From positions 3,426,167-3,490,166 of the forward strand of contig NZ_JAFMZZ010000001.1 of the NCBI RefSeq assembly GCF_017356245.1: a DNA stretch of 64,000 nt, in the 5' to 3' direction. Both the position numbers and the translations under genes were made by a program. The notes under the pieces are model-generated. The model was not told the origin of the DNA, did no database searches, and was given only the letters and a program-made list of their open reading frames with translations. Source of the DNA: Bordetella petrii (GTDB lineage Bacteria > Pseudomonadota > Gammaproteobacteria > Burkholderiales > Burkholderiaceae_B). Below, piece after piece: positions 1-64,000 of the stretch; within the stretch, counting starts at the first letter, position 1; every line of letters begins with the position of its first letter.

Positions 1-1026
1 CTGGCGTATTTCGTCATGGGCACGCTGCAGATGGCCTCGTCGTGGGTGGTGCGGTTTCCGCACTGGAAGCAGGCCTTCCTGGGCGGGCTGGCGCAGATGG
101 CGTTTGCCATCTTCCTGTTCCAGCCCTACCCCACGCACTATCACGGCACGCTGTCTGAGTTCGTGGGCGTGACCCTGCTGGTGGGCGGCATCAGCACCTG
201 GCGCATCGCGCGGCGCGCCCGCAAAATGCGCGACGGCCGCTCGGTGTTCGAGCTGCTGGCCCCACGCGACCTGATTCCGAACTGGCATCGCAAGCCCGCG
301 CCCGAGGCGGCCGCCGACCCGGTGCCCGGCGCCATGGACCCGGTGCAGTCACCGCTGGTGGTGCACGTGTGGACACCTGAAGGCTCGTCCAAGCACGAGC
401 CGGTGCCGCGCCCGGTCATCAACCGCTATATCGCGGCGGTCGATGCCAAGGGCGTGATCTCTACCGGCCACGCGGCGCTGGAACTGCCGCCTGCCACCTA
501 CATCAGCCTGTACCCGGCGGTGGACATCGACCGTTCGCCGTCCGAATTTTTCCGCCTGTTGAAGGCCACGCGCGACAACGACGTGCCCGGCGAATTCCAG
601 CCCGACTATCCCACCGAATCGGCGGCATGGTGCCCGTCGACCCGCCAGATCCTGTTTCACCACTACAACCCGGCCGGGCTGCAGCGCTTCTGGCAGGCCT
701 ATCGGCAGCACGAAATCTACAACCTGACCTACCGCAACTGCTCCAGCACCGTGTCGTTCGCCCTGGAAGCCGCATTGGATGGCGCACTGCAACATGAGGC
801 CGGCGCCTGGCGGCGCGTGCTGCGCACGCTGCTGATGCCGGAATTGTGGATCGCCGCCCAGGTGCGCAAGCGCGCCACCACCATGGCCTGGACGCCCGGG
901 CTGGTGCTGGACTACGCCCGCGCGCTGCGCGCCATCGTGCATCCGGCGCGGCTGTCGTGGCTGCACAGCCTGCGCTGGGCGGCCCGCCAGCAATCGCGCG
1001 CATCGTCGTCCGATTTGGTAGATTGA
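1..1026 (+). CDS. Membrane protein with C-terminal papain-like domain (5' partial)
   Basis: The reading frame is open from the first base, so the N-terminus lies outside the window; 341 codons are visible. The visible N-terminal part holds about three hydrophobic segments within the first 75 residues, resembling the repeated helices of HdeD/DUF308 proteins. A soluble part follows from about residue 90. It contains a Gly-His motif (GHAALEL, about residue 157) and, about 90 residues later, an Asn-Cys motif (YRNCSSTV, Cys about 247). A His followed later by NC is the order seen in permuted papain-like (YiiX/LRAT-type) enzymes, so a cysteine hydrolase or acyltransferase activity is possible; this is inference from motif order only. 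The stop is followed by a 60-bp gap before the peptide-binding protein gene on the same strand. Confidence 0.6.
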   Translation: MAYFVMGTLQMASSWVVRFPHWKQAFLGGLAQMAFAIFLFQPYPTHYHGTLSEFVGVTLLVGGISTWRIARRARKMRDGRSVFELLAPRDLIPNWHRKPAPEAAADPVPGAMDPVQSPLVVHVWTPEGSSKHEPVPRPVINRYIAAVDAKGVISTGHAALELPPATYISLYPAVDIDRSPSEFFRLLKATRDNDVPGEFQPDYPTESAAWCPSTRQILFHHYNPAGLQRFWQAYRQHEIYNLTYRNCSSTVSFALEAALDGALQHEAGAWRRVLRTLLMPELWIAAQVRKRATTMAWTPGLVLDYARALRAIVHPARLSWLHSLRWAARQQSRASSSDLVD

Positions 1027-1086
1027 CACCATTGGCGCCGCGGCGCCCGCTTCTATTACGTTCAACTACCAGAAAGGATTCTTGCC

Positions 1087-2598
1087 ATGCGACCCATGCG
1101 TAGCCTTTGTCTCGCCCTGGCCGCGGCCGGCCTGCTTGCCAGCGCCGCCGCCGCCGCGCAATCCACCATGCGCATCGGCCTGCAGGACGACCCCGATGTG
1201 CTCGACCCGGCCCGCGCCCGCACGTTTGTGGGCCGCATCGTGTTCGCCTCGCTGTGCGACAAGCTGGTGGATATTTCGCCCGACCTGAAGTTCGTGCCGC
1301 AGCTGGCCGAGTCCTGGAAAACCAGCGACGACGGCCTGACGCTGACTTTCACGCTGCGCCAGGGCGCCCTGTACCACGACGGCACGCCCATCGACGCGGC
1401 CTCGGTGAAGGCCAACCTGGAGCGCGCCATTACCCTGCCCGACAGCAACCGCAAGAGCGAGCTGGCGTCGGTGGCCAGCGTGGACGCGCCCGATGCGCGC
1501 ACCGTGGTGCTGCACCTGAAGCAGCCCGACGCCTCGCTGCTGTCGCAGCTGTCCGACCGCGCCGGCATGATGCTGTCGCCCGCCACGTTCGACAAAGACC
1601 CGGGCCGCCACCCGGTGTGCTCGGGCCCGTACAAGTTCAAAGAGCGCGTGCAGAACGACCGCATCGTGCTGGAAAAATTCGACAAGTACTGGGACAAGGA
1701 CAACTACCACTTCGACCAGGTCGTCTTCACGCCCATGCCCGACACCACGGTGCGGCTGAACAACCTGCGTTCGGGCGGGCTGGACATCATCGAGCGCGTG
1801 GCGCCCAGCGACGTCAAGACGGTAAAAGAAGACCCCAACCTGACGCTGGCGCCGGTCACCGGCCTGGGCTACCAGGCCATCTCGATCAACATCGCCAACG
1901 GCCCGCGCGCCGACAACCCGCTGGCCAAAGACAAGCGCGTGCGCCAGGCGCTGGACCTGGCCATCGACCGCGACGTGATCAACCAGGTGGTGGGCGAAGG
2001 CATGTTCCAGCCGGCCTACCAGCCCTTTCCGCCGGCCAGCTTCGCGTATGACAAGAGCATCGAGCGCACCGGGCGCGATCCGAAAAAGGCCCAAGAACTG
2101 CTGAAGCAGGCCGGCTACGACCGCGTGAAGTTCGAGCTGACCTTCGGCAACAACACCACCATGCAGCAGGTGTTCGAGCTGGTGCAGGCCATGGGCGCGG
2201 AAGCCGGTTTCGATATCTCGCTGCGGCCCATGGAATTCGCCGCCCTGCAGTCGGCGCTGCCGCGCGGCGATTTCGAAGTGGGCCAGACCGGCTGGTCGGG
2301 CCGCGTGGACCCCAGCGGCAACATCTACCAGTACATCACCTGCAAGGGCAGCCTGAACGACGCCAAGTACTGCGACGCCGGCATGGACAAGCTGATGAAC
2401 GAGGCGCGCAGCGTGGCCGACGAAGGCAAGCGCCGCGACCTGTACGCGCAGGCCATGAAGAAAATGCAGGAAGACGATCCGCGCATCTACCTGTTCTACC
2501 TGCCGTGGATCTTCGGCACCCAGGCCAAGGTGCAGGGCTTCGTGCCCTACCCCGACGGCCTGATCCGCCTGAAGGGCGTGACGGTGGCCAAGCAATGA
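1087..2598 (+). CDS. ABC transporter substrate-binding protein, peptide/oligopeptide family 5
   Basis: A 503-residue periplasmic binding protein of the DppA/OppA (SBP_bac_5) family. Residues 1-23 form a Sec signal peptide (basic MRPMR, hydrophobic Ala/Leu core, Ala-rich cleavage region). The mature protein starts with the typical QSTMRIGLQDDPDVLDPA segment, where the first lobe of family 5 proteins begins. It would bind dipeptides, short peptides or glutathione-like ligands for an ABC importer, but no permease or ATPase gene is adjacent. Its stop overlaps the start of the downstream gamma-glutamyltransferase by four bases (ATGA), so the two are translationally coupled. This suggests the ligand is a gamma-glutamyl compound or peptide processed by that enzyme (inference). 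Confidence 0.88.
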   Translation: MRPMRSLCLALAAAGLLASAAAAAQSTMRIGLQDDPDVLDPARARTFVGRIVFASLCDKLVDISPDLKFVPQLAESWKTSDDGLTLTFTLRQGALYHDGTPIDAASVKANLERAITLPDSNRKSELASVASVDAPDARTVVLHLKQPDASLLSQLSDRAGMMLSPATFDKDPGRHPVCSGPYKFKERVQNDRIVLEKFDKYWDKDNYHFDQVVFTPMPDTTVRLNNLRSGGLDIIERVAPSDVKTVKEDPNLTLAPVTGLGYQAISINIANGPRADNPLAKDKRVRQALDLAIDRDVINQVVGEGMFQPAYQPFPPASFAYDKSIERTGRDPKKAQELLKQAGYDRVKFELTFGNNTTMQQVFELVQAMGAEAGFDISLRPMEFAALQSALPRGDFEVGQTGWSGRVDPSGNIYQYITCKGSLNDAKYCDAGMDKLMNEARSVADEGKRRDLYAQAMKKMQEDDPRIYLFYLPWIFGTQAKVQGFVPYPDGLIRLKGVTVAKQ

Positions 2599-4418
2599 GC
2601 ATCGATTCCGGCTACCGCATGTTCACCACCCGGCCCGAGATCCTGGGCACCTTCGGCGTGGTGACCTCGACCCACTGGCTGGCCAGCAGCGCCGGCATGT
2701 CGCTGCTGGAGCGCGGCGGCAACGCCTTCGACGCCGCCGTGGCGGCGGGCTTCGTGCTGCAGGTGGTGGAACCGCACCTGGTGGGCCCGGCCGGCGAAGT
2801 GCCGGTGGTGTTCCACTCGGTGCGCACCGGCCGCACCGAAGTGCTGTGCGGCCAGGGCCCCACGCCGGCCGGCGCCACGCTGGAACACTACCAGTCGCTG
2901 GGCCTGGCGCTGATTCCCGGCAACGGCTTGCTGCCGGCGGTGATTCCCGGCGCGTTCGACGCCTGGATGCTGCTGCTGCGCGACCACGGCACCCTGCGCG
3001 TGCGCGATGTGCTCGAACCGGCCATTTATTACGCCGACCACGGCCACGCGCTGATGCCGCGCATCGCCAACACCATCGCCGGCCTGAAAGACTTCTTCGC
3101 CACCCACTGGCCCACCACGGCGCAGGTCTACCTGCCCGGCGGCGCCCCGCCGCAGGCCCGCAAGCTGTTCCGCAACCCCTGGCTGGCCGAGACCTGGCGC
3201 CGCGTGCTGCGCGAGGCCGAGGCCGTGGGCGGCGACCGCGAGCGCCAGATCGACGCGGCGCGCGACGCCTTCTACCGCGGCTTCGTGGCGCAGGCCATCG
3301 ACCAGTATGCGCGCCACACCGAAGTCATGGACGAAAGCGGCGCCCCGCACCGCGGCGTGCTTACCGCGCACGACATGGCTGGCTGGTCGGCCAGCTACGA
3401 CGGCCCCGCCACCTACGACTACCACGGCTACACCGTGGCCAAGGCCGGCGCGTGGAGCCAGGGCCCCGTGTTCCTGCAGACGCTGGCGCTGCTGAAAGGC
3501 CTGGATTTGCAAAGCCCCGGCCCCAACGGGGCCGAGTTCGTGCACCACATCACCGAGGCCATGAAACTGGCCTTTGCCGACCGCGAAGCCTATTACGGCG
3601 ACCCGTCGTTCGTGCGCGTGCCGCTGCAGCACCTGCTGTCGGACGCCTACAACGACGAACGCCGCGCCCTGATCGGCCGGCTGGCCTCGCACGAGCTGCG
3701 GCCCGGCCGCGTGCCGGGCTTCGAGGGCCAGGTGGACCGGGTCATGGACGTGCTGGCGCGCCTGTCCAAGGTAACGCCGGTGGGCGCGCCCGGCAGCGAG
3801 CCCACGCTGGCCGACATGCGCGCCTCGGCCAAGCGCGGCGACACCACGCACGTGGATGTGATCGACCGCTGGGGCAACATGGTGTCGGCCACGCCGTCGG
3901 GCGGCTGGCTGCAGTCGTCGCCGGTCATTCCCGGCCTGGGCTTCCCGCTGAACACGCGGGCCCAGATGTTCTGGCTGGAACCCGGCCTGCCCGGCACGCT
4001 GGCGCCGGGCAAGCGGCCCCGCACCACGCTGACGCCCTCGCTGGCGCTGCGCGACGGACAGCCCTACATGGTGTTCGGCACGCCCGGCGGCGACCAGCAG
4101 GAACAATGGCAGCTGCTGCTGTTCCTGCGCCATGTGCACTACGGGCTGAACCTGCAGGAAGCCATCGACCAGCCCATGTCGCACACCATGCACTTCCCGT
4201 CGTCGTTCTACCCGCGCGACCGCAAGCCCGGCCACCTGGCCGTGGAAGCCTCGTTCGGCCCCGAAGTCATCGCCGACCTGCGCGCGCGCGGGCATGTGAT
4301 CGAGGAAGAACCCGAATGGTCCACCGGCCGCCTGACCGCCGCCTCGCGCGATGCCGACGGCCTGCTGCATGCCGCCGCCACGCCGCGGCTGATGCAGGCG
4401 TATGCGGTGGGAAGGTAG
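2595..4418 (+). CDS. Gamma-glutamyltransferase family protein (first copy)
   Basis: A 607-residue Ntn-hydrolase of the gamma-glutamyltranspeptidase family, which transfers or hydrolyses gamma-glutamyl groups after self-cleavage into two chains. The N-terminal region has the family pattern of an Ala/Gly-rich segment (ERGGNAFDAAVAAGF). The predicted autocleavage site is before Thr417 in RGDTTHVDV, which would leave a small chain of about 190 residues. The binding motif GGDQQEQWQ near residue 500 aligns with the GGxxI region of the family but differs in detail, so the natural substrate is uncertain. No secretion signal is visible at the N-terminus. The start overlaps the stop of the binding-protein gene in an ATGA junction. 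A REPIN-like element lies 24 bp downstream. Confidence 0.9.
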   Translation: MSIDSGYRMFTTRPEILGTFGVVTSTHWLASSAGMSLLERGGNAFDAAVAAGFVLQVVEPHLVGPAGEVPVVFHSVRTGRTEVLCGQGPTPAGATLEHYQSLGLALIPGNGLLPAVIPGAFDAWMLLLRDHGTLRVRDVLEPAIYYADHGHALMPRIANTIAGLKDFFATHWPTTAQVYLPGGAPPQARKLFRNPWLAETWRRVLREAEAVGGDRERQIDAARDAFYRGFVAQAIDQYARHTEVMDESGAPHRGVLTAHDMAGWSASYDGPATYDYHGYTVAKAGAWSQGPVFLQTLALLKGLDLQSPGPNGAEFVHHITEAMKLAFADREAYYGDPSFVRVPLQHLLSDAYNDERRALIGRLASHELRPGRVPGFEGQVDRVMDVLARLSKVTPVGAPGSEPTLADMRASAKRGDTTHVDVIDRWGNMVSATPSGGWLQSSPVIPGLGFPLNTRAQMFWLEPGLPGTLAPGKRPRTTLTPSLALRDGQPYMVFGTPGGDQQEQWQLLLFLRHVHYGLNLQEAIDQPMSHTMHFPSSFYPRDRKPGHLAVEASFGPEVIADLRARGHVIEEEPEWSTGRLTAASRDADGLLHAAATPRLMQAYAVGR

Positions 4419-4442
4419 GTTCCCGCGGCGCCCCGGGCCGCC

Positions 4443-4537
4443 CCAGGTGTCTGGCTCCCGAAGGGTGCCAGACACCGTGCTATTGAGACAGCCTGTGCAC
4501 ACTGCGGTGCCTGGCACCTGCGGAGCCAGACACCTGG
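4443..4537. repeat. REPIN-like paired hairpin element, copy A
   Basis: A 95-bp element bounded by perfect 16-bp inverted ends (4443-4458 and 4522-4537). It contains two hairpins in opposite orientation: left stem GGTGTCTGGC (4446-4455) with GCCAGACACC (4467-4476), right stem 4506-4515 with 4525-4534 (one mismatch). The linker contains TTGAGACAGCC followed by GTGCACACT. Related copies sit near 15.3 kb, 50.9 kb and 63.7 kb. It lies between the 3' ends of a gamma-glutamyltransferase gene (plus) and the toxin-antitoxin pair (minus), where it could also act as a bidirectional transcription stop. Confidence 0.85.
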
Positions 4538-4559
4538 ACCAGCCGGCCGCCTTCGAGAG

Positions 4560-4928
4560 TCAGGCCGCCTGCCTGACCAGGTGCATATCCACATGGATGT
4601 CGGCATAAGGGCAAAACAGTGCGCCCTGCTCTGTACGTTCAAGCAGCCCTAACGCCACCAGCGCGCTTGCGTCTTCATGCACACGTTTCACGTCACGCCC
4701 CAGTCGCCGGGCCAATTCGCGCACGCCGACCACTCCCGTACCCAGTAACTCAGTAATCAATGCCCATCGCCGTTCCGTCAGGTGCGCAAAAAAAGCACCT
4801 GGGCTTTCAAAATTCAGAACTTCGCCCCGGTATCGCTGCTGCAAAAGCCCTGCCTTGGCTCGACCAGCCGCGCCACGCAAAGCCGATCTCCAGTCTGGAG
4901 TAATGGTGATAGTCAGTTTACGGATCAT
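4560..4928 (-). CDS. tumA: Antitoxin of TumE/TumA type, winged-helix protein
   Basis: A 122-residue protein with a C-terminal winged helix-turn-helix region (residues about 50-105; recognition-like segment VRELARRLGRDVKRVHEDASAL), as in COG4190-type predicted regulators that accompany TumE/DUF6516 toxins. By analogy it neutralises the upstream toxin and represses the shared promoter. Its ATG overlaps the toxin stop codon by four bases, a typical toxin-first arrangement. A short inverted repeat (GTCAGGC with GCCTGAC) covers its stop codon. Base composition is lower in GC than the flanking genes, suggesting acquisition by transfer. Confidence 0.72.
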   Translation of the reverse strand: MIRKLTITITPDWRSALRGAAGRAKAGLLQQRYRGEVLNFESPGAFFAHLTERRWALITELLGTGVVGVRELARRLGRDVKRVHEDASALVALGLLERTEQGALFCPYADIHVDMHLVRQAA

Positions 4929-5224
4929 GATGCTTCTTTGTGGCGTGCTACGTCAGCCAGAAAATCTTCGATCAGACGATCGATGCTGACAAAGTGATAA
5001 GGGCTTTCTTCATTACCCCAGTGTCGATGATCGCCTTTTCCTCGTTCGTTATCAAAGCCCAGGACTCGCTCACCGTTAACCACGTAGACAAGCCGATACT
5101 TGATTCTATGAAGCGAAGGAGGAACCGAATGAGGAACTTGCCAGACCACCATTTGGATGATGGCTCCGCTTTCATCAACGGATTTGAAGTTAATGATCAG
5201 TCGGGAAGATTTTCTATCTATCAT
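4925..5224 (-). CDS. tumE: TumE-family (DUF6516) toxin
   Basis: A 99-residue protein from ATG 5224. It carries the family signature of an acidic beta-strand pair followed by the motif GFDNERGKGDHRHW and a C-terminal LIEDFLADV helix, recognisable as the DUF6516/TumE toxin family. An upstream GTG at 5275 in the same frame would add 17 residues; I prefer 5224 because family members begin close to the segment that here reads IINFKSVDESG. Neither start has a strong Shine-Dalgarno. The gene is notably AT-rich for this window (24 of 60 bases G/C in 5161-5220). It forms a two-gene unit with the winged-helix antitoxin. TumE proteins are reported to inhibit growth; the exact target here is unknown. Confidence 0.75.
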   Translation of the reverse strand: MIDRKSSRLIINFKSVDESGAIIQMVVWQVPHSVPPSLHRIKYRLVYVVNGERVLGFDNERGKGDHRHWGNEESPYHFVSIDRLIEDFLADVARHKEAS

Positions 5225-5288
5225 GCCAACACAACGATATGTTGTCAATAAAGCCAACACGTCGATGGTTGGCACATATCAGTCCAAC
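5225..5288 (-). promoter_or_regulatory. Candidate operator/promoter region of the toxin-antitoxin pair
   Basis: This short AT-rich stretch upstream of the toxin has several half-sites. There is an inverted pair GCCAAC (5253-5258) and GTTGGC (5268-5273), a further GCCAAC at 5225-5230, CCAAC at 5284-5288, and ACAAC-gatat-GTTGT at 5231-5245. Repeated half-sites next to a winged-helix antitoxin are consistent with autoregulation. This is inference. Confidence 0.35.
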
Positions 5289-5391
5289 ATAAGGCAGGTA
5301 TCAGCGGGCGGCGACGGCCTGAATATCAGACAGATCGGCACTCTCTTATAGTCATAGTGCGTACATTCCCAAACGCAGAGGAGCATCATCC

Positions 5392-5856
5392 ATGCCTTCC
5401 ATCACCCGAGAACCGGACGTAGAAATCACCAGCGTGGCGCATGCCGATGATGTGCTGGTGGAAGCCTTCGCACGCCTGCTGCCCCAGTTGTCGCGCACGG
5501 CGCCCATCTTGGCGCTGGCCGACCTGCAGGCCATCATCGATGCCCCCGGCACCGACGTATTCGTTGCGCTCTCCAAGACAGACCGGCGCATCGTGGGCAC
5601 GCTGACCCTGGTGCATTTCCGCATTCCCACCGGGGTACGCGCCTGGATCGAAGATGTCGTGGTAGACAGCGAGGCCCGCGGCCTTGGCGCCGGCGCGGCG
5701 CTGACACGCGCCGCCATCGCCCGCAGCCGCGAACTGGGCGCCAAGACTTTGGATCTGACCTCCAACCCCAGCCGGCAGGCAGCCCATCGACTGTACGAAT
5801 CATGCGGCTTCGCGCTGCGCGATACGCGGGTCTATCGCCACCAAAAATCCGAATGA
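5392..5856 (+). CDS. GNAT family N-acetyltransferase
   Basis: A 154-residue GNAT-fold protein. The acetyl-CoA pyrophosphate loop is visible as EARGLGAGAALTRAAI (about residues 84-99), preceded by the hydrophobic strand WIEDVVVDS. The conserved C-terminal segment AAHRLYESCGFALRDTRVYR (about 127-146) closes the fold. It would transfer an acetyl group from acetyl-CoA to an amine; the acceptor cannot be told. A strong Shine-Dalgarno (GAGGAG) lies 9 bases upstream of the ATG. It is transcribed divergently from the toxin-antitoxin pair and ends in front of a structured repeat. Confidence 0.88.
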   Translation: MPSITREPDVEITSVAHADDVLVEAFARLLPQLSRTAPILALADLQAIIDAPGTDVFVALSKTDRRIVGTLTLVHFRIPTGVRAWIEDVVVDSEARGLGAGAALTRAAIARSRELGAKTLDLTSNPSRQAAHRLYESCGFALRDTRVYRHQKSE

Positions 5857-5941
5857 ACAGTCGCAGGCACCGCACACTGCCGGCATCAGGCTCCTTCGAA
5901 GCCTGACAGCCGGCGCGGCGCACGCGCCACACATACCGAAT

Positions 5942-6188
5942 GGCCACCGTCGCCGCGCAGGGCGGCGACGATGGCCGGCCCCATACGCTTTTTCTCTTTC
6001 AAAAGCGGCCCCCAAAAATGCAAGAACCCAACTCGTCCCAGCCGCTCAGGGAATGGCCACAGCTGCGAGTCGTTGCGGGGCGGTGTGGCTGCCGCGGCGC
6101 CTCGGAGCCGGGCCCGGGCGCGCTGGGCGCCCGGACGGCTCCGTGAAGCCAAGGCAGCCACGCCACCCCGCGACGACGCCAGAAGAAC
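5942..6188 (+). repeat. Covarying structured repeat (about 249 bp), copy 1
   Basis: A 247-bp element between convergent genes. It begins with a hairpin of 15-bp arms and a 5-nt loop (5942-5956 with 5962-5976, 14 of 15 paired). A conserved CTTTCAAAAGC and GCAAGAAC tract follows, then a 25-bp stem (6069-6093 with 6153-6177) enclosing a GC-rich core with an inner 7-bp stem (6104-6110 with 6136-6142). It ends in GACGCCAGAAGAAC. The same layout with different stem sequences recurs at 10583-10831 and 10928-11176. Whether it acts as RNA or as a DNA cruciform is unknown. Confidence 0.85.
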
Positions 6189-6218
6189 GTCGCCCACCGT
6201 CCGGCCGAACAACCCCCT

Positions 6219-6923
6219 TCACCCCTTCCGCACGTAATCCGGATAGCGCTCGCAGATTTCATCCACCTGGCTCAGCGTGCCCGACAGATGCTCGCGCAGC
6301 GCCTCCTGCGCCCCCCCGGCGTCCTGCCGCGCGATCGCGTCCACGATCCGCTGGTGGTCGCGCAAGATGCGGTCGGCCTTGCCCGTTTCGGGCAGGTGCA
6401 GCCGCCGCAGCCGGTCTACATGGCCGCTGTAGCGCTGTTCCAGTTCCCACAGCCCCGCCACTCCCGCGGCCTGGTGCATCTCGCGGTGAAAGGCCCGGTC
6501 GGCGTCCAGAAAGCCCTGGTAGCGGTCGGCGCCGCGATTGGCGCGCTGCATGTCGATGTGCGCGCGCAGCCGCTCGACCAGCGCCGGATCGTCGCGCCCG
6601 GCCAGCACCCGCACGATCTCCAGTTCCAGCGAACGGCGCAGGAAATGCGCCTGCCGCGCCGCGGCGATGTCGATGCGGCTGACCGCAGTGGTGTGCTGGG
6701 GGTAGATATCCACCAGCCCCTCGTCGCGCAGCTGGCTCAGCGCATCGCGGATGGGCGTCTGGCTGAGCCCGAAGGCCTCGGCCAGTTCGCCGCGCGCCAA
6801 AGGTTCGCCCGGCTTCAGTTCCAGCGACACGATCAGGTCGCGCAGTTTCTCGAAGACCTGCGGCGCGGCGTGGCGCGAGCGGTCCAGGCGCAGGTCGGCA
6901 GGCAGGGATTGCAGCGTGGGCAT
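6219..6923 (-). CDS. GntR/FadR-family (FCD) transcriptional regulator
   Basis: A 234-residue regulator with an N-terminal GntR winged helix (about residues 20-80; recognition part AEAFGLSQTPIRDALSQL) and an all-helical FCD ligand domain (about 90-215) that in this family binds a metal and an organic acid. The start at 6923 (MPTLQSL) is preferred over an upstream in-frame ATG because the extra 17 residues reach into the operator region. It is divergent from a sugar-acid dehydratase operon; a perfect 14-bp palindrome sits between them. It most likely represses that operon until a sugar-acid intermediate appears (inference). Confidence 0.87.
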   Translation of the reverse strand: MPTLQSLPADLRLDRSRHAAPQVFEKLRDLIVSLELKPGEPLARGELAEAFGLSQTPIRDALSQLRDEGLVDIYPQHTTAVSRIDIAAARQAHFLRRSLELEIVRVLAGRDDPALVERLRAHIDMQRANRGADRYQGFLDADRAFHREMHQAAGVAGLWELEQRYSGHVDRLRRLHLPETGKADRILRDHQRIVDAIARQDAGGAQEALREHLSGTLSQVDEICERYPDYVRKG

Positions 6924-6980
6924 GGGCGAATCTGGCAACAAGAATGACCCGATTGTAGCGGCCGGCCCTGCCATTGACGT

Positions 6981-6994
6981 ACTAATATATTAGT
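6981..6994. promoter_or_regulatory. Perfect 14-bp palindrome, candidate GntR operator
   Basis: ACTAATATATTAGT is a perfect palindrome and strikingly AT-rich in this GC-rich DNA. It lies 57 bp upstream of the regulator start and 35 bp upstream of the dehydratase start. FadR-type GntR proteins bind palindromes of this kind, so it is the likely operator controlling both divergent genes. Confidence 0.65.
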
Positions 6995-7029
6995 GTTTTA
7001 ATCCTTCAACCCTGACACGAACCGCCCCC

Positions 7030-8763
7030 ATGACCCGCTCTTACGACGACCTGCGCAGCGCCCGCTGGATGGCGCACGACGACCTGCGTTCTTTCGGCCA
7101 CCGCTCGCGCATGATGCAAATGGGCTACGGCCCGCAAGACTGGGCCGGCCGCCCGGTGATCGCCATCATCAACACTTGGTCCGACCTGAACCCCTGCCAC
7201 AGCCACTTCAAGCAGCGCGTCGACGACGTCAAGCGCGGCATCTTGCAGGCCGGCGGCTTTCCGGTGGAACTGCCCGCCATTTCGGTGTCGGAATCCTTCG
7301 TCAAGCCCACCACCATGCTGTACCGCAACTTCCTGGCGATGGAAACCGAAGAACTGCTGCGCAGCCACCCGGTGGACGGCGCGGTGCTGATGGGCGGCTG
7401 CGACAAGACCACGCCGGGCCTGATCATGGGCGCCATCAGCGCCAACCTGCCCTGTATCTACCTGCCCGCCGGCCCCATGCTGCGCGGCAACTGGAAAGGC
7501 AAGGTGCTGGGCTCGGGTTCCGACGCCTGGAAGCTGTGGGACGAGCGCCGCGCCGGCAACATCACCAAGCAGGACTGGACCGAGGTCGAAGGCGGCATCG
7601 CCCGCAGCTACGGCACCTGCATGACCATGGGCACGGCCAGCACCATGACGGCCATCGCCGAATCCATCGGCCTGACGCTGCCGGGCGCGTCGTCGATTCC
7701 GGCGGCCGACGTCAACCACATGCGCATGTCGGCCGAGTGCGGCCGGCGCGTGGTTGAAATGGTGTGGGAAGACCAGACGCCGCAAAAAATACTGACGCAA
7801 GCCTCGTTCAAGAACGCCATCAACGTGGCCATGGCCATGGGCTGTTCCACCAATGCCATCGTGCACCTGGTGGCCATGTCGCGCCGCGCCGGCTGCGCCG
7901 TGGGCCTGGAAGACTTCGACGCGGCCAGCCGCAAGGTGCCGGTTATTGCCAACATCCGGCCCAGCGGCGACACCTACCTGATGGAAGACTTTTATTACGC
8001 CGGCGGCCTGCCCGGCCTGATGTCGCGCCTGGCCGACAGCCACCTGGACCTGTCGGCGGCCACGGTCACGGGCCGCAGCCTGGGCGAGAACATCGCCGGC
8101 GCGGCGGTCTACAACGACGACGTCATCCGCCCGCTGGACCAGGCCATCTACCAGGAAGGCGCGTTGGCGGTGCTCAAGGGCAACCTGGCGCCCGACGGCT
8201 GCGTGATCAAGCCCAGCGCCTGCGCGCCGCGCTACCTGCAGCACACCGGCCCGGCGCTGGTGTTCGACGACTACCCCAGCATGAAGGCCGCGGTAGAAGA
8301 CGAGAACCTGGACGTGACCGCCGACCATATCCTGATCCTGCGCAACGCCGGCCCGCAGGGCGGGCCCGGCATGCCCGAATGGGGCATGCTGCCGATTCCG
8401 GTAAAGCTGGTGAAGCAGGGCGTGCGCGACATGCTGCGCCTGTCGGATGCGCGCATGAGCGGCACCAGCTACGGCGCCTGCATTCTGCATGCCGCCCCCG
8501 AAGCCTATGTGGGCGGCCCGCTGGCGCTGGTGCGCACAGGCGACCTCATCACCGTGGACGTGCCCGCGCGCCGCATCCACCTGAACATCAGCGACGCCGA
8601 ACTGGCCGGGCGCCGCGCCGCCTGGGTGGCGCCGCCCAAGCGCTACGAGCGCGGCTACGGCTGGATGTACGCGCAACACATCTTGCAGGCCAACGACGGC
8701 TGCGATTTCGATTTCCTGGAAACCGGCTTCGGCGCGCCCGTGGCCGAACCCGACATTTTCTGA
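7030..8763 (+). CDS. IlvD/Edd family sugar-acid dehydratase (pentonate dehydratase-like)
   Basis: A 577-residue iron-sulfur dehydratase. The three Cys ligands expected for a [2Fe-2S] cluster are present at Cys56 (NPCHSHF), Cys124 (MGGCDKTTPG) and Cys197 (YGTCMTMG). Lys126 and the proposed catalytic Ser477 (MSGTSYG) are also in place. This spacing matches L-arabinonate/pentonate dehydratases better than dihydroxy-acid dehydratase, so the reaction is probably removal of water from an aldonic acid to a 2-keto-3-deoxy sugar acid; the exact sugar is unknown. It is the first gene of a unit with an RraA-like protein and a Bug receptor, and divergent from a GntR regulator. Confidence 0.88.
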   Translation: MTRSYDDLRSARWMAHDDLRSFGHRSRMMQMGYGPQDWAGRPVIAIINTWSDLNPCHSHFKQRVDDVKRGILQAGGFPVELPAISVSESFVKPTTMLYRNFLAMETEELLRSHPVDGAVLMGGCDKTTPGLIMGAISANLPCIYLPAGPMLRGNWKGKVLGSGSDAWKLWDERRAGNITKQDWTEVEGGIARSYGTCMTMGTASTMTAIAESIGLTLPGASSIPAADVNHMRMSAECGRRVVEMVWEDQTPQKILTQASFKNAINVAMAMGCSTNAIVHLVAMSRRAGCAVGLEDFDAASRKVPVIANIRPSGDTYLMEDFYYAGGLPGLMSRLADSHLDLSAATVTGRSLGENIAGAAVYNDDVIRPLDQAIYQEGALAVLKGNLAPDGCVIKPSACAPRYLQHTGPALVFDDYPSMKAAVEDENLDVTADHILILRNAGPQGGPGMPEWGMLPIPVKLVKQGVRDMLRLSDARMSGTSYGACILHAAPEAYVGGPLALVRTGDLITVDVPARRIHLNISDAELAGRRAAWVAPPKRYERGYGWMYAQHILQANDGCDFDFLETGFGAPVAEPDIF

Positions 8764-8797
8764 CCCGCCCATTGCCCGACCTGATCACGACTTTGCC

Positions 8798-9517
8798 ATG
8801 ACCACCCTGTCCGATACCACCCGCGCGCGCCTGGCCGCGGTCAGCACCGCCACGCTGTGCACCGCCTTGTTCAAGCGCGGCCTGCGCAACCAGTTCATCC
8901 AGGATGTGCGCCCGCTGCGCGCCGGCCTGCCCAATATGGTGGGCCCGGCCTATACGCTGCGCTATATCCCGGCCCGCGAAGACCTGAACACCATCCAGGT
9001 GTTCGAAGACCCGAAGCATCCGCAGCGCGTGGCGGTCGAGTCCTGCCCGGCCGGCGCGGTGCTGGTCATGGACAGCCGCAAAGACGCGCGCGCCGCCTCG
9101 GCCGGCTCGATCCTGGTCACGCGCCTGATGAAGCGCGGCGTGGCCGGCGTGGTCACCGATGGCGGCTTCCGCGATTCGCCCGAGATCGCCCAGCTGGACA
9201 TGCCCGCCTACCATCAGCGCCCCTCGGCGCCCACCAACCTGACGCTGCACCAGGCCATGGACCTGAACGTGCCCATCGGCTGCGGCGACGTGGCGGTGTT
9301 TCCGGGCGACATCGTGGTGGGCGACAGCGAAGGCGTGGTGGTGATCCCCGCCGGCATCGCCGACGACATCGCGCGCGAAGCCCAGGAAATGACCGCATTC
9401 GAAGACTTCGTCACCAGCGAAGTGCTGGACGGCCGCAGCATTGCCGGCCTGTACCCGCCCACCGACCCCGCCACGCGCGAACGCTATGCCGCGTGGCGCA
9501 CGCAGCACGGACGCTGA
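8798..9517 (+). CDS. RraA family protein (class II aldolase/decarboxylase-like)
   Basis: A 239-residue member of the RraA/HMG aldolase family. The family core GVVTDGGFRDSPEI (about residues 119-132) includes the Arg-Asp pair that binds metal and substrate in HMG/CHA aldolases. The fold also includes YTLRYIPAREDL and the GDIVVGDSEGVVVIP strand. In catabolic operons such proteins act on keto acids, so it may cleave or decarboxylate the product of the upstream dehydratase rather than regulate RNase E. It starts 34 bp after the dehydratase stop and is followed by a Bug-type receptor gene. Confidence 0.85.
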   Translation: MTTLSDTTRARLAAVSTATLCTALFKRGLRNQFIQDVRPLRAGLPNMVGPAYTLRYIPAREDLNTIQVFEDPKHPQRVAVESCPAGAVLVMDSRKDARAASAGSILVTRLMKRGVAGVVTDGGFRDSPEIAQLDMPAYHQRPSAPTNLTLHQAMDLNVPIGCGDVAVFPGDIVVGDSEGVVVIPAGIADDIAREAQEMTAFEDFVTSEVLDGRSIAGLYPPTDPATRERYAAWRTQHGR

Positions 9518-9566
9518 GGCGCACCGCCATCGTCCCATACCTACACCCACAACACGGAGACAACAC

Positions 9567-10556
9567 ATGAACCCGATCCGACGGCGCCATCTGGCCCTGA
9601 CCCTGGCCGCGGCCGCGCTGGCCGCCAGCGGCCTGTCCGCCCACGCGGCCGACTGGCCCAACGACAAGGCCATCTCGTACGTCGTGCCCTTTACCGTGGG
9701 CGGCTCTACCGACGTGGTGGGCCGGCTGCTGGCCCAGAAGCTGGGCGAACGCCTGCACCAGAGCGTGGTGGTGGAAAACAAGCCGGGCGCGGCCGGCGCT
9801 ATCGGCGCGGCCTATGTGGCCAAGGCGCCGGCCGACGGCTACACCCTGTTCGGCGGCACCATCAGCACCCATGCCATCAACGCCAGCCTGTACAAGAACT
9901 TGCGCTACGACCCCGTGAAGGATTTCGAGCCCGTCACGCTGGTGGCCACGCTGCCCAACGTGCTGCTGGTCGACCCCAACCTGGGCGTGAACTCGGTGGC
10001 CGACCTGATCGCGCTGCTCAAGCGCGACCCGGCCAAGCGCACCTTCGCTTCGTCCGGCCCCGGCACGTCCACGCACCTGGCCGGCGAACTGTTCGCCGAC
10101 ACCATCGGCGTGCCGCTGACCCACGTGCCCTACAAGGGCACCCCGCCCGCGATGGTGGATGTGTCGTCGGGCGCGGTGACCTTCATGTTCGACCAGATGA
10201 CCGCCGCCCTGCCCCTGCTGCAAAACGGCAAGCTGAAACTGCTGGCCGTGACTACGCCCAAGCGCATCGCGCTGGCCCCCGACACGCCCACCATGGAAGA
10301 AGCCGGCGTGGCGGGCTTCCAGATGGCATCGTGGCAGGCGGTGTACGCCCCCAAGGGCACGCCCAAGCCCATCGTCGACCGCCTGTCCAAGGAAATCGCC
10401 GCCATCCTGAAAGAACCCGACGTGCAGGAAAAACTGGGCAAGACCATGGGGATGGAACTGGTGGGCAGCTCGCCCGAACAACTGCGCGACCTGATGGCCA
10501 GCGAAATCCCGCGCTGGGCCGAAGTAGTGAAGAAGTCGGGGGCGAGTGTGGACTGA
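9567..10556 (+). CDS. Bug/TctC-type tripartite tricarboxylate receptor protein
   Basis: A 329-residue periplasmic binding protein of the Bug family, which is greatly expanded in Bordetella and relatives. A twin-Arg-rich but Sec-like signal peptide (about residues 1-26, ending SAHA) precedes the mature start ADWPNDKAISYVVPFTVGGSTD, a Bug hallmark. The segment ENKPGAAGAIGAAYVAKAPADGYTL carries the ligand-binding loop that contacts carboxylates. The Shine-Dalgarno CGGAGA is 9 bases before the ATG. No TctA/TctB membrane components are nearby. It is the third gene of the sugar-acid unit and probably binds the aldonate or a related carboxylate. Confidence 0.9.
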   Translation: MNPIRRRHLALTLAAAALAASGLSAHAADWPNDKAISYVVPFTVGGSTDVVGRLLAQKLGERLHQSVVVENKPGAAGAIGAAYVAKAPADGYTLFGGTISTHAINASLYKNLRYDPVKDFEPVTLVATLPNVLLVDPNLGVNSVADLIALLKRDPAKRTFASSGPGTSTHLAGELFADTIGVPLTHVPYKGTPPAMVDVSSGAVTFMFDQMTAALPLLQNGKLKLLAVTTPKRIALAPDTPTMEEAGVAGFQMASWQAVYAPKGTPKPIVDRLSKEIAAILKEPDVQEKLGKTMGMELVGSSPEQLRDLMASEIPRWAEVVKKSGASVD

Positions 10557-10582
10557 AACGGTCTGGCAGGTGTGGCTTGGCT

Positions 10583-10831
10583 GTTCTTGCGGCGTCGGAG
10601 CGGGGTGGCGTGAGCGCCTTGGCTTCACGGTGACGTCCGGGCGCCCCGCGCGCCCGGGCCCGTCCCCGAGGCGCCGCGGCCCTCACGCCATCCCGCTCCG
10701 ACTCGCACCGATCGTCGTTCGCCATGCTGCCGGAACGGATTGCGTTCTTGCATGCTTGGGTCGCCGCCCTTCAAAAGAAGAAAAGCTTGCAGGGCCGGCA
10801 AATCAAGCTGCCCAGCGCAGCTTGATTTGCC
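10583..10831 (-). repeat. Covarying structured repeat (249 bp), copy 2
   Basis: Same architecture as copies 1 and 3, read on the minus strand from 10831 to 10583. The first hairpin has perfect 15-bp arms (10797-10811 with 10817-10831) and a 5-nt loop. The 25-bp stem pairs 10594-10618 with 10678-10702 (23 of 25). The core and the CCGTGAAGCCAAGGC tract are conserved. It is an inverted partner of copy 3, separated by a 96-bp spacer. Confidence 0.87.
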
Positions 10832-10927
10832 ATTCGCATGGCGACTTTTGTGAGTCTGCTCGAAGCACATCGGGCACAGCGCTTCCCAGAGCACAGTTTG
10901 CGCGCGGCGGCATGACAATGCCTGAAT

Positions 10928-11176
10928 GGAAATTCAAGCTGCGCTGGGCAGCTTGAATTTCCGGCCCCACAAGTTTTTTTTCCTTTCAAAAGCCGCAAGC
11001 CAAAAACGCAAGAACCCCACCAGCCCCGGCGATGCGGCAATGTGCGGACACCGGGAGTCGGATGGCGGGGGCGTGGGGGCCGCGGCGCCTCGGGGACGGG
11101 CCCGGGCGCGCGGGGCGCCCGGACGTCACCGTGAAGCCAAGGCCCTCACGCCCCCGCCATCCGACGCCAGAAGAAC
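10928..11176 (+). repeat. Covarying structured repeat (249 bp), copy 3
   Basis: Begins with a perfect 15-bp hairpin (10928-10942 with 10948-10962, loop GCTGG), then GGCCCCACAAG, a T8 run, CTTTCAAAAGC and GCAAGAAC. A 25-bp stem (11057-11081 with 11141-11165, complementary except one G-T wobble) encloses the GC-rich core and an inner 7-bp stem (11092-11098 with 11124-11130). It ends with GACGCCAGAAGAAC. Together with copy 2 it fills the gap between a convergent Bug receptor gene and an AraC regulator gene. Confidence 0.87.
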
Positions 11177-11205
11177 CACACACACACCCCAACGCAAAAC
11201 AAAGG

Positions 11206-12168
11206 CTAGAGGTACCTCTCCCGATACCCCACCGGCGACATCCCGCAGTATTTGCTGAAGATGTCCCGGAACGCCTTGGTATCGCTGTAGCCGACTTCGT
11301 ACATGACTTCGGCTACGGTTTTGCGGGAGCTTTCCAGCTGCTTTTTCGCCGCCTCGACGCGTATGCGCTGCAGGTATTCGACGATGCTGTTGCCGGTGGC
11401 CTGGCGGAAGCGCCGTTCCAGCGTGCGGCGGCCCAGGGCGTAGCGGCTGGCCAGCGCCTCGACGGTCAGGCGTTCGGCGTAGCGGGTTTCGATGTGCTGC
11501 TGCACCGCGCGCACGGTATCGTCGGTGTGCGCCTTGTGGCCCACGAACACCGAAAACGGCAGCTGGCTCTGGCGGCTCCAGTCCAGCTGGAAGAACTTGG
11601 CGCACCAGATGGCGGTATCGCGGTCGGTGTATTTTTCGATCAGGTGCAGCACCAGGTGCGCGGCCGAGAACGCGCCGCCGCTGGTGTACAGGCCCTGCTC
11701 GGCCATGACGATGCGGTCGCTCACCCATTGCACGGCCGGAAAGCGCCGGGCGTACAGCGGCTGCGCCGCCCAGTGCACCACTGCGCGGCGGCCGTCCAGC
11801 AGGCCGGCGGCCGCGGGCAGGGCCGCGCCCAGGCACAGGCAGGCCAGCTCGCCGCCGTTCTTGTAATACTGCGCCACCCACTCCACCAGCGCCTGGTTGT
11901 CGACCGCCGCGTCGGGCTCGGGCGTCAGCAGCGGCGGCACGACGCAGATATCCACCGGCCCCGGGTCGGACAGCACGGCGTCGGCCTGCACCTGGATGCG
12001 CCCCTCGTCCAGCAGCACCCGCGGCGTGGCGGCCAGCAGCCGCACGGCGAAACACGGCGCGCGGCCCTGCGCCCGCAGATACTGGTTGGCCGCCATGAAA
12101 CCATGGCGGGCGGTCTCCAGCGAGGCGATATTCGCCCCGGCGGGCAGCAGGAAGGCGACGTGTTTCAT
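11206..12168 (-). CDS. AraC family regulator with DJ-1/PfpI-like N-terminal domain (GlxA-like)
   Basis: A 320-residue regulator. Residues 1 to about 190 form a class I amidotransferase/DJ-1-like domain (MKHVAFLLPAG start; nucleophile-elbow-like segment ACLCLGAALPAAAGLL), which in GlxA-type regulators senses small molecules without catalysis. Residues about 215-315 are an AraC DNA-binding domain with two helix-turn-helix units (RLTVEALASRYALGRRTLERRF, and VAEVMYEVGYSDTKAFRDIFSKYCGMSP). The start at 12168 fits the domain start; a longer in-frame extension overlaps the divergent DUF1428 gene and is unlikely. The target is unknown; the divergent DUF1428 gene is a candidate. Confidence 0.88.
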   Translation of the reverse strand: MKHVAFLLPAGANIASLETARHGFMAANQYLRAQGRAPCFAVRLLAATPRVLLDEGRIQVQADAVLSDPGPVDICVVPPLLTPEPDAAVDNQALVEWVAQYYKNGGELACLCLGAALPAAAGLLDGRRAVVHWAAQPLYARRFPAVQWVSDRIVMAEQGLYTSGGAFSAAHLVLHLIEKYTDRDTAIWCAKFFQLDWSRQSQLPFSVFVGHKAHTDDTVRAVQQHIETRYAERLTVEALASRYALGRRTLERRFRQATGNSIVEYLQRIRVEAAKKQLESSRKTVAEVMYEVGYSDTKAFRDIFSKYCGMSPVGYRERYL

Positions 12169-12301
12169 GGCGCCAGCATACCGCCACAGGGCTGTCGCAA
12201 TCCACCCGCAAGATTGTCGCAATTCCCCATCGGCGACGGGCGGTTTTCCCGATACAGTAGCCGTTCGGCCTCGCGGGCCCCACAAAACCAGGAGCATTGC
12301 C

Positions 12302-12661
12302 ATGCAAGAACAGTATGTAGACGGTTTCCTGCTCGCCGTCCCGAAAGACAAGCTGGAAACCTACCGTGCCATGGCCTCGACCGCAGGCGCCGTCTGGAAA
12401 GAACACGGCGCCCTCGACTACCGCGAATGCGTGGGCGACGAGCTGAATATGGACCCGAACTGCGCGTCGTTCACTCAGGCAGCCGGCGCGGGCGAAAACG
12501 AAGTGGTGGTATTTGCCTGGATCCTGTACCCCAGCAAGGCCGACCGCGACCGCATCAACGCCGCCGTCATGGCCGACCCGCGCCTGGGCCAGTGCCCCGA
12601 GGGCGTGTTCGACATGAAGCGCATGGCCTGGGGCGGATTCCGCACCCTGGTCGCCGTGTAA
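12302..12661 (+). CDS. DUF1428 domain-containing protein
   Basis: A 119-residue protein made up almost entirely of the DUF1428 domain, a ferredoxin-like alpha/beta fold of unknown function. Family marks are the start YVDGFLLAVPKDKLETYRAMA, the acidic segment ALDYRECVGDEL, and the C-terminal DMKRMAWGGFRTLV. It is divergent from the AraC-family regulator. A GC-rich hairpin follows its stop. Function cannot be assigned. Confidence 0.85.
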   Translation: MQEQYVDGFLLAVPKDKLETYRAMASTAGAVWKEHGALDYRECVGDELNMDPNCASFTQAAGAGENEVVVFAWILYPSKADRDRINAAVMADPRLGQCPEGVFDMKRMAWGGFRTLVAV

Positions 12662-12673
12662 CACCATTGTTGC

Positions 12674-12714
12674 AAAAAAAGCCGGCCAGGCTGTCGATCC
12701 AGCCTCGCGCCGGC
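12674..12714 (-). terminator. Possible minus-strand intrinsic terminator
   Basis: A hairpin with outer stem GCCGGC (12681-12686 with 12709-12714) and inner stem AGGCTG/CAGCCT is flanked on its left by seven A residues, read as U7 on the minus strand. It lies between two plus-strand genes, so as a terminator it would stop antisense transcription. For the plus strand it lacks a U-run. Confidence 0.35.
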
Positions 12715-12769
12715 CGTCGTACCCACATAGCGGCCTGCCACCCCGGCGCCGCCCACTCTGGAGCCCATC

Positions 12770-13252
12770 ATGGCCACCGCGAAACCCATTCCCGATGACA
12801 TGCACACCCTGACCCCGCACCTGATATGCGAAGGCGCGGCCCAGGCCATTGATTTCTACGTCAAGGCCTTCAACGCGGTCGAGATGGCGCGCCTGCCCGG
12901 CCCCGAAGGCAAGATCATGCACGCCAGCGTGCGCATCGGCGATTCCACGCTGATGCTGGCCGACGCCTTCCCCAGCTGCAGTTCCGGCCCCAAGGCCCTG
13001 AACGGCTCGCCGGTGTACCTGCACCTGTATGTGGAAGACGTGGATGCCACCATGGCCCAGGCCCAGGCGGCCGGCGCCACCATCACCATGCCGGCCACCG
13101 ACATGTTCTGGGGCGACCGCTACGGCCAGCTTACCGATCCGGTGGGGCACCTGTGGTCGGTGGCCACCCACCAGCACGACTACACGCCCGAGCAGATCCA
13201 GGAAAACATGCGCGCCGCGTTCCCGGACGGCTGCGGGCAGCCGCAGTCCTGA
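12770..13252 (+). CDS. VOC family (glyoxalase/PhnB-like) protein
   Basis: A 160-residue vicinal oxygen chelate protein of the PhnB-like type. It shows the paired beta-alpha-beta-beta-beta modules: LTPHLICEGAAQAIDFYVKAF near the N-terminus and VYLHLYVEDVDATMAQAQAAGATI in the second half. The DMFWGDRYGQLTDPVGHLWSV motif (about residues 112-132) is typical of this subgroup. Such proteins are often annotated as glyoxalase or bleomycin-resistance-like without a proven substrate. It follows the DUF1428 gene by about 110 bp on the same strand. Confidence 0.87.
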   Translation: MATAKPIPDDMHTLTPHLICEGAAQAIDFYVKAFNAVEMARLPGPEGKIMHASVRIGDSTLMLADAFPSCSSGPKALNGSPVYLHLYVEDVDATMAQAQAAGATITMPATDMFWGDRYGQLTDPVGHLWSVATHQHDYTPEQIQENMRAAFPDGCGQPQS

Positions 13253-13291
13253 ATACCGGCCAAGGCATACGCCAGGGCCGCAACCGCATCG

Positions 13292-13801
13292 CTAGCGGTA
13301 CGGCCCCAGGTAATCCCGCTTGCCGATCGGCACGCCGGCATGGCGCAGGATGTCGTAGGCGGTGGTGATGTGGAAAAAGAAATTGGGCAGCGCGAAGCTC
13401 AGTAGGTAGGCATCGCCGCGGAACGACTGCTCGAAATCCTTGAAGCGGATCACCACCTCGCGGCTTTCGGCGCCGGCCAGCTGGGCTTCGTTCACGCCGT
13501 TAAGATAGCCCAGCGTATCGGCAATGCGCTTCTGCAGTTGCGCGCAGGTGGTTTCGTCATCGGCAAAGCGCGGCGCCTCGGCGCCGGTCAGGCGCTGCAG
13601 CGCCAGCTTGCAGGCATCGCTGGCGCGCTGCACCTGGCCGGACAGCGGATACATGTCGGGCGCCAGCCGCGCCTGCACCAGCGCCTCGGGGTCTTGCCCC
13701 TGCGCCCGGGCATGTTCCACGCCCTTGTCCAGCAAGGCAGCCAGTACTTCCATCCCGCGCACGAATACGGGCACGGAAGCTTGATACATCGATATCGCCA
13801 T
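13292..13801 (-). CDS. DUF1993 domain-containing protein
   Basis: A 169-residue protein matching the DUF1993 family: a mostly helical fold, with MYQASVPVFVRGMEVLAALLDK at the N-terminus, a LAPDMYPLSGQVQRASDACK segment, and the C-terminal LPNFFFHITTAYDILRHAGVPIGKRDYLG. The last segment resembles the DinB four-helix fold to which DUF1993 is related. No function is known. It is convergent with the VOC gene and sits 70 bp upstream of a GNAT gene on the same strand. Confidence 0.83.
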   Translation of the reverse strand: MAISMYQASVPVFVRGMEVLAALLDKGVEHARAQGQDPEALVQARLAPDMYPLSGQVQRASDACKLALQRLTGAEAPRFADDETTCAQLQKRIADTLGYLNGVNEAQLAGAESREVVIRFKDFEQSFRGDAYLLSFALPNFFFHITTAYDILRHAGVPIGKRDYLGPYR

Positions 13802-13871
13802 GGGAATCTCCGTGTGGGCCGGGGCATGCCGCCCCGGGGCAACGGCTGCCCATTCTACGCCCCCCGCGGCC

Positions 13872-14333
13872 CTAGAAAACCTTGCGGTAGACGATGAAGC
13901 CCGACTGGTCGGCCACCTGGTCGTACAGGCGGCGCGCCGTGGCGTTGCCTTCTTGTGTCTGCCAGTACACCCGCCCGCAGTGCGCCGCCTGCGCTTGCTG
14001 GTACACGGCTTCGATCAGCGCCCGCCCCACGCCGCGGCCGCGCGCGGCGGGCAGGGTGTACAGGTCTTGCAGGTAGCAGTTGGGGCCCAGCGCGGTGGTG
14101 CTGCGGTGGAACAGGTAATGCACCAGCCCCAGCAGGGCGCCGTCGGCCTCGGCCACCAGCGCGTGCATGGGTTCGTAGCCATCGAAAAAACGCGCCCAGG
14201 TCGTGCGCGTGATGTCGTCGGGCAGTGCCGTGACGCCGGTGCGGCCATAGAATGCGTTGTAGCCGTCCCAGAGCGGCTTCCAGGCGGCAAAATCATCGGG
14301 GCGCACAGAACGGATGGATACGGCGCAAGACAT
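13872..14333 (-). CDS. GNAT family N-acetyltransferase
   Basis: A 153-residue GNAT protein. The acetyl-CoA loop is LPAARGRGVGRALIEAVYQQA (about residues 86-106), preceded by the strand NCYLQDLYT. The C-terminal part contains the WQTQEGNATARRLYDQVA segment typical of the fold. The substrate is unknown. It shares an intergenic region of about 180 bp with the divergent hemolysin III gene and lies upstream of the DUF1993 gene on the same strand, possibly co-transcribed. Confidence 0.87.
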   Translation of the reverse strand: MSCAVSIRSVRPDDFAAWKPLWDGYNAFYGRTGVTALPDDITRTTWARFFDGYEPMHALVAEADGALLGLVHYLFHRSTTALGPNCYLQDLYTLPAARGRGVGRALIEAVYQQAQAAHCGRVYWQTQEGNATARRLYDQVADQSGFIVYRKVF

Positions 14334-14510
14334 GGCGGCACTCCGGCGTAGGGACGAATAGCCACGATTCTACAAGCCGCATGGCCACCCGAAATGGCCT
14401 TGCGCAAGATCAAGCGCAAAGCCAGCCGCGCCTTGAACTACCCGGCGCAAACGCCTAATGTGTGGTACTGCATACCCAACCTGTCGCCCCCGGGCGCCCT
14501 CCGCTTCAAC

Positions 14511-15167
14511 ATGCCCCCCACCGACCGCCCCCAGACTCCGGGAGAAGAAATCGCCAACAGCGTCAGCCACGGCCTGGGCGCGCTGGGCGCCCTGCTGGCC
14601 GCGCCGCTGCTGATCGTGGGCGCCACCCGCCAGGGCGACGCCGCCCTGATCGCCGGCACCGCCGTCTTCGCCGCCTCGATGTGCCTGCTGTACCTGGCTT
14701 CCGCGCTGTACCACGCCCTGCCGCACGGCCGCGCCAAGCGGCTGTTCAACGTGCTGGACCACTCCGCCATCTACCTGCTCATTGCCGGCACCTACACGCC
14801 GTTCACCCTGGGGCCGCTGCGCGGGCCGTGGGGCTGGACGCTGCTGGGCCTGGTATGGGGGCTGGCGGCGCTGGGCGTGGCGCTGAAGGCCAGCCGGCGG
14901 CTCGACCGCCCTGTCCTGTCCACCGGCCTGTACCTGGCCATGGGCTGGCTGGTGGCCATCGCGGTCGACCCGGTGCTGGAAAACGTGCCCGCCGGCGGGC
15001 TGTGGCTGCTGCTGGCCGGCGGCCTGGCCTATACCGCCGGCGTGGTGTTCTTCGTGTTCGACTCGCGCTGGCGCTACGCGCATTTTGTGTGGCACCTGTT
15101 CGTGCTGGCGGGCACGGCCTGCCATTTCTTCGCGGCGCTGTGGTACGCCATGCCCGCGGCGGCATAG
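14511..15167 (+). CDS. Hemolysin III family (YqfA/PAQR-like) membrane protein
   Basis: A 218-residue integral membrane protein with about seven hydrophobic segments. Family signatures are visible: EEIANSVSHGLGALGALLA near the N-terminus, SALYHALPHGRAKRLFNVLDHSAIYLLIAGTYTPF in the middle, and HFVWHLFVLAGTACHF near the C-terminus. The conserved Ser/His/Asp positions match the zinc-binding sites of PAQR/HlyIII proteins. The start at 14511 (MPPTDRP) fits the family length; an upstream frame extension lacks support. The physiological role in bacteria is unclear; haemolysis is unlikely to be its main job. Confidence 0.87.
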   Translation: MPPTDRPQTPGEEIANSVSHGLGALGALLAAPLLIVGATRQGDAALIAGTAVFAASMCLLYLASALYHALPHGRAKRLFNVLDHSAIYLLIAGTYTPFTLGPLRGPWGWTLLGLVWGLAALGVALKASRRLDRPVLSTGLYLAMGWLVAIAVDPVLENVPAGGLWLLLAGGLAYTAGVVFFVFDSRWRYAHFVWHLFVLAGTACHFFAALWYAMPAAA

Positions 15168-15187
15168 CGGCGGCAAAGCGGCAAAAA

Positions 15188-15264
15188 GCCAGGCGCCGGC
15201 AGGCGTGCCTGACATCGCAATTGAGATGGCCGCCGCACACTCCGGTGTCTGGCGCCCATGGCGC
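15188..15264. repeat. Degenerate REPIN-like element, copy B1
   Basis: A decayed relative of the REPIN-like family. It keeps GTGCCTGACA, the linker TTGAGATGGCC with GCACACT, and GGTGTCTGGCGCC, but the outer arms no longer pair well. It sits about 45 bp before an intact copy. Confidence 0.5.
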
Positions 15265-15300
15265 TACGTTGAGGCCGATTGCATGGTTTCCGGGCTATTG

Positions 15301-15395
15301 CCAGGTGTCCGACTCCCGCAGGGTGTCGGACACCGCAGGACTGAGATGGCTGTGGCCTACGGCGGTGTCAGGCACCTGGCGGAGCCTGACACCTG
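15301..15395. repeat. REPIN-like paired hairpin element, copy B2
   Basis: Two perfect 10-bp hairpins: GGTGTCCGAC (15304-15313) with GTCGGACACC (15325-15334), and GGTGTCAGGC (15364-15373) with GCCTGACACC (15384-15393). They are separated by a linker with CTGAGATGGC. The two stems differ from each other and from copy A by paired substitutions. The element lies between the hemolysin III gene and a cupin pseudogene. Confidence 0.83.
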
Positions 15396-15414
15396 AGCAA
15401 TACGGATACGCGCG

Positions 15415-15722
15415 GTGCATTACCCGGCCGGCGAAATCGCGCGCCAGGTCGCCGCCATCTACCAGCTGGACCAGGAAGCCGGCACGGCGGCGCGCGCTGT
15501 TCTTTTCGTACGACGAACAACTGGAAAGCCGCAACATCTCGCCCACGCTAACCCTGGGGTACAACACGCTGGAGCCCGGCGTGACGCAGCGCGGCCACCA
15601 TCACCCCGCCGTATTCCTATCACTCGCACCACAATGGCGGCCCGCGCCGCGCGGCGATCCTGGTGGTCCAGGATGGCGGCATCTACACCCACGCGCGCGC
15701 CAACGGATTCTCGTTCGACTAG
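15415..15722 (+). pseudogene. Remnant of a cupin-domain dioxygenase-like gene
   Basis: No single frame covers this stretch, but consecutive frames read like pieces of one cupin protein. One frame gives YPAGEIARQVAAIYQLDQEA. The next, after a frameshift near 15495, gives FFSYDEQLESRNISPTLTLG followed by EPGVTQRGHHH. After a second break near 15605 a third frame gives TPPYSYHSHHNGGPRRA and ends with a TAG at 15720-15722. In intact cupins the GxHxH-type motif is followed by about 30-40 residues before PxxxYHSHHN; here that middle part is missing, so there is both an internal deletion and frameshifting. The N-terminus is absent too. It lies just upstream of a LysR gene and may once have belonged to that catabolic cluster. 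Confidence 0.6.
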
Positions 15723-15799
15723 CGGCACTGCCCGCGGGGCTGGCCCGTTGCCTGCAAGCTATGATCCGGTATGGCGATCATGGACCAAGGTAGGCCAGT

Positions 15800-16753
15800 A
15801 TGAGGATGCATTTCGACCTGATAGACATGCAGTTGCTCGTCAACATCGCTGAAGAGCAAAGCCTGACCAAGGGCGCCGAGCGCTCGTTCCTGTCGCTGCC
15901 ATCGGCCAGCCTGCGCATCAAGACTTTCGAAGAAACCCTGGGCGCCAAGCTGCTGTACCGCAAGAAACAGGGCACCACCCTGACGCCGGTGGGCGAGACC
16001 GTGCTGCACCACGCCAAGACCGTGCTGGCCCAACTGGAACGGCTGCGTGGTGACCTGCACGAACACAGCGACGGTTTCAAGGGCCATATCCGCCTGTACG
16101 CCAACGCCACGTCGATCAGCGCCTCGTTGCCCGACGTGCTGCGCGAATACCTGGCGCGCCATCCCAATGTGGACATCACGCTGCGCGAAAAGCTCAGCGA
16201 CGAAGGCGCGCGCGCGGTGGCGGACGGGTCGGCGGACATCGCCATCGTGTCGGGCGACACGCCCGCCGACGGGCTGGAACTGCTGCCCTATTGCAGCGAG
16301 GCTCTGGTGCTGGCCACGTCGGCCGGGCATCCCCTGGCCAGCCGGCGCGCCGTCGATTTCAGCGAGACCCTGGACTTCAACTACGTGGGGCTGCAGGAAG
16401 GCAGCGCCATCTACCGCTTCCTGACGCGGCAGGCGCAGGGCCTGCGCAAGCAGCTGGGCTTCCGCATCCATGCCGGCAGCTTCGAAACCATCTGCCGCAT
16501 GATCGAGGCCGACGTGGGCATCGGCATCCTGCCGGCCTCGGCGGCGCGGCGCTGCGCGCGCGTGATGGACATACACGTGGCCGCGCTGAAAGACGACTGG
16601 GCCGTGCGCCAGTCCATGATATGCGCCCGCAGCGTGGCCTCGCTGCCCCTGTTCACCCGCACGCTGATCGCCATGCTGACGCAGGCCGGCGATACGCGGC
16701 GCTCGGCCGAGCCGGCCGCGCGCAAGCCATCCTTTGGCAAAGGCAAACCGTAG
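15800..16753 (+). CDS. LysR family transcriptional regulator
   Basis: A 317-residue LysR-type regulator. The N-terminal winged helix covers residues about 5-65 (FDLIDMQLLVNIAEEQSLTK, then LPSASLRIKTFEETLGAKLL). The co-inducer-binding domain (about 92-295) starts at GHIRLYANATSISASLPDVL and includes EADVGIGILPASAARR. It probably controls the downstream cyclase-decarboxylase-dehydrogenase genes on the same strand, the first of which begins 82 bp after its stop; the inducer is unknown. The poly-basic C-terminal tail after residue 300 looks disordered. Confidence 0.9.
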   Translation: MRMHFDLIDMQLLVNIAEEQSLTKGAERSFLSLPSASLRIKTFEETLGAKLLYRKKQGTTLTPVGETVLHHAKTVLAQLERLRGDLHEHSDGFKGHIRLYANATSISASLPDVLREYLARHPNVDITLREKLSDEGARAVADGSADIAIVSGDTPADGLELLPYCSEALVLATSAGHPLASRRAVDFSETLDFNYVGLQEGSAIYRFLTRQAQGLRKQLGFRIHAGSFETICRMIEADVGIGILPASAARRCARVMDIHVAALKDDWAVRQSMICARSVASLPLFTRTLIAMLTQAGDTRRSAEPAARKPSFGKGKP

Positions 16754-16834
16754 TTATCACAGAGACAGATTGTCTCTTTGGCGGCGCAACGTCAGAATCT
16801 TCACGGTTCGATGTCGTGTTCCAGGGAGACGGAT

Positions 16835-17578
16835 GTGTGTGACAGCAATGGACCGCGCGGCCACGGATGGCGCGGCTGGATGCCGCTGCCGGAAACCCGC
16901 CGGGCCGCGCAGCGCTGCGGCCCGTGGATCGACCTGTCGCATGCGCTGGGGCCGGCCGTGCCGCGCGCCAGCGTGTTTCCGCAGCCTACCTTCCAGCGCA
17001 TCAAGAGCCTGCCGCAAGATCCGCTGAACGTCACCGAAATGCGCATGGTGGTGCATATCGGCACGCACGTCGATGCGCCCCGCCACTTCTTCAACGACGG
17101 CCCGGCCTTCCATGAAATCCCGCTCGAGCGCCTGGCCGGGCCGGGCGTGGTGCTGCGCGTCGAGCGCGGCGTCGGCGAAGAGATCACCGCCGCCGATCTG
17201 GAGCAGGCGCCGGGCGAGGTGCAGCCGGGCGACATCGTGGCGCTGGCCACCGGCTGGGGGCCGCTGGCCCATACCCATCAATACCACGACCACCCGTACC
17301 TGAGCCCGGCGGCCGCGCAATGGCTGGTGGACCGCCGGGTCAAGCTGCTGGCCTGCGACCTGCCCACGCCCGACATGCCGGTCGGCCGGCGGCCGGCCCA
17401 GTACGACTGGCCGGCGCATCACATCCTGCTGGGCAACGGCGTGCTGGTCGCCGAGAACATCACCGGCCTGGACGCCCTGGCCGGCCAGCGCCTGGAATTC
17501 GTGTTCTCGGCGCTGAACATCGAAGCTTCCGACGGCGCGCCGGCGCGTGTGCTGGCCCGCGCGGTCGACCCTCTTTAA
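16835..17578 (+). CDS. Cyclase family protein (kynurenine formamidase-like metal hydrolase)
   Basis: A 247-residue member of the cyclase/KynB family. The metal-binding motif HIGTHVDAPRHFF (about residues 73-85) is the hallmark HxGTHxDxPxH. Other family elements are WIDLSHALGP near the N-terminus and the second-metal region VDRRVKLLACDLPTPDMP. I choose GTG 16835 because a good Shine-Dalgarno (AGGGAG) lies a few bases upstream; in-frame ATGs at 16811 and 16778 are less well placed. It probably hydrolyses an amide or ring of an aromatic or heterocyclic intermediate; tryptophan degradation is not supported by the neighbours. Confidence 0.83.
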   Translation: MCDSNGPRGHGWRGWMPLPETRRAAQRCGPWIDLSHALGPAVPRASVFPQPTFQRIKSLPQDPLNVTEMRMVVHIGTHVDAPRHFFNDGPAFHEIPLERLAGPGVVLRVERGVGEEITAADLEQAPGEVQPGDIVALATGWGPLAHTHQYHDHPYLSPAAAQWLVDRRVKLLACDLPTPDMPVGRRPAQYDWPAHHILLGNGVLVAENITGLDALAGQRLEFVFSALNIEASDGAPARVLARAVDPL

Positions 17579-17601
17579 GCCAACCCGCCACAAGGGCAAT
17601 C

Positions 17602-17979
17602 ATGACAACCGATACGCTGGAACTGGGGCTGCAAACCCGCCGCGAGGTGCTGGGCGCCGCGCACGTCAACGCTTCAATGGCCCAGGCCGACGATTTCGCG
17701 GCGCCGCTGCAAGAACTGGTCACCCGTTATTGCTGGGGCGACGTCTGGAACCGCCCCGGGCTCGACCGCAAGACGCGCAGCCTGCTAAACCTGGCCATGC
17801 TCACCGCCCTTAACCGCCCGCAGGAACTGCGCCTGCACATCAAGGGCGGGCTGAACAACGGCCTGACCAAAGAAGAAATCCGCGAAGCCCTGCTGCAGGC
17901 GGCCGTGTACTGCGGCGTGCCCGCCGCCGTGGACAGCTTCCGGTCCGCCAAGGAAGTTTTCAAGGAACTGGGCGCCTAG
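17602..17979 (+). CDS. Carboxymuconolactone decarboxylase family protein
   Basis: A 125-residue all-helical protein of the CMD/PcaC family. Visible signatures are RYCWGDVWNRPGLDRKTRSL (about residues 42-61) and the core NRPQELRLHIKGGLNNGLTK followed by AVYCGVPAAVDSF. PcaC-type proteins decarboxylate gamma-carboxymuconolactone in protocatechuate degradation. No AhpD-type CxxC pair is present, which argues against a peroxidase role. It lies 23 bp after the cyclase gene. The reaction here may be a decarboxylation or lactone step of an uncharacterised pathway. Confidence 0.87.
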   Translation: MTTDTLELGLQTRREVLGAAHVNASMAQADDFAAPLQELVTRYCWGDVWNRPGLDRKTRSLLNLAMLTALNRPQELRLHIKGGLNNGLTKEEIREALLQAAVYCGVPAAVDSFRSAKEVFKELGA

Positions 17980-18046
17980 GCCCTCTGTACACAGGCGCCC
18001 GGCACACGCCGCGCGCCGCTTCAGCGTGCACGCACAGGAGCAACAC

Positions 18047-18940
18047 ATGGACCAGGAGATCTACGGATTCGTCGGCGTGGGCAACATGGGCACGCCCATG
18101 GCCATGCGCTTGCGGCAGGCCGGCAAGCGCGTGGTGGTGTACGACCCCAACGCCGCGGCGGTGGCCGCGCTGGCGGCCTCGGGCATCGAAAGCGCCGCCT
18201 CGCCGGCCGCGGTGGCCGGCCAGGCCGGCACCGTGTTTCTCAGCCTGCCCACGCCCGCCATCGTATCGGCGGTGGCCACCGGCCAGGACGGCCTCATCGA
18301 AGGCAGGCGGGTACGCACCGTGGTGGACTTTTCCACCATCGGGCCGCAGGCCGCGGTGCGCGTGGCCCGCGCCCTGGCCGAGCGCGACATCGCCTACGTC
18401 GACGCCCCGGTCAGCGGCGGCGTGCCGGGCGCGCGCGCGGGCACGCTGGCGGTGATGGTGTCCTGCCCCACCGCTTTGTACACGCAGCTGCAGCCGGTGC
18501 TGGCCACCTTCGGCAAGCTGTTCCACCTGGGCGAAGGCGCGGGGCAGGCGCAGACCATGAAACTGGCCAACAACCTGCTGTCCGCCGCCGCCATCGCGGT
18601 GTCGTCCGAAGCCATGGTCATGGGGGTAAAAGCCGGGCTGGACCCCCGCGTCATGCTGGACGTGATCAACGCCGGCTCGGGCCGCAACAGCGCCACGCAG
18701 GACAAGTTCCCGCGCGCCATCCTGCCGGGCACCTTCGACTACGGCTTCGGCACCGGGCTGTCGTACAAAGACGTGCGGCTGTGCGTGGACGAAGCCGAAA
18801 CGCTGGGCGTGCCCATGGTGGTGGGCGCGGCCGTGCGCGAAATGCTGGCCATCACCAATGCCAGCTACGGCCCCGAATCCGACTACACCTCGATGTGCCG
18901 GCTGGTCGAATCCTGGGCCGGGGTGCAGGTGCGCGGCTAG
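18047..18940 (+). CDS. NAD(P)-dependent 3-hydroxyisobutyrate dehydrogenase-family oxidoreductase
   Basis: A 297-residue beta-hydroxyacid dehydrogenase. The Rossmann motif GFVGVGNMGTPMA is at residues 6-18. The substrate-binding signature DAPVSGGVPGARAGTLAVM (about 117-135) and the catalytic Lys in KLANNLLSA (about 172) are present. It oxidises a 3-hydroxy acid or reduces a tartronate-type semialdehyde. The start at 18047 follows a CAGGAGC ribosome site; an ATG 21 bases upstream is in frame but lacks one. It is the third gene after the LysR regulator and presumably the oxidative step of that pathway. Confidence 0.88.
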   Translation: MDQEIYGFVGVGNMGTPMAMRLRQAGKRVVVYDPNAAAVAALAASGIESAASPAAVAGQAGTVFLSLPTPAIVSAVATGQDGLIEGRRVRTVVDFSTIGPQAAVRVARALAERDIAYVDAPVSGGVPGARAGTLAVMVSCPTALYTQLQPVLATFGKLFHLGEGAGQAQTMKLANNLLSAAAIAVSSEAMVMGVKAGLDPRVMLDVINAGSGRNSATQDKFPRAILPGTFDYGFGTGLSYKDVRLCVDEAETLGVPMVVGAAVREMLAITNASYGPESDYTSMCRLVESWAGVQVRG

Positions 18941-18958
18941 CTCCGCAGCGGGCTGGCC

Positions 18959-19795
18959 TCAGCCGCGCCCGGGCAGGAACGGGTAGGCCTGCACCCGGCC
19001 GCCGCCGGCCACGATGGCGGTGGCTTCGGGCACGTCTTCCCATGCGCCGGGCAGCTCGACCAGCGGCTCCGACAGCAGCATGTAGGCGTCATCGTCCAGG
19101 GCCGCGATGCGCGGCTCGTCGGGATACAGCTGCTTCAAGTGCCGCACGTCGGTGCTATGGAACAGCGAACGCGAATTCGCTTCGCTGGAATACCGCACCG
19201 CGATCAGGCGCTGGCCGTCCAGCGCGCACACCGTCATGGTCAGCGGGTGCTCGACGCCGTGCCGGTGCCCCACGTCTTCCACCACTGCCGCCATGCGCTG
19301 CAGGGCCTGCACGGGCTCGGATTCCAGCCCGAAGCTCAGGGCCAGCAGGAACATCACCTCGGAATCGGTGGAGCCTTCCAGCGATGTGAAGTACTGCGGC
19401 GAGATCTGCATCATCAGGTCGCGCCGCAGCAGCGGATAGTTGCGGATCTGCCCGTTGTGCACGAACAGCCAGCGGCCGTGGCGAAACGGATGGCAGTTGG
19501 TTTCCTGGGCCGGCGTGTCGGTGGCCGCGCGGATATGCGCCACGAACAGCGGCGCCCGGATGGCGCGGGCCGCTTCGCGCAGGTTGCGGTCGTTCCAGGC
19601 CGGATGGATGCTGCGGTAGCGGTACGGCAGCTCGTCCGGGTCGCGGCCGTACCAGCCCAGGCCGAAGCCGTCGCCGTTGGTGGTGGTGGCGCCCAGCCGC
19701 GAATGCAGGCTCTGGTCGATAAGGGAATGCCGAGCCTTGAAAATCACGGTCTCGAGCTGCAAGGGACTACCGGTATAGGCCATCCAGCGGCACAT
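18959..19795 (-). CDS. Class II glutamine amidotransferase (YafJ/EgtC-like)
   Basis: A 278-residue Ntn-type glutamine amidotransferase. The nucleophile Cys2 follows the initiator Met (MCRWMAYTGSP). Further family residues are NGDGFGLGWYG (about 41-51), HIRAAT, the NCHPFRHGRWLFVHNGQI segment (about 97-114) and GSTDSEVMF. The strong Shine-Dalgarno GAGGAG supports start 19795. Such proteins hydrolyse glutamine or, as in EgtC, a gamma-glutamyl amide; no ergothioneine biosynthesis genes are present here. It is divergent from sorA. Confidence 0.88.
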   Translation of the reverse strand: MCRWMAYTGSPLQLETVIFKARHSLIDQSLHSRLGATTTNGDGFGLGWYGRDPDELPYRYRSIHPAWNDRNLREAARAIRAPLFVAHIRAATDTPAQETNCHPFRHGRWLFVHNGQIRNYPLLRRDLMMQISPQYFTSLEGSTDSEVMFLLALSFGLESEPVQALQRMAAVVEDVGHRHGVEHPLTMTVCALDGQRLIAVRYSSEANSRSLFHSTDVRHLKQLYPDEPRIAALDDDAYMLLSEPLVELPGAWEDVPEATAIVAGGGRVQAYPFLPGRG

Positions 19796-19872
19796 GGGGA
19801 TGCTCCTCGGGGTTTCTTGATGATGGGGCTTTATATATTTTTTTCGATGAAATCCGAAACGCTTACAACCAG

Positions 19873-19901
19873 TTGACATATAACCGGGCATTGCCGATCA
19901 T
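19873..19901 (+). promoter_or_regulatory. Predicted sigma70-type promoter of sorA
   Basis: A consensus -35 TTGACA (19873-19878) and a -10-like GATCAT (19896-19901) are spaced by 17 bp in an AT-richer tract. Transcription would start near 19908, about 95 bases before the sorA ATG. Confidence 0.45.
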
Positions 19902-20003
19902 GGCAGTCAGCCGTCGCGATGACGGCGGGCCGCCGCCCGGCGGCCAACCATAATCACAATACCGCGCCTGCCCCGGCAATGCGCGGCAACCGGAGAGGCT
20001 GTC

Positions 20004-21245
20004 ATGGAGACTACACCCCGTAATCCCGCGCGTCGCCGCCTGCTGGCCGGCAGCGCCGGCGCACTGGCCGCGGCCGGGCTGGGCGCCACCGGCGTGGCGC
20101 GCGCCGCCGAACAGGCGGCCGGCAAGGCCGCCGCCCCGGCCGCGCCCGCGGCGGCCAAGCCGCTGCCGGCTTATGCCGCCTGGAAAGACGCCGACAGCGT
20201 CATCGTCCACAGCGCCAACACCATCGAGACCCGGCGCGGCGCCTTCGGCGACGGCGTCATTACGCCGGCGCGCGAACTGTATGTGCGCAACAACCTGCCG
20301 CCGCCCGACGCGTCCATTCTCGACGACCGCGATGCCTGGGCCATCGAGATCCAGGGCGTCAAGCAGCCCCGCACGCTGACGCTGGGCGAACTCAAGACGC
20401 TGGGCGTCGACACCATGGCCACGGTGCTGCAGTGCTCGGGCAACGGCCGCGGCTTTTTCCCGCACCAGCCCAGCGGCACCAAATGGCAGGTGGGCGCGGC
20501 CGGCTGCGTCATGTGGACCGGCATCCCGGTGCGCACGCTGGTCGAACACCTGGGCGGCCTGGAAGGCGACCCCGCCTACATGACGGGCACCGGCGGCGAA
20601 AAACTGCCCGATGGCCTGGATCCGAAAACGCTGATGGTAGAACGCTCGGTGCCGCGCGACACCCTGCAGGACGCCATGCTGGCCTGGGAAATGAACAACG
20701 AGCCGCTGTCGCTGGCGCACGGCGGGCCGCTGCGCCTGATCGTGCCGGGCTACACGGGCGTCAACAACGTCAAGTACATCAAGCGCCTGGCGTTCACGGC
20801 CGAGCAAAGCCCCGTCAAAATCCAGCAGACCAGCTACCGGCTGGCGCCGCTGGATGCCAAGCCCGGCCCCGACTACCCTTCGGCCTGGGCCATGACGCCC
20901 AAGTCATGGGTGACCGCGCCCGGCGCCGACGGCGCGCCCGTCAAGGCCGGCCGGCAGCTGGTGCGCGGCGTGGCGTTCTGCGGCATCCATGCCGTCAAGC
21001 GCGTGGACGTATCCATCGACGGCGGCAAGACCTGGAAGCAGGCCGCGCTGGTGGGGCCCGACCTGGGCAAGTACGCCTGGCGCCAGTTTGCCCTGGCGGT
21101 CGAACTGCCCGCCGGCGAGCACGTGCTGACCAGCCGCGTCGAAGACACCGAAGGCAATGTCCAGGTGGAAGAGCGCGTCGAGAACGTGCGCGGCTACTTG
21201 AACGCCAGCTGGCGCGACCATGCGCTGAAGGTCACCGCGTCATGA
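20004..21245 (+). CDS. sorA: Sulfite dehydrogenase molybdopterin subunit (SorA/SoxC-like)
   Basis: A 413-residue periplasmic molybdoenzyme of the sulfite oxidase family. An export signal with consecutive Arg residues (ARRRLLAG, about 9-16) and an Ala-rich hydrophobic region suggests Tat export with the cofactor bound. The Mo-ligating Cys lies in TVLQCSGNGRGFF (about 142-154), followed by VGAAGCVMWTGIPVRTLVEH. The C-terminal dimerisation domain includes AFCGIHAVKRVDVSIDGGKTW. It oxidises sulfite to sulfate and would pass electrons to the cytochrome c encoded by the next gene, which overlaps its stop codon (ATGA). A SoxC-type role is possible, but no sox genes are seen. Confidence 0.85.
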   Translation: METTPRNPARRRLLAGSAGALAAAGLGATGVARAAEQAAGKAAAPAAPAAAKPLPAYAAWKDADSVIVHSANTIETRRGAFGDGVITPARELYVRNNLPPPDASILDDRDAWAIEIQGVKQPRTLTLGELKTLGVDTMATVLQCSGNGRGFFPHQPSGTKWQVGAAGCVMWTGIPVRTLVEHLGGLEGDPAYMTGTGGEKLPDGLDPKTLMVERSVPRDTLQDAMLAWEMNNEPLSLAHGGPLRLIVPGYTGVNNVKYIKRLAFTAEQSPVKIQQTSYRLAPLDAKPGPDYPSAWAMTPKSWVTAPGADGAPVKAGRQLVRGVAFCGIHAVKRVDVSIDGGKTWKQAALVGPDLGKYAWRQFALAVELPAGEHVLTSRVEDTEGNVQVEERVENVRGYLNASWRDHALKVTAS

Positions 21246-21625
21246 CCATGGCGGCATCGAAGCACCCCAATATGCTGTCCCATCCCTTCCGCCGCCGCGC
21301 CCGCGGCTGGCGGCCCGGCCTGGCCGCGCTGGCGGCCAGCCTGTATGCGGCCTGTGCCGGCGCGGCCGACCCGGCCAGCGCCGAAGCCGGCCGCGTCCTG
21401 TTCACCAAGACGGCCGCGCCGGCCTGTGCCGTGTGCCACACGCTGGCCGATGCCGGCGCCACCGGCGCCATCGGCCCCAACCTGGACGAACTCAAGCCCG
21501 ACGCCAACCGGGTCGCCCAGGCCGTGCGCAACGGCATCGGCGTGATGCCGGCATTCGAATCCCTCAGCGACGCCGACGTGCAGACACTGGCCGAATACGT
21601 GGCCAACGCCACCGGCGCACAATAA
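21242..21625 (+). CDS. sorB: c-type cytochrome subunit of sulfite dehydrogenase (SorB-like)
   Basis: A 127-residue mono-haem cytochrome c. A basic region and hydrophobic segment (about residues 20-42, ending AGA-AD) form a signal peptide. The haem motif is CAVCH (about 66-70), and the distal Met is probably in GVMPAFESL. The start overlaps the sorA stop codon by four bases, so the subunits are translationally coupled. In-frame ATGs at 21248 and 21272 are possible alternative starts. It would accept electrons from the molybdenum subunit and hand them to the respiratory chain. Confidence 0.85.
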   Translation: MTMAASKHPNMLSHPFRRRARGWRPGLAALAASLYAACAGAADPASAEAGRVLFTKTAAPACAVCHTLADAGATGAIGPNLDELKPDANRVAQAVRNGIGVMPAFESLSDADVQTLAEYVANATGAQ

Positions 21626-21627
21626 CC

Positions 21628-22059
21628 TCACCTGGGCTCTTCCAGCGGCAGCATCTGGGGGTTCCAGGCCACTTCCCACAGATGCCCGTCGGGGTCCTGG
21701 AAATAGCCCGCGTAACCGCCCCAGAAGGTGTCGGCGGCGGGCTTGGCGATGACGGCGCCGGCCGCGCGCGCCTGCTGCATGACCTGGTCGACTTCGGCCT
21801 TGTCGGCCACGTTGTGCGCCAGCGAGCACTCGGTGGCGCTGCGCGGCCCGGCCGGCAGGCCGCTGTCGTGCGCCAGGCTGGCGCGCGGCCACAATGCCAG
21901 CTTCAGGCCCGGCTGCAGGTCGAAAAACGCCACGGCGCCATGCTCGAATTCGGTGCCGGTAATGCCCGGCGTGGCAAGGCCCAGGCCGTCGCGATAAAAC
22001 TGCACGGCGCGCGCCAGGTCGTCCACGCCCAGGGTGATCAGGGTGATGCGGGGCTTCAT
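21628..22059 (-). CDS. VOC family protein (glyoxalase-like)
   Basis: A 143-residue vicinal oxygen chelate protein. It shows the two-module pattern: ITLITLGVDDLARAVQFYRDGLG (residues 5-27), then SLAHNVADKAEVDQVMQQARAAG and the C-terminal GGYAGYFQDPDGHLWEVAWNP. Potential metal ligands are His near residue 40 and Glu in HLWEV. The substrate is unknown. Its 3' end is 2 bp from the end of the convergent cytochrome gene. Confidence 0.87.
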   Translation of the reverse strand: MKPRITLITLGVDDLARAVQFYRDGLGLATPGITGTEFEHGAVAFFDLQPGLKLALWPRASLAHDSGLPAGPRSATECSLAHNVADKAEVDQVMQQARAAGAVIAKPAADTFWGGYAGYFQDPDGHLWEVAWNPQMLPLEEPR

Positions 22060-22157
22060 GTCAGGCTCCAGGCAGGTGGGGTAACCACAGTCATTAAATC
22101 ATTCCTTCGGCCGGTAGTAACATCAACCCGAATTTCATCTCTAACGGAGCCCCACCC

Positions 22158-23204
22158 TTGAAATACCGCAAACTCGGCCGCACCGATACCGAAGTCAGCC
22201 TGATCGGCCTGGGCACCATGACCTGGGGCGAGCAGAATTCCGAGGCCGACGCGCATCGGCAGCTCGACTATGCGCTGTCGCGCGGGGTGAACCTGGTCGA
22301 TACCGCCGAAATGTATCCGGTGCCGCCCAAGCCCGAAACGCAGGGCCGCACCGAAACCTATGTGGGCACCTGGCTGGCCAAGACCGGGCGCCGCCACGAC
22401 ATCGTGCTGGCCAGCAAGGCCGCCGGGCCGGTGCGCGACGCGAAACGCCCCAGCCACATCCGCGACGGCAAGACCTTTCTCGACCGCAAGAACCTGACCG
22501 CGGCGCTGGACGCCAGCCTGAAGCGGCTGCAGACCGATTACCTGGACCTGTACCAGCTGCACTGGCCCGACCGCACCACGGCCACCTTCGGCCGCGCCTA
22601 CCCGTGGATCGACGACGACTACACGGTGCCCGTCCAGGAAACCCTGGAAGTCCTGCAGGACTTCGTGCGCGCCGGCAAGGTGCGGCACATCGGCGTGTCG
22701 AACGAAACCCCGTGGGGCGTGGCGCAGTTCATCAAGCAGTCCGACGCCCTGGGCCTGCCGCGCATCGACACCATCCAGAACCCGTACAGCCTGCTCAACC
22801 GCACCTACGAAAGCGGCCTGTCCGAATTCAGCCACCGCGAACAGGTCAGCCTGCTGGCCTATTCGCCGCTGGCCATGGGCGTGCTGTCGGGCAAGTACCT
22901 GGACGGCACCCGCCCCGAAGGCGCGCGCCTGACGCTGTTCACGCGCTTTACCCGCTACAGCAACGAACGCACCGAGGCGGCCACGCGGCAGTACGTGCAG
23001 CTGGCGCGCGAACACGGGCTGTCGCCCACCCACCTGGCGCTGGCCTGGGTCAACCAGCAGCCCTCGGTGGCCAGCAACCTGATCGGCGCCACCACGCTCG
23101 AACAGCTGAAAGAAAACATCGACAGCGTCGACGTCGACCTGGCGCCGGAACTGCTGGAACAGATCGACGGCATCCACGCCGGCAACCCCAACCCGGCGCC
23201 GTAG
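22158..23204 (+). CDS. Aldo/keto reductase (Tas-like, NADPH-dependent)
   Basis: A 348-residue aldo-keto reductase of the Tas subgroup. The start is a TTG at 22158 with ribosome site ACGGAG; the protein then begins (M)KYRKLGRTDTEVSLIGLGTM, which fits the family exactly. The catalytic Asp/Tyr/Lys region reads NLVDTAEMYPVPP with VLASKAAGP. The later DYLDLYQLHWPDR and HIGVSNETPWGV segments and the C-terminal NLIGATTLEQLKENI cofactor site are all present. It would reduce carbonyl compounds with NADPH; the substrate is unknown. Confidence 0.9.
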   Translation: MKYRKLGRTDTEVSLIGLGTMTWGEQNSEADAHRQLDYALSRGVNLVDTAEMYPVPPKPETQGRTETYVGTWLAKTGRRHDIVLASKAAGPVRDAKRPSHIRDGKTFLDRKNLTAALDASLKRLQTDYLDLYQLHWPDRTTATFGRAYPWIDDDYTVPVQETLEVLQDFVRAGKVRHIGVSNETPWGVAQFIKQSDALGLPRIDTIQNPYSLLNRTYESGLSEFSHREQVSLLAYSPLAMGVLSGKYLDGTRPEGARLTLFTRFTRYSNERTEAATRQYVQLAREHGLSPTHLALAWVNQQPSVASNLIGATTLEQLKENIDSVDVDLAPELLEQIDGIHAGNPNPAP

Positions 23205-23226
23205 CGGCGCGGCCGCGCCCGGGAAA

Positions 23227-23463
23227 TCAGGTTTTTTCTTCGGGATGGGCGCGGCGATACAGATCCCATTCTTCGATCTGTTCGCCATCGGGAAGCATGC
23301 AGACCCCCATCTGCCCCTTGGACGTCTCGACGATCTGCAGGCGCCCGCCGAGTTCCTGGCAGTACACCGACGCGGGGTTGGCCATGCCCGCGGAGGGCCC
23401 GGCCTGGCTTGCGCAGCCGGCAAGCAGTGCCAGGCAGGCTGCGGGCAGTAGTGTTCTCGGCAT
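23227..23463 (-). CDS. Small DUF333-type lipoprotein
   Basis: A 78-residue lipoprotein. The signal ends in a lipobox LLAGC (Cys16), after which the mature protein contains the DUF333 core: NPASVYCQELGGRLQIV with MGVCMLPDGEQIEEWDLYRR. DUF333 proteins are often called putative hemolysins without evidence. The two mature-part Cys residues may form a disulfide. It is convergent with the aldo-keto reductase gene and 24 bp upstream of the HAD gene on the same strand. Function is unknown. Confidence 0.8.
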   Translation of the reverse strand: MPRTLLPAACLALLAGCASQAGPSAGMANPASVYCQELGGRLQIVETSKGQMGVCMLPDGEQIEEWDLYRRAHPEEKT

Positions 23464-23487
23464 GGTTTGTCTCCTGGGTAAACAGCC

Positions 23488-24210
23488 CTAGCCCACCAGC
23501 TGGTCGGCCAGGCTGCCGAAGTCGTCGGCCAGCGCATCCCAGTCCTGCTGCGGCTGCAGGTCGGTGGTCTGGCCGGGCCCGTGTTCGGTGGGCCGGCGCA
23601 CGAATGCGGTTTTCAGCCCGCACTGCCGCGCGGCCGCCAGGTCGCCATTGTGCGCGGCCACCATGCACACCTGCGACGGCGCCAGGCCCAGCACCTCGGC
23701 GGTGCGCAGGTAGGCCTGCGGCATGGGCTTGTAGGCCTGCGCCACTTCGGCGCCCAGGATGGCGTCCCAGGGCAGCCCGGCGCGCTTGGCCATGTCCAGC
23801 ATCAGGCGGATGTTGCCGTTCGACAGCGGCGCGATGATGTAGCGGGTTTTCAGGCGGGCCAGCCCGGCCACCGAATCGGGCCAGGGGTCCAGGCGATGCC
23901 ACGCCAGGTTCAGCGCATCGAGTTCGGCGGCCGGCACCCCGGCCGGGTCGATGCCGGCCTCGCGCAGGGTGGCTTCCAGGTTTTCGCGATGCAGGACGTC
24001 CAGCCGCACGAACGGCCGCTGGCCGCTGCGCACTGCCTGCATCGACGGCCCGTAATGGCTGCGCCAGGCATCGGCGAAGGCCAGCGGTTCTATCCTGCCC
24101 TGGCCGTGCCGGGCCAGGAACGGAGCGGCCTCGCGCGCCACGCCATTGCGCCAGTCGACCACCGTGCCGAACACGTCGAATACCAGTGCCTGTACCTCGT
24201 GCCACGCCAT
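23488..24210 (-). CDS. Type II haloacid dehalogenase (HAD superfamily)
   Basis: A 240-residue HAD hydrolase. Catalytic motifs are in order: nucleophile Asp in LVFDVFGTVVDWRNG (Asp12), the Ser of PLSNGNIRLM (about 129), Lys in VAQAYKPMPQAY (about 161), and the acidic loop CMVAAHNGDLAAAR (about 183-196). This set and the length match (S)-2-haloacid dehalogenases, which hydrolyse 2-haloacids to 2-hydroxyacids; without other data it may act on another small substrate. It lies 23 bp downstream of an ABC exporter permease gene on the same strand. Confidence 0.87.
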   Translation of the reverse strand: MAWHEVQALVFDVFGTVVDWRNGVAREAAPFLARHGQGRIEPLAFADAWRSHYGPSMQAVRSGQRPFVRLDVLHRENLEATLREAGIDPAGVPAAELDALNLAWHRLDPWPDSVAGLARLKTRYIIAPLSNGNIRLMLDMAKRAGLPWDAILGAEVAQAYKPMPQAYLRTAEVLGLAPSQVCMVAAHNGDLAAARQCGLKTAFVRRPTEHGPGQTTDLQPQQDWDALADDFGSLADQLVG

Positions 24211-24233
24211 GTCTGCCTCCGTTCGCAAGCCGG

Positions 24234-24991
24234 CTAGGTTTTGAGCCGGTAACCTGTCTTGAAGATCCAGCGCACGCCCACCAGGCATGCTGCCAGGAAC
24301 ACCAGCGTCATGCCCAGGCTGATGGCCACGCTGACGTCCGAAACGCCGTAGAAGCTCCAGCGAAAGCCGCTGACCAGGTACACCACCGGGTTGAACAGGG
24401 TAACGCCCTGCCAGAACGGCGGCAGCATCTTGATGGAATAAAAGGTGCCGCCCAGGAAGGTCAGCGGCGTGATGATCATCAGCGGGATGATCTGCAGCTT
24501 CTCGAAGCCGTCGGCCCACACGCCGATGATGAAGCCGAACAGGCTGAAGGTGACCGAGGTCAGCAGCAGGAAGCCGATCATCCAGAACGGGTGCTGGATC
24601 TGGAAATCGACGAACAGGCGGGCCGTGACCAGCGTGATCAGGCCCAGGATGATGGACTTGCTGGCCGCCGCGCCCACGTAGCCCGTGACGATTTCCACGT
24701 ACGAGATCGGTGCCGAGTGGATTTCGTAGATGGTGCCGCTGAAGCGCGGCATGTAGATGCCGAACGAAGCGTTGGCCACGCTCTGCGTCAGCAGCGACAA
24801 CATGATCATGCCCGGCACGATGAACGCCCCGTAGCTGACGCCTTCGATCTCGACCATGTGCGACCCGATAGCCGAGCCGAACACCACGAAATACAGCGCG
24901 GTGGAAACCACCGGCGAGGCCACGCTCTGCATCAGCGTGCGCCAGGCGCGGGCCATTTCGAACAGGTAGATGGCGCGGATGGCGTAGAAAT

Positions 24992-24995
<4 letters not shown>
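24234..24995 (-). CDS. ABC-2 type exporter permease (YadH-like)
   Basis: A 253-residue membrane protein with about six transmembrane segments. The family features include [18 protein letters not shown] (about 56-73), an amphipathic segment [20 protein letters not shown] after it, and [12 protein letters not shown] (about 184-195) near the end. This is the ABC-2 membrane subunit that pairs with a YadG-type ATPase. Its ATG overlaps the stop of the ATPase gene (ATGA), so the two are translationally coupled. The exported compound is unknown. Confidence 0.9.
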
Positions 24996-25918
<923 letters not shown>

Positions 25919-26008
25919 ACGGACCTCGGTTTGGGCGGTGAAGCCCTTGATTCTACTTGGTCGGCCCGCGCGCATCGTTCCGCTGGCACTACAACAGTGT
26001 TCCGCGCT

Positions 26009-26266
26009 CTAGAACGGCGCGTCGTCGCCCCCTTGCGGCTCGCGCGGCGCCAGCCAGGCGGTCAGCGCGCTGGCCAACGCCGCGATCAGCCACAGCACGA
26101 AGAACGACACGGTGTAGAAACCCAGGCGGCCGGGCTGCCAGCGGTCCAGCACCAGCACGTCGGACGGGTCGATCAGGGCGAAGATCAGGCCCCCGCCCGC
26201 CCCGGCCGCCAGGAACGACGGCCACAGAATCCCCATCAGCAGGCGCCAGCGCATGGACGGCTCCAT
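26009..26266 (-). CDS. Small two-helix membrane protein at the end of the cco operon
   Basis: An 85-residue protein with two predicted transmembrane helices (LLMGILWPSFLAAGAGGGLIFALI, about 9-32; and LGFYTVSFFVLWLIAALASALTAWLA, about 48-73). Its ATG overlaps the stop of the FixH gene, so it belongs to the cbb3 oxidase operon. I do not recognise a family. Position and topology suggest a role in oxidase assembly or stability, but that is inference. A second in-frame ATG four codons later (26254) is possible. Confidence 0.72.
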   Translation of the reverse strand: MEPSMRWRLLMGILWPSFLAAGAGGGLIFALIDPSDVLVLDRWQPGRLGFYTVSFFVLWLIAALASALTAWLAPREPQGGDDAPF

Positions 26267-26514
26267 CAGGGCCGCGCGGGGGCCTGGGCCGCCGCGGGCG
26301 CCGGGTCGGCGGCGGGCGCGGCCACGGCCGGCTGCACCCGTTCGACCACCAGGCCGCGCCTGACCGCCCCTTCGGCGATGGGCTGGTCGGCAAAGCGCGT
26401 GACGGCCAGGTAGATGGTGATGATGCAGCCCAGGATGGCCAGCAGCGGTCCGGCCATCAAGAACCACGGCCACGGTTCGCGGTGCCAGGGGTTGGGTGGT
26501 GCGGGATTCGTCAT
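26266..26514 (-). CDS. Short FixH-family protein
   Basis: An 82-residue protein with one transmembrane helix (WPWFLMAGPLLAILGCIITIYLAV, about 15-38) preceded by the FixH-type NPWHREPWPW. FixH proteins are usually about twice as long and have a periplasmic immunoglobulin-like domain; here only the membrane anchor and a short Ala/Pro-rich tail remain. FixH helps mature or stabilise cbb3 oxidase. It follows ccoG by 21 bp and overlaps the next small membrane-protein gene. Confidence 0.7.
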   Translation of the reverse strand: MTNPAPPNPWHREPWPWFLMAGPLLAILGCIITIYLAVTRFADQPIAEGAVRRGLVVERVQPAVAAPAADPAPAAAQAPARP

Positions 26515-26535
26515 GCACAGGCTCCAAAGCGGGGT

Positions 26536-28035
26536 TCAGTCGGGCACATAGAAGCTGGAGGCCTCGTCGCGCGCCAGCACCTGGCCGTCGCGGCCCTGCG
26601 CGCGGGCCTGCACGGTGATGGGATGCGAGCCCGGCCCGGCCGCGCCGGCCGGCGCCCGGATGATGACCGGCACCAGCTTGTTGGCGTAGGGTTCCAGCAC
26701 GATGGATTGGTCGCCCTGGCGCTCGACATGCACGTCCAGGCCCGGCAGGCCGGTGGCTTGCAGCCGCAGCACCATGGCCGACTCGGAAGTATTGATGAGC
26801 TGCAGCCGGTACACGTTCTCGATCATGCCGCCCGGCGCTTCGCGGGCCAGCACGCCGCGATCGCGGATGACATCGACCCGCAGCGGGTTGCGCAGCGCCA
26901 GCGTCGCCACGAAGGCCGCCGCCAATGCCAGGATGACGCCGCCGTAGACCAGCACCCGCGGCCGCAGCAGCCGCGCCCGCGCCCGGCGCGGCGTCCAGCC
27001 CTGCTCGACCGCGCGCTGCGACGCATAGCGGATCAGGCCGGCGGGATACTGCATCTTGTCCATGACCTGGTCGCAGGCATCGATACAGGCGCCGCAGCCG
27101 ATGCACATGTATTGCAGCCCGTCGCGGATGTCGATGCCGGTGGGGCACACCTGCACGCAAAGGCTGCAATCGACACAGTCGCCCAGCCCGGCGGCCTTGT
27201 GGTCGACCTTGCGCGAGCGGCCGCCGCGCGGATCGCCGCGTCCCTTGTCGTAGGTGACCACGAACGTGTCCGGATCGACCATCACGCTCTGGAAGCGCGC
27301 GTACGGGCACATGTACTTGCACACCGATTCGCGCATGAACCCGGCGTTGCCCCAGGTGGCGAAGCCGTAGAACAGCATCCAGAACCACTGCCACGGCCCC
27401 AGCTGCAGCGCCAGCAGGTCGTGGCCCAGCCCGCGGATGGGCGCGAAATAGCCGATGAAGGTGTAGCCCGTCCAGCCGGCCACGATGATCCACAGTGCGT
27501 GCTTGGACAGCTTCAGGCGCAGCTTGCGCGGCGTCCAGGGCGATTCGTCCAGGCGGATGCGCGCCAGGCGGTCGCCCTCGACACGGCGCTCGATCCACAG
27601 GAAGATTTCGGTATAGACCGTCTGCGGACAGGCATAGCCGCAGAACAGGCGCCCGGCCACGGCGGTGAACAGGAACAGCGCCAGGGCCGATATCACCAGC
27701 AGCACCGCCAGGTAGACCACGTCTTGCGGCCACAGCACCAGGCCGAACAAGTAGAACTTGCGCGCCCCCAGGTCGAACAGCACGGCCTGGCGGCCGTGCC
27801 ATTGCAGCCACGGCAGCCCGTAGAACACCAATTGCGTCAGGAACACGAACACCACGCGCCAGCGCGCGAAAACGCCGCTGACCGACCGCGGATAGATTTT
27901 GCCGCGCACCTCGGCCAGGGTCTGCTCCAGGGTTTCCGCCGCCGCGCCCGGCCGCGCCGGGCGCTGGTAGGGGCGCCATCCGGGCGCCCCCTCGGCCAGG
28001 GGGGCCGGCCGCGCGGCGTGTTCGGGCGGCTGCAT
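26536..28035 (-). CDS. ccoG: Cytochrome oxidase accessory protein CcoG (FixG)
   Basis: A 499-residue membrane-bound iron-sulfur protein. About four transmembrane segments span residues 60-220, with the CGYACPQTVYTEIFLWIER motif in between. Two ferredoxin-type [4Fe-4S] motifs follow: CVDCSLCVQVCP (about 276-287) and CIGCGACIDACD (about 300-311). A further helix (LVYGGVILALAAAFVATLAL) leads to a C-terminal beta domain of about 120 residues. CcoG acts in copper handling and reduction during cbb3 oxidase assembly. The start at 28035 (MQPPEH) follows the ccoP stop directly. Confidence 0.92.
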   Translation of the reverse strand: MQPPEHAARPAPLAEGAPGWRPYQRPARPGAAAETLEQTLAEVRGKIYPRSVSGVFARWRVVFVFLTQLVFYGLPWLQWHGRQAVLFDLGARKFYLFGLVLWPQDVVYLAVLLVISALALFLFTAVAGRLFCGYACPQTVYTEIFLWIERRVEGDRLARIRLDESPWTPRKLRLKLSKHALWIIVAGWTGYTFIGYFAPIRGLGHDLLALQLGPWQWFWMLFYGFATWGNAGFMRESVCKYMCPYARFQSVMVDPDTFVVTYDKGRGDPRGGRSRKVDHKAAGLGDCVDCSLCVQVCPTGIDIRDGLQYMCIGCGACIDACDQVMDKMQYPAGLIRYASQRAVEQGWTPRRARARLLRPRVLVYGGVILALAAAFVATLALRNPLRVDVIRDRGVLAREAPGGMIENVYRLQLINTSESAMVLRLQATGLPGLDVHVERQGDQSIVLEPYANKLVPVIIRAPAGAAGPGSHPITVQARAQGRDGQVLARDEASSFYVPD

Positions 28036-28037
28036 TG

Positions 28038-28979
28038 CTACTGTGCCCCCTGGGGCGCGGCGGCCTGCGCCGTGGGGTTGGACAGGCCCCATACCCAGGC
28101 CGTCAGGATCTTGATCTGCTCGGGCGTCAGCACCGCGTCGTGCGCCGGCATGCGGTTGTCGCGGCCTTCCAGGATGGTCTGCACGATGGTGGCTTCGGAA
28201 CTGCCGTACAGCCAGGTACCGTCGGTGAGGTTGGGCGCGCCCAGGACCTGGTTGCCCTTGCCGTCCACGCCGTGGCAGGCCACACAGTAGGTTTCAAAGG
28301 TGCGCTGGCCGCGCAGCATCTTCAGCGGATCAGCCGCCAGCTTCGACAGCGAGCGCACGTAATGCGCCGTGTCGCTGGCGGCGGCGGGGTCGATGCTGCC
28401 TTTCCAGGGCGGCATGATGCCGTGCCGGCCGTGCGTGATGGTCTGCCCGATGGCTTCGGGCGTGCCGCCGTGCAGCCAGTCGGCGTCGGTCAGGTTGGGA
28501 AAGCTGCGGCCGCCCCGCGCATCGGAGCCATGGCACTGCGCGCAGGTGTTCAGGAACAGGCGTTCGCCGATCTGGCGAGCGGCCGGGTCGGCGGCGATGT
28601 CGGCCACCGCCATGGCGGCGTAGCGCGCGTACACCGGCCGGACCTGCTCGGCCTGCTGCGCCTGGTGGCGGCGCACTTCATTGGCGGTGGTATAGCCCAG
28701 CACGCCCTGGAACATGCCCAGGCCGGGCATCAAGACCAGGTAGCCCAGCGCGAACAGGCACAGCAGCAGGTACATCCAGGTCCACCAGCGCGGCACCGGA
28801 TTGTTCAGTTCGGTAAGGTCTTCGTCCCAGACGTGGCCAGTGTCGTCGACCGGGCCCGCGGCCGGCCGCTCGGCCAGCCAGCGCCGCTGGGTGTACAGCA
28901 GCCACAGGCACCAGGCGATGCCGCCCAGGGCGATGAAGGCGATGAAATAGCCGAAGAAAGCGTAGCTGAAATCGCTCAT
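28038..28979 (-). CDS. ccoP: cbb3-type cytochrome c oxidase subunit III (CcoP)
   Basis: A 313-residue di-haem cytochrome c subunit. Two N-terminal transmembrane helices (FFGYFIAFIALGGIAWCLWLLY, about 8-29; and MYLLLCLFALGYLVLMPGLG, about 69-88) flank the conserved WDEDLTELNNPVPRWW. Two haem-binding sites follow: CAQCH (about 146-150) and CVACH (about 232-236). It carries electrons from soluble cytochrome c to CcoO/CcoN. Its ATG overlaps the ccoQ stop, and ccoG starts 2 bp after its stop. Confidence 0.96.
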   Translation of the reverse strand: MSDFSYAFFGYFIAFIALGGIAWCLWLLYTQRRWLAERPAAGPVDDTGHVWDEDLTELNNPVPRWWTWMYLLLCLFALGYLVLMPGLGMFQGVLGYTTANEVRRHQAQQAEQVRPVYARYAAMAVADIAADPAARQIGERLFLNTCAQCHGSDARGGRSFPNLTDADWLHGGTPEAIGQTITHGRHGIMPPWKGSIDPAAASDTAHYVRSLSKLAADPLKMLRGQRTFETYCVACHGVDGKGNQVLGAPNLTDGTWLYGSSEATIVQTILEGRDNRMPAHDAVLTPEQIKILTAWVWGLSNPTAQAAAPQGAQ

Positions 28980-29143
28980 GGCCGCGTTGCTCCTTGTGCG
29001 GGTGCGTTTTCGTCGGGCAGCGCGAACGGCAGCAGGGCCGATTCGTGATTGGCGGGCTGGCGGCCGCGCGAATACGCCCACCAGACAATGCCCAGGAAGG
29101 TGGCCAGCGAAATGGCCGTCATGATTCCGGTGAAGATCAGCAT
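28976..29143 (-). CDS. ccoQ: cbb3-type oxidase subunit CcoQ
   Basis: A 55-residue single-helix protein (IFTGIMTAISLATFLGIVWW, about 3-22) followed by the typical AYSRGRQPANHESALLPFALP tail. CcoQ stabilises the interaction of CcoP with the CcoNO core. It is located between ccoO and ccoP, as in most cco operons, and its stop overlaps the ccoP start. Confidence 0.92.
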   Translation of the reverse strand: MLIFTGIMTAISLATFLGIVWWAYSRGRQPANHESALLPFALPDENAPAQGATRP

Positions 29144-29145
29144 GG

Positions 29146-29838
29146 TCAGTTTCCTTGCGCGGCCGCGCCCTGCCCGGCTGCCTGGCGGGCCAGCTCGGCC
29201 TCGGCCTGGCGCGCCTGGCGCAGGCCCACGCCCATGCCCTGCAGGTAGGCCACCAGCGCGTCTTCTTCGGTCTTGCCGGCGATTTCCTGCGGCGCCGCCT
29301 GGATCTGCGCGTCGGTATAGGGCACGCCCAGCTTGCGCAGCGCGCGCATGCGGTCTTGCACGTTCTGGCCGTCGAGCATGGCATGCCGCAGCCAGGGGTA
29401 CGACGGCATGTTCGACTCGGGCACCACCAGGCGCGGGTCGCGCAGGTGGATGCGGTGCCATTCGTCGGAATAGCGTTCGCCCACGCGCGCCAGGTCGGGG
29501 CCGGTGCGCTTGGACCCCCACAGGAACGGGTGGTCGTATACCGATTCGGTGGCTTCGGAATACGGGCCGTAGCGCTGCACTTCGGCCTGCAGCATGCGCA
29601 CCTGCTGCGAATGGCAGCCTACGCAGCCTTCGCGTATGTACACGTCGCGGCCCATCAGGCGCAGGGCGCTGTAGGGCTCGATGCCCGGCGCGGCCTGGGT
29701 GGTGGAATGCTGGAAAAACAGCGGAATGATCTGCACCAGCCCCGCGAACGACACCACCAGGATGCTGGCGATGATCATCAGGCCGATGTTCTTTTCAAGA
29801 GTCTGGTGCGAAAAAAAGCGGTGTTGCGAGTTGGCCAT
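29146..29838 (-). CDS. ccoO: cbb3-type cytochrome c oxidase subunit II (CcoO)
   Basis: A 230-residue mono-haem cytochrome c with one N-terminal anchor helix ([24 protein letters not shown], about 18-41). The haem motif is in [14 protein letters not shown] (about 68-81), and family segments [20 protein letters not shown] and GPDLARVG follow. The C-terminus (after about 205) is Ala/Gln-rich and variable. It transfers electrons to the catalytic subunit. It starts 10 bp after ccoN. Confidence 0.96.
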
Positions 29839-29848
29839 GGAAACCTCG

Positions 29849-31324
29849 TCAGGCGGTGGCGGGCGTGGCGATGGCGGCGCGCGGCTGCGGCTCGCCGGAC
29901 GGAACCGCCGGGTCGACGGCGCGCTGGCCGCGCAGCGTCATCCAGACGTTCCAGGCCATGATGAACACGCCCGACAGGTACATGGCGCCGCCCACGAACC
30001 GGATCACGTAGTACGGCAGGCGCGTCTTGAGCTCTTCGACGAAGCTGTAGACCAGCGTGCCGTCGGTGGCGGTGTCGCGCCACATCAGGCCCTGCTGCAC
30101 GCCGGCGATCCACATCGAGGCGATGTACAGCACCACGCCGATGGTGGCCACCCAGAAATGCAGCTCGACCGCCCGGGTGCTGTGCATGGACACGCGGCCG
30201 TACAGGCGCGGGATCAGGTAGTACAGCGAACCGAAGGTGATCATGGCCACCCAGCCCAGCGCGCCCGAGTGCACATGGCCGATGGTCCAGTCGGTGTAGT
30301 GCGACAGCGCGTTGACCGTGCGGATCGACATCATCGAGCCTTCGAAGGTGGACATGCCGTAGAACGACAGCGCGGTCACCATGAACTTCAGGATAGGGTC
30401 GGTGCGCAGGCGGTGCCAGGCGCCCTGCAGGGTCATGATGCCGTTGATCATGCCGCCCCACGACGGCGCCAGCAGGATCAGCGAGAAAGCCATGCCCAGC
30501 GACTGGGTCCAGTCGGGCAGCGAGGTATACAGCAAATGGTGCGGCCCGGCCCACATGTAGGTGAAGGCCAGCGCCCAGAAGTGCACGATGGACAGGCGGT
30601 ACGAATAAATGGGCCGGCCGGCCTGCTTGGGCACGAAGTAGTACATCATGCCCAGGAAGCTGGTGGTCAGGAAGAAGCCCACGGCATTGTGGCCGTACCA
30701 CCACTGCACCATGGCGTCCTGCACGCCGGCGTAGGCCGAATACGATTTCCACAGCGACACCGGCAGTTCGATGTTGTTGAAGATGTGCAGGATGGCGATG
30801 GTGAGGATGTACGAGCCGAAGAACCAGTTGGCCACGTAGATGTGCCGCACGCGGCGCCGCACGATGGTGCCGAAGAACACCACGGCATAGGCCACCCACA
30901 CCAGCGTGATGAGGATGTCGATGGGCCATTCGAGCTCGGCGTATTCTTTGCTGCTGGTGTAGCCCAGCGGCAGCGTGATGGCGGCGGCCACGATGACGGC
31001 CTGCCAGCCCCAGAAGGTAAAGGCCGCCAGCCTGTCGCTGAACAGGCGCGCCTGACAGGTGCGCTGCACCACGTAGTAAGACGTGGCGAACAGGCCGCTG
31101 CCGCCGAAGGCGAAGATCACCGCATTGGTGTGCAGCGGGCGCAGCCGGCCATAGCTGAGCCACGGGATATCGAAATTGAGCTGCGGCCAGATCAGCTGCG
31201 CGGCGATCAATACGCCGACAGCCATGCCCACAATGCCCCAGACGACCGTCATGACAGCAAACTGCCTGACGACCTTGTAGTTGAACGTTTCGAGTCGATC
31301 GGCAGCGGTACTGCTATCAATCAT
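29849..31324 (-). CDS. ccoN: cbb3-type cytochrome c oxidase subunit I (CcoN)
   Basis: A 491-residue catalytic haem-copper oxidase subunit with about twelve transmembrane helices. Conserved His ligands are visible in [17 protein letters not shown] (low-spin haem), [11 protein letters not shown] (copper B and cross-linked Tyr region), [10 protein letters not shown] (copper B) and [10 protein letters not shown] (haems). The proximal [10 protein letters not shown] segment is also typical. It reduces oxygen to water with high affinity under microaerobic conditions. The start at 31324 has the ribosome site GGGGGA. A perfect FNR box lies upstream, predicting induction at low oxygen. Confidence 0.97.
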
Positions 31325-31354
31325 GGTCTGTCCCCCAGTTGACGCGGAGATAGG

Positions 31355-31396
31355 ATGATCGGCCGACCGGCATCGGTTCGTCTTGATTTCAATCAA
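31355..31396 (-). promoter_or_regulatory. FNR-dependent promoter of the ccoNOQPG operon
   Basis: A perfect FNR/ANR box TTGAT-TTCA-ATCAA occupies 31383-31396. If centred at -41.5 (class II promoter) the start is at 31348, and a -10-like GATCAT falls exactly at -12 to -7 (31360-31355). The resulting leader is 24 nt and contains the GGGGGA ribosome site of ccoN. Expected effect: activation by FNR/ANR when oxygen is low. Confidence 0.8.
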
Positions 31397-31410
31397 GACT
31401 AGGACAAGTC

Positions 31411-31554
31411 TTACGTGTCGGGTTCGTGAAAAATGGAACTTCCGGCATCGTCGGGGTTGTCGAACTGGCCGTTGAACACCGCCCAGCCCAGCGCCAGGCC
31501 GATGACCAGCACGAACAGCAGCGACAACGGCAACAGCAGATACAGAATGCTCAT
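31411..31554 (-). CDS. ccoS: cbb3 oxidase assembly protein CcoS
   Basis: A 47-residue protein with one transmembrane helix ([20 protein letters not shown], about 3-22) followed by the diagnostic [19 protein letters not shown]. CcoS is needed for insertion of cofactors into cbb3 oxidase. Its ATG overlaps the stop of the ccoI-like gene (ATGA), so it is translationally coupled to it. It ends upstream of the ccoN promoter. Confidence 0.9.
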
Positions 31555-32534
31555 GGTGCCGCCGGCACTTGATCGACGGCCGGGCCGGCGCCCTGCCGCA
31601 GCGCCTGGTGGCGGCGGTACAGGCGCCAGGCGCTGGCCGCCACCGCCAGCGACGACAGCAGCATGGTGATGGCCGCCAGCCACGGCGCCACCCAGCCGGC
31701 CAACGCCAGCGGCGTCATCAGCAGGTGCCAGGCCAGCGAGCCGTACAGGCCGAGGCGCGCGGTGCGGCGCGTGGCGGCCAGCAGATCGTGGAATTGCCGG
31801 GCATCGAGGCCGGGCGCGGCCGCCTGGGCCGCGGCCAGCGTGGTGGGCACCGCCATCGCCATGGCGCAGGGGCAGCTGATGACCAGCAGCGCCACCATGA
31901 CCGGCACCGCCTGGCCGGGCGCCAGCCAGGCCCAGGCCGCGCCAGCGGCCAGCGCCAGGGCCACCTGGGCCGCCGCGAAGCGGGCCGCCACGCGATCGGC
32001 CGCGGCGCCCAGCGCGCGGCGGCGGATTTCCAGCCGGGCATGGCGCCGGGCGGCGGCCTGGCCGGCGCCCGGCGCCGCCGACTGGCGGGCGCACAGCGCC
32101 AGGTAGCGCGCGGTAAGCAGAAAGGCCACGAACATGGTGACCGAATCGAAATAGACTTCGCCGTGGCGCGTCCAGGTGGCATGGACACTGGGCAGGAAGG
32201 CCGCCACGATGCCCAGCGCCACGGGCACGTCCATGCCGGCCTGGCCGCGGCGCAGGCTGCGCGCCGCGCCGCGCCAGATGGGCCAGGCCGAATACAGCAC
32301 CACCGGCAGGGTCAGGGCCAGGCTGGCCCAGTTCATGAGCACGATGGCCCAATCGAGCGTGGCCAGGGCATCGGCCGGGATGCCGTCGTGGCGCACGTAG
32401 CCCGGCCAGGCGAACATCATGACCTGCATCATGGCCAGCCAGGCCCAGCCCAGGCGCAGCAGGGCGTGGCGCCGCGCCTGGCGGCCGGTATGGGACAGGC
32501 CGGGCGGCACCGAGAAGATGGTTGTGGCAGGCAT
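31551..32534 (-). CDS. CcoI-like copper P-type ATPase homologue lacking catalytic domains
   Basis: A 327-residue protein in the position of ccoI (FixI), directly before ccoS. The membrane core of a P1B ATPase is recognisable: early helices with [10 protein letters not shown] and [28 protein letters not shown], the copper-site motif [12 protein letters not shown] (CPC, about residue 220), and the C-terminal pair of helices [20 protein letters not shown] with [15 protein letters not shown]. The N-terminal metal-binding domain, the actuator domain (TGE), the phosphorylation motif DKTGT and the nucleotide-binding domain are all absent. The frame is uninterrupted, so this is a domain-stripped protein, not an obvious frameshift product. 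It cannot hydrolyse ATP in the normal way; it may be a passive copper-binding partner or an evolutionary remnant. Confidence 0.82.
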
Positions 32535-32541
32535 GCGGCCG

Positions 32542-32583
32542 ATCGTAGCGACCGGCCACGGCGGTTGGCTTGATAAAAATCAA
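32542..32583 (-). promoter_or_regulatory. FNR-dependent promoter of the ccoI-like/ccoS unit
   Basis: A perfect FNR box TTGAT-AAAA-ATCAA lies at 32570-32583 inside a longer 24-bp palindrome (TTGGC/GCCAA flanks). With class II spacing the start would be 32535, and a -10-like TACGAT falls exactly at -12 to -7 (32547-32542). The ATG of the ccoI-like gene is at 32534, so the transcript would be almost leaderless; no Shine-Dalgarno is visible upstream of this ATG. Confidence 0.72.
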
Positions 32584-32647
32584 GCCAACTACAAGACCAG
32601 ACTGCCTTACGAACGGGGCTGACACGGCCCGGGGCCGTCCGGGCCAG

Positions 32648-32674
32648 AAAAAAAGGGGTGCCCAGAGGCACCCC
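32648..32674 (-). terminator. Intrinsic terminator downstream of aceA
   Basis: On the minus strand a hairpin GGGGTGCC-TCTG-GGCACCCC (32674-32655) is followed directly by seven U residues (A-run 32648-32654 on the plus strand). It lies 75 bp after the aceA stop, giving a textbook Rho-independent terminator. Confidence 0.88.
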
Positions 32675-32748
32675 GAACCACCCTACTGCAGCAAACTTTC
32701 ACGCCTTACATACCAGGGGCGCGGCCGGCGGACGGCCGCGCCCCTGCA

Positions 32749-34068
<1,320 letters not shown>

Positions 34069-34390
34069 GAAATGCTCCTGGTAGGTAAGGAAAAGACAGA
34101 GATCCGGTTGCTGGCGCGATGGGCGCCGCGTTGGATAAAAGTCTATGCCTGTGTTGCGGAGCAATGTGGCGGCTTATCTTATATAAGACCAAAAACTTTT
34201 CCTTTTATTTTTATATAGTTATGAAATCAATTTTGTATTGTGGAATCAAATTGCCCGCTATGAAATGCTCGGGCGCTGCTGCGCAGCACCGGCTTTCATA
34301 TGGCGGCGGCAGCTTTTCACCATGCAAAATACCGGGGTCCGCGCAAGGCCTACAATGCAAGCCTGAACCTTGCCCGCCACGCCTGTCCCC
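34069..34390. promoter_or_regulatory. Divergent aceA/queF promoter region with 12-bp palindrome
   Basis: This 322-bp gap holds no gene. Its middle (34170-34260) is very AT-rich. It contains the perfect palindrome TCTTATATAAGA (34177-34188) about 110 bp upstream of aceA, a candidate regulator-binding site; palindromes of this type are bound by GntR-like regulators of central carbon genes in related bacteria (from memory, not verified). No clear terminator or small gene is visible. Confidence 0.5.
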
Positions 34391-35212
34391 ATGTCTTTGT
34401 CGAATGCCCCGCTGGGCCAGAATGTCGCCTATCCGGCGCACTACGACCCCAGCCTGCTGTTTCCCATTGCCCGCGCGCCCAACCGGGCCAGCCTGAATCT
34501 GTCCGGCCCCCTGCCCTTTGCCGGCGTGGATATCTGGAACGCGTACGAACTGTCGTGGCTGGACCCCAAGGGCAAGCCGCAGGTCGCCATGGCCACCTTC
34601 ACGGTGCCCGCCGACAGCCCCCATATCATCGAGTCGAAGTCGTTCAAGCTGTACCTGAACTCGTACAACCAGACGCGCCTGGACAGCGCGCAGGTATTGG
34701 GCGAACGGCTGGCGGCCGACCTGTCGGCCGCGGCCGGCGCCCCGGTGGGGGTGGACGTGATTCTGCCGGCGCGCTTCGGCGAACTGGCCATGGCCGAGCT
34801 GGACGGCATCGACCTGGACGGGCTGGACGTGGCCATCGACACCTATGCGCCGGACGCCGGGCTGCTGCGCTGCGCCGCCGGCGCCCCGGTGTCTGAAACG
34901 CTGGCATCGCGGCTGCTGAAATCGAACTGCCCGGTCACGGGGCAGCCCGACTGGGCCAGCGTGCAGATCGCCTATCGCGGCCGCCCGCTCGACCGGGCCG
35001 CGCTGCTGCGCTACCTGGTGTCGTTCCGCGGCCATGCGGAATTCCACGAACACTGCGTGGAGCGCATCTACACCGACATCATGGCGGCCTGCCAGCCCGA
35101 GCAACTGACGGTATATGCGCGCTACACACGGCGCGGCGGGCTGGACATCAACCCCTGGCGCAGCAACGCCGGCACGGCGCCGCCGGCCGACGTGCGCACG
35201 GCGCGGCAGTAG
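34391..35212 (+). CDS. queF: NADPH-dependent 7-cyano-7-deazaguanine reductase
   Basis: A 273-residue bimodular QueF, which reduces preQ0 to preQ1 in queuosine (tRNA wobble-base) synthesis. The NADPH motif [14 protein letters not shown] (residues 81-94), the catalytic Cys180 in [11 protein letters not shown] and Asp187 are all present. The second module ends with [21 protein letters not shown] and [12 protein letters not shown]. The start at 34391 (MSLSNAP) matches family N-termini; an ATG 21 bases upstream is in frame but unneeded. It is cytoplasmic, transcribed divergently from aceA, and convergent with the MFS gene. Confidence 0.95.
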
Positions 35213-35243
35213 CGGCGCGGGCGGCTGCGGCCGCCTGGCGGTG

Positions 35244-36551
35244 TTATTTCTGGGGGCTGTAGTGCTTGCCTGGGGCCGGCGCCGCGGCCGACGCCTGGCG
35301 CGCCTGCACGGCGATCCATTGCGCCAGCAGGGCCGCCACGGCGAAGGCCAGGCCGGCGCCCACCCACGGCCCCTGGCTGATGCCGGCATCCAGCAGCAGG
35401 CCGAAGGCCAGCGGCCCCAGCGCCGAGCCGACATCCATGCCGGAATACACCAGGCCGTACACCGAGCCGATGGTGCCCTTGGGGGTGACGCGGCGGATCA
35501 GCATGTCGCGCGACGGGGCCGCCACGCCGGAACAAAACCCGGCCAGGCCCACCACCGCCGCCGCCAGGCCGGCGGGCACCAGCCCCAGGGCCAGCACCAC
35601 CAGTGTCACGCCGGCCAGAATCAGGGCGACGGTAACCGTGCGTTCGGTGCGGGGGGTGGCCGACACCAGGAAGCCGCCGGCCGCCATGCCCAGGGCCGAG
35701 GCCACCATATAGCCCGACAGGGCCGAGCTGGCGGCCACCTTGGACAAATCGTAAAGCTGGCCGAGCAGCGGAATGGTGTAGTTCTGCACCGACGACAGCG
35801 CGATCGAGGTGCAGGCGAAGAACAGGAAGGCGCCCCACAGGGCCGGCTTGGCCAGCAGCGCCGACAGGGTGGCCAGCACGCCGTCCTGGGGCGGCGCGGC
35901 GGCGGGCGCCTCGGGCCTGGCCTGCGCGGGCTCGGACAGGCGCGCCGCGCCGCCGATCAGGTCGCGGCCCAGGATGGTCAGCAGCAGCACCAGCGCCACC
36001 AGGCCGGCCGCGCTGAAGGCGGCCACGCGCCAGTCGGCCAGCAAGGTGATGGACGTGATGAACACCGGCGTCAGGGCCCAGCCCAGGTTGCCCGTCAGGC
36101 CGTGCGTGCTGAACGCATGCCCCAGGCGCGGCGCGCTGATGCGGTTGTTCATGATGGAATAGTCGGCCGGATGGAACACAGAATTGCCGGCGCCGCCCAC
36201 CACGGCGGCCAGCAGCAGCATGGGGTAGCCGTTGGCCGAACCGATCAGCACGCCCGACAGCACGAAACTGGACAGGCCGAACCACAGCACCGGCCGGGCG
36301 CCGATGCGGTCCACCACGAAGCCGGACGAGGCCTGGCCGACGCCCGACACCACATAGAACGTGGACACCAGCAGCCCCAGGCGGGCGAAATCCAGGTCGA
36401 ACGCCGTGCCCAGCGACACGTACAGCGACGGCAGCACCAGCTGGAAGAAATGCGACGAGGCGTGCGCGATGCCGATCAGCAGGATGGTGAGCCAGTCGCG
36501 GCGGCGTAATTCGGGGGAATCCAGCGTGGCGGTATCTGCGGCGGAAGGCAT
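35244..36551 (-). CDS. MFS transporter
   Basis: A 435-residue major facilitator with about twelve transmembrane helices. The loop 2-3 motif VVDRIGARPVLWFG (about 70-83) and the mid-protein charged loop with an Ala/Pro-rich stretch (LSEPAQARPEAPAAAPPQ) are typical. Segments GGAGNSVFHPADYSIMNNRIS and THGLTGNLGWALTP recall fosmidomycin-resistance (Fsr)-type transporters, so efflux of a small drug or metabolite is possible; the substrate is not proven. I choose ATG 36551 because a GTG at 36590 lies inside a terminator hairpin. It follows pgsA on the same strand but is separated from it by that terminator. Confidence 0.88.
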   Translation of the reverse strand: MPSAADTATLDSPELRRRDWLTILLIGIAHASSHFFQLVLPSLYVSLGTAFDLDFARLGLLVSTFYVVSGVGQASSGFVVDRIGARPVLWFGLSSFVLSGVLIGSANGYPMLLLAAVVGGAGNSVFHPADYSIMNNRISAPRLGHAFSTHGLTGNLGWALTPVFITSITLLADWRVAAFSAAGLVALVLLLTILGRDLIGGAARLSEPAQARPEAPAAAPPQDGVLATLSALLAKPALWGAFLFFACTSIALSSVQNYTIPLLGQLYDLSKVAASSALSGYMVASALGMAAGGFLVSATPRTERTVTVALILAGVTLVVLALGLVPAGLAAAVVGLAGFCSGVAAPSRDMLIRRVTPKGTIGSVYGLVYSGMDVGSALGPLAFGLLLDAGISQGPWVGAGLAFAVAALLAQWIAVQARQASAAAPAPGKHYSPQK

Positions 36552-36576
36552 GTCAGCGGTGGCCTGTACGGCCGTG

Positions 36577-36603
36577 AAAAGCGCGGGCACTGCGGGCCCG
36601 CGC
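36577..36603 (-). terminator. Intrinsic terminator downstream of pgsA
   Basis: On the minus strand a perfect 8-bp GC stem (GCGCGGGC with GCCCGCGC, 36603-36596 and 36588-36581, loop 7 nt) is followed by TTTT (36580-36577). It lies 31 bp after the pgsA stop and 26 bp before the MFS start codon. Confidence 0.65.
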
Positions 36604-36633
36604 GGGTGGATACAAGGTTTCGGACGTGCAGGC

Positions 36634-37206
36634 CTATTGGGATTTCTCGCGGATGGCGGGCCAGGCGCGCTGCAGGTAATACAGCATGGACCAGACCGTG
36701 AGCACGGCCGCGATGACGATCAGCACGTCGCCCAGCAGGCGGCTGGACAGCCCGAACAGCGGCTGGTTGTACAGCAGGCAGGGAATGGCGACCATCTGGG
36801 CGGCGGTCTTGAACTTGCCCAGGCGGTGCACCGCCACGCTGGCGCTGGCGCCGATCTTGGCCATCCATTCGCGCAGGGCCGAAATGGTGATTTCGCGCCC
36901 GATGATGATCAGGGAAATAAAGGCGTCGACCCGCCCCAGGTCGAGCAGCACGATCAGGGCGGCGCAGACCATGAGCTTGTCGGCGACCGGATCGAGGAAC
37001 GCGCCGAAGGCCGAGGTCTGGTTCCAGCGGCGCGCCAGCCAGCCGTCGAACCAGTCGGTCAGGGCCGCAATGATGAACGCCCAGGCAGCCAGGGTATCGC
37101 GCGCCGGCTCGGCCATCCAGGAGCCGGGAATGTAGAAAAGCCCGACCACCAGCGGGATCATGGCGATGCGCAGCCATGTCAGGATAATAGGGACGTTGAT
37201 TGGCAT
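36634..37206 (-). CDS. pgsA: CDP-diacylglycerol-glycerol-3-phosphate 3-phosphatidyltransferase
   Basis: A 190-residue membrane enzyme that makes phosphatidylglycerol phosphate from CDP-diacylglycerol. The CDP-alcohol phosphotransferase motif DGWLARRWNQTSAFGAFLDP plus VADK (about residues 54-77) has all the conserved Asp residues. Four to six hydrophobic segments are present, starting with the typical MPINVPIILTWLRIAMIP. An ATG three codons upstream (37215) is equally possible. It lies 45 bp after uvrC on the same strand, the arrangement common in many proteobacteria. Confidence 0.95.
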   Translation of the reverse strand: MPINVPIILTWLRIAMIPLVVGLFYIPGSWMAEPARDTLAAWAFIIAALTDWFDGWLARRWNQTSAFGAFLDPVADKLMVCAALIVLLDLGRVDAFISLIIIGREITISALREWMAKIGASASVAVHRLGKFKTAAQMVAIPCLLYNQPLFGLSSRLLGDVLIVIAAVLTVWSMLYYLQRAWPAIREKSQ

Positions 37207-37251
37207 AATGGGCATATGCTACATCACCCAAGAGAAAAGAGCCCTTCCCCC

Positions 37252-39081
37252 CTATCCTCTTAGGGCTTCGTAGATACGCTCGGCCAGGTCGTGCGAAATG
37301 CCGTCGACCGAGGCCAGGTCTTCGATGCTGGCGGAGGCCACCCCTGAAAAACCGCCGAACCGCGCCAGCAGCCGCTGGCGGCGGCGCGCGCCGACGCCTT
37401 CGATTTCTTCCAGGCGCGACACATTGCGGGCCTTGGCGCGGCGCGCGCGCATGCCGGTAATGGCGAAACGGTGGGCTTCGTCGCGCACCTGGGCGATCAG
37501 CATCAGGGCGGCCGATTCGCCGCCCAGGGCCACCGGCGGGCGGCCGTCGGCGAATACCAGGGTTTCCAGGCCGACCTTGCGCCCTTCCCCCTTGGCCACC
37601 CCCACCAGCGTCTGGATGTCGAGCCCCAGTTCGGCGAACACCTGCCGCGCCACCTCGACCTGGCCCTTGCCCCCGTCGATGAGCACCAGCCCCGGCATGG
37701 GCGCCTCGCCGTCGGCCACCTTGCCGAAGCGGCGCGTCAGCACCTGGCGCATGGCGGCGTAGTCGTCGCCGGGCGTGATGCCGGCGATGTTGTAGCGCCG
37801 GTACTGGGCCGGCTGCATGTCATGGTGCAGGAACACCACGCAAGAGGCCTGGGTGGCCTCGCCGGCGGTGTGGCTGATGTCGAAGCACTCGATGCGCAGG
37901 CCGTCCAGCGCGGTTTCGTCGGTGTCCAGGTCGAGCGCCTCGGCCAGCGCCAGCGTGCGCGCGGCGCGCGCGCCCGATTCGGTCAGGGCGCGGGCCAGCG
38001 CCATGTCGGCATTCTTGGCCGCCTGTTCGAGCCAGGCGCGGCGCACGCCCTGCGGCCGGGTCAGCACGCGCGCGGGGCGCGCGTTGGCCTGCTCGGCCAG
38101 CAGGGTCATCAGCCCGGCATCGGGCAAGGCATGCGAGCACACCAGCACGGGCGGCAGCGGGTTGTCGGTGTAATGCTGCGCGATGAAGGCCTCGAGCACC
38201 TGCGGCGCGTCCTGGCCGTCGACGTGCACCGGAAAGAACGGCTTGTCGCCCAGGTGGCGGCCGGCGCGCACCATCGCCAGATTCACGCAGGTTTTGCCGC
38301 CTGCGGCGGCCACGGCGATGATGTCGGTGTCTTCGCCGCCCGTGTCTTCCATGGTTTGCTGGTGCAGCACCCGGGCCAGCGACCCCATCTGGTCGCGCAG
38401 CGCGGCGGCCTCTTCGAAGCGCAGCTCGCCGGATGCCTGCAGCATGCGCTGCTCGATCTCGCCCATGACCTCGCGCGCCTCGCCGTTCAGGAAGCGGCCG
38501 GCGCGCGCCACATCGCGCGCGTAGTCGTCGGCCGCGATGGCGCCCACGCAGGGCGCCGAACAGCGGCCGATCTGGTGCAGCAGACAGGGACGCGAGCGAT
38601 TGGCGAATACCGTGTCTTCGCAGGTGCGCAGGCGGAACACCTTCTGCAAAATCTGGATGGTTTCGCGCACCGCCCAGGCATTGGGAAACGGCCCGAAAAA
38701 CTGGCCGCGCTTGTTGGTGGCGCCGCGGTAGTAGGCGATGCGCGGCCATTCGTGGCCGGTGATGAGCAGGTACGGGTACGACTTGTCGTCGCGGAACAGG
38801 ATGTTGTAGCGCGGCCGCAGGCTCTTGATGAGGTTGTTTTCAAGCAGCAGCGCCTCGGCCTCGGAACGCGTGACCGTGACCTCGACGCGCGCCACCTTCG
38901 CCACCATCTGGGCGATGCGCGGGCTGGCCAGGTTCTTCTGAAAGTACGACGAGACGCGCTTTTTCAGGTCGCGCGCCTTGCCCACGTACATGACGACGCC
39001 GTCGGCGTCGATATGGCGGTACACACCGGGCAGGTGCGGCAGGTCAGCCAGGAACGATTTGAGATTGAATTCGTCGGGCAT
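37252..39081 (-). CDS. uvrC: Excinuclease ABC subunit C
   Basis: A 609-residue nucleotide-excision-repair nuclease that cuts on both sides of a lesion bound by UvrB. Domain order is intact: GIY-YIG nuclease (about 14-92; [21 protein letters not shown]), Cys-rich region (about 145-180), UVR/UvrB-interacting region (about 205-240), RNase H-like nuclease (about 380-535; [25 protein letters not shown]) and helix-hairpin-helix pair at the end ([16 protein letters not shown]). Its start overlaps the 3' end of nagZ by 38 bp. Confidence 0.97.
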
Positions 39082-40099
39082 GCTGGTAGCGGGTTTCGGC
39101 TTGCAGGGCGTCCCAGCCGGGCGCGGCAAAGCGCGGCATCAGGCGGCGGATGCGGGCCACGGATTCGGCGGCATGCGCCACGTCCAGGCGCTGCAGCAGG
39201 TCGTCGGCCAGGTCGGGCCGGTTGCACACCAGCACCATGTCGCAACCGGCGCCCAGCGCGGCCTGCGCGCGCGCCAGGATGTCGCCCGCCACCGTCGCGC
39301 CTTCCATGGTGAGGTCGTCGGAAAACACCACGCCGTCGTAGCCCAGCTGGCCACGCAGGATGTCCTGCACCCAGCGGCGCGAAAAGCCGGCCGGCTGCTT
39401 GTCGACCTTGGGGTAGATGACGTGGGCCGGCATGACCGCCGGCAGCACGGCATCGCCCAGCCAGGCATAGGGCGCGGCGTCGTCTTTCAGGATGCGCTCG
39501 AGCGTGCGCGGATCGACCGGCATTTCGTGGTGCGAGTCGGCGCCCACGAAGCCATGCCCCGGGAAATGCTTGCCGCAGGCGGCCATGCCGGCCTGCGCCA
39601 GGCCCTGCGCCAGCGCGCGGGCCAGCATGGCCACCACGCGCGGGTCGCGGTGGAAGGCGCGATTGCCGATGACTTTGCTGACGCCGTAGTCCAGGTCGAG
39701 CACCGGCGTGAAGCTGAGGTCGACGCCGCAGGCCCGCAGTTCGGCCGCCAGCACGTAGCCCGCCTCGGTGGCCAGGCGCATGGCGGCCAGAGGGTCGCGG
39801 TCCCAGGCCTTGCCCAGCGCCTGCATGGCGGGCAGCGGCGTGAAGCCGTCGTCGCGGAAGCGCTGCACCCGGCCGCCTTCGTGGTCGACCGCGATCAGCA
39901 GGGGCTCGCCGCGGGCGCGGTGGATTTTGCGGGTCAGCGCGCACAGCTGCTTGCGGTTTTCGAAGTTGCGGGCGAACAGGATCACCCCGCCCACCAGCGG
40001 GTGCCGCAGGCGGCGCTTTTCGTCTTTGGTGAGCGTGGTGCCGGCCACATCGACCATTACCGGGCCGGGCGGCAGCGGGGTTTTGCTTTTCTTGGCCAT
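39044..40099 (-). CDS. nagZ: Beta-N-acetylhexosaminidase
   Basis: A 351-residue family 3 glycosidase that removes N-acetylglucosamine from anhydromuropeptides in cytoplasmic cell-wall recycling. The bipartite active site is visible: [18 protein letters not shown] (about 174-191) with the catalytic His, and the nucleophile Asp in [12 protein letters not shown] (about 259-270). [16 protein letters not shown] near the N-terminus is a family mark. No signal peptide, as expected. Its C-terminal coding part overlaps uvrC by 38 bp. Disturbance of this recycling step can alter AmpC beta-lactamase control in relatives. Confidence 0.95.
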
Positions 40100-40141
40100 A
40101 TGGGGATCAGTCCTTGGATATGCGGAAATGGCGAACCGGCC

Positions 40142-40579
40142 TCAGGGCTTGCGCTCGACCACCACATAAGCGGCGGCCAGGTCGGATTCGTCGGTAATGG
40201 AAACATGGGCGGCGCCGAAGCGCGGCTGGTACCACTGCAGCAGGCTGGGCGCCAGCACCAGCACCGGCCGGCCGCCCGGCGCATTGAGCGTTTGCACGCG
40301 CGTCCAGGTCATGGGCATGCGCATGCCCAGGCCGATGGCCTTGGAAAAGGCTTCTTTGGCGGCAAAGCGCGTGGCCAGGAAGCGCACCCCGCGGGCCGGG
40401 TCGCGGGCGCGGCGCGCGTGGAATTTCTGCAATTCTTCCGGGCCCAGGATTTTTTCGGCGAAGCGGTCGCCATGGCGTGCCAGCGCGCGCTCGATGCGGT
40501 CGATGCGCAGCAGGTCCATGCCGATGCCGGCGATGCCGCCGGATGGCTGAAAAGAAGAAATGACGGGCGTATCGGACAT
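40142..40579 (-). CDS. acpS: Holo-[acyl-carrier-protein] synthase
   Basis: A 145-residue phosphopantetheinyl transferase that activates acyl carrier protein. The magnesium-binding Asp is in [17 protein letters not shown] (about residues 17-33) and the second motif is [13 protein letters not shown] (about 71-83). The start at 40579 (MSDTPV) gives about 15 residues before the core; a start within the core would remove conserved residues. It is located between pdxJ and nagZ, as in several beta-proteobacteria. Confidence 0.94.
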
Positions 40580-40663
40580 CGGGTTCGGGGTCGGCACACG
40601 GAACGCGGGGCGGCCTCCACCCCGCATCTGGAATGATACGCGACCGGGCCCCGTCCGGCGCGG

Positions 40664-41404
40664 CTAGCGGCCCCGCAACGCCTGCCCGCGGGCCTGCACC
40701 ATCAGGGCCTTCATGTCGCGCACGGCTTTTTCCCAGCCGTCGAACACGGCCTGGGCCACGATGGCATGGCCGATGTTGAGTTCGGCGATGCCGTCGAGCG
40801 CCGCGATGGGCGCCACGTTGCCGTAATGCAGGCCGTGGCCGGCATTGACCCGCATGCCGTGGCGCAGGCCCTCGGCCAGCGCCGCGCGCAAGCGGTCGAG
40901 TTCGGGCCCGGCCTGGCCTTCGGGGGCCTCGGCGTAGGCGCCGGTGTGCAGTTCGATGACCGTGGCGCCCGCCTGGGCGGCGGCCTGGATCTGGGCCGGC
41001 TCGGGGTCGATGAACAGCGACACCCGGATGCCGGCGTCGTGCAGGCGCGCCACGGCGTCGCGCACGCTGTCCAGCGCGCCGGCGACTTCCAGCCCGCCCT
41101 CGGTGGTGAGCTCGGTGCGCTTTTCGGGCACCAGGCACACGTCGCTGGGGCGCACGGCGCAGGCGATATCGAGCATTTCCGGCGTGATGGCGCACTCGAG
41201 GTTCATGCGGGTGCGCAGCAGCGGCCGCATGGCGTGCACGTCGGCATCCTGGATATGGCGGCGGTCTTCGCGCAGATGCAGGGTGATCAGGTCGGCGCCC
41301 GCGTCTTCGGCGCGCAGCGCCGCCGCCACCGGATCGGGATAGGCCGTGTGGCGCTGCTGCCGCAGCGTCGCCACGTGATCGATGTTGACGCCCAGTTCTA
41401 TCAT
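40664..41404 (-). CDS. pdxJ: Pyridoxine 5'-phosphate synthase
   Basis: A 246-residue TIM-barrel enzyme that condenses 1-deoxyxylulose 5-phosphate with 3-amino-2-oxopropyl phosphate in vitamin B6 synthesis. Family motifs include [18 protein letters not shown] at the start, [14 protein letters not shown] (about 40-53), [16 protein letters not shown] (about 89-104) and HTGAYAEA. The catalytic His, Glu and Lys positions are in these motifs. Its ATG overlaps the stop of the outer-membrane efflux gene by four bases, an unusual coupling of a biosynthetic gene to a drug pump operon. Confidence 0.96.
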
Positions 41405-42903
41405 GGTGCTTTCGCGGAAGATACCTGCGTGGCTTCGTTCCAGCCGCCGCCCAGCGCCTTGTACAGTTCGACGCGGTTGTTCAGGGCCTCCAGGCCGGCC
41501 TGCACCAGGCCCAGCTGCGCGCTGAAGAAATCGACCTGTGCGGTCTGCACCTGCAGGTAGTTGTCGATGCCGTTGGTATAGCGCAGGTTCGACAATTCCA
41601 GCGTGCGGGCGGTGGACGTCTGCAGCGAGCGCAGCGCGTCGAGCTGCGCGCTGTACGTGGCTTCGCCGGCCAGCGCGTCCGAGACTTCCTGGAACGCCTG
41701 CTGGATGGTCTGCTCGTACTGCGCCACCGCGATGTTGTCGCGCGCCTTGGCCACGTTCAGCCCTTCGCGGATGCTGCCGCCGGCGAAGATGGGCGTGGTG
41801 ATGGACGGCGTGAAATTCCAGGCCCGTTGCCCGCCCTCGAACAGCGAGCCCATCGAGGTGCTGGCAAAGCCCAGCATGCCCGTCAGCGAAATGGTGGGAA
41901 AGAACGCCGCGCGGGCCGCGCCGATGTTGGCATTGGCGGCCTTGAGCTGGTTCTCGGCCGCCATGATGTCGGGACGGCGCTCGAGCAGGTCGGACGGCAG
42001 GCCGGCCGGCACGGTGGCCAGCAGCTGGTCGCGGCCGAACTCGGCGGGCGCCGGCAGGTCGGCCGGCAGCGGCGTGCCCACCAGCACGGTCAGCGCGTTG
42101 ATGGACTGCGCCCGCACCCGCGCCAGCTGCGCCAGGTCGGCCGAGGCCGAATCGAGCAGGCCCCTGGACTGGTTCAGCTCGAGCTCGGACGCCACACCGC
42201 CGTCGAAGCGGCGCTTGACCAGGTTGTAGGACTCCTGGCGCGAGGCCAGCGTCTTGCGGGTCAGGTCGAGCTGGACCTCGGCGGCGCGCTGCGTGAAATA
42301 CGCCTGCGCCACCGCGCCCACCAGGGTGATGTGCACGCTGCGCTGCGCCTGCTCGGTGGCCAGGTACTGCTGGTAGGCCGCTTCGGACAGGTTGCGCAAC
42401 CGGCCGAACAGGTCGATTTCGAAAGTGGTAAGGCCGATGCCCGCCTGGAAGGTGTTGCCCACCGTGTCGGTGCCCGTCGGGCTCATGTTGGCCGGCACGC
42501 GCTGGCGCGTGCCGTCGGTGCCGGCGCCGATGCTGGGCCACTGGGCGCCGCGCTGCACGCCGTACTGGGCGCGCGCTTCTTCGACGCGCTGCACCGCCAC
42601 GCGCAGGTCGCGGTTATTGACCAGCGACAGCTCGATCAGCGCCTGCAGGCGCGGGTCGCGGAAGAAGTCGCGCCAGCCGATGTCGGCCGCCGGCACGCTG
42701 CCCTGCGGCGCCACCGCCTGGGCGGGCTGTTCGGACAGCGACGTGGGCTGGTCGTAGCCGCCGTACTGCACCTTGGGCTGCGCCGGCCAGTCGCCCGGCA
42801 CGGGCGATTCGGGGCGCTGGTAATCGGGGGCCAGCGAGCAGCCGGCCAGCACCGCTGCCAGGCATGCCGACAGCGCGGTTCGTTTGTACATCAGGGCTGT
42901 CAT
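41401..42903 (-). CDS. Outer-membrane efflux lipoprotein (NodT/OprM family)
   Basis: A 500-residue TolC-like channel. The signal ends in lipobox VLAGC (Cys22), so the protein is lipid-anchored. It contains two outer-membrane efflux domains, with the repeated pattern [21 protein letters not shown] / [19 protein letters not shown] and long coiled helices. It would form the outer-membrane exit duct for the RND pump encoded directly upstream. Its start overlaps the pump stop and its stop overlaps pdxJ, each by four bases. Confidence 0.93.
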
Positions 42904-45900
42904 TCCTTGCCCTCCTGGCCGGGCGCCGCGGACGGCCCGCTGCCGGATTGGTCGGACTCGGCCTCGCGGGCGCGCTTGGCGGCCTGCTCGGCTTCGAATT
43001 CCTTCAGTTCATTACCCAGCAGGCGCGGCTTGGTCTTGAAGAAGCTGAGCACCACCACGAAGAACGTCGGCACGAAAATCACGGCGAACGGCGTGGCCGC
43101 CAGCATGCCGCCCAGCACGCCGATGCCCACCGCGCGCTGGCTGGCCGCGCCCGCGCCGGTGGCGATGGCCAGCGGGATCACGCCCAGGATGAAGGCCAGC
43201 GAGGTCATCAGGATGGGGCGGAAGCGCAGGCGCGCCGCCTCGACCGTGGCCTCGTACAGCCCCATGCCGCGAGCGTACTGGTCTTTGGCGAATTCGACGA
43301 TTAGGATGGCGTTCTTGGCGGCCAGGCCGATAACAGTGACCATGCCCACCTGGAAGTACACGTCGTTGGACATGCCCAGAACGGACACCAGCGCCACCGC
43401 GCCCAGCATGCCCAGCGGCACCACCAGCATCACCGACAGCGGGATGGCCCAGCTTTCGTACAGGGCTGCCAGCACCAGGAACACCACCAGCAGCGACAGG
43501 CCCATCAGGATGGGAGCCTGGCTGCCCGCCTGGCGCTCTTGGTACGACAGGCCGTTCCACTCGTAGCCGAAGCCCGACGGCAGCTGGCCCACCAGGCGTT
43601 CCATTTCGGCCATGGCCTCGCCCGTGGTGTAGCCGGGCGCCGCGTCGCCGCCGATACGCATCGACTCGTAGCTGTTGTAGCGCACCACCTGCACCGGGCC
43701 CTGGGTCCACTTGGCCGACACGAAGCTCGACAGGGGCACCATGCCGCCCTGGGTATTGTTGACGTTCATCTTGAGGATGTCGTCGACCTGCATGCGATGG
43801 CGCGCCTCGGCCTGCACCCAGATGTTCTGCATGCGGCCCATGTTGGGGAACTTGTCGATGTAGGCCGAGCCCAGCGCCGTGGAAAGCAGCGTGGCGGCCG
43901 CGTCGAAGTCCACGCCCAGGGCGGCGGCCTTGTCGCGGTCGATGGTCAGGTTCAGCTGCGGCCCCTCGCCCAGGCCCGTGATGCGCACCTGCGACAGCAC
44001 GGGGCTCTTCATGGCCATGCCCATCAGCTGGGCGGTGGCCTGGGCCAGCGCCGCGGTGCCCGCGTTGGCGCGGTCCTGCAGGCGGAAGTCGAAGCCGCTG
44101 GCGTTGCCCAGCGAAGAAATGGCGGGCGGCACCAGCGTGAACACCTGTGCGTCGTGGATACCCATCAATTGCTTCTGGAAGGCGGCGAACGCGATCGCGC
44201 CGGCCGAATCCTTGGGGTCCTTGCGCTCCGAGAAGTCTTTCAGGGTCGAGAACGCGATGGCCGCGTTCAGGCCGTTGCCGTTGAAGCTGTAGCCCTGCAC
44301 CGTGATGATGTTCTCCACCGCGGGCAGCGACATGAAATAGCTTTCGACCTGCTCGAGCACCTCGACCGTGCGGTTGGCGCTGGCGCCGGTGGGCAGCTCG
44401 ATGTTGCTGACCACGTAGCCCTGGTCTTCCTCGGGCAGGAACGACGACGGCAGGCGCAAGTACAGCCAGCCCAGCAGCACCACCAGCAACAGGAAGAACA
44501 GCATCATGCGCCCCCCCTTGTGCAGGATGCGCGCCACCCAGTTCTGGTAGTGGTGCGTGGTGGCGTCGAAGCGGCGGTTGAACCAGCCGAAAAAGCCCTT
44601 CTTGTCGACGTGGTGACCCTTCGGGATGGGCTTCAGGATGGTGGCGCACAGCGCCGGCGTGAAGGTCAGCGCCAGGAAGGCCGAGAAGAAGATCGAGACG
44701 GCCATGGCCACCGAGAACTGGCGGTAGATGACGCCCACCGAGCCGCTCATGAAGGCCAGCGGCAGGAACACCGTGACCAGCACCAGCGTGATGCCCACGA
44801 TGGCGCCGCTGATCTGCGGCATGGCCTTCTTGGTGGCCTCTTTGGGCGGCAGCCCTTCGGCGGCCATGATGCGCTCGACGTTCTCGACCACCACGATGGC
44901 GTCGTCCACCAGGATGCCGATGGCCAGCACCATGGCGAACATGGTCAGCACGTTGATGGAAAAGCCCAGCGCCAGCATCACCGCGAAGGCGCCCAGCATG
45001 GCCACCGGCACCACCAGGGCCGGGATCAGCGTATAGCGCACGTTCTGCAGGAACAGGAACATCACCAGGAACACCAGCACCATGGCTTCGCCCAGCGTGT
45101 GCACCACCTGTTCGATGGAGATCTTGACGTAAGGCGCGGTGTCGTACGGGATGTCGTACTTGATGTTGCCCGGGAAATACTGGGACAGCGATTCCATCTG
45201 CGCCCGCACGCCCTCGGCCGTGGCCAGGGCGTTGGCATCGGGCGACAGCACGATGGCGAAGGCGGCGGTGGGCTTGCCGTTCAGGCGCGCGCCGAACTGG
45301 TAGTTGTCGGCACCGACCTCGATGCGCGCCACATCGCGCAGCCGCACCGACGAGCCGTCGGTATTGGCGCGCAGCACGATGTTGCCGAAGGCCTCTACCG
45401 ACGACAGCTGCCCGTTGACGATGACCGTGGCGGTGGAGCGCTGGCTGTCGGGGTTGGGCGGCGCGCCCATGCTGCCGGCCGAGATCAGCACGTTCTGCCG
45501 GCTGATGGCGGCGTTGACCTCGGCCGCGCTCAGATTGAAGCCCACCAGCTTGTCGGGGTCGATCCAGACGCGCATGGCGCGCGGCGCGGCGAACAGCTGG
45601 AACTGCCCCACGCCGGGCACGCGCGAGACCGGGTTCTGGACGTTGCGGGTGATGTAGTCCGCCAGCGCGGTCTGGTCCAGCGTGCCGTCGGTGGACGACA
45701 GCGTGACGATCATCAGGAAGCCGGCGCTGGTCTGTTCGTACTGGATGCCCTGCTGGTTCACGGCCACCGGCAGCTGCGCGGACACGTTGGACACGCGGTT
45801 CTGCACGTCGACCTGCGCCAGATCGGGGTCGGTGCCCGGCGCGAAGGTGGCGGTAATTTGCGACTGGCCGTACGAGTCACTGACCGACTCGTAGTACAGC

Positions 45901-46124
45901 AGGCCCTTGGCGCCGTTGAGCTGGTCTTCGATGATGCTGGTGACCGACTCGGCCACTTCTTTGGCCGAGGCGCCGGGATAGGTGGCCGTGATGGTGATGG
46001 CCGGCGGCGCCACGTCGGGATACTGCGCGACCGGCATATTGGGGATCGCCAACAGCCCGGCCAGCAGGATGAACAGGGCGACTACCCAGGCGAAGATTGG
46101 TCGATCGATAAAAAATTGCGGCAT
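42900..46124 (-). CDS. RND multidrug efflux transporter (AcrB/MexB-like)
   Basis: A 1074-residue inner-membrane proton-driven pump of the hydrophobe/amphiphile RND family. The N-terminus FIDRPIFAWVVALFILLAG is typical; the proton-relay Asp pair is in GILVDDAIVVVENVER (about 400-415), and the second half repeats the twelve-helix plan with LVPLGMLGAVALVSVLGMSND. Two large periplasmic loops carry the drug pockets. The C-terminus has a charged tail (about 40 residues) beyond the usual end. It exports diverse drugs, likely including several antibiotic classes; the profile cannot be read from the sequence. Confidence 0.96.
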   Translation of the reverse strand: MPQFFIDRPIFAWVVALFILLAGLLAIPNMPVAQYPDVAPPAITITATYPGASAKEVAESVTSIIEDQLNGAKGLLYYESVSDSYGQSQITATFAPGTDPDLAQVDVQNRVSNVSAQLPVAVNQQGIQYEQTSAGFLMIVTLSSTDGTLDQTALADYITRNVQNPVSRVPGVGQFQLFAAPRAMRVWIDPDKLVGFNLSAAEVNAAISRQNVLISAGSMGAPPNPDSQRSTATVIVNGQLSSVEAFGNIVLRANTDGSSVRLRDVARIEVGADNYQFGARLNGKPTAAFAIVLSPDANALATAEGVRAQMESLSQYFPGNIKYDIPYDTAPYVKISIEQVVHTLGEAMVLVFLVMFLFLQNVRYTLIPALVVPVAMLGAFAVMLALGFSINVLTMFAMVLAIGILVDDAIVVVENVERIMAAEGLPPKEATKKAMPQISGAIVGITLVLVTVFLPLAFMSGSVGVIYRQFSVAMAVSIFFSAFLALTFTPALCATILKPIPKGHHVDKKGFFGWFNRRFDATTHHYQNWVARILHKGGRMMLFFLLLVVLLGWLYLRLPSSFLPEEDQGYVVSNIELPTGASANRTVEVLEQVESYFMSLPAVENIITVQGYSFNGNGLNAAIAFSTLKDFSERKDPKDSAGAIAFAAFQKQLMGIHDAQVFTLVPPAISSLGNASGFDFRLQDRANAGTAALAQATAQLMGMAMKSPVLSQVRITGLGEGPQLNLTIDRDKAAALGVDFDAAATLLSTALGSAYIDKFPNMGRMQNIWVQAEARHRMQVDDILKMNVNNTQGGMVPLSSFVSAKWTQGPVQVVRYNSYESMRIGGDAAPGYTTGEAMAEMERLVGQLPSGFGYEWNGLSYQERQAGSQAPILMGLSLLVVFLVLAALYESWAIPLSVMLVVPLGMLGAVALVSVLGMSNDVYFQVGMVTVIGLAAKNAILIVEFAKDQYARGMGLYEATVEAARLRFRPILMTSLAFILGVIPLAIATGAGAASQRAVGIGVLGGMLAATPFAVIFVPTFFVVVLSFFKTKPRLLGNELKEFEAEQAAKRAREAESDQSGSGPSAAPGQEGKE

Positions 46125-46185
46125 GTGGGCTGACTCTGGAAGTGCTCACGAAAACAGGAACGCGGCGCCAGGCGCCGCGTGCCGT

Positions 46186-47439
46186 TCAGGACTGCTGCCC
46201 CGAGGCCGGTTGTTCGGGCTTGGCGCCGCCGGCCGGTTTGTCGGCGGGCTGGCCGGCTGGCTTGTCTTCCGGCTTGCCGGCCTGGGGAGCCGCCTTGCCG
46301 GCGCCCCCCGGCTGCCATGGCGAGGCCTGCACCGGAACGCCCGGGCGGATCTTCTGGAAGCCTTCGACCACCACCACGTCGCCCGCCTTCAGGCCGCTGG
46401 TAATGAGCCACTGGTTGTCGATCACGGAACCGGTGGTGACCGGCACCTGCTCGATCTTTTTGTCTTTCACCAGCATCAGGCTCTGCATGCCGTCGGCAGT
46501 GCGCTGCAGGGACTGCTGGGGCACCATCAGCGCCTGCTGGTCGGTGCCTTCGTCGACACGCACGCGCACATACATGCCCGGCAGCAGGATGTTGTCGGGA
46601 TTGGGCACTTCGGCCCGCAGGTTCACCTGGCCGGTGGTCGGGTCGACCGTGATGCCGGTGAACAGCAGCTTGCCGGGATGCGGGTAGATCGAACCGTCTT
46701 CCAGCACGACATCGACCTTGGCGGCATCCTTGCCCACGCGCTCCATCTGGCCGCTGGCAAAGGCCTTGCGCAGCTTGGCCAGGTCGACGGTGCTTTGCGT
46801 GAAATCGATGTAGATCGGGTCGAGCTGCTGCACCAGCGCCATCTGCGTGGCCGAGGTCCCCTCGACCAGCGCGCCTTCGGTGACCAGCGGCTTGCCGATG
46901 CGGCCCGTGATGGGCGACGTGACATCGGTGTAGCCCAGGTTGATCAGGGCGTTGTCCAGGTTGGCCTTGGCCGCGGCTACCGAGGCCTCGGCCTGGCGGT
47001 AGCTGGCGACGGCGTTGTCGTATTCCTGCTTGCTGACCGCATTGGCCTTCACCAGCGGCGCGTAGCGGTTGGCCAACGCCTTGGCGCTGTACAGGTCGGC
47101 CTGGGCCTGCTTGAGCTGGGCGGCGGCCTGGTTGCGCGCGGCGACGTACGGCGCCGGATCGATCTTGAACAGCAACTGCCCGTCTTTGACGTCGCCGCCC
47201 TGTTCGAACTCGATTTTCTGCACAATGCCGGTCACGCGCGCGCGGATCTGGGCATCGCGCACGGCATCCACGCGGCCCGGCAGGTCGGACACGATGGAAG
47301 CGGGCTTGGGCTGAACCGTAATGACGCTGACCTGCGGCATGCCCGGATTCATTTGCGGATGTTCTTTGCAGCCCGCCAGAGCCAGGGCGACAAGCGCGGC
47401 GGCACCGAATCCCGAGACACGATGAGGCGAAAAACGCAT
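46186..47439 (-). CDS. RND efflux periplasmic adaptor (membrane fusion lipoprotein)
   Basis: A 417-residue AcrA/MexA-type adaptor. The signal ends in lipobox LALAGC (Cys24). The lipoyl/hairpin region reads RVTGIVQKIEFEQGGDVKDGQLLFKIDP, followed by a coiled-coil hairpin (about 95-165), then beta-barrel and membrane-proximal domains. The last 45 residues are a low-complexity tail of repeated Lys-Pro-Ala-Gly units (for example KPEDKPAGQPADKPAG), longer than in MexA and probably flexible. The start at 47439 has a GAGGA ribosome site. First gene of the efflux operon, 61 bp before the pump gene. Confidence 0.94.
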   Translation of the reverse strand: MRFSPHRVSGFGAAALVALALAGCKEHPQMNPGMPQVSVITVQPKPASIVSDLPGRVDAVRDAQIRARVTGIVQKIEFEQGGDVKDGQLLFKIDPAPYVAARNQAAAQLKQAQADLYSAKALANRYAPLVKANAVSKQEYDNAVASYRQAEASVAAAKANLDNALINLGYTDVTSPITGRIGKPLVTEGALVEGTSATQMALVQQLDPIYIDFTQSTVDLAKLRKAFASGQMERVGKDAAKVDVVLEDGSIYPHPGKLLFTGITVDPTTGQVNLRAEVPNPDNILLPGMYVRVRVDEGTDQQALMVPQQSLQRTADGMQSLMLVKDKKIEQVPVTTGSVIDNQWLITSGLKAGDVVVVEGFQKIRPGVPVQASPWQPGGAGKAAPQAGKPEDKPAGQPADKPAGGAKPEQPASGQQS

Positions 47440-47593
47440 GGATTCCTCACGGAGTAGAACCGTTGCGCGCAAGCCCGCGCACACGGGACCGAACGCATGG
47501 GGATGCGTTCGGGAAGCCCGTTAATGTACCGTATTTTTGTCTTAAAACTACAGCTTTTCGCGCATTCTTACTGTATTGCGCACTGTATGCTGG

Positions 47594-47971
47594 CTATGAC
47601 GGCGCGTCCTCGCCGGCCAAATGGCCCAGGAACACGTAGCCCATGCCGTGCACGGTATGCAGTGGCAGGGTTGCGCCGGTGGCCTGCACTTTTTTGCGCA
47701 GCCGGCTGATCGACACATTGATGGTGCGCAGGCTGGTCTGCGGCAGCAGATGCGCCAAGGCCTCACGCGTGAGCTCGCGCCGCGGGCTGGACAGCAGGCA
47801 CAGGAAGCAGGCCCGCTCGGTGGCGGTCAGGTTCAGGCGCTGGCCCTGCGGCGTGGCCAGCACCCAGCCCTGGTACAGCAGGCCCCACCAGCCATCGCGG
47901 CCGCTATGGTGGGCACGGAGAACAGGCCCGGCGGACTCGGGCGCGACAGGGGCAGACAGGGAAATGGCCAT
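47594..47971 (-). CDS. Orphan winged-helix (OmpR/PhoB C-terminal type) regulator
   Basis: A 125-residue protein containing only an OmpR-type DNA-binding domain (about residues 38-112): LTATERACFLCLLSSPRREL, LLPQTSLRTINVSISRLRKKV and the wing LHTVHGMGYVFLG. There is no receiver domain and no transmembrane segment. The start at 47971 (MAISLS) is preferred, but an upstream in-frame start (48055) cannot be excluded; neither has a good ribosome site. It lies on the same strand just upstream of the RND efflux operon, where relatives usually carry a divergent TetR repressor, so it may control the pump (inference). Confidence 0.72.
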   Translation of the reverse strand: MAISLSAPVAPESAGPVLRAHHSGRDGWWGLLYQGWVLATPQGQRLNLTATERACFLCLLSSPRRELTREALAHLLPQTSLRTINVSISRLRKKVQATGATLPLHTVHGMGYVFLGHLAGEDAPS

Positions 47972-48173
47972 GACAAATGCAGGAAACGTGACGCGTTGCA
48001 AGGTAGAGATATAGGAACAACCAGACCGGCACACTGGATTGCCGGTCCGTGCCAAAGGCTACTCGGCATGGAACGTTTGCTGCGCGTCGTGGCACGGTGT
48101 CGGGCCAGAAATCAGACGAGTCTTACCCCACAACCCGGATCCAGGCGCCATGCCTGGCCAGGCCGGCCCTGGA

Positions 48174-49355
48174 TCAGGAGGCCGTGCGATGGATGTCGTG
48201 CGCCACGAAGCTCTGGTCGGCGGGCGGCCGCTCGAGCACGGCCGGATCGGCCAGCGTGCGCCGGATGTCGGTCAGCCCGCTGTCCCAGTGGTCGCGCATG
48301 GCTTCCGAGCCGAACTCGTAGTCTTTCGAGTTGCGCTCGTAGTGCTTGGCTTCGTAGATCAGGTTGATGACATTGACCGCCGGCGTGCAGGCCTGGGCGC
48401 GGATGTCGGCGAATTCGGGGCTGTTGCGCTCGTGCTCGGGCAGCCGCTCGAGCAGGCGCTGCAGGCCGCGGCGCAGCTTCAGCACCCGCTGGTAGGTATT
48501 CGTGACGGTGCGGGTGCGGCTGGAATACTGGATGTCTTTCTGCCGTTCGGCCACTTCTTCCAGGTTGGTGGGCAGCGGCCCGCGCGCCGGCCACAGGTCG
48601 ACCTGGAACGCCAGCGTGTCGCGCATGGGGTGCGCCGACAGCACCTGCGCCAGCGGCGTGTTCGAGACCACGCCGCCGTCCCAGTAGTATTCGCCGTCGA
48701 TTTCCACGGCCGGGAAACCGGGCGGCAGCGCCCCCGAGGCCATGATGTGCTCGGCCCGCAACTGGGTGCGGGTGCTGTCGAAATAGGCGAAATTGCCGGT
48801 GCGGACGTTGACCGCGCCGAAGCTGGCCCGTACCTCGCCCCGGTTGAGCAGGTCGAAATCCACGTACTGGCGCAGCGTGGCGGCCAGCGGGGTGGTGTCG
48901 TAGAAGCTGGTGGCTGCCGGCCCGCCGCCGTGCAGCCAGTATGGCGGCGGAAAGCGCGGCTTGAAGAACCCGGGCTGTCCGGACATCAGGGCCTGGAAGG
49001 CGGCCAACTGCCCGTTCATGGCCGGCGAGCCGAAACCGAACGGCACGCCCTGGAACATGCGGGCCAGGGCGTCGCCCCACGGCAGCGCCGTGAAGCCGGT
49101 GGGGCGGCAGATGCTTTCCCAGAAGCCGCGCAGGCGTTCGACGCGTTCATCGGGCGGCGAGCCGGCGATGATGGCGGCGTTGATGGCTCCGATCGAGATC
49201 CCGGCGATCCAGTTCGGGCGGATGCCGGCCTCGTGCAGGCCCTGGTAGACCCCGGCCTGGTATGAGCCCAGCGCCCCGCCCCCCTGCAGGACCAGCGCCA
49301 CGGTGTCGTAGGCCGGCGGCCGGCGCCGGCCGCGTCGGGGCGCCGCGGCGGTCAT
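48174..49355 (-). CDS. Patatin-like phospholipase family protein
   Basis: A 393-residue patatin-fold hydrolase. The oxyanion-hole motif is LVLQGGGALGSYQAGVYQ (about 21-38), the nucleophile Ser is in GISIGAINAA (about 53-62), and the catalytic Asp is in YYWDGGVVSNTP (about 222-233). The C-terminal third contains a DUF3734-like region. No signal peptide is present. It would hydrolyse phospholipids or other acyl esters. Its ATG overlaps the stop of the upstream DUF4136 lipoprotein gene. Confidence 0.9.
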   Translation of the reverse strand: MTAAAPRRGRRRPPAYDTVALVLQGGGALGSYQAGVYQGLHEAGIRPNWIAGISIGAINAAIIAGSPPDERVERLRGFWESICRPTGFTALPWGDALARMFQGVPFGFGSPAMNGQLAAFQALMSGQPGFFKPRFPPPYWLHGGGPAATSFYDTTPLAATLRQYVDFDLLNRGEVRASFGAVNVRTGNFAYFDSTRTQLRAEHIMASGALPPGFPAVEIDGEYYWDGGVVSNTPLAQVLSAHPMRDTLAFQVDLWPARGPLPTNLEEVAERQKDIQYSSRTRTVTNTYQRVLKLRRGLQRLLERLPEHERNSPEFADIRAQACTPAVNVINLIYEAKHYERNSKDYEFGSEAMRDHWDSGLTDIRRTLADPAVLERPPADQSFVAHDIHRTAS

Positions 49356-49936
49356 TTGGCCGGAGCGGGCACTTGCGGCGTGCCGTTGCCCGCGCGGAAC
49401 GGATAGCGGCTGAAGATCTGCGCCACGCTGGCGTCGACATTCTGCGGCGACGCAACCTTGGCCACGTCGTCGACAATGCCCTGGCTGACGCCTTCCCAGA
49501 CCAGCTGCTTGCGGCGGGCGTCGATGAGGTCGATGTTCAGCGTGCCCTGGTTGTACTGGTAGACATCGTCACCCCAGCCGTAGCCGGGCCAGCCGCCGTA
49601 AAAACCCATGCGATAGCCGTAGTACGGGCCGGGCGCCGGCGTAACCTGGGTTTTCTGTTGCAGCCTGGCATTGAAATTGACCAGCAGATCGGGCGACTGC
49701 GCATCGTAGGTATAGCCGCGCATTTCCATCTGGCCGCGCGTGGCGGTCTTCAGGCGTTCGGTAAGCAGCGAGCTGTAGCCCGCCTTGTCGGTGCCCAGGG
49801 GCGACATGAATCCGAAGCTGCGGTAGCGGGCAAAATCGGCGTCATGGTCGTAATCGCTGCGGATATCGGGCCCCGAAGCGCAGGCCGACAACAGGGTGGC
49901 CACGGCCAGGGCGGGCAAAAGCGCGATGCGTTTCAT
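49352..49936 (-). CDS. DUF4136 lipoprotein
   Basis: A 194-residue predicted lipoprotein. The signal peptide ends in lipobox LLSAC (Cys19). The mature part shows the DUF4136 pattern: SDYDHDADFARYRSFGF at the start, a RGYTYDAQSPDLLVNFNARL segment, a Gly/Tyr-rich stretch (MGFYGGWPGYGWGDDVYQY) and TLNIDLIDARRKQLVWEG near the end. Function is unknown; family members sit at the outer membrane. Its stop overlaps the patatin gene start by four bases, so the pair is co-translated. Confidence 0.88.
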   Translation of the reverse strand: MKRIALLPALAVATLLSACASGPDIRSDYDHDADFARYRSFGFMSPLGTDKAGYSSLLTERLKTATRGQMEMRGYTYDAQSPDLLVNFNARLQQKTQVTPAPGPYYGYRMGFYGGWPGYGWGDDVYQYNQGTLNIDLIDARRKQLVWEGVSQGIVDDVAKVASPQNVDASVAQIFSRYPFRAGNGTPQVPAPAK

Positions 49937-50065
49937 CAGAGTCTCCGCGAGAGGGTGCGCACGCATCATGCCGTGAAGCCCGCAAACTTGCAATACAGTC
50001 TCATTCGCATTGTGGCCCGGCGAGCCCCGCCGCTACACTATGCACTGCCTTTTTTCTCCATTGCC

Positions 50066-50872
50066 ATGGCCCCTGCTCCGCTTGAACTCGACGGCTCGAT
50101 CTGGCTGCGCGCCGGCGCCCAGACCTGGGGCGGCAAAAGCCGCATCGACCTGCTGACGCAGATCGACGCCACCGGCTCGATCAGCGCCGCGGCGCGCGCG
50201 GTGGGCATGAGCTACAAAGGCGCGTGGGACGCCATCGACGCCATGAACAACCTGGCCGGCGAACCTCTGGTGCTGCGCGCCACCGGCGGCAGGGGCGGCG
50301 GCGGCGCCCGGCTGACCGAGCGCGCGCACAAGCTGGTGGCCACCTTCCAGGCCCTGGAAGCCGAGCACCGGCGCGTCATGACGCACCTGGCGCAAGCCGG
50401 CCTGGACGCCGCCGGCGACCTGAACCTGATGAGGCGCATCATGCTGAAAACCAGCGCCCGCAACAAGCTGCTGGGCACCGTCAGCGCCATTCGCGCCGGC
50501 GCGGTGAACGACGAAATCTGCCTGCGCATCGCCGGCGGCCACCAGGTGGTGGCCACCATCACGCGCGAAAGCACCGCCGAACTGGCCCTGGAAGTGGGCG
50601 CGGAAGCCATCGCCCTGATAAAGGCGCCGTCGGTGCTGATCGCCCTGCCCGGCGACGGCCTGCGCCTGTCGGCCAGCAACCAGTTGCCCGGCACGGTGGC
50701 CCAGGTGCGCGCCGGGGCGGTCAACAGCGAAGTGATCCTGGACCTGGACGGCGGCGGCGCCATCGCCGCCATCGTCACCCAGGACAGCGTCCGCGCGCTG
50801 GGACTGGCGCCCGGCGTGCCGGCGCTGGCGGTGTTCAGCGCCTCGAGCGTGATCCTGGGCGTGGTGGCTTAG
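50066..50872 (+). CDS. modE: Molybdate-responsive transcriptional regulator ModE
   Basis: A 268-residue regulator. The N-terminal winged helix (about residues 1-115) includes LLTQIDATGSISAAARAVG and MSYKGAWDAIDAMNNL, the LysR-like ModE reader head. Two Mop/TOBE molybdate-binding repeats follow: TSARNKLLGTVSAIRAGAVN (about 131-150) and SASNQLPGTVAQVRAGAVN (about 203-221). It represses molybdate uptake genes and activates molybdoenzyme genes when molybdate is bound. No modABC genes are adjacent. The molybdoenzyme SorA about 30 kb away is a possible indirect target. Confidence 0.93.
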   Translation: MAPAPLELDGSIWLRAGAQTWGGKSRIDLLTQIDATGSISAAARAVGMSYKGAWDAIDAMNNLAGEPLVLRATGGRGGGGARLTERAHKLVATFQALEAEHRRVMTHLAQAGLDAAGDLNLMRRIMLKTSARNKLLGTVSAIRAGAVNDEICLRIAGGHQVVATITRESTAELALEVGAEAIALIKAPSVLIALPGDGLRLSASNQLPGTVAQVRAGAVNSEVILDLDGGGAIAAIVTQDSVRALGLAPGVPALAVFSASSVILGVVA

Positions 50873-50879
50873 CGTCTAG

Positions 50880-50915
50880 CCAGGTGTCAGGCTCCGCAAG
50901 GTGCCTGACACCTGG
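50880..50915. repeat. REP-like single hairpin, copy C
   Basis: A single palindromic unit of the REPIN-like family. It has a perfect 13-bp inverted repeat CCAGGTGTCAGGC (50880-50892) with GCCTGACACCTGG (50903-50915). It lies between the convergent modE and ABC ATPase genes, 7 bp after the modE stop, and may serve as a bidirectional stop for both. Confidence 0.82.
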
Positions 50916-50931
50916 TACAGAATCTGCGCCG

Positions 50932-51726
50932 CTACCCCAGCAGCAGCGCGTCGTCCGACAGTTTTTCGCCGCGCACGCGCTCGAACATGGCCAGCAGGTC
51001 GGGCACGTCCATGCCCTTGCGCTGGTCGCCCGAGACGTCCAGCACCACCTGCCCCTGGTGCAGCATGACGGTGCGTTCGCCGACGTCCAGCGCCTGGCGC
51101 ATGCTGTGGGTGACCATCATGGTGGTCAGCCCGGCTTCGGCCACGATGCGCGCGGTGAGCTGCAGCACGAAGTCGGCCGTGCGGGGGTCGAGCGCCGCCG
51201 TGTGCTCGTCGAGCAGCAGGATGCGCGAAGGCTGCAGGGCCGCCATCAGCAGGCTGACCGCCTGCCGCTGCCCGCCGGACAGCAGGCCGATGCGGTCGGT
51301 CAGGCGGTTTTCCAGCCCCAGGCCCAGCGTGGCCAGGCGTTCGCGGAACCCTTCGCGCATGGACGCCTTGACCGCGCGGCTGAAACCGCGCCGCGCGCCG
51401 CGCAACTGGGCCAGCGCCATGTTTTCTTCGATGGTGAGATCTTCGCAGGTGCCCGCCATCGGGTCCTGGAACACCCGCGCCACGCGGCCGGCGCGCTGCC
51501 AGACCGGTTCGCGGGTAACGTCGGCGCCTTCGATCTCGATGCGCCCCGCATCGACCGGCAGGTCGCCCGACACCGCGTTCAGGAAGGTGGACTTGCCGGC
51601 GCCGTTGGAGCCGATCACGGTGACGAACTGCCCGCTGGGGATGTCCAGCGACAGGCCGCGCAGGGCCCGGGTTTCGATGGGCGTGCCGGCGTTGAAGGTG
51701 ATTTTCAGGTCTTGTGCGCGCAGCAT
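50932..51726 (-). CDS. ABC transporter ATP-binding protein (TrpXYZ-like system)
   Basis: A 264-residue importer ATPase. Walker A is GSNGAGKST (about 39-47), the Q-loop lies in RVFQDPMAG, the signature is LSGGQRQA (about 150-157), and Walker B with switch is RILLLDEHTAALDP (about 168-181). The His of the H-loop is in MVTHSMRQA. The DEHTAALDP sequence is characteristic of ATPases paired with TrpX/TrpY-type components. It starts 2 bp after the permease stop and ends at a REP-like hairpin. Confidence 0.91.
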   Translation of the reverse strand: MLRAQDLKITFNAGTPIETRALRGLSLDIPSGQFVTVIGSNGAGKSTFLNAVSGDLPVDAGRIEIEGADVTREPVWQRAGRVARVFQDPMAGTCEDLTIEENMALAQLRGARRGFSRAVKASMREGFRERLATLGLGLENRLTDRIGLLSGGQRQAVSLLMAALQPSRILLLDEHTAALDPRTADFVLQLTARIVAEAGLTTMMVTHSMRQALDVGERTVMLHQGQVVLDVSGDQRKGMDVPDLLAMFERVRGEKLSDDALLLG

Positions 51727-51728
51727 GG

Positions 51729-52619
51729 TCAGGCTCCTTTCTTGCCGAGCAGGCGGCGCTTCATCATGGGAATGACCAGGGCGATGGTGACCAGCACCGC
51801 GGTTACCAGGTTCAGGTCCTGGGCCTGCAGGCCGATGAAGTCGCTGTTGAGCGCCAGCGCAATGAAGAAGCGGTACACGATCGCGCCCAGGATGACGGCC
51901 AGCGTGGCCAGTACCATTTTGCGCGACGGCAGGATGCTTTCGCCCACGATGACGGCGGCCAGGCCGATGACGATGGTGCCGATGCCCATCGAGATGTCGG
52001 CCCCGCCCTGGGTCTGCGCGAACAGCGCTCCGGCCAGGCCCACCAGCGCGTTCGACAGGGCCATGCCGGCCAGGATCATGCCGCCGGTATTGACGCCCTG
52101 GGCGCGCGCCATGCGGCCGTTGGACCCGGTGGCGCGCATGGCCAGGCCGGCCTGGGTGGCCAGGAACCAGTCGAGCAGCAGCTTCACCAGTACCACCACG
52201 CCCAGCAGGATCAGGGGCCGCGCCACGTAGTCGCTGAGCCACTCGGGCTGCAGGATGGTGAATACCGTGGGCTCGGTGATCAGGGGCACGTTGGGCTTGC
52301 CCATGATGCGCAGGTTGACGGAATACAGCGCGATCATCATCAGAATGCTGGCCAGCAGGTCCATGATGCGCAGCTTGACGTTCAGCCAGCCGGTGATCAG
52401 GCCCGCCACGGCGCCCGCGGCGGTGGCGGCCACGGTGGCCGAAAATGGGTCCATGCCGCCCGAGATGAGCGTGGCGGCCACGGCGCCGCCCAGGGGAAAG
52501 CTGCCGTCGACGGTCAGGTCGGGAAAACGCAGCAAGCGAAAGGAAATCAGCACGCCCAGCGCAACCAGGCTGAAAATCAGGCCGATTTCCAGGGCGCCGA
52601 GCAAAGAGAACAGGGACAT
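51729..52619 (-). CDS. ABC transporter permease (TrpY-like, branched-chain type)
   Basis: A 296-residue membrane protein with about eight to nine helices of the LivH/RbsC-like BPD_transp_2 family. Signatures include FRLLRFPDLTVDGSFPLGGAV near residues 28-48, MRATGSNGRMARAQGVNTGGM (about 154-174), and GLAAVIVGESIL. This subgroup works with TrpX-type binding proteins and may import aromatic amino acids or related compounds; the ligand is inferred only. It follows the binding-protein gene across a 104-bp gap containing a strong palindrome. Confidence 0.9.
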   Translation of the reverse strand: MSLFSLLGALEIGLIFSLVALGVLISFRLLRFPDLTVDGSFPLGGAVAATLISGGMDPFSATVAATAAGAVAGLITGWLNVKLRIMDLLASILMMIALYSVNLRIMGKPNVPLITEPTVFTILQPEWLSDYVARPLILLGVVVLVKLLLDWFLATQAGLAMRATGSNGRMARAQGVNTGGMILAGMALSNALVGLAGALFAQTQGGADISMGIGTIVIGLAAVIVGESILPSRKMVLATLAVILGAIVYRFFIALALNSDFIGLQAQDLNLVTAVLVTIALVIPMMKRRLLGKKGA

Positions 52620-52695
52620 GAATCGAGTCGGGCCGGCCGCGTCTTGTGAACCCGGCCGGCGCTGCCTTGGATGTATTCAGAGAATGAAAGCACGC

Positions 52696-52717
52696 GCCGC
52701 CGGCCCGGGCCGGCGGC
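52696..52717. promoter_or_regulatory. 22-bp perfect palindrome between binding-protein and permease genes
   Basis: A perfect 22-bp GC palindrome lies 6 bp after the binding-protein stop. Stem-loops in this place commonly protect the upstream mRNA and lower downstream expression, giving more binding protein than permease. No U-run follows, so complete termination is unlikely. Confidence 0.55.
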
Positions 52718-52723
52718 CGCGGA

Positions 52724-53698
52724 CTACTTGACGACTTCGGCGGCCGACTTCAACAGCGCGTCGGACAGGGTGACGCCCTGCTTGGCGGCGGCGCCCGGAT
52801 TGACGAACAGCCGCAGGTTGGAGCTGGTTTCCGACGCAATGGCGCCGGGCTTCTCGCCCTTCAGGATGCGCACCACGATCTTGCCGGTCTGCACGCCCAG
52901 ATCGTGGTAGTCGATGCCCAGCGCCGCGATGGCGCCGCGCTTGACGCTGTCGGTGTCGGACGCGACCAGCGGAATCTTGGCGTCGTTGCCGACCTTGACC
53001 AGCGATTCGTAGGCCGACACGACGTTGTTGTCGGTATTGGTGTAGATGACGTCGACCTTGCCGATCAGGCTGCGGGCGGCCGAGGCCACGTCCACCGTGC
53101 GCGGCGCGGCCGCTTCAACCAGGGTCATGCCGGCCTTGGGCAGCAGCTCTTGCAGCTGCTTGACCACCACCACCGAGTTGGCCTCGCCGGGGTTGTACAC
53201 CATGCCCACGCGCTTGGCGCCGGGCACGACCTTCTTGATCAGCTCGATCTGCTTGTCGAGCGCCAGCAGGTCGGACACCCCGGTAACGTTGGTGCCCGAA
53301 GCCGCCATGCTGGGCACCAGCTGCGCCGCCACCGGGTCGGTAACGGCCGAATACACCACCGGGACATCTTTGGTGGCCGCCACCACCGACTGCGCCGAGG
53401 GCGTGGCGATGGCCACGATGGCGTCGGGGCGGTCGCCCACGAACTTGCGGGCGATCTGCGCGGCCGTGCCGGTATTGCCCTGGGCGCTCTGGTATTGCCA
53501 CTTGAGGTTCTTGCCGGACTCGTAGCCGGCCTGCTTCAGGGCGTCTTGCACGCCGTCGCGCACGGCATCGAGGGCGGGGTGTTCGACGATGGCCGTGACG
53601 GCCACCGATTTTTGCTGCGCCGCGGCAGGATCAGCGTGGATAGCCAGCGCCGCCGCCAGTGCGCCCACCGTCAGAAAATGTTTTTTTCCGATCAGCAT
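52724..53698 (-). CDS. ABC transporter substrate-binding protein (TrpX family)
   Basis: A 324-residue periplasmic binding protein of the ABC_sub_bind (PF04392) family. The signal peptide covers residues 1-27 (ending DPAAAQ). The mature start KSVAVTAIVEHPALDAVRDG and the segments SAQGNTGTAAQIARKFVGD and YNPGEANSVVVVKQL are typical of TrpX-like proteins. It delivers a small organic ligand, perhaps an aromatic amino acid, to the permease and ATPase encoded downstream. A GAGT-rich leader and GC hairpin lie upstream. Confidence 0.9.
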   Translation of the reverse strand: MLIGKKHFLTVGALAAALAIHADPAAAQQKSVAVTAIVEHPALDAVRDGVQDALKQAGYESGKNLKWQYQSAQGNTGTAAQIARKFVGDRPDAIVAIATPSAQSVVAATKDVPVVYSAVTDPVAAQLVPSMAASGTNVTGVSDLLALDKQIELIKKVVPGAKRVGMVYNPGEANSVVVVKQLQELLPKAGMTLVEAAAPRTVDVASAARSLIGKVDVIYTNTDNNVVSAYESLVKVGNDAKIPLVASDTDSVKRGAIAALGIDYHDLGVQTGKIVVRILKGEKPGAIASETSSNLRLFVNPGAAAKQGVTLSDALLKSAAEVVK

Positions 53699-53749
53699 AG
53701 GGGTAACTCCTTGCACCGTTTGGGTATTGTTTATTGTCACACGGCCGGC

Positions 53750-53769
53750 GCCGGCGGCTTCCCGCCGGC
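53750..53769 (-). terminator. GC hairpin between dctM and the trpX-like gene
   Basis: A perfect 8-bp stem GCCGGCGG/CCGCCGGC with a 4-nt loop (GAAG on the minus strand) lies 89 bp after the dctM stop and 52 bp before the binding-protein start. There is no clear U-run, so it may be a weak terminator or leader hairpin. Confidence 0.35.
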
Positions 53770-53857
53770 CGGCCGGCCCGTGAAACCGCTAAGTCTAACG
53801 TGTCGGGCCAGGCTTTGCGGCGCGGGAAATCCCTAGAATGGTGCACGAATCTCCGCA

Positions 53858-55174
53858 CTAGGTCGCCGGACCCATGATGAGGTCGGGCAGCCAGGTAACG
53901 ATCTGGGGAAACAGGCACAGCAGCACAATGCCCCCCAGCATGACCAGCACATAGGGCAATGACCCCCATAACACCTCTTTGGTGGGCACCTGTGGCGCGA
54001 TGGAATTCAGCACGAACAGGTTCAGGCCGATGGGCGGGGTGATCAGGCCGATTTCCATGTTGATGGTCAGCACCACGGCGAACCAGTACGGGTCGAAACC
54101 GGCCTGGACCACGATGGGATACAGCAGCGGCGCGGCCATGACGATGACGGCCACCGGCGGCAGGAACATGCCCGCCACCAGCAGGAAGACGTTGATCATG
54201 CCCATCAGCACCCAGCGGTTGACCTCCAGCGCGGCAATGCCCTGCGCCACGGTCTGGGTGATGAACATCGACGACAGGGCGAAGGCGAACAGTTCCGCCG
54301 AGGCCATGATCATCATGATCATGACGCTTTCGCGCATGGCCGAGCCGAAAATGCCGGTGTAGGTCTTCATCTTCACCAGCCGGTAGACCACCGCGACGAC
54401 CAGCAGGGTCAGCATGGCGCCGGCGCCGGCCGCCTCGGACGGCGTGGCCACGCCGCCATACAGCACGAACAGCAGGCCCACCACGATCATCAGCAGCGGC
54501 AGCACGCGCGGCAGCGTCAACAGCTTGTCGCGCAGCGAGTACGAAACCTTGCCCACGTCGAAGCTGAAGCCTTTGCGGCGCGCGTCCAGCAGCGCCCAGG
54601 CCATGAACATGGCGGTCAGCATCAGGCCGGGCAGCACGCCCGCCAGGAACAGCCGGCCGATCGAGGTCTGTGTGGAGATCCCGTAGACGATCATGGTGAC
54701 CGAAGGCGGAATCAGGATGCCCAGCGTGCCGCCGGCCGCGATGGAGCCGGTGGCGACCGAGGCCGGATAGCCGCGGTTCATCATCTCGGGGATGCCCATC
54801 TTGCCGATGGCGGCGCAGGTGGCCGGGCTGGAGCCCGTCATGCCGGCGAAAATGGCGCAGGCGCCGATGTTGGACAGCACGAGCCCGCCCGGCACTTTGT
54901 ACAGCCAGCGGTCCAGCGCCTTGTACAGGTCGCCCCCCGCCGGCGTGCCGGCCACGATGGCGCCCATGAGCACGAACATGGGAATCGAGACATAGGCCAG
55001 GTTGGCGATGCCGGCGAACATGGTCTCGGCCAGCACCTCGACCACGGACGGCCCCATGTCGAGGAACAGCCCGCCCACGGCGGCCAAGCCCAGCGCGAAC
55101 GCAATGGGCATGCCGGTGCCCAGGAAGACGAACAGCGCGGCAATGATAGTAATAGCGGCCCAGGTCGGACTCAT
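53858..55174 (-). CDS. TRAP transporter large permease (DctM)
   Basis: A 438-residue membrane protein with about twelve helices, the ion-coupled transport subunit of a TRAP system. Family marks include FLGTGMPIAFALGLAAVGGLF, SIPMFVLMGAIVAGTPAGGDLY and the FAGMTGSSPATCAAIGKMGIPEMMNRGY segment (about 100-126). Its start overlaps the dctQ stop. It is the last gene of the malonate operon and moves the substrate with sodium or protons. Confidence 0.93.
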   Translation of the reverse strand: MSPTWAAITIIAALFVFLGTGMPIAFALGLAAVGGLFLDMGPSVVEVLAETMFAGIANLAYVSIPMFVLMGAIVAGTPAGGDLYKALDRWLYKVPGGLVLSNIGACAIFAGMTGSSPATCAAIGKMGIPEMMNRGYPASVATGSIAAGGTLGILIPPSVTMIVYGISTQTSIGRLFLAGVLPGLMLTAMFMAWALLDARRKGFSFDVGKVSYSLRDKLLTLPRVLPLLMIVVGLLFVLYGGVATPSEAAGAGAMLTLLVVAVVYRLVKMKTYTGIFGSAMRESVMIMMIMASAELFAFALSSMFITQTVAQGIAALEVNRWVLMGMINVFLLVAGMFLPPVAVIVMAAPLLYPIVVQAGFDPYWFAVVLTINMEIGLITPPIGLNLFVLNSIAPQVPTKEVLWGSLPYVLVMLGGIVLLCLFPQIVTWLPDLIMGPAT

Positions 55175-55665
55175 GCGTATTCTCCCGGCGAGCATATCTT
55201 GAGAATCTCAACCAGGTATTGCAGGCTGAGCAGGATGAATCCCAGCACCATCGGGGCCAGGGGTATCCATAATGAAATGGCGTCGATGGTGGGCGTGGTC
55301 CAGCCGCCGTCCCAGGCGGCGTACCAGTACATGGCGCTGGCCACGGCCATGATCACGCAGAATGCCAGGCCCAGAACAGAGGCCATCAGGTTCAGGCGCC
55401 GCAGGGCTTTGCCGCGCAGCAGCAGCTCGATCACCTCGACCCCGACGTGCCCGCGCGTCAGCAGTACGTAGGGCGCGCCGATGAAAATCGCGGCGGTCGC
55501 CGAAAACACCACTACCTCTGTCTGCCAGCTGGTGGGCGCGCGGAACACGTAGCGCATGAAGATCATCTGGCAGACCACCACCATGGCCACTATCAGCAAA
55601 AGCGCGGCCAGCACGCCGGCAGCGCGCGACAGGCGCTCGATCGCCGCAACAAAACCTCGAAGCAT
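55171..55665 (-). CDS. TRAP transporter small permease (DctQ)
   Basis: A 164-residue four-helix membrane protein of the DctQ family. Helices are at about 14-36, 50-70, 87-112 and 130-155. The conserved FMRYVFRAPTSWQTEVVVFSA (about 31-51) and the loop between helices 2 and 3 with RGHVGVEVIELLL are typical. It partners the large permease, whose gene overlaps by four bases. It lies 59 bp downstream of the binding-protein gene. Confidence 0.91.
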   Translation of the reverse strand: MLRGFVAAIERLSRAAGVLAALLLIVAMVVVCQMIFMRYVFRAPTSWQTEVVVFSATAAIFIGAPYVLLTRGHVGVEVIELLLRGKALRRLNLMASVLGLAFCVIMAVASAMYWYAAWDGGWTTPTIDAISLWIPLAPMVLGFILLSLQYLVEILKICSPGEYA

Positions 55666-55724
55666 GGCTTCCCCTTCTTGTGAAATGGGCGGCGGGTTTT
55701 CCCCGCCGCCCTGTCCCTGCGCGG

Positions 55725-56720
55725 TTATTGCACCGCCAGCGCTTTCTGCAGCAGCTCTTCGCCGCCCTTGACCTTGTCGGCGAAATGTTTATAGGAAGAC
55801 TTCTTGGCCACCTCCATCCAGGCATCGAAGTCGGCCTTGCTCATGGTGACGACTTCCACGCCGGCCTTGGTAAAGGCGTCGATCATCTTCTTCTCGCCCT
55901 TGCGCGCTTCTTCGGTGAAGTAGTCCTGGGCCTTCTGCGCGGCGGCCATGATGGCCTTCTGCTGTTCGGGCTTGAGCTTGTCATAGGTGCGCTTGGACAT
56001 CACCACCGGCTCGTACATGAACCACAGCGCGTTCTCGCCCGGCGCGGTCAGGCACTTGGCCTGCTCGTACAGCCGGTACGACACGAAGCTGTCGTTGGAC
56101 GTATTGGCCGCGTCCAGCACGCCGGTCTGCATGCCGGTGTAGACCTCGGACGAAGGCATCGAGGCGATCGAGGCGCCCGCCGCCGCCAGCATCTGCTCGA
56201 AGGCGGGGCCCGCGGCGCGAATGACCTGGCCCTTGATGGTATCGGGCGAGGTGATGCAGTGCTTCTTGGACGCGAAGCCGCCGGCCAGCCAGGCATCGGC
56301 GATCACGATCACGCCGTTTTTCTCCGTCAGGGCATGGATTTCTTTCATGAAATCCGACTTGTTCAGGCGCAGCGCATGGTCGAAGTTGCGCACCAGGCCA
56401 GGCATCAGCGTGGCCGAGAACTGCGGGACGCGGCCCGAGGCGTAATCCAGCGGGAATGCCGACATATCGAGCTGGCCGCGCGTCAGCGCTCCCCACTGCT
56501 CGGTGGCCTTGTACAGCGACGAGCCGGGAAAGACCTGGATTTTCAGGCCGACATTGGCGGCCGCCACTTCGCGGGCAATGATCTGCACCATTTCGTCGCG
56601 CGGATCGCCCTGCCCTCCCGGGAACTGGTGCGAGGCGCGCAGCGTGACTTCCTGCGCCATGGCCACCCCCGCGGCGGCCAGCGCCGCCCCGAGGACGGCG
56701 ATGCGAATTGCGTTCTTCAT
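55725..56720 (-). CDS. TRAP transporter substrate-binding protein (DctP)
   Basis: A 331-residue periplasmic solute receptor. A signal peptide occupies residues 1-22 (ending AMAQ). DctP-family hallmarks are LRASHQFPGG at the mature start, the conserved Arg region KSDFMKEIHALTEKNGVIVI, and DTIKGQVIRAAGPAFEQMLAAAGAS (about 160-184), followed by PSSEVYTGMQTGVLDAANTS. Position after malonyl-CoA synthetase and decarboxylase genes suggests malonate or a related dicarboxylate as ligand (inference). Confidence 0.92.
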   Translation of the reverse strand: MKNAIRIAVLGAALAAAGVAMAQEVTLRASHQFPGGQGDPRDEMVQIIAREVAAANVGLKIQVFPGSSLYKATEQWGALTRGQLDMSAFPLDYASGRVPQFSATLMPGLVRNFDHALRLNKSDFMKEIHALTEKNGVIVIADAWLAGGFASKKHCITSPDTIKGQVIRAAGPAFEQMLAAAGASIASMPSSEVYTGMQTGVLDAANTSNDSFVSYRLYEQAKCLTAPGENALWFMYEPVVMSKRTYDKLKPEQQKAIMAAAQKAQDYFTEEARKGEKKMIDAFTKAGVEVVTMSKADFDAWMEVAKKSSYKHFADKVKGGEELLQKALAVQ

Positions 56721-56859
56721 GATCGTCTCCGTGTTCAGATAATTCTTTCGTGAAGGAACTGCAGCTGCGAATGGGCGCCAGTGCTTGGCCGGCGCCTTGC
56801 GTATGGGATGTGTGCGGGTGCGGATCTCCTGATTCGGCGAAAAGGGAATCGGCGCGCGG

Positions 56860-58401
56860 TCAGCGGCCGGCGTATTCGGTGCGCAACACGTTTTTCTGCA
56901 CCTTGCCCATGGTGTTGCGCGGCAGCTGCTCGATCAGGTGGATCTGCTTGGGCACCTTGAAATTGGCGATGCGCGCCTTCAGCTCGGCCTGCATGGCGGC
57001 GGTATCCACCGCTGCGCCCGCGCGCGGCACCACCACCGCCACCACGGCCTCGCCGAAATCCGGATGCGGCACGCCGATCACGGCCGATTCCGACACGCCC
57101 GGCATCTCGTCGATGAGCAGCTCGATTTCCTTGGGGTAGACGTTGTAGCCGCCCGAAATGATCAGGTCTTTGCTGCGGCCGACGATGGACAGGTAGTCGC
57201 CGGGCACCTCGCGCCCGCCCGAGTCGCCGCCCCAGCGGCCCACGTCGCCGGTGCGGAACCAGCCGTCGGCCGTGAATTCTTCGCGGGTCTTCTCGGGCAT
57301 GCGCCAGTAGCCGGCGAACACATTGGGCCCGCGCACCTGCACGTTGCCGATTTCGCCCGCGCCGAGCGTGGCGCCGGCGTCGTCGACCACCCGCACCTGC
57401 ACGCCGGGTAGCGCCTTGCCCACGGTGCCGCCCAGGCGTTCGCCCGCGGCGGGATCGTACGGGTTCGACGTCAGCATGACGGTTTCGCTCATGCCGTAGC
57501 GTTCGAGAATGGTGTGGCCGGTGCGCTGCTGGAATTCGCTGAAGGTTTCCATCAGCAGCGGCGCCGAGCCGGAAATGAACAGGCGCATGCGCGCGCAGGC
57601 CGCGCGGTTGAAGCGCGCGTCGGCCAGCAGGCGCACGTAATAAGTGGGCACGCCCATCATCACCGTGCAGCGCGGCAGGTAGCGCAAGGCCTGCTCGACG
57701 TCCAGCCTGGGCAGCCAGATCATGCGCGCGCCGGCCAGCAACGCGCCGTGCGAGGCCACGAACAGGCCGTGCACGTGAAAAATCGGCAGCATGTGCAGCA
57801 GCACGTCGTCGCCGCGCCAGCCCCAGTAGCGGTGCAGCACCTGGGCGTTCGAGGCCAGGTTGCCGTGCGTCAGCATCGCGCCCTTGCTGCGCCCGGTCGT
57901 GCCCGAGGTGTACAGGATCGCCGCCAGGTCGTCGGCCCGGCGCGGCACGGCGTCGAACGACTGGCTCATGCCGCCGGCGGCGTCCAGCAGCGTGCCGCTG
58001 CGGTCTTCGTCGAGCGTATATACATGGCGGGTGCCGGCCTGGTCGGCCACGCGGCGCACCCAGTCCAGGTTCTTGCTGGCGCACACCACCACCGCGGGCT
58101 CGGCGTCGCCCAGGAAGTACGCTACTTCGTTCTCGCGATAGGCCGTGTTCAAGGGCAGGTAGACAAAGCCCGCGCGCAGCGTGGCCAGGTACAGCAACAG
58201 CGCCTCGGGCGACTTCTCGACCTGCACCGCCACGCGCGCGCCCTCGGGCAGGCCCAGCGAAGCGAGCAGGTTGGCCAGGCAGGCGCTGGCGCGGTCGATG
58301 TCGTCCCAGGTGTACAGCAGATCGGGCGTCTCCAGCGCGATCTTGCCGCGGTCGGCGGGAAAACCGCCTGCCAGGATGGTGTACAGATTGGCGTTGCTCA
58401 C
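56860..58401 (-). CDS. matB: Malonyl-CoA synthetase (MatB)
   Basis: A 513-residue ANL-superfamily acyl-CoA synthetase that activates malonate with ATP and CoA. The AMP-binding P-loop is ILYTSGTTGRSKGAMLTH (about 162-179), the A5 motif is ERYGMSETVMLTSNP, and the hinge and C-terminal motif is GRSKDLIISGGYNVYPKEIE (about 406-425). The catalytic Lys is in NTMGKVQKNVLR near the C-terminus. RLFISGSAPL and the HMLPIFHVHGLF segment agree with MatB-type enzymes. It lies between the enoyl-CoA hydratase-like gene and the TRAP genes. Confidence 0.92.
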   Translation of the reverse strand: MSNANLYTILAGGFPADRGKIALETPDLLYTWDDIDRASACLANLLASLGLPEGARVAVQVEKSPEALLLYLATLRAGFVYLPLNTAYRENEVAYFLGDAEPAVVVCASKNLDWVRRVADQAGTRHVYTLDEDRSGTLLDAAGGMSQSFDAVPRRADDLAAILYTSGTTGRSKGAMLTHGNLASNAQVLHRYWGWRGDDVLLHMLPIFHVHGLFVASHGALLAGARMIWLPRLDVEQALRYLPRCTVMMGVPTYYVRLLADARFNRAACARMRLFISGSAPLLMETFSEFQQRTGHTILERYGMSETVMLTSNPYDPAAGERLGGTVGKALPGVQVRVVDDAGATLGAGEIGNVQVRGPNVFAGYWRMPEKTREEFTADGWFRTGDVGRWGGDSGGREVPGDYLSIVGRSKDLIISGGYNVYPKEIELLIDEMPGVSESAVIGVPHPDFGEAVVAVVVPRAGAAVDTAAMQAELKARIANFKVPKQIHLIEQLPRNTMGKVQKNVLRTEYAGR

Positions 58402-58406
58402 CTTGT

Positions 58407-59201
58407 CTAGTCTCCAGTGAATACGGGCGCCCGGCCCGCCAGGAAAGCGCCCACGCCTTCACGGTGGTCGCGGCTCTCGGCATAAGAAAAGAAGTCTTGA
58501 TAATCGGCTTCGTCCAGCGGCGCGCCCTGCAGCAGCCGGCGCGCCTGGCGCTTGTTGATGCGGGCCGCCAGCGGCGCGCCCCGCATGATGCGGTCGGCGC
58601 TGGCGCGGGCCTGCGCGGCCACCTCGGCGTCCGGCACGACGCGGGTCAACAGGCCCAGCGCCTGCGCCTCGGCGCTGTCGAACACGCGGCCTTCGAGCAG
58701 GATGGCCAGCGTGGCGGCCCGGCCGGCCAGCGCCAGCAGGCCGCGCATTTCGTCGGGCGCCATGGGAAATCCCAGCCGGTTGATGGGCACGCCGAAGCGC
58801 GACGACGCGCCGGCGATGCGCAGGTCGCACTGGCAGGCGATTTCCAGGCCGCCGCCCACGCACACGCCGTCGATCTGCGCCACCACCGGATGCGGGCATT
58901 CGGCCACGGCGGCTAGCGCCGGCGCCAGCACCTGCTGGTGATAGCGGCGCACCCGCTGCAGGTCGCCGCGCACCATGGGAAACTCACGGATGTCGGCCCC
59001 GGCCGCGAACTGGCCGCCGGCGCCGCGCACGATCACGCAGCGCACGGCCCGGTCGGCGGCCAGCGCCTCGAAGACGCCGCGCAGCTGTTCCCACATGGCG
59101 ACGGTAATGGCGTTCAGGCGCCCGGGATGCGACAGCGTGACCACGGCCAGCGCGTCTTCCCGTTCCAGCAGCACCTGCCCCGTTGACGGCGTTTCGTACA
59201 T
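58407..59201 (-). CDS. Enoyl-CoA hydratase/isomerase family protein
   Basis: A 264-residue crotonase-fold protein. The oxyanion-hole segments GAGGQFAAGADIREF (about 60-74) and VAQIDGVCVGGGLEIACQCD (about 108-127) are intact. The two catalytic Glu positions of true hydratases are not clearly both present, so it could act as an isomerase, decarboxylase or CoA hydrolase. It is embedded between malonyl-CoA decarboxylase and malonyl-CoA synthetase genes, so its substrate is probably a malonate-derived or substituted malonyl-CoA, though this is inference. Confidence 0.87.
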   Translation of the reverse strand: MYETPSTGQVLLEREDALAVVTLSHPGRLNAITVAMWEQLRGVFEALAADRAVRCVIVRGAGGQFAAGADIREFPMVRGDLQRVRRYHQQVLAPALAAVAECPHPVVAQIDGVCVGGGLEIACQCDLRIAGASSRFGVPINRLGFPMAPDEMRGLLALAGRAATLAILLEGRVFDSAEAQALGLLTRVVPDAEVAAQARASADRIMRGAPLAARINKRQARRLLQGAPLDEADYQDFFSYAESRDHREGVGAFLAGRAPVFTGD

Positions 59202-59210
59202 GGCCCGCCC

Positions 59211-60506
59211 CTACCCGATGCGCGCAATGCCGCGGCTGACGCGCGGCTTGCCCTCACCCAGCTGCGCCAGATTGGCGTCCAGGTCGTCCAGGTCGTACAG
59301 GTAATTGACCATCATCCCGCACGACTGGGCCAGGCCCTTGGGCGAGGTGTCGGCCGCCCAGTTCAGGCGCTCGATGCGCGCGCCGTTGCCCAGGTGAAAG
59401 CGCGCCACGGGATCCAGCGGCTGGCCGTTCTTCATCGACAGCAGGTAGTGCGCCGCCAGCTTCATGCCGGCGCGCTGCACCACTTCGGACGGCTTGCCGG
59501 CCGCGGCCTTGGCCAGCCGGGCCACCCAGCGCGCGCCATCGGGCGCGCCCGCGCGGGCGCGGGCCTTGTCGCGCACGATGCCTTCGACTTCCTGCGCGCT
59601 CAGGCGCGACAGCCAGTCGGCCAGGCCGGGAATGGGCGACAGCGTGGCGAACGAGCGCAGCTTGGGCACTTCTTCGAGCAGGCGCTCGATGACGCGCTTG
59701 AGCAGGAAGTTGCCGAAGCTGATACCGCGCAGGCCTGGCTGCGTATTCGAGATGGAATAGAAAATGGCCCAGCGCGCCTTGTCCAGGTCTTGCGGCGGCG
59801 CGCCCATGTCGAGCAGCGCCTGCACGTTGTCGGCCATCTGCGTGGAAAAGGCGACTTCGACGAAGATCAGCGGCACGTCGGGCATCTGCGGATGGAAATA
59901 CGCGTAGCAGCGGCGGTCGGACGCCACCCGGTGGCGCAGGTCGTCCCATGAACGGATTTCGTGCACGGCCTCGTAGATGATCAGTTTTTCCAGCAGCGAG
60001 GCCGGCGAATCCCAGGTCAGCGGCCGCAGTTCCAGCAGGCCCACGTCGAACCAGGCCGACAGCAGGCTTTCCAGGTCTTTGTCCAGGGCCTGCAGGCCGG
60101 CCACCTGCTTGCGCCAGCGCAGCATGTCGGCCCGCAGGGCCACCAGGAAGCGCAGGCCGTCGGGCAGGCCGTTGAAGCGCTTGAACAGCCGCTGGCCCTG
60201 GTCGCCGCGCGGCTCCAGGCCGGCGCCGACCTGCGCCAGGCCGGCCAGCAGTTCGCGGCGGCGCTTGCTGTCGGCCGCGGCGTAGGCGCCGCACCAGCTG
60301 CGCGCCAGCTTGTTGGCGGCCACGTCGGTCAGGCGGGCCTGGAACAGCGGCAGGATCTCGGCGTCGCCGGGCAGCCGGCCGCGGTCCCACAGGCGGCTGA
60401 GCCGGGCCATCAGGCCGGCGTGTTCGGCGGCCTCGCCTTCCGGCGCGGCATCGCCCTCAGGCGGCCGTGCGCCGCGCGCGAGCGGACTGGAGTCTAGGGC
60501 GGTCAT
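59211..60506 (-). CDS. matA: Malonyl-CoA decarboxylase
   Basis: A 431-residue malonyl-CoA decarboxylase (MCD family), converting malonyl-CoA to acetyl-CoA and carbon dioxide. The N-terminal helical region covers about residues 30-150, and the acetyltransferase-like catalytic domain follows. Conserved motifs are DVPLIFVEVAFSTQMADNVQ (about 230-249), FYSISNTQPGLRGISFGNFL (about 270-289), KRVIERLLEEVP, RFHLGNGARIERLNW and the SCGMMVNYLYDL segment. The start at 60506 overlaps the end of the upstream regulator gene by 50 bp. Confidence 0.93.
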   Translation of the reverse strand: MTALDSSPLARGARPPEGDAAPEGEAAEHAGLMARLSRLWDRGRLPGDAEILPLFQARLTDVAANKLARSWCGAYAAADSKRRRELLAGLAQVGAGLEPRGDQGQRLFKRFNGLPDGLRFLVALRADMLRWRKQVAGLQALDKDLESLLSAWFDVGLLELRPLTWDSPASLLEKLIIYEAVHEIRSWDDLRHRVASDRRCYAYFHPQMPDVPLIFVEVAFSTQMADNVQALLDMGAPPQDLDKARWAIFYSISNTQPGLRGISFGNFLLKRVIERLLEEVPKLRSFATLSPIPGLADWLSRLSAQEVEGIVRDKARARAGAPDGARWVARLAKAAAGKPSEVVQRAGMKLAAHYLLSMKNGQPLDPVARFHLGNGARIERLNWAADTSPKGLAQSCGMMVNYLYDLDDLDANLAQLGEGKPRVSRGIARIG

Positions 60507-61206
60507 GGGCAGGCTCCTGGGTAAGGGACGGGGAAGAATCGGGTGGCGCGTCGGCCTCGCCGGCCAGCAGGCGCAGGGCGTCGAGCTGGCGCAGCAGGTG
60601 TTTGCGCGCCAGGGCCTCGGCGGCATCCGGATCGCGCGCCCTGAGCGCGGCGTAGATCGCCAGGTGCTCGGCGCAGGATTCGCCGATGCGGCCCGGCACG
60701 GTCAGGCTTTTATGGCGGAACAGGCTGAGCACCTTGCGCAGGTTGCCCACCATGTCCGACAGCCAGCGGTTGTCGGCCAGGGCCTGCACGGCTTCATGGA
60801 TGAGGAAATTCGTGTCGTAGTAGGCGTCGATGCGGCCGGCGGCGGCATGGTCCGCCAGCGCCTGGTGCAGCGGCTCGAGCGCCGCCAGGTCGGCGTCGGA
60901 CGCCTTCAGGGCGGCCTCGTGGGCGCAGCGCCCTTCCAGCATGGCCATCAGCGGGAAGATGTCTTCCAGGTCGCGCAGCGACAGCTCGTTGACGAAGCAG
61001 CCGCGGCGCGGTTCGAGCCGGACCAGGCCTTCGGTGGCCAGCACTTTCAGCGCTTCGCGCAGCGGCGTGCGCGAAATGCCCAGCAGGCCGGTCAGGCGGG
61101 TTTCGTCGATCCATTCGCCGCCGGCCAGCGCGTGCGAGCGGATCATGGCGCGCAGGCGGTCGGCCACTTCGAGATACAGCGCTTGCCGGACGATGGGAGC
61201 GGTCAT
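60457..61206 (-). CDS. GntR/FadR-family regulator of malonate genes (MatR-like)
   Basis: A 249-residue regulator with a GntR winged helix (about 10-75; LTGLLGISRTPLREALKVLATEG) and an FCD ligand domain (about 85-215). The C-terminal 25 residues are an extra Ser/Arg-rich tail coded in the overlap with the decarboxylase gene. By position it is the repressor of the malonate operon, as MatR is in other bacteria, with malonate as likely inducer. A 25-bp imperfect palindrome lies just upstream of its start. Confidence 0.87.
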   Translation of the reverse strand: MTAPIVRQALYLEVADRLRAMIRSHALAGGEWIDETRLTGLLGISRTPLREALKVLATEGLVRLEPRRGCFVNELSLRDLEDIFPLMAMLEGRCAHEAALKASDADLAALEPLHQALADHAAAGRIDAYYDTNFLIHEAVQALADNRWLSDMVGNLRKVLSLFRHKSLTVPGRIGESCAEHLAIYAALRARDPDAAEALARKHLLRQLDALRLLAGEADAPPDSSPSLTQEPAHDRPRLQSARARRTAA

Positions 61207-61223
61207 GGACGGTCCGCGAGCGG

Positions 61224-61248
61224 TTCCTGTAATTCATAATTATAGGAA
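61224..61248. promoter_or_regulatory. 25-bp imperfect palindrome, candidate MatR operator
   Basis: TTCCTGTAATT (61224-61234), spacer CAT, AATTATAGGAA (61238-61248); 10 of 11 positions are complementary. It is AT-rich in GC-rich surroundings and sits 18 bp upstream of the GntR regulator start, an ideal place for autoregulation of the whole malonate operon. Confidence 0.6.
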
Positions 61249-61329
61249 AACCCATCATACCTGCCGCTCCCTGGCGAGGGAAGCCCCGGCAGGGTTGGGG
61301 GAATCCCGCAGGCGCGGGCGCCCGGCGCT

Positions 61330-62100
61330 TCAGAGGTGCAGCACGCCCGCCACGGCGTGGCGCGTCAGGGCACGCGCCCAACGCCTGGCGGGCAGCCCGT
61401 AGCGGCTTTCGACCTGCTCGGCGCGGGCCAGCAACTGCGCCAGCGTGACGGCCAGGGGCGGGCCGCTGAAGGCCAGCACGATCTGGTTGCCCGCGTCGAT
61501 CTCGGGCAACAGCAGGATGCGGTCGTCGAAGGCGCGCCGCAGGTTCTCGATGTTGCGCTCGAAGCTTTCATGCTGGCCGAACAGGTTGACCGACAGCACC
61601 CCCACTTCGCCCAGCACCCGCCGGCAGCCGCGGTAGAAGTCTTCCGAGTCGCGCACCGGGCCGCGCGCCGTAGCGTCGTACAGGTCGACCATCAGCACCG
61701 GGCAGCGGCCCGCATGGCCCGGATCGGCCACCCATGCGGCGGCGTCGTCGTGGTCGATGGACAGGCGCGGCACGGCCGGCAGGCGAAAGAACATCTGGCA
61801 TGCCGCCGTGACCCGCGGGTTCCATTCCACCACCGCCACCGGACTGCGGGTGTGCTTCAGGCAGAACCGGGCCAGCGAACCCGCCCCCAGCCCGAGCAGG
61901 CCGATGGGCTCGTCTTTGGGCGGGTCGAGGAACAGCAGCCAGGCCATCATCTGGGCGGTGTATTCCAGCACCAGTTCGGCCGGCGCCTTGATGCGCATGG
62001 CGCCCTGGATCCATTCGGTGCCGAAATGCAGGTAGCGGATGCCGTCGGCTTCGGAAAGCGTGGGCTGGTCGGAAGTGGAGGCGGTGGTTCGGGCAGGCAT
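61330..62100 (-). CDS. Spermidine/spermine synthase-like protein
   Basis: A 256-residue Rossmann-fold protein of the polyamine synthase/methyltransferase superfamily. The nucleotide-binding glycine loop is IGLLGLGAGSLARFCLK (about 66-82), followed by an acidic strand end in VAVVEWNPRV (about 89-98) and the VLMVDLYDA segment (about 136-144), which corresponds to the catalytic Asp loop of spermidine synthases. It lacks the N-terminal beta domain of full-size enzymes. The substrate may not be a polyamine. It is divergent from the second gamma-glutamyltransferase gene. Confidence 0.8.
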   Translation of the reverse strand: MPARTTASTSDQPTLSEADGIRYLHFGTEWIQGAMRIKAPAELVLEYTAQMMAWLLFLDPPKDEPIGLLGLGAGSLARFCLKHTRSPVAVVEWNPRVTAACQMFFRLPAVPRLSIDHDDAAAWVADPGHAGRCPVLMVDLYDATARGPVRDSEDFYRGCRRVLGEVGVLSVNLFGQHESFERNIENLRRAFDDRILLLPEIDAGNQIVLAFSGPPLAVTLAQLLARAEQVESRYGLPARRWARALTRHAVAGVLHL

Positions 62101-62158
62101 CGCGCGATTGTAGCCGGCGCGGTACCCTGTGGCCTGCGCCTGCCACGAAGGAACGCCG

Positions 62159-63784
62159 ATGCCTGACCAGTTCTCTACCACGCAAGTCGTACGCAAGACT
62201 GTCATCCGCACCGCCGGCGGGCTGGTGGCGTCCCAGCACCGCAGGGCGGCCGAAGCCGGCGCCGAGGTGCTGGCCGCCGGCGGCGACGCCGTGGACGCCG
62301 CGGTGGCCGTATCGTTTGCCGCGGGCGTGGTCGAGCCGTGGATGAGCGGCCCCATGGGCGGCGGCGCCATGACCCTGTACCGGGCGGCCGAAGACCAGGC
62401 CAGGGTGGTGTATTTCGGCATGCGCTCGCCCGCGAAGCTGGATCCGGCGCACTATCCCCTGGCCGGCGGCGGCGCCGTGTCGCCCGACCTGTTCCCCTGG
62501 CCGGCCGTGCAAGACGACCGCAATGCGCGCGGCGCCACGGCGGTGGCCGTGCCGGGCACGGTGGCGGGCATGGAGCTGGCTCATGCCACCTATGGCCGCC
62601 TGCCCTGGCGCGACCTGCTGCAGCCCGCCGTGTCGCTGGCCCGCGAGGGTCTGCTGGTCGACTGGTACACCACCCTGATGATCGCCGGCTCGGCGCGCTG
62701 GCTGGCGCGCGATCCCGACGCCGCGCAGATGTTCCTGGACGACGGCGCCTGGCCCAAGGCCGGCGGCTGGGCGGCGGCGGCCGGGCTGCGCATTGCGCTG
62801 CCGCGCGCCGCCGACATGCTGGCCTGCCTGGCCGAACAGGGCCCGCGCGCGTTCTACGACGGCGACATCGGCGCCGAACTGGCGCGCGACGTGCAGGCCA
62901 AGGGCGGCTGTCTCAGCCACCAGGACCTGCGCGACTATCGCGCTCTGCTGCAAGAGCCGCTGTCGATTCCCTATCGGGGCGGACGCATCCATGCCACGCC
63001 GGAAATGACGGCGGGCCCCAGCCTGGCGCGCTGCCTGCAGCGCCTGCAGGCCAGGCTGGAACCCGGCTCCGCGCCCGGCGCGGATGCCTTCACGGCCTAC
63101 GCCGACGTGCTGCGCGAGGAATACCGCTGGCGCCTGTCGAACATGGGCGACAACGAAGACCCGCGCACCCCCGCCTGCACCACGCACTTCAGCGTGGTCG
63201 ACCGCCATGGCAACCAGTGCGCGGTCACGCAGACCCTGCTGTCGGCCTTCGGCTCGCACGTGGTGTCGCCATCGACCGGCATGCTGCTCAACAACGGGAT
63301 CATGTGGTTCGACCCCGAACCCGGCAAGGCGAATTCGCTGGCGCCGGCGCGCCGCTGCCTGATGAACATCTGCCCGGTGGTGGGCGAGGCCCATGGACGC
63401 CGCTTTGCGCTGGGCGCCTCGGGCGGGCGCAAGATCCTGCCCGCGGTCATGCAGCTGATCTCATTCCTGGCCGATTACGGCATGAGCCTGGAAGACGCGT
63501 TCCATCACGCCCGGCTCGATGCCAGCACCGACGTGCTGACGCTCGATCCGAAGCTGCCGCCCGAGGCCTACCAGGCCGTCGCGGCGGCGCACCCGCATGC
63601 GGCCGCGCCGCGCACCCTGTACGCATATGCCTATGCATGCCCATCGGGCGTGCTGCGCGAAGGCGGGCGCAACGAAGGCTGCACCGAAATCATGTCGCCG
63701 TGGGCGGACGTGGCGCTGGAGCAGCCCAGATCGCAGCCCGCAGGTGTCCGGCTCCCGCCAGGGTGCCGGACACCGTACTGTTGA
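62159..63784 (+). CDS. Gamma-glutamyltransferase family protein (second copy)
   Basis: A 541-residue Ntn-hydrolase of the gamma-glutamyltranspeptidase family. The start at 62159 follows a GAAGGA ribosome site. Typical features are AGAEVLAAGGDAVDAAVAVSFAAGV near the N-terminus and the autocleavage Thr341 in PACTTHFSVVDRHGNQ, then SPSTGMLLNNGIMWFDP. No signal peptide is evident. The last residues (QPAGVRLPPGCRTPYC) and the stop codon are encoded by a REPIN-like repeat, so the native C-terminus has been replaced. It differs clearly from the first copy at 2.6 kb. Confidence 0.87.
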   Translation: MPDQFSTTQVVRKTVIRTAGGLVASQHRRAAEAGAEVLAAGGDAVDAAVAVSFAAGVVEPWMSGPMGGGAMTLYRAAEDQARVVYFGMRSPAKLDPAHYPLAGGGAVSPDLFPWPAVQDDRNARGATAVAVPGTVAGMELAHATYGRLPWRDLLQPAVSLAREGLLVDWYTTLMIAGSARWLARDPDAAQMFLDDGAWPKAGGWAAAAGLRIALPRAADMLACLAEQGPRAFYDGDIGAELARDVQAKGGCLSHQDLRDYRALLQEPLSIPYRGGRIHATPEMTAGPSLARCLQRLQARLEPGSAPGADAFTAYADVLREEYRWRLSNMGDNEDPRTPACTTHFSVVDRHGNQCAVTQTLLSAFGSHVVSPSTGMLLNNGIMWFDPEPGKANSLAPARRCLMNICPVVGEAHGRRFALGASGGRKILPAVMQLISFLADYGMSLEDAFHHARLDASTDVLTLDPKLPPEAYQAVAAAHPHAAAPRTLYAYAYACPSGVLREGGRNEGCTEIMSPWADVALEQPRSQPAGVRLPPGCRTPYC

Positions 63785-63818
63785 GACAGCCCGTGCACAC
63801 TTCGGTGTCTGGCACCTT
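63740..63818. repeat. REPIN-like element, copy D (truncated right hairpin)
   Basis: The left hairpin is perfect: GGTGTCCGGC (63743-63752) with GCCGGACACC (63765-63774). The linker has TTGAGACAGCC and GTGCACACT as in copy A, and the right arm begins GGTGTCTGGCACC (63804-63816), then departs from the family sequence. The left part is translated as the C-terminus of the overlapping gene, and the linker TGA is its stop codon. Confidence 0.8.
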
Positions 63819-64000
63819 GTATCTTGGCACTTGTGGTGATTAGCTATCACCACAGCGGTTCCGGTGAGCTTGTTCTGGCACCGAAAGCGTGGACTTTGCT
63901 CCGCAGATGAAGCCCCGGAACCGCCCCCTGTAAGCCAGCTGAACACTGAACGGTAGCCTAGGGCCAGGACCCTGCATGTACAAGGTAAGTGGGCACAGTG
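63819..64000. other. Structured non-coding segment of unknown nature at the window end
   Basis: After the truncated REPIN there is no convincing coding frame. Two perfect inverted repeats occur: TGTGGTGAT-TAGCT-ATCACCACA (63832-63854) and GCGGTTCCGG (63855-63864) with CCGGAACCGC (63915-63924). This could be the edge of a mobile element or a structured RNA. The sequence leaves the window before it can be identified. Confidence 0.4.

Follow-up and report, generated by a model that had tools for sequence, protein, structure and literature searches.

Dispersed repeats such as ERIC, PU-BIME and NEMIS are recognised by their conserved sequence. These intergenic elements have a predicted RNA fold, and some of them are reported to affect neighbouring transcripts (PMC2267715). 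REP and REPIN sequences are tagged palindromes, many families of which are paired in opposite orientation; they lie mostly downstream of genes, between unidirectional or convergent neighbours, and G.T pairing within REPs has been taken as a hint of RNA function (PMC3733652). In Bordetella, the Bor repeats have been described as intergenic stem-loops with palindromes of 26–30 bp, the HMM family Bor-1 measuring 93–117 bp (PMC1590033, PMC2267715). At transcript ends, Rho-dependent terminators with exonuclease-trimmed 3' ends combine a C-rich, G-poor tract with an adjacent stable stem-loop (PMC7815308).

Here we describe a real, apparently new and structure-conserved repeat family, represented by three copies in a 64,000-nucleotide stretch of Bordetella petrii DNA (the window). 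The first-pass annotation of this stretch had stated that it knew of no described family with such a layout, and none was found in Rfam 15 or in the open-licence literature searched. In Rfam 15 the window gave no match at the gathering score, and six loci with long and short forms of the element (see below) gave matches only below it; literature searches on Bordetella repeats, on convergent-gene repeats with covariation, and on Rho together with Bordetella or convergent genes returned no description of the family. Of the text of the B. petrii genome paper (PMC2572626), three passages speak of a 'repeat', all of them on other matters, and the strings 'intergenic' and 'palindrom' are absent; the main text of the RepRanger study does not name Bordetella (PMC12306157).

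Results

Architecture of the element

The three copies lie at positions 5942–6188 (plus strand), 10583–10831 (minus strand) and 10928–11176 (plus strand), and the sequence confirmed both these coordinates and the near-equal lengths first reported (247, 249 and 249 nt). With their GAAT tags they extend over 5938–6188 (copy 1, single), 10583–10835 (copy 2, left member of a divergent pair) and 10924–11176 (copy 3, right member), all in the short form; copy 1 was assigned on sequence and family membership, and copies 2 and 3 on sequence and pair counts. Both tags of the pair are included in its 96-nt spacer (10832–10927), which was delimited in the pair-spacing count. On the element strand, the order of parts from 5' to 3' is a GAAY tag, hairpin 1, GGCCC, a linker, hairpin 2, GACGCCAGAAGAAC and a C/A-rich tail. 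The fold of copy 3 lies 7.1 standard deviations below those of 200 dinucleotide shuffles (z = -7.1), none of which is as low.

As had been proposed, hairpin 1 of each window copy has arms of 15 nt around a loop of 5 nt. In copy 1 (5942–5976; sequence, and covariation over 79 copies) its arms occupy 5942–5956 and 5962–5976 around the loop GCAGG at 5957–5961, with a C.A mismatch leaving 14 of the 15 pairs (GGCCACCGTC/GACGATGGCC); sequence and pair counts place it at 10797–10831 in copy 2 and 10928–10962 in copy 3. The reported 25-bp second stem was likewise found in each of the three. Hairpin 2 of copy 1 (6069–6177, defined from alignment A1, structure and pair counts) has an outer stem at 6069–6093/6153–6177 with one C.A mismatch, a conserved inner part and the tip loop GCTGG at 6122–6126; the corresponding outer stems lie at 10678–10702/10594–10618 in copy 2 (minus) and 11057–11081/11141–11165 in copy 3 (plus). 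The inner 7-bp stem described at first pass is present, but its pairing is incomplete in copies 2 and 3, where GGGGACG/CGTCACC contains a G.A mismatch at a position that is unpaired in 27 of 37 aligned copies. The islands between the stems are conserved but not, as had been claimed, unchanged: copy 2 reads CTTTTGAAGGGC where copies 1 and 3 read CTTTCAAAAGC.

Each tail runs up to a gene, the gene families being assigned with Pfam. The end motif of copy 1, AGAAGAAC (6181–6188), and the tail behind it (6181–6218, plus; sequence, and composition of 64 copies) reach the stop codon of a facing GntR-family gene (6219–6974, minus). The tail of copy 2 (10557–10582, minus; sequence) ends at the stop of a TctC-family gene (9573–10556, plus), and the C/A-rich tail of copy 3 (11177–11205, plus; sequence and composition) ends at the stop codon of a facing gene with AraC-type HTH and DJ-1/PfpI domains (11206–12351, minus).

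The family was characterised in a set of 95 non-redundant hairpin 1 copies from seven genomes (35, 17, 14, 9, 9, 6 and 5 copies). The outermost pair of hairpin 1 is G-C in 79 of 79 aligned copies, the next nine pairs are variable and the inner five are mostly GCCGC/GCGGC; the ten outer positions are largely free yet paired; 84 distinct 10-letter arms occur among the 95 copies, and the loop is GCNGG in 89 of them. The linker comprises a T-rich stretch, which begins about 11–12 nt after hairpin 1, and mostly GCAAGAACC. Hairpin 2 starts 127–129 nt past the first base of hairpin 1 in the window and combines a 25-bp stem, whose letters are largely free, with a fixed internal-loop motif (GGCGCCTCG/CGTGAAGCC) and a tip, which in the short form shares the GCNGG loop (36 of 39 copies). 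The distance from hairpin 1 to GGCGCCTC is 150–159 nt in 64 copies (154–156 nt in 52 of them), which supports the near-fixed layout noted at first pass. Since hairpin 2 runs into GACGCCAGAAGAAC and the T-rich stretch begins at a distance from hairpin 1, neither hairpin is followed by the immediate U-tract of an intrinsic terminator. A pseudoknot between the GCAGG loop and GGCCCTGC after hairpin 1 was rejected, as it fails in copies with GCTGG loops.

The full-length set, made up of the 64 copies with hairpin 2, includes 44 of the short form and 20 of the long form, which carries an extra conserved purine-rich arm and whose consensus fold (20 copies) is a three-way junction. The 32 copies scored 'without hairpin 2' are not a count of losses, as six lie at N joins or contig ends, nine have a looser motif and 17 have none. 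Some copies have nevertheless lost hairpin 2; in the G004 orthologue of copy 1 the loss, judged by eye, resembles a deletion between ACGCC repeats. The minus copies of L011 and L012, the plus copy of L009, and L145 (G004) have apparently lost hairpin 2 and kept hairpin 1, the linker and a AGAAGAAC-like end. At L156 (1757–3050, G003), a pair spacer contains repeated hairpin copies between GAAT and ATTC about 327 nt apart, apparently a tandem array.

Conserved pairing in both hairpins

According to the first-pass annotation, the stems differ between copies while keeping complementarity, and a statistical check of covariation had been proposed; both hairpins bore this out. The covariation score was 0.749 for hairpin 1 (79 of 95 copies) against 0.150 ± 0.011 after shuffling, and 0.396 for hairpin 2 (37 of 39 short-form copies) against 0.096 ± 0.008, none of 500 shuffles reaching the observed value in either case; 16 of the 95 copies were omitted from alignment A2 (hairpin 1) and two of the 39 short-form copies from A1 (hairpin 2). 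Paired cells amounted to 98.7% and 97.4%, respectively, with 340 both-sided cells against 95 in shuffles for hairpin 1 and 226 against 59 for hairpin 2. Sliding the partner by 1–3 columns left 32–50% (hairpin 1) and 35–43% (hairpin 2) of cells paired. All five measures lay above every one of the 500 shuffles for hairpin 2 and three of five did so for hairpin 1, whose weaker measures were matched by 22 (pairs with both-sided change) and 55 (further pair types) of the 500.

All 79 hairpin 1 rows came from a script demanding at least 12 of 15 pairs, a bias from which a pattern-match test is free. The pairing-blind pattern, which fixes only the tag, the tip and GGCCC, gave 63 distinct matches in the loci examined, 57 of which had nine or ten of the ten free positions in Watson-Crick pairs, compared with 2.3% after arm shuffling; these figures were unchanged when loci found by the structure model were omitted. 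The lowest two of the 63, with one and six of ten positions paired, were the two matches outside Bordetella.

Pairing is also preserved at orthologous sites, which were identified via the DNA of the faced gene. Between species, 53 copies in 22 groups give 41 orthologous copy pairs. Among these, both sides differed at 133 pair positions, of which 127 were paired in both copies; a further 31 changes were one-sided, 19 of them G.U, all these counts being of comparisons and not of independent events. As an example of compensation, the hairpin 1 arms of copy 1 given above correspond to GGCCCTCGAC/GTCGAGGGCC in G004. The linkers of orthologues have diverged, with a gapped identity of 0.77 versus 0.71 for unrelated copies, compared with 0.65 versus 0.42 for the arms.

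Strand asymmetry of pairing defects

Two explanations had been offered at first pass for the paired changes, namely selection on structure or a mechanism that rewrites whole hairpins. A defect seen as G.T on one strand of the DNA is seen as A.C on the complementary strand. Along the element strand, the defects of hairpin 1 comprised 26 G.T versus 10 A.C (p = 0.011, 95 copies) and those of hairpin 2, counted in fixed register, 63 G.T versus 11 A.C (p = 5e-10, 61 of 63 copies after exclusion of two whose register had slipped); an earlier hairpin 2 count of 75 versus 27 was set aside because the alignment used favours G.T. Since a process acting on both strands predicts equality, these defects favour selection on structure, the first of the two explanations, over wholesale DNA rewriting. 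In our reading, the asymmetry reflects selection that acts on a single strand, which would most simply be RNA; part of the G.T excess may stem from strand-biased mutation. Hairpins that are partners at the same locus are closer to each other in sequence than unlinked hairpins are (identity 0.54 versus 0.43 over ten arm positions, permutation p = 0.002), and limited rewriting of hairpins may also occur. The comparison of G.T with A.C defects offers a simple way to separate RNA selection from DNA palindrome repair in other repeats.

Genomic context and composition of the tail

Divergent pairs comprise 64 of the 95 copies, adjacent copies being arranged minus-then-plus in 32 cases and plus-then-minus in two, with pair spacers of 31–441 nt and one of 1292 nt. 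The three copies in the window do all lie between convergent genes, as had been claimed, but this does not extend to the whole family: convergent neighbours flank 21 of 30 pairs and 17 of 29 singles, compared with 8 of 62 adjacent gene pairs in the window. Neighbours were taken from codon-model gene calling, in which a neighbour was missing for two of 32 pairs and two of 31 singles; an N join affects one pair, and orthologous sites were counted separately. With a cruder gene calling, the opposing stop codon lies within 50 nt in 37 of the 50 copies that have an opposing downstream gene. At the second window locus, the left neighbour in G008 is a different gene, yet the right copy is still found beside the right gene. 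Two independent sites lie between divergent genes: L009 in G000, the window's own genome (orthologues L112 and L134 in G003 and G005), and L124 in G008. The ORFs beside them presumably resemble DedA and IlvA, and PhoB and UbiE, respectively. One gene end carries the paired element in G002 and G007, a GGTGTC-type REP in G000 and G008, and a hairpin with a T-run in G003; at the same gene end in G001, G004, G005 and G006, no paired element, REP or hairpin with T-run was recognised.

A C-rich, G-poor tract of about 90–120 nt follows hairpin 2 on the element strand. Over the 40 nt from about AGAAGAAC, C minus G is 0.36 in the 13 copies that face no stop codon, 0.28 in the 51 others and 0.11 in 27 spacer stretches; because the 13 copies without a faced stop codon show it as well, the C-rich, G-poor tail belongs to the element. 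The tract recurs at 25 ends of the G002 subfamily, where the value falls from 0.36 to 0.05 by 150 nt. By composition, the C-rich, G-poor tract that is a feature of Rho-dependent terminators is present in both sets (64 copies and 25 G002 ends).

The facing genes (47 examined) are themselves skewed towards C over G in their last 60 coding nt, relative both to 121 other genes (p = 5e-16) and to 23 element-free convergent genes (p = 2e-4), mainly at third codon positions (0.38 versus -0.035). In all four genes for which a comparison was made, orthologues with no hairpin 2 within 330 nt are skewed as well, and their mean is lower. The element was therefore rejected as the source of the skew, which these gene ends share independently of it. 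Ten genes facing copies without detected hairpin 2 showed no difference from the rest (p = 0.28). Element-free convergent genes have a mild antisense C-over-G skew in their last 60 coding nt (0.08 in 23 genes versus -0.01 in 121 others), perhaps a general property of convergent gene ends in Bordetella.

Distribution and spread

With copy 3 as the query, the window's own genome returned 41 matches (E ≤ 0.001), including some opposite-strand palindrome echoes. The covariance model R1, covering hairpin 1 and the linker, gave 197 matches in all nine genomes of the genus (G002, 78; G000, 39; G003, 17; G008, 16; G004, 15; G006, 12; G001, 9; G007, 6; G005, 5), including the copies from seven genomes on which it was built, none from G002 or G007, and with one G000 pair counted twice at a contig end. 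Further copies in relatives, whose absence would by the first-pass annotation have refuted its claim, are thus plentiful, but the family-wide search it proposed found them almost entirely in one Bordetella-containing genus. Under stricter filters, the hairpin 2 model R2 matched 10 of 268 family genomes, namely the nine genus members and, as the only one of 259 genomes outside the genus, G035; in a sample of the order it matched two of 399 genomes, both within the genus. The G035 site (L196), in another genus of the family, is a single paired site with a long-form second hairpin and a possible transfer. Beyond the genus, BLAST with copy 3 returned two matches, both weak (39 and 50 nt; G010 and G013).

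When the pattern was scanned against named genomes (84,980 species with a single genome each, perhaps without near relatives of the window's genome), 16 stretches were returned. Fourteen were in Bordetella (B. petrii BT 1 9.2, genomospecies 2 and 7, and sp. BOR01); the others, in Gemmata and Paracoccus, are the chance matches with one and six of ten arm positions paired. Phage and plasmid collections and viral contigs, the latter scanned with one pattern, gave no match.

In G002, 58 of the 78 matches form 29 divergent pairs, and the closest units compared are 92–94% identical over 875–895 nt, which looks like amplification of the pair as a unit; these units measure about 870 bp, and no long ORF was seen by eye in the spacers examined. 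In the presence/absence comparison of orthologous loci suggested at first pass, both window loci were element-free in G003 and G001. No target-site duplication was recognisable, the element-free flanks in G003 and G001 being too diverged to place the junction, and a search of G007 for the element-free site of a G002 pair found no match to the flank. The family shows a feature of MITEs, with inverted ends and multiple copies that lack a transposase gene. The same pair occurs at the end of G000:C4 and beside the N-joined junction G000:C1:3533200–3533500 (L023 and L021). Several further copies are located at an N join or a contig end; since assemblies may break in these hairpins, the counts may be low.

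The Y1_Tnp profile matched once in each of six of the nine genomes and not in G000, which has 39 repeat matches. The stretches around the six Y1 genes (2.2–3.3 kb) contain GGTGTC repeats, no hairpin 2 motif and one stray tip motif (L186). A link to a Y1 (IS200/RAYT) transposase was rejected, as the gene is flanked by other repeats and G000 lacks it. These other repeats form a second dispersed family, GGTGTCAGGCTCC..GACACC, often in inverted dimers (window 15364–15395 and 50881–50912; L181–L186). They flank the RAYT-like Y1 gene in the six relatives and are present in the window's own genome, where no Y1_Tnp match occurs at E ≤ 0.001. A loose motif places a GGTGTC-type REP in 14 of 32 pair spacers. 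As a guess from its length, the GGTGTC..GACACC repeat may be the published Bor repeat.

Discussion

The best single reading, which we hold tentatively and at somewhat less than an even chance, is that these dispersed intergenic elements of Bordetella work as folded RNA, as a two-way transcript-end element. Structure, strand asymmetry, arrangement, place and tail are computed; the course of events is proposed from sequence. The element strand would be read by transcription from the gene on its 5' side, the hairpins would block 3' exonucleases, and Rho could load on the C-rich tract, which would keep transcripts from extending deep into the opposing gene. Where two copies form a divergent pair, each would act for the gene on its far side, and the pair would be a two-way module that insulates convergent genes. 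The family also multiplies, the pair in G002 having probably spread as a unit. The pairing kept through sequence change, the excess of G.T defects, the convergent placement, the 3' ends near the facing stop and a tail that is present regardless of a faced stop count in favour of this reading. Against it count the L009 and L124 sites, where neither neighbour reads into the element, the lack of a T-run directly after either hairpin, the skew of facing genes also without the element, the persistence of at least some copies after loss of hairpin 2, and conserved linker motifs and a three-way-junction form that exceed a terminator's needs.

Mobility as the main cause is the chief rival. The family would then be a miniature mobile element that relies on its structure in order to transpose, for example as single-stranded DNA, with convergent sites merely tolerating insertion. 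The abundance, pairing and close similarity of units in G002, the empty window loci in G003 and G001, the GCNGG loop common to both hairpin tips and the sites between divergent genes all accord with it. We consider this explanation rather unlikely, as pairing is preserved at orthologous sites, no target duplication was recognisable in the diverged flanks and the Y1_Tnp search, which covers one transposase type, revealed no linked transposase. Moreover, the asymmetry was counted on the element strand in both orientations, a pattern not expected from a single DNA strand of a paired unit. Quite doubtful, in our judgement, is a combination in which the divergent pair would be a self-spreading unit, its hairpin ends (in the long form, a three-way junction) recognised through the GCNGG tip by a putative enzyme, carrying two-way terminators, settling harmlessly between convergent genes and then being kept by the host as a gene-end insulator.

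Templated correction at the DNA level, with strand switching within hairpins and between partners, could keep functionless palindromes perfect. Partner linkers, like partner hairpins, are more alike than unlinked ones (p = 0.002), and some orthologous hairpins differ at 5–7 of 15 pairs and still pair, where the facing gene is 90–93% identical. Such correction is, however, a strand-symmetric process and the defects are asymmetric; the conserved tips, internal loops, linkers and 150–159 nt spacing call for selection; and the linkers of orthologues are also near the level of unrelated copies, though the arms differ more. We regard it as very unlikely. Small RNA genes transcribed outward from the spacer and acting in trans would fit the RNA-like structure, a pair as two divergent transcripts and, by eye, a weakly conserved stretch before the GAAT tag, but are highly improbable given spacers that shrink to 31 nt, leaving little room for two promoters, and often contain a GGTGTC-type REP.

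With some 200 copies in nine genomes, the family offers naturally occurring variants for the study of how transcripts are ended or protected by RNA structure where genes converge, and it suits the question of whether a spreading repeat can become part of a host's gene ends. It is a structured repeat without an Rfam 15 match and with very strong covariation, its free stem letters being nearly always paired, within genomes and at orthologous sites.

Among known systems, GTAG- and CGTC-tagged REPs and REPINs resemble it in being tagged palindromes with opposite-orientation pairs, convergent-gene sites and G.T pairing (PMC3733652), whereas REPs measure 20–40 bp and the present element about 250 nt, with two hairpins at a near-fixed distance, freely varying stems and a GAAY tag. 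Of the GTAG REP/RAYT system, neither the 20–40 bp GTAG palindrome nor a RAYT flanked by the same repeats was found. The Bor repeats, by their described length of 26–30 bp, are far smaller. Rho-dependent terminators share the C-rich tract and stem-loop, but a dispersed conserved fold is not part of their description as given in PMC7815308. Finally, ERIC, PU-BIME and NEMIS have a conserved sequence, whereas in the present element the stem letters are mostly free and it is the tips, internal loops and linkers that are conserved.
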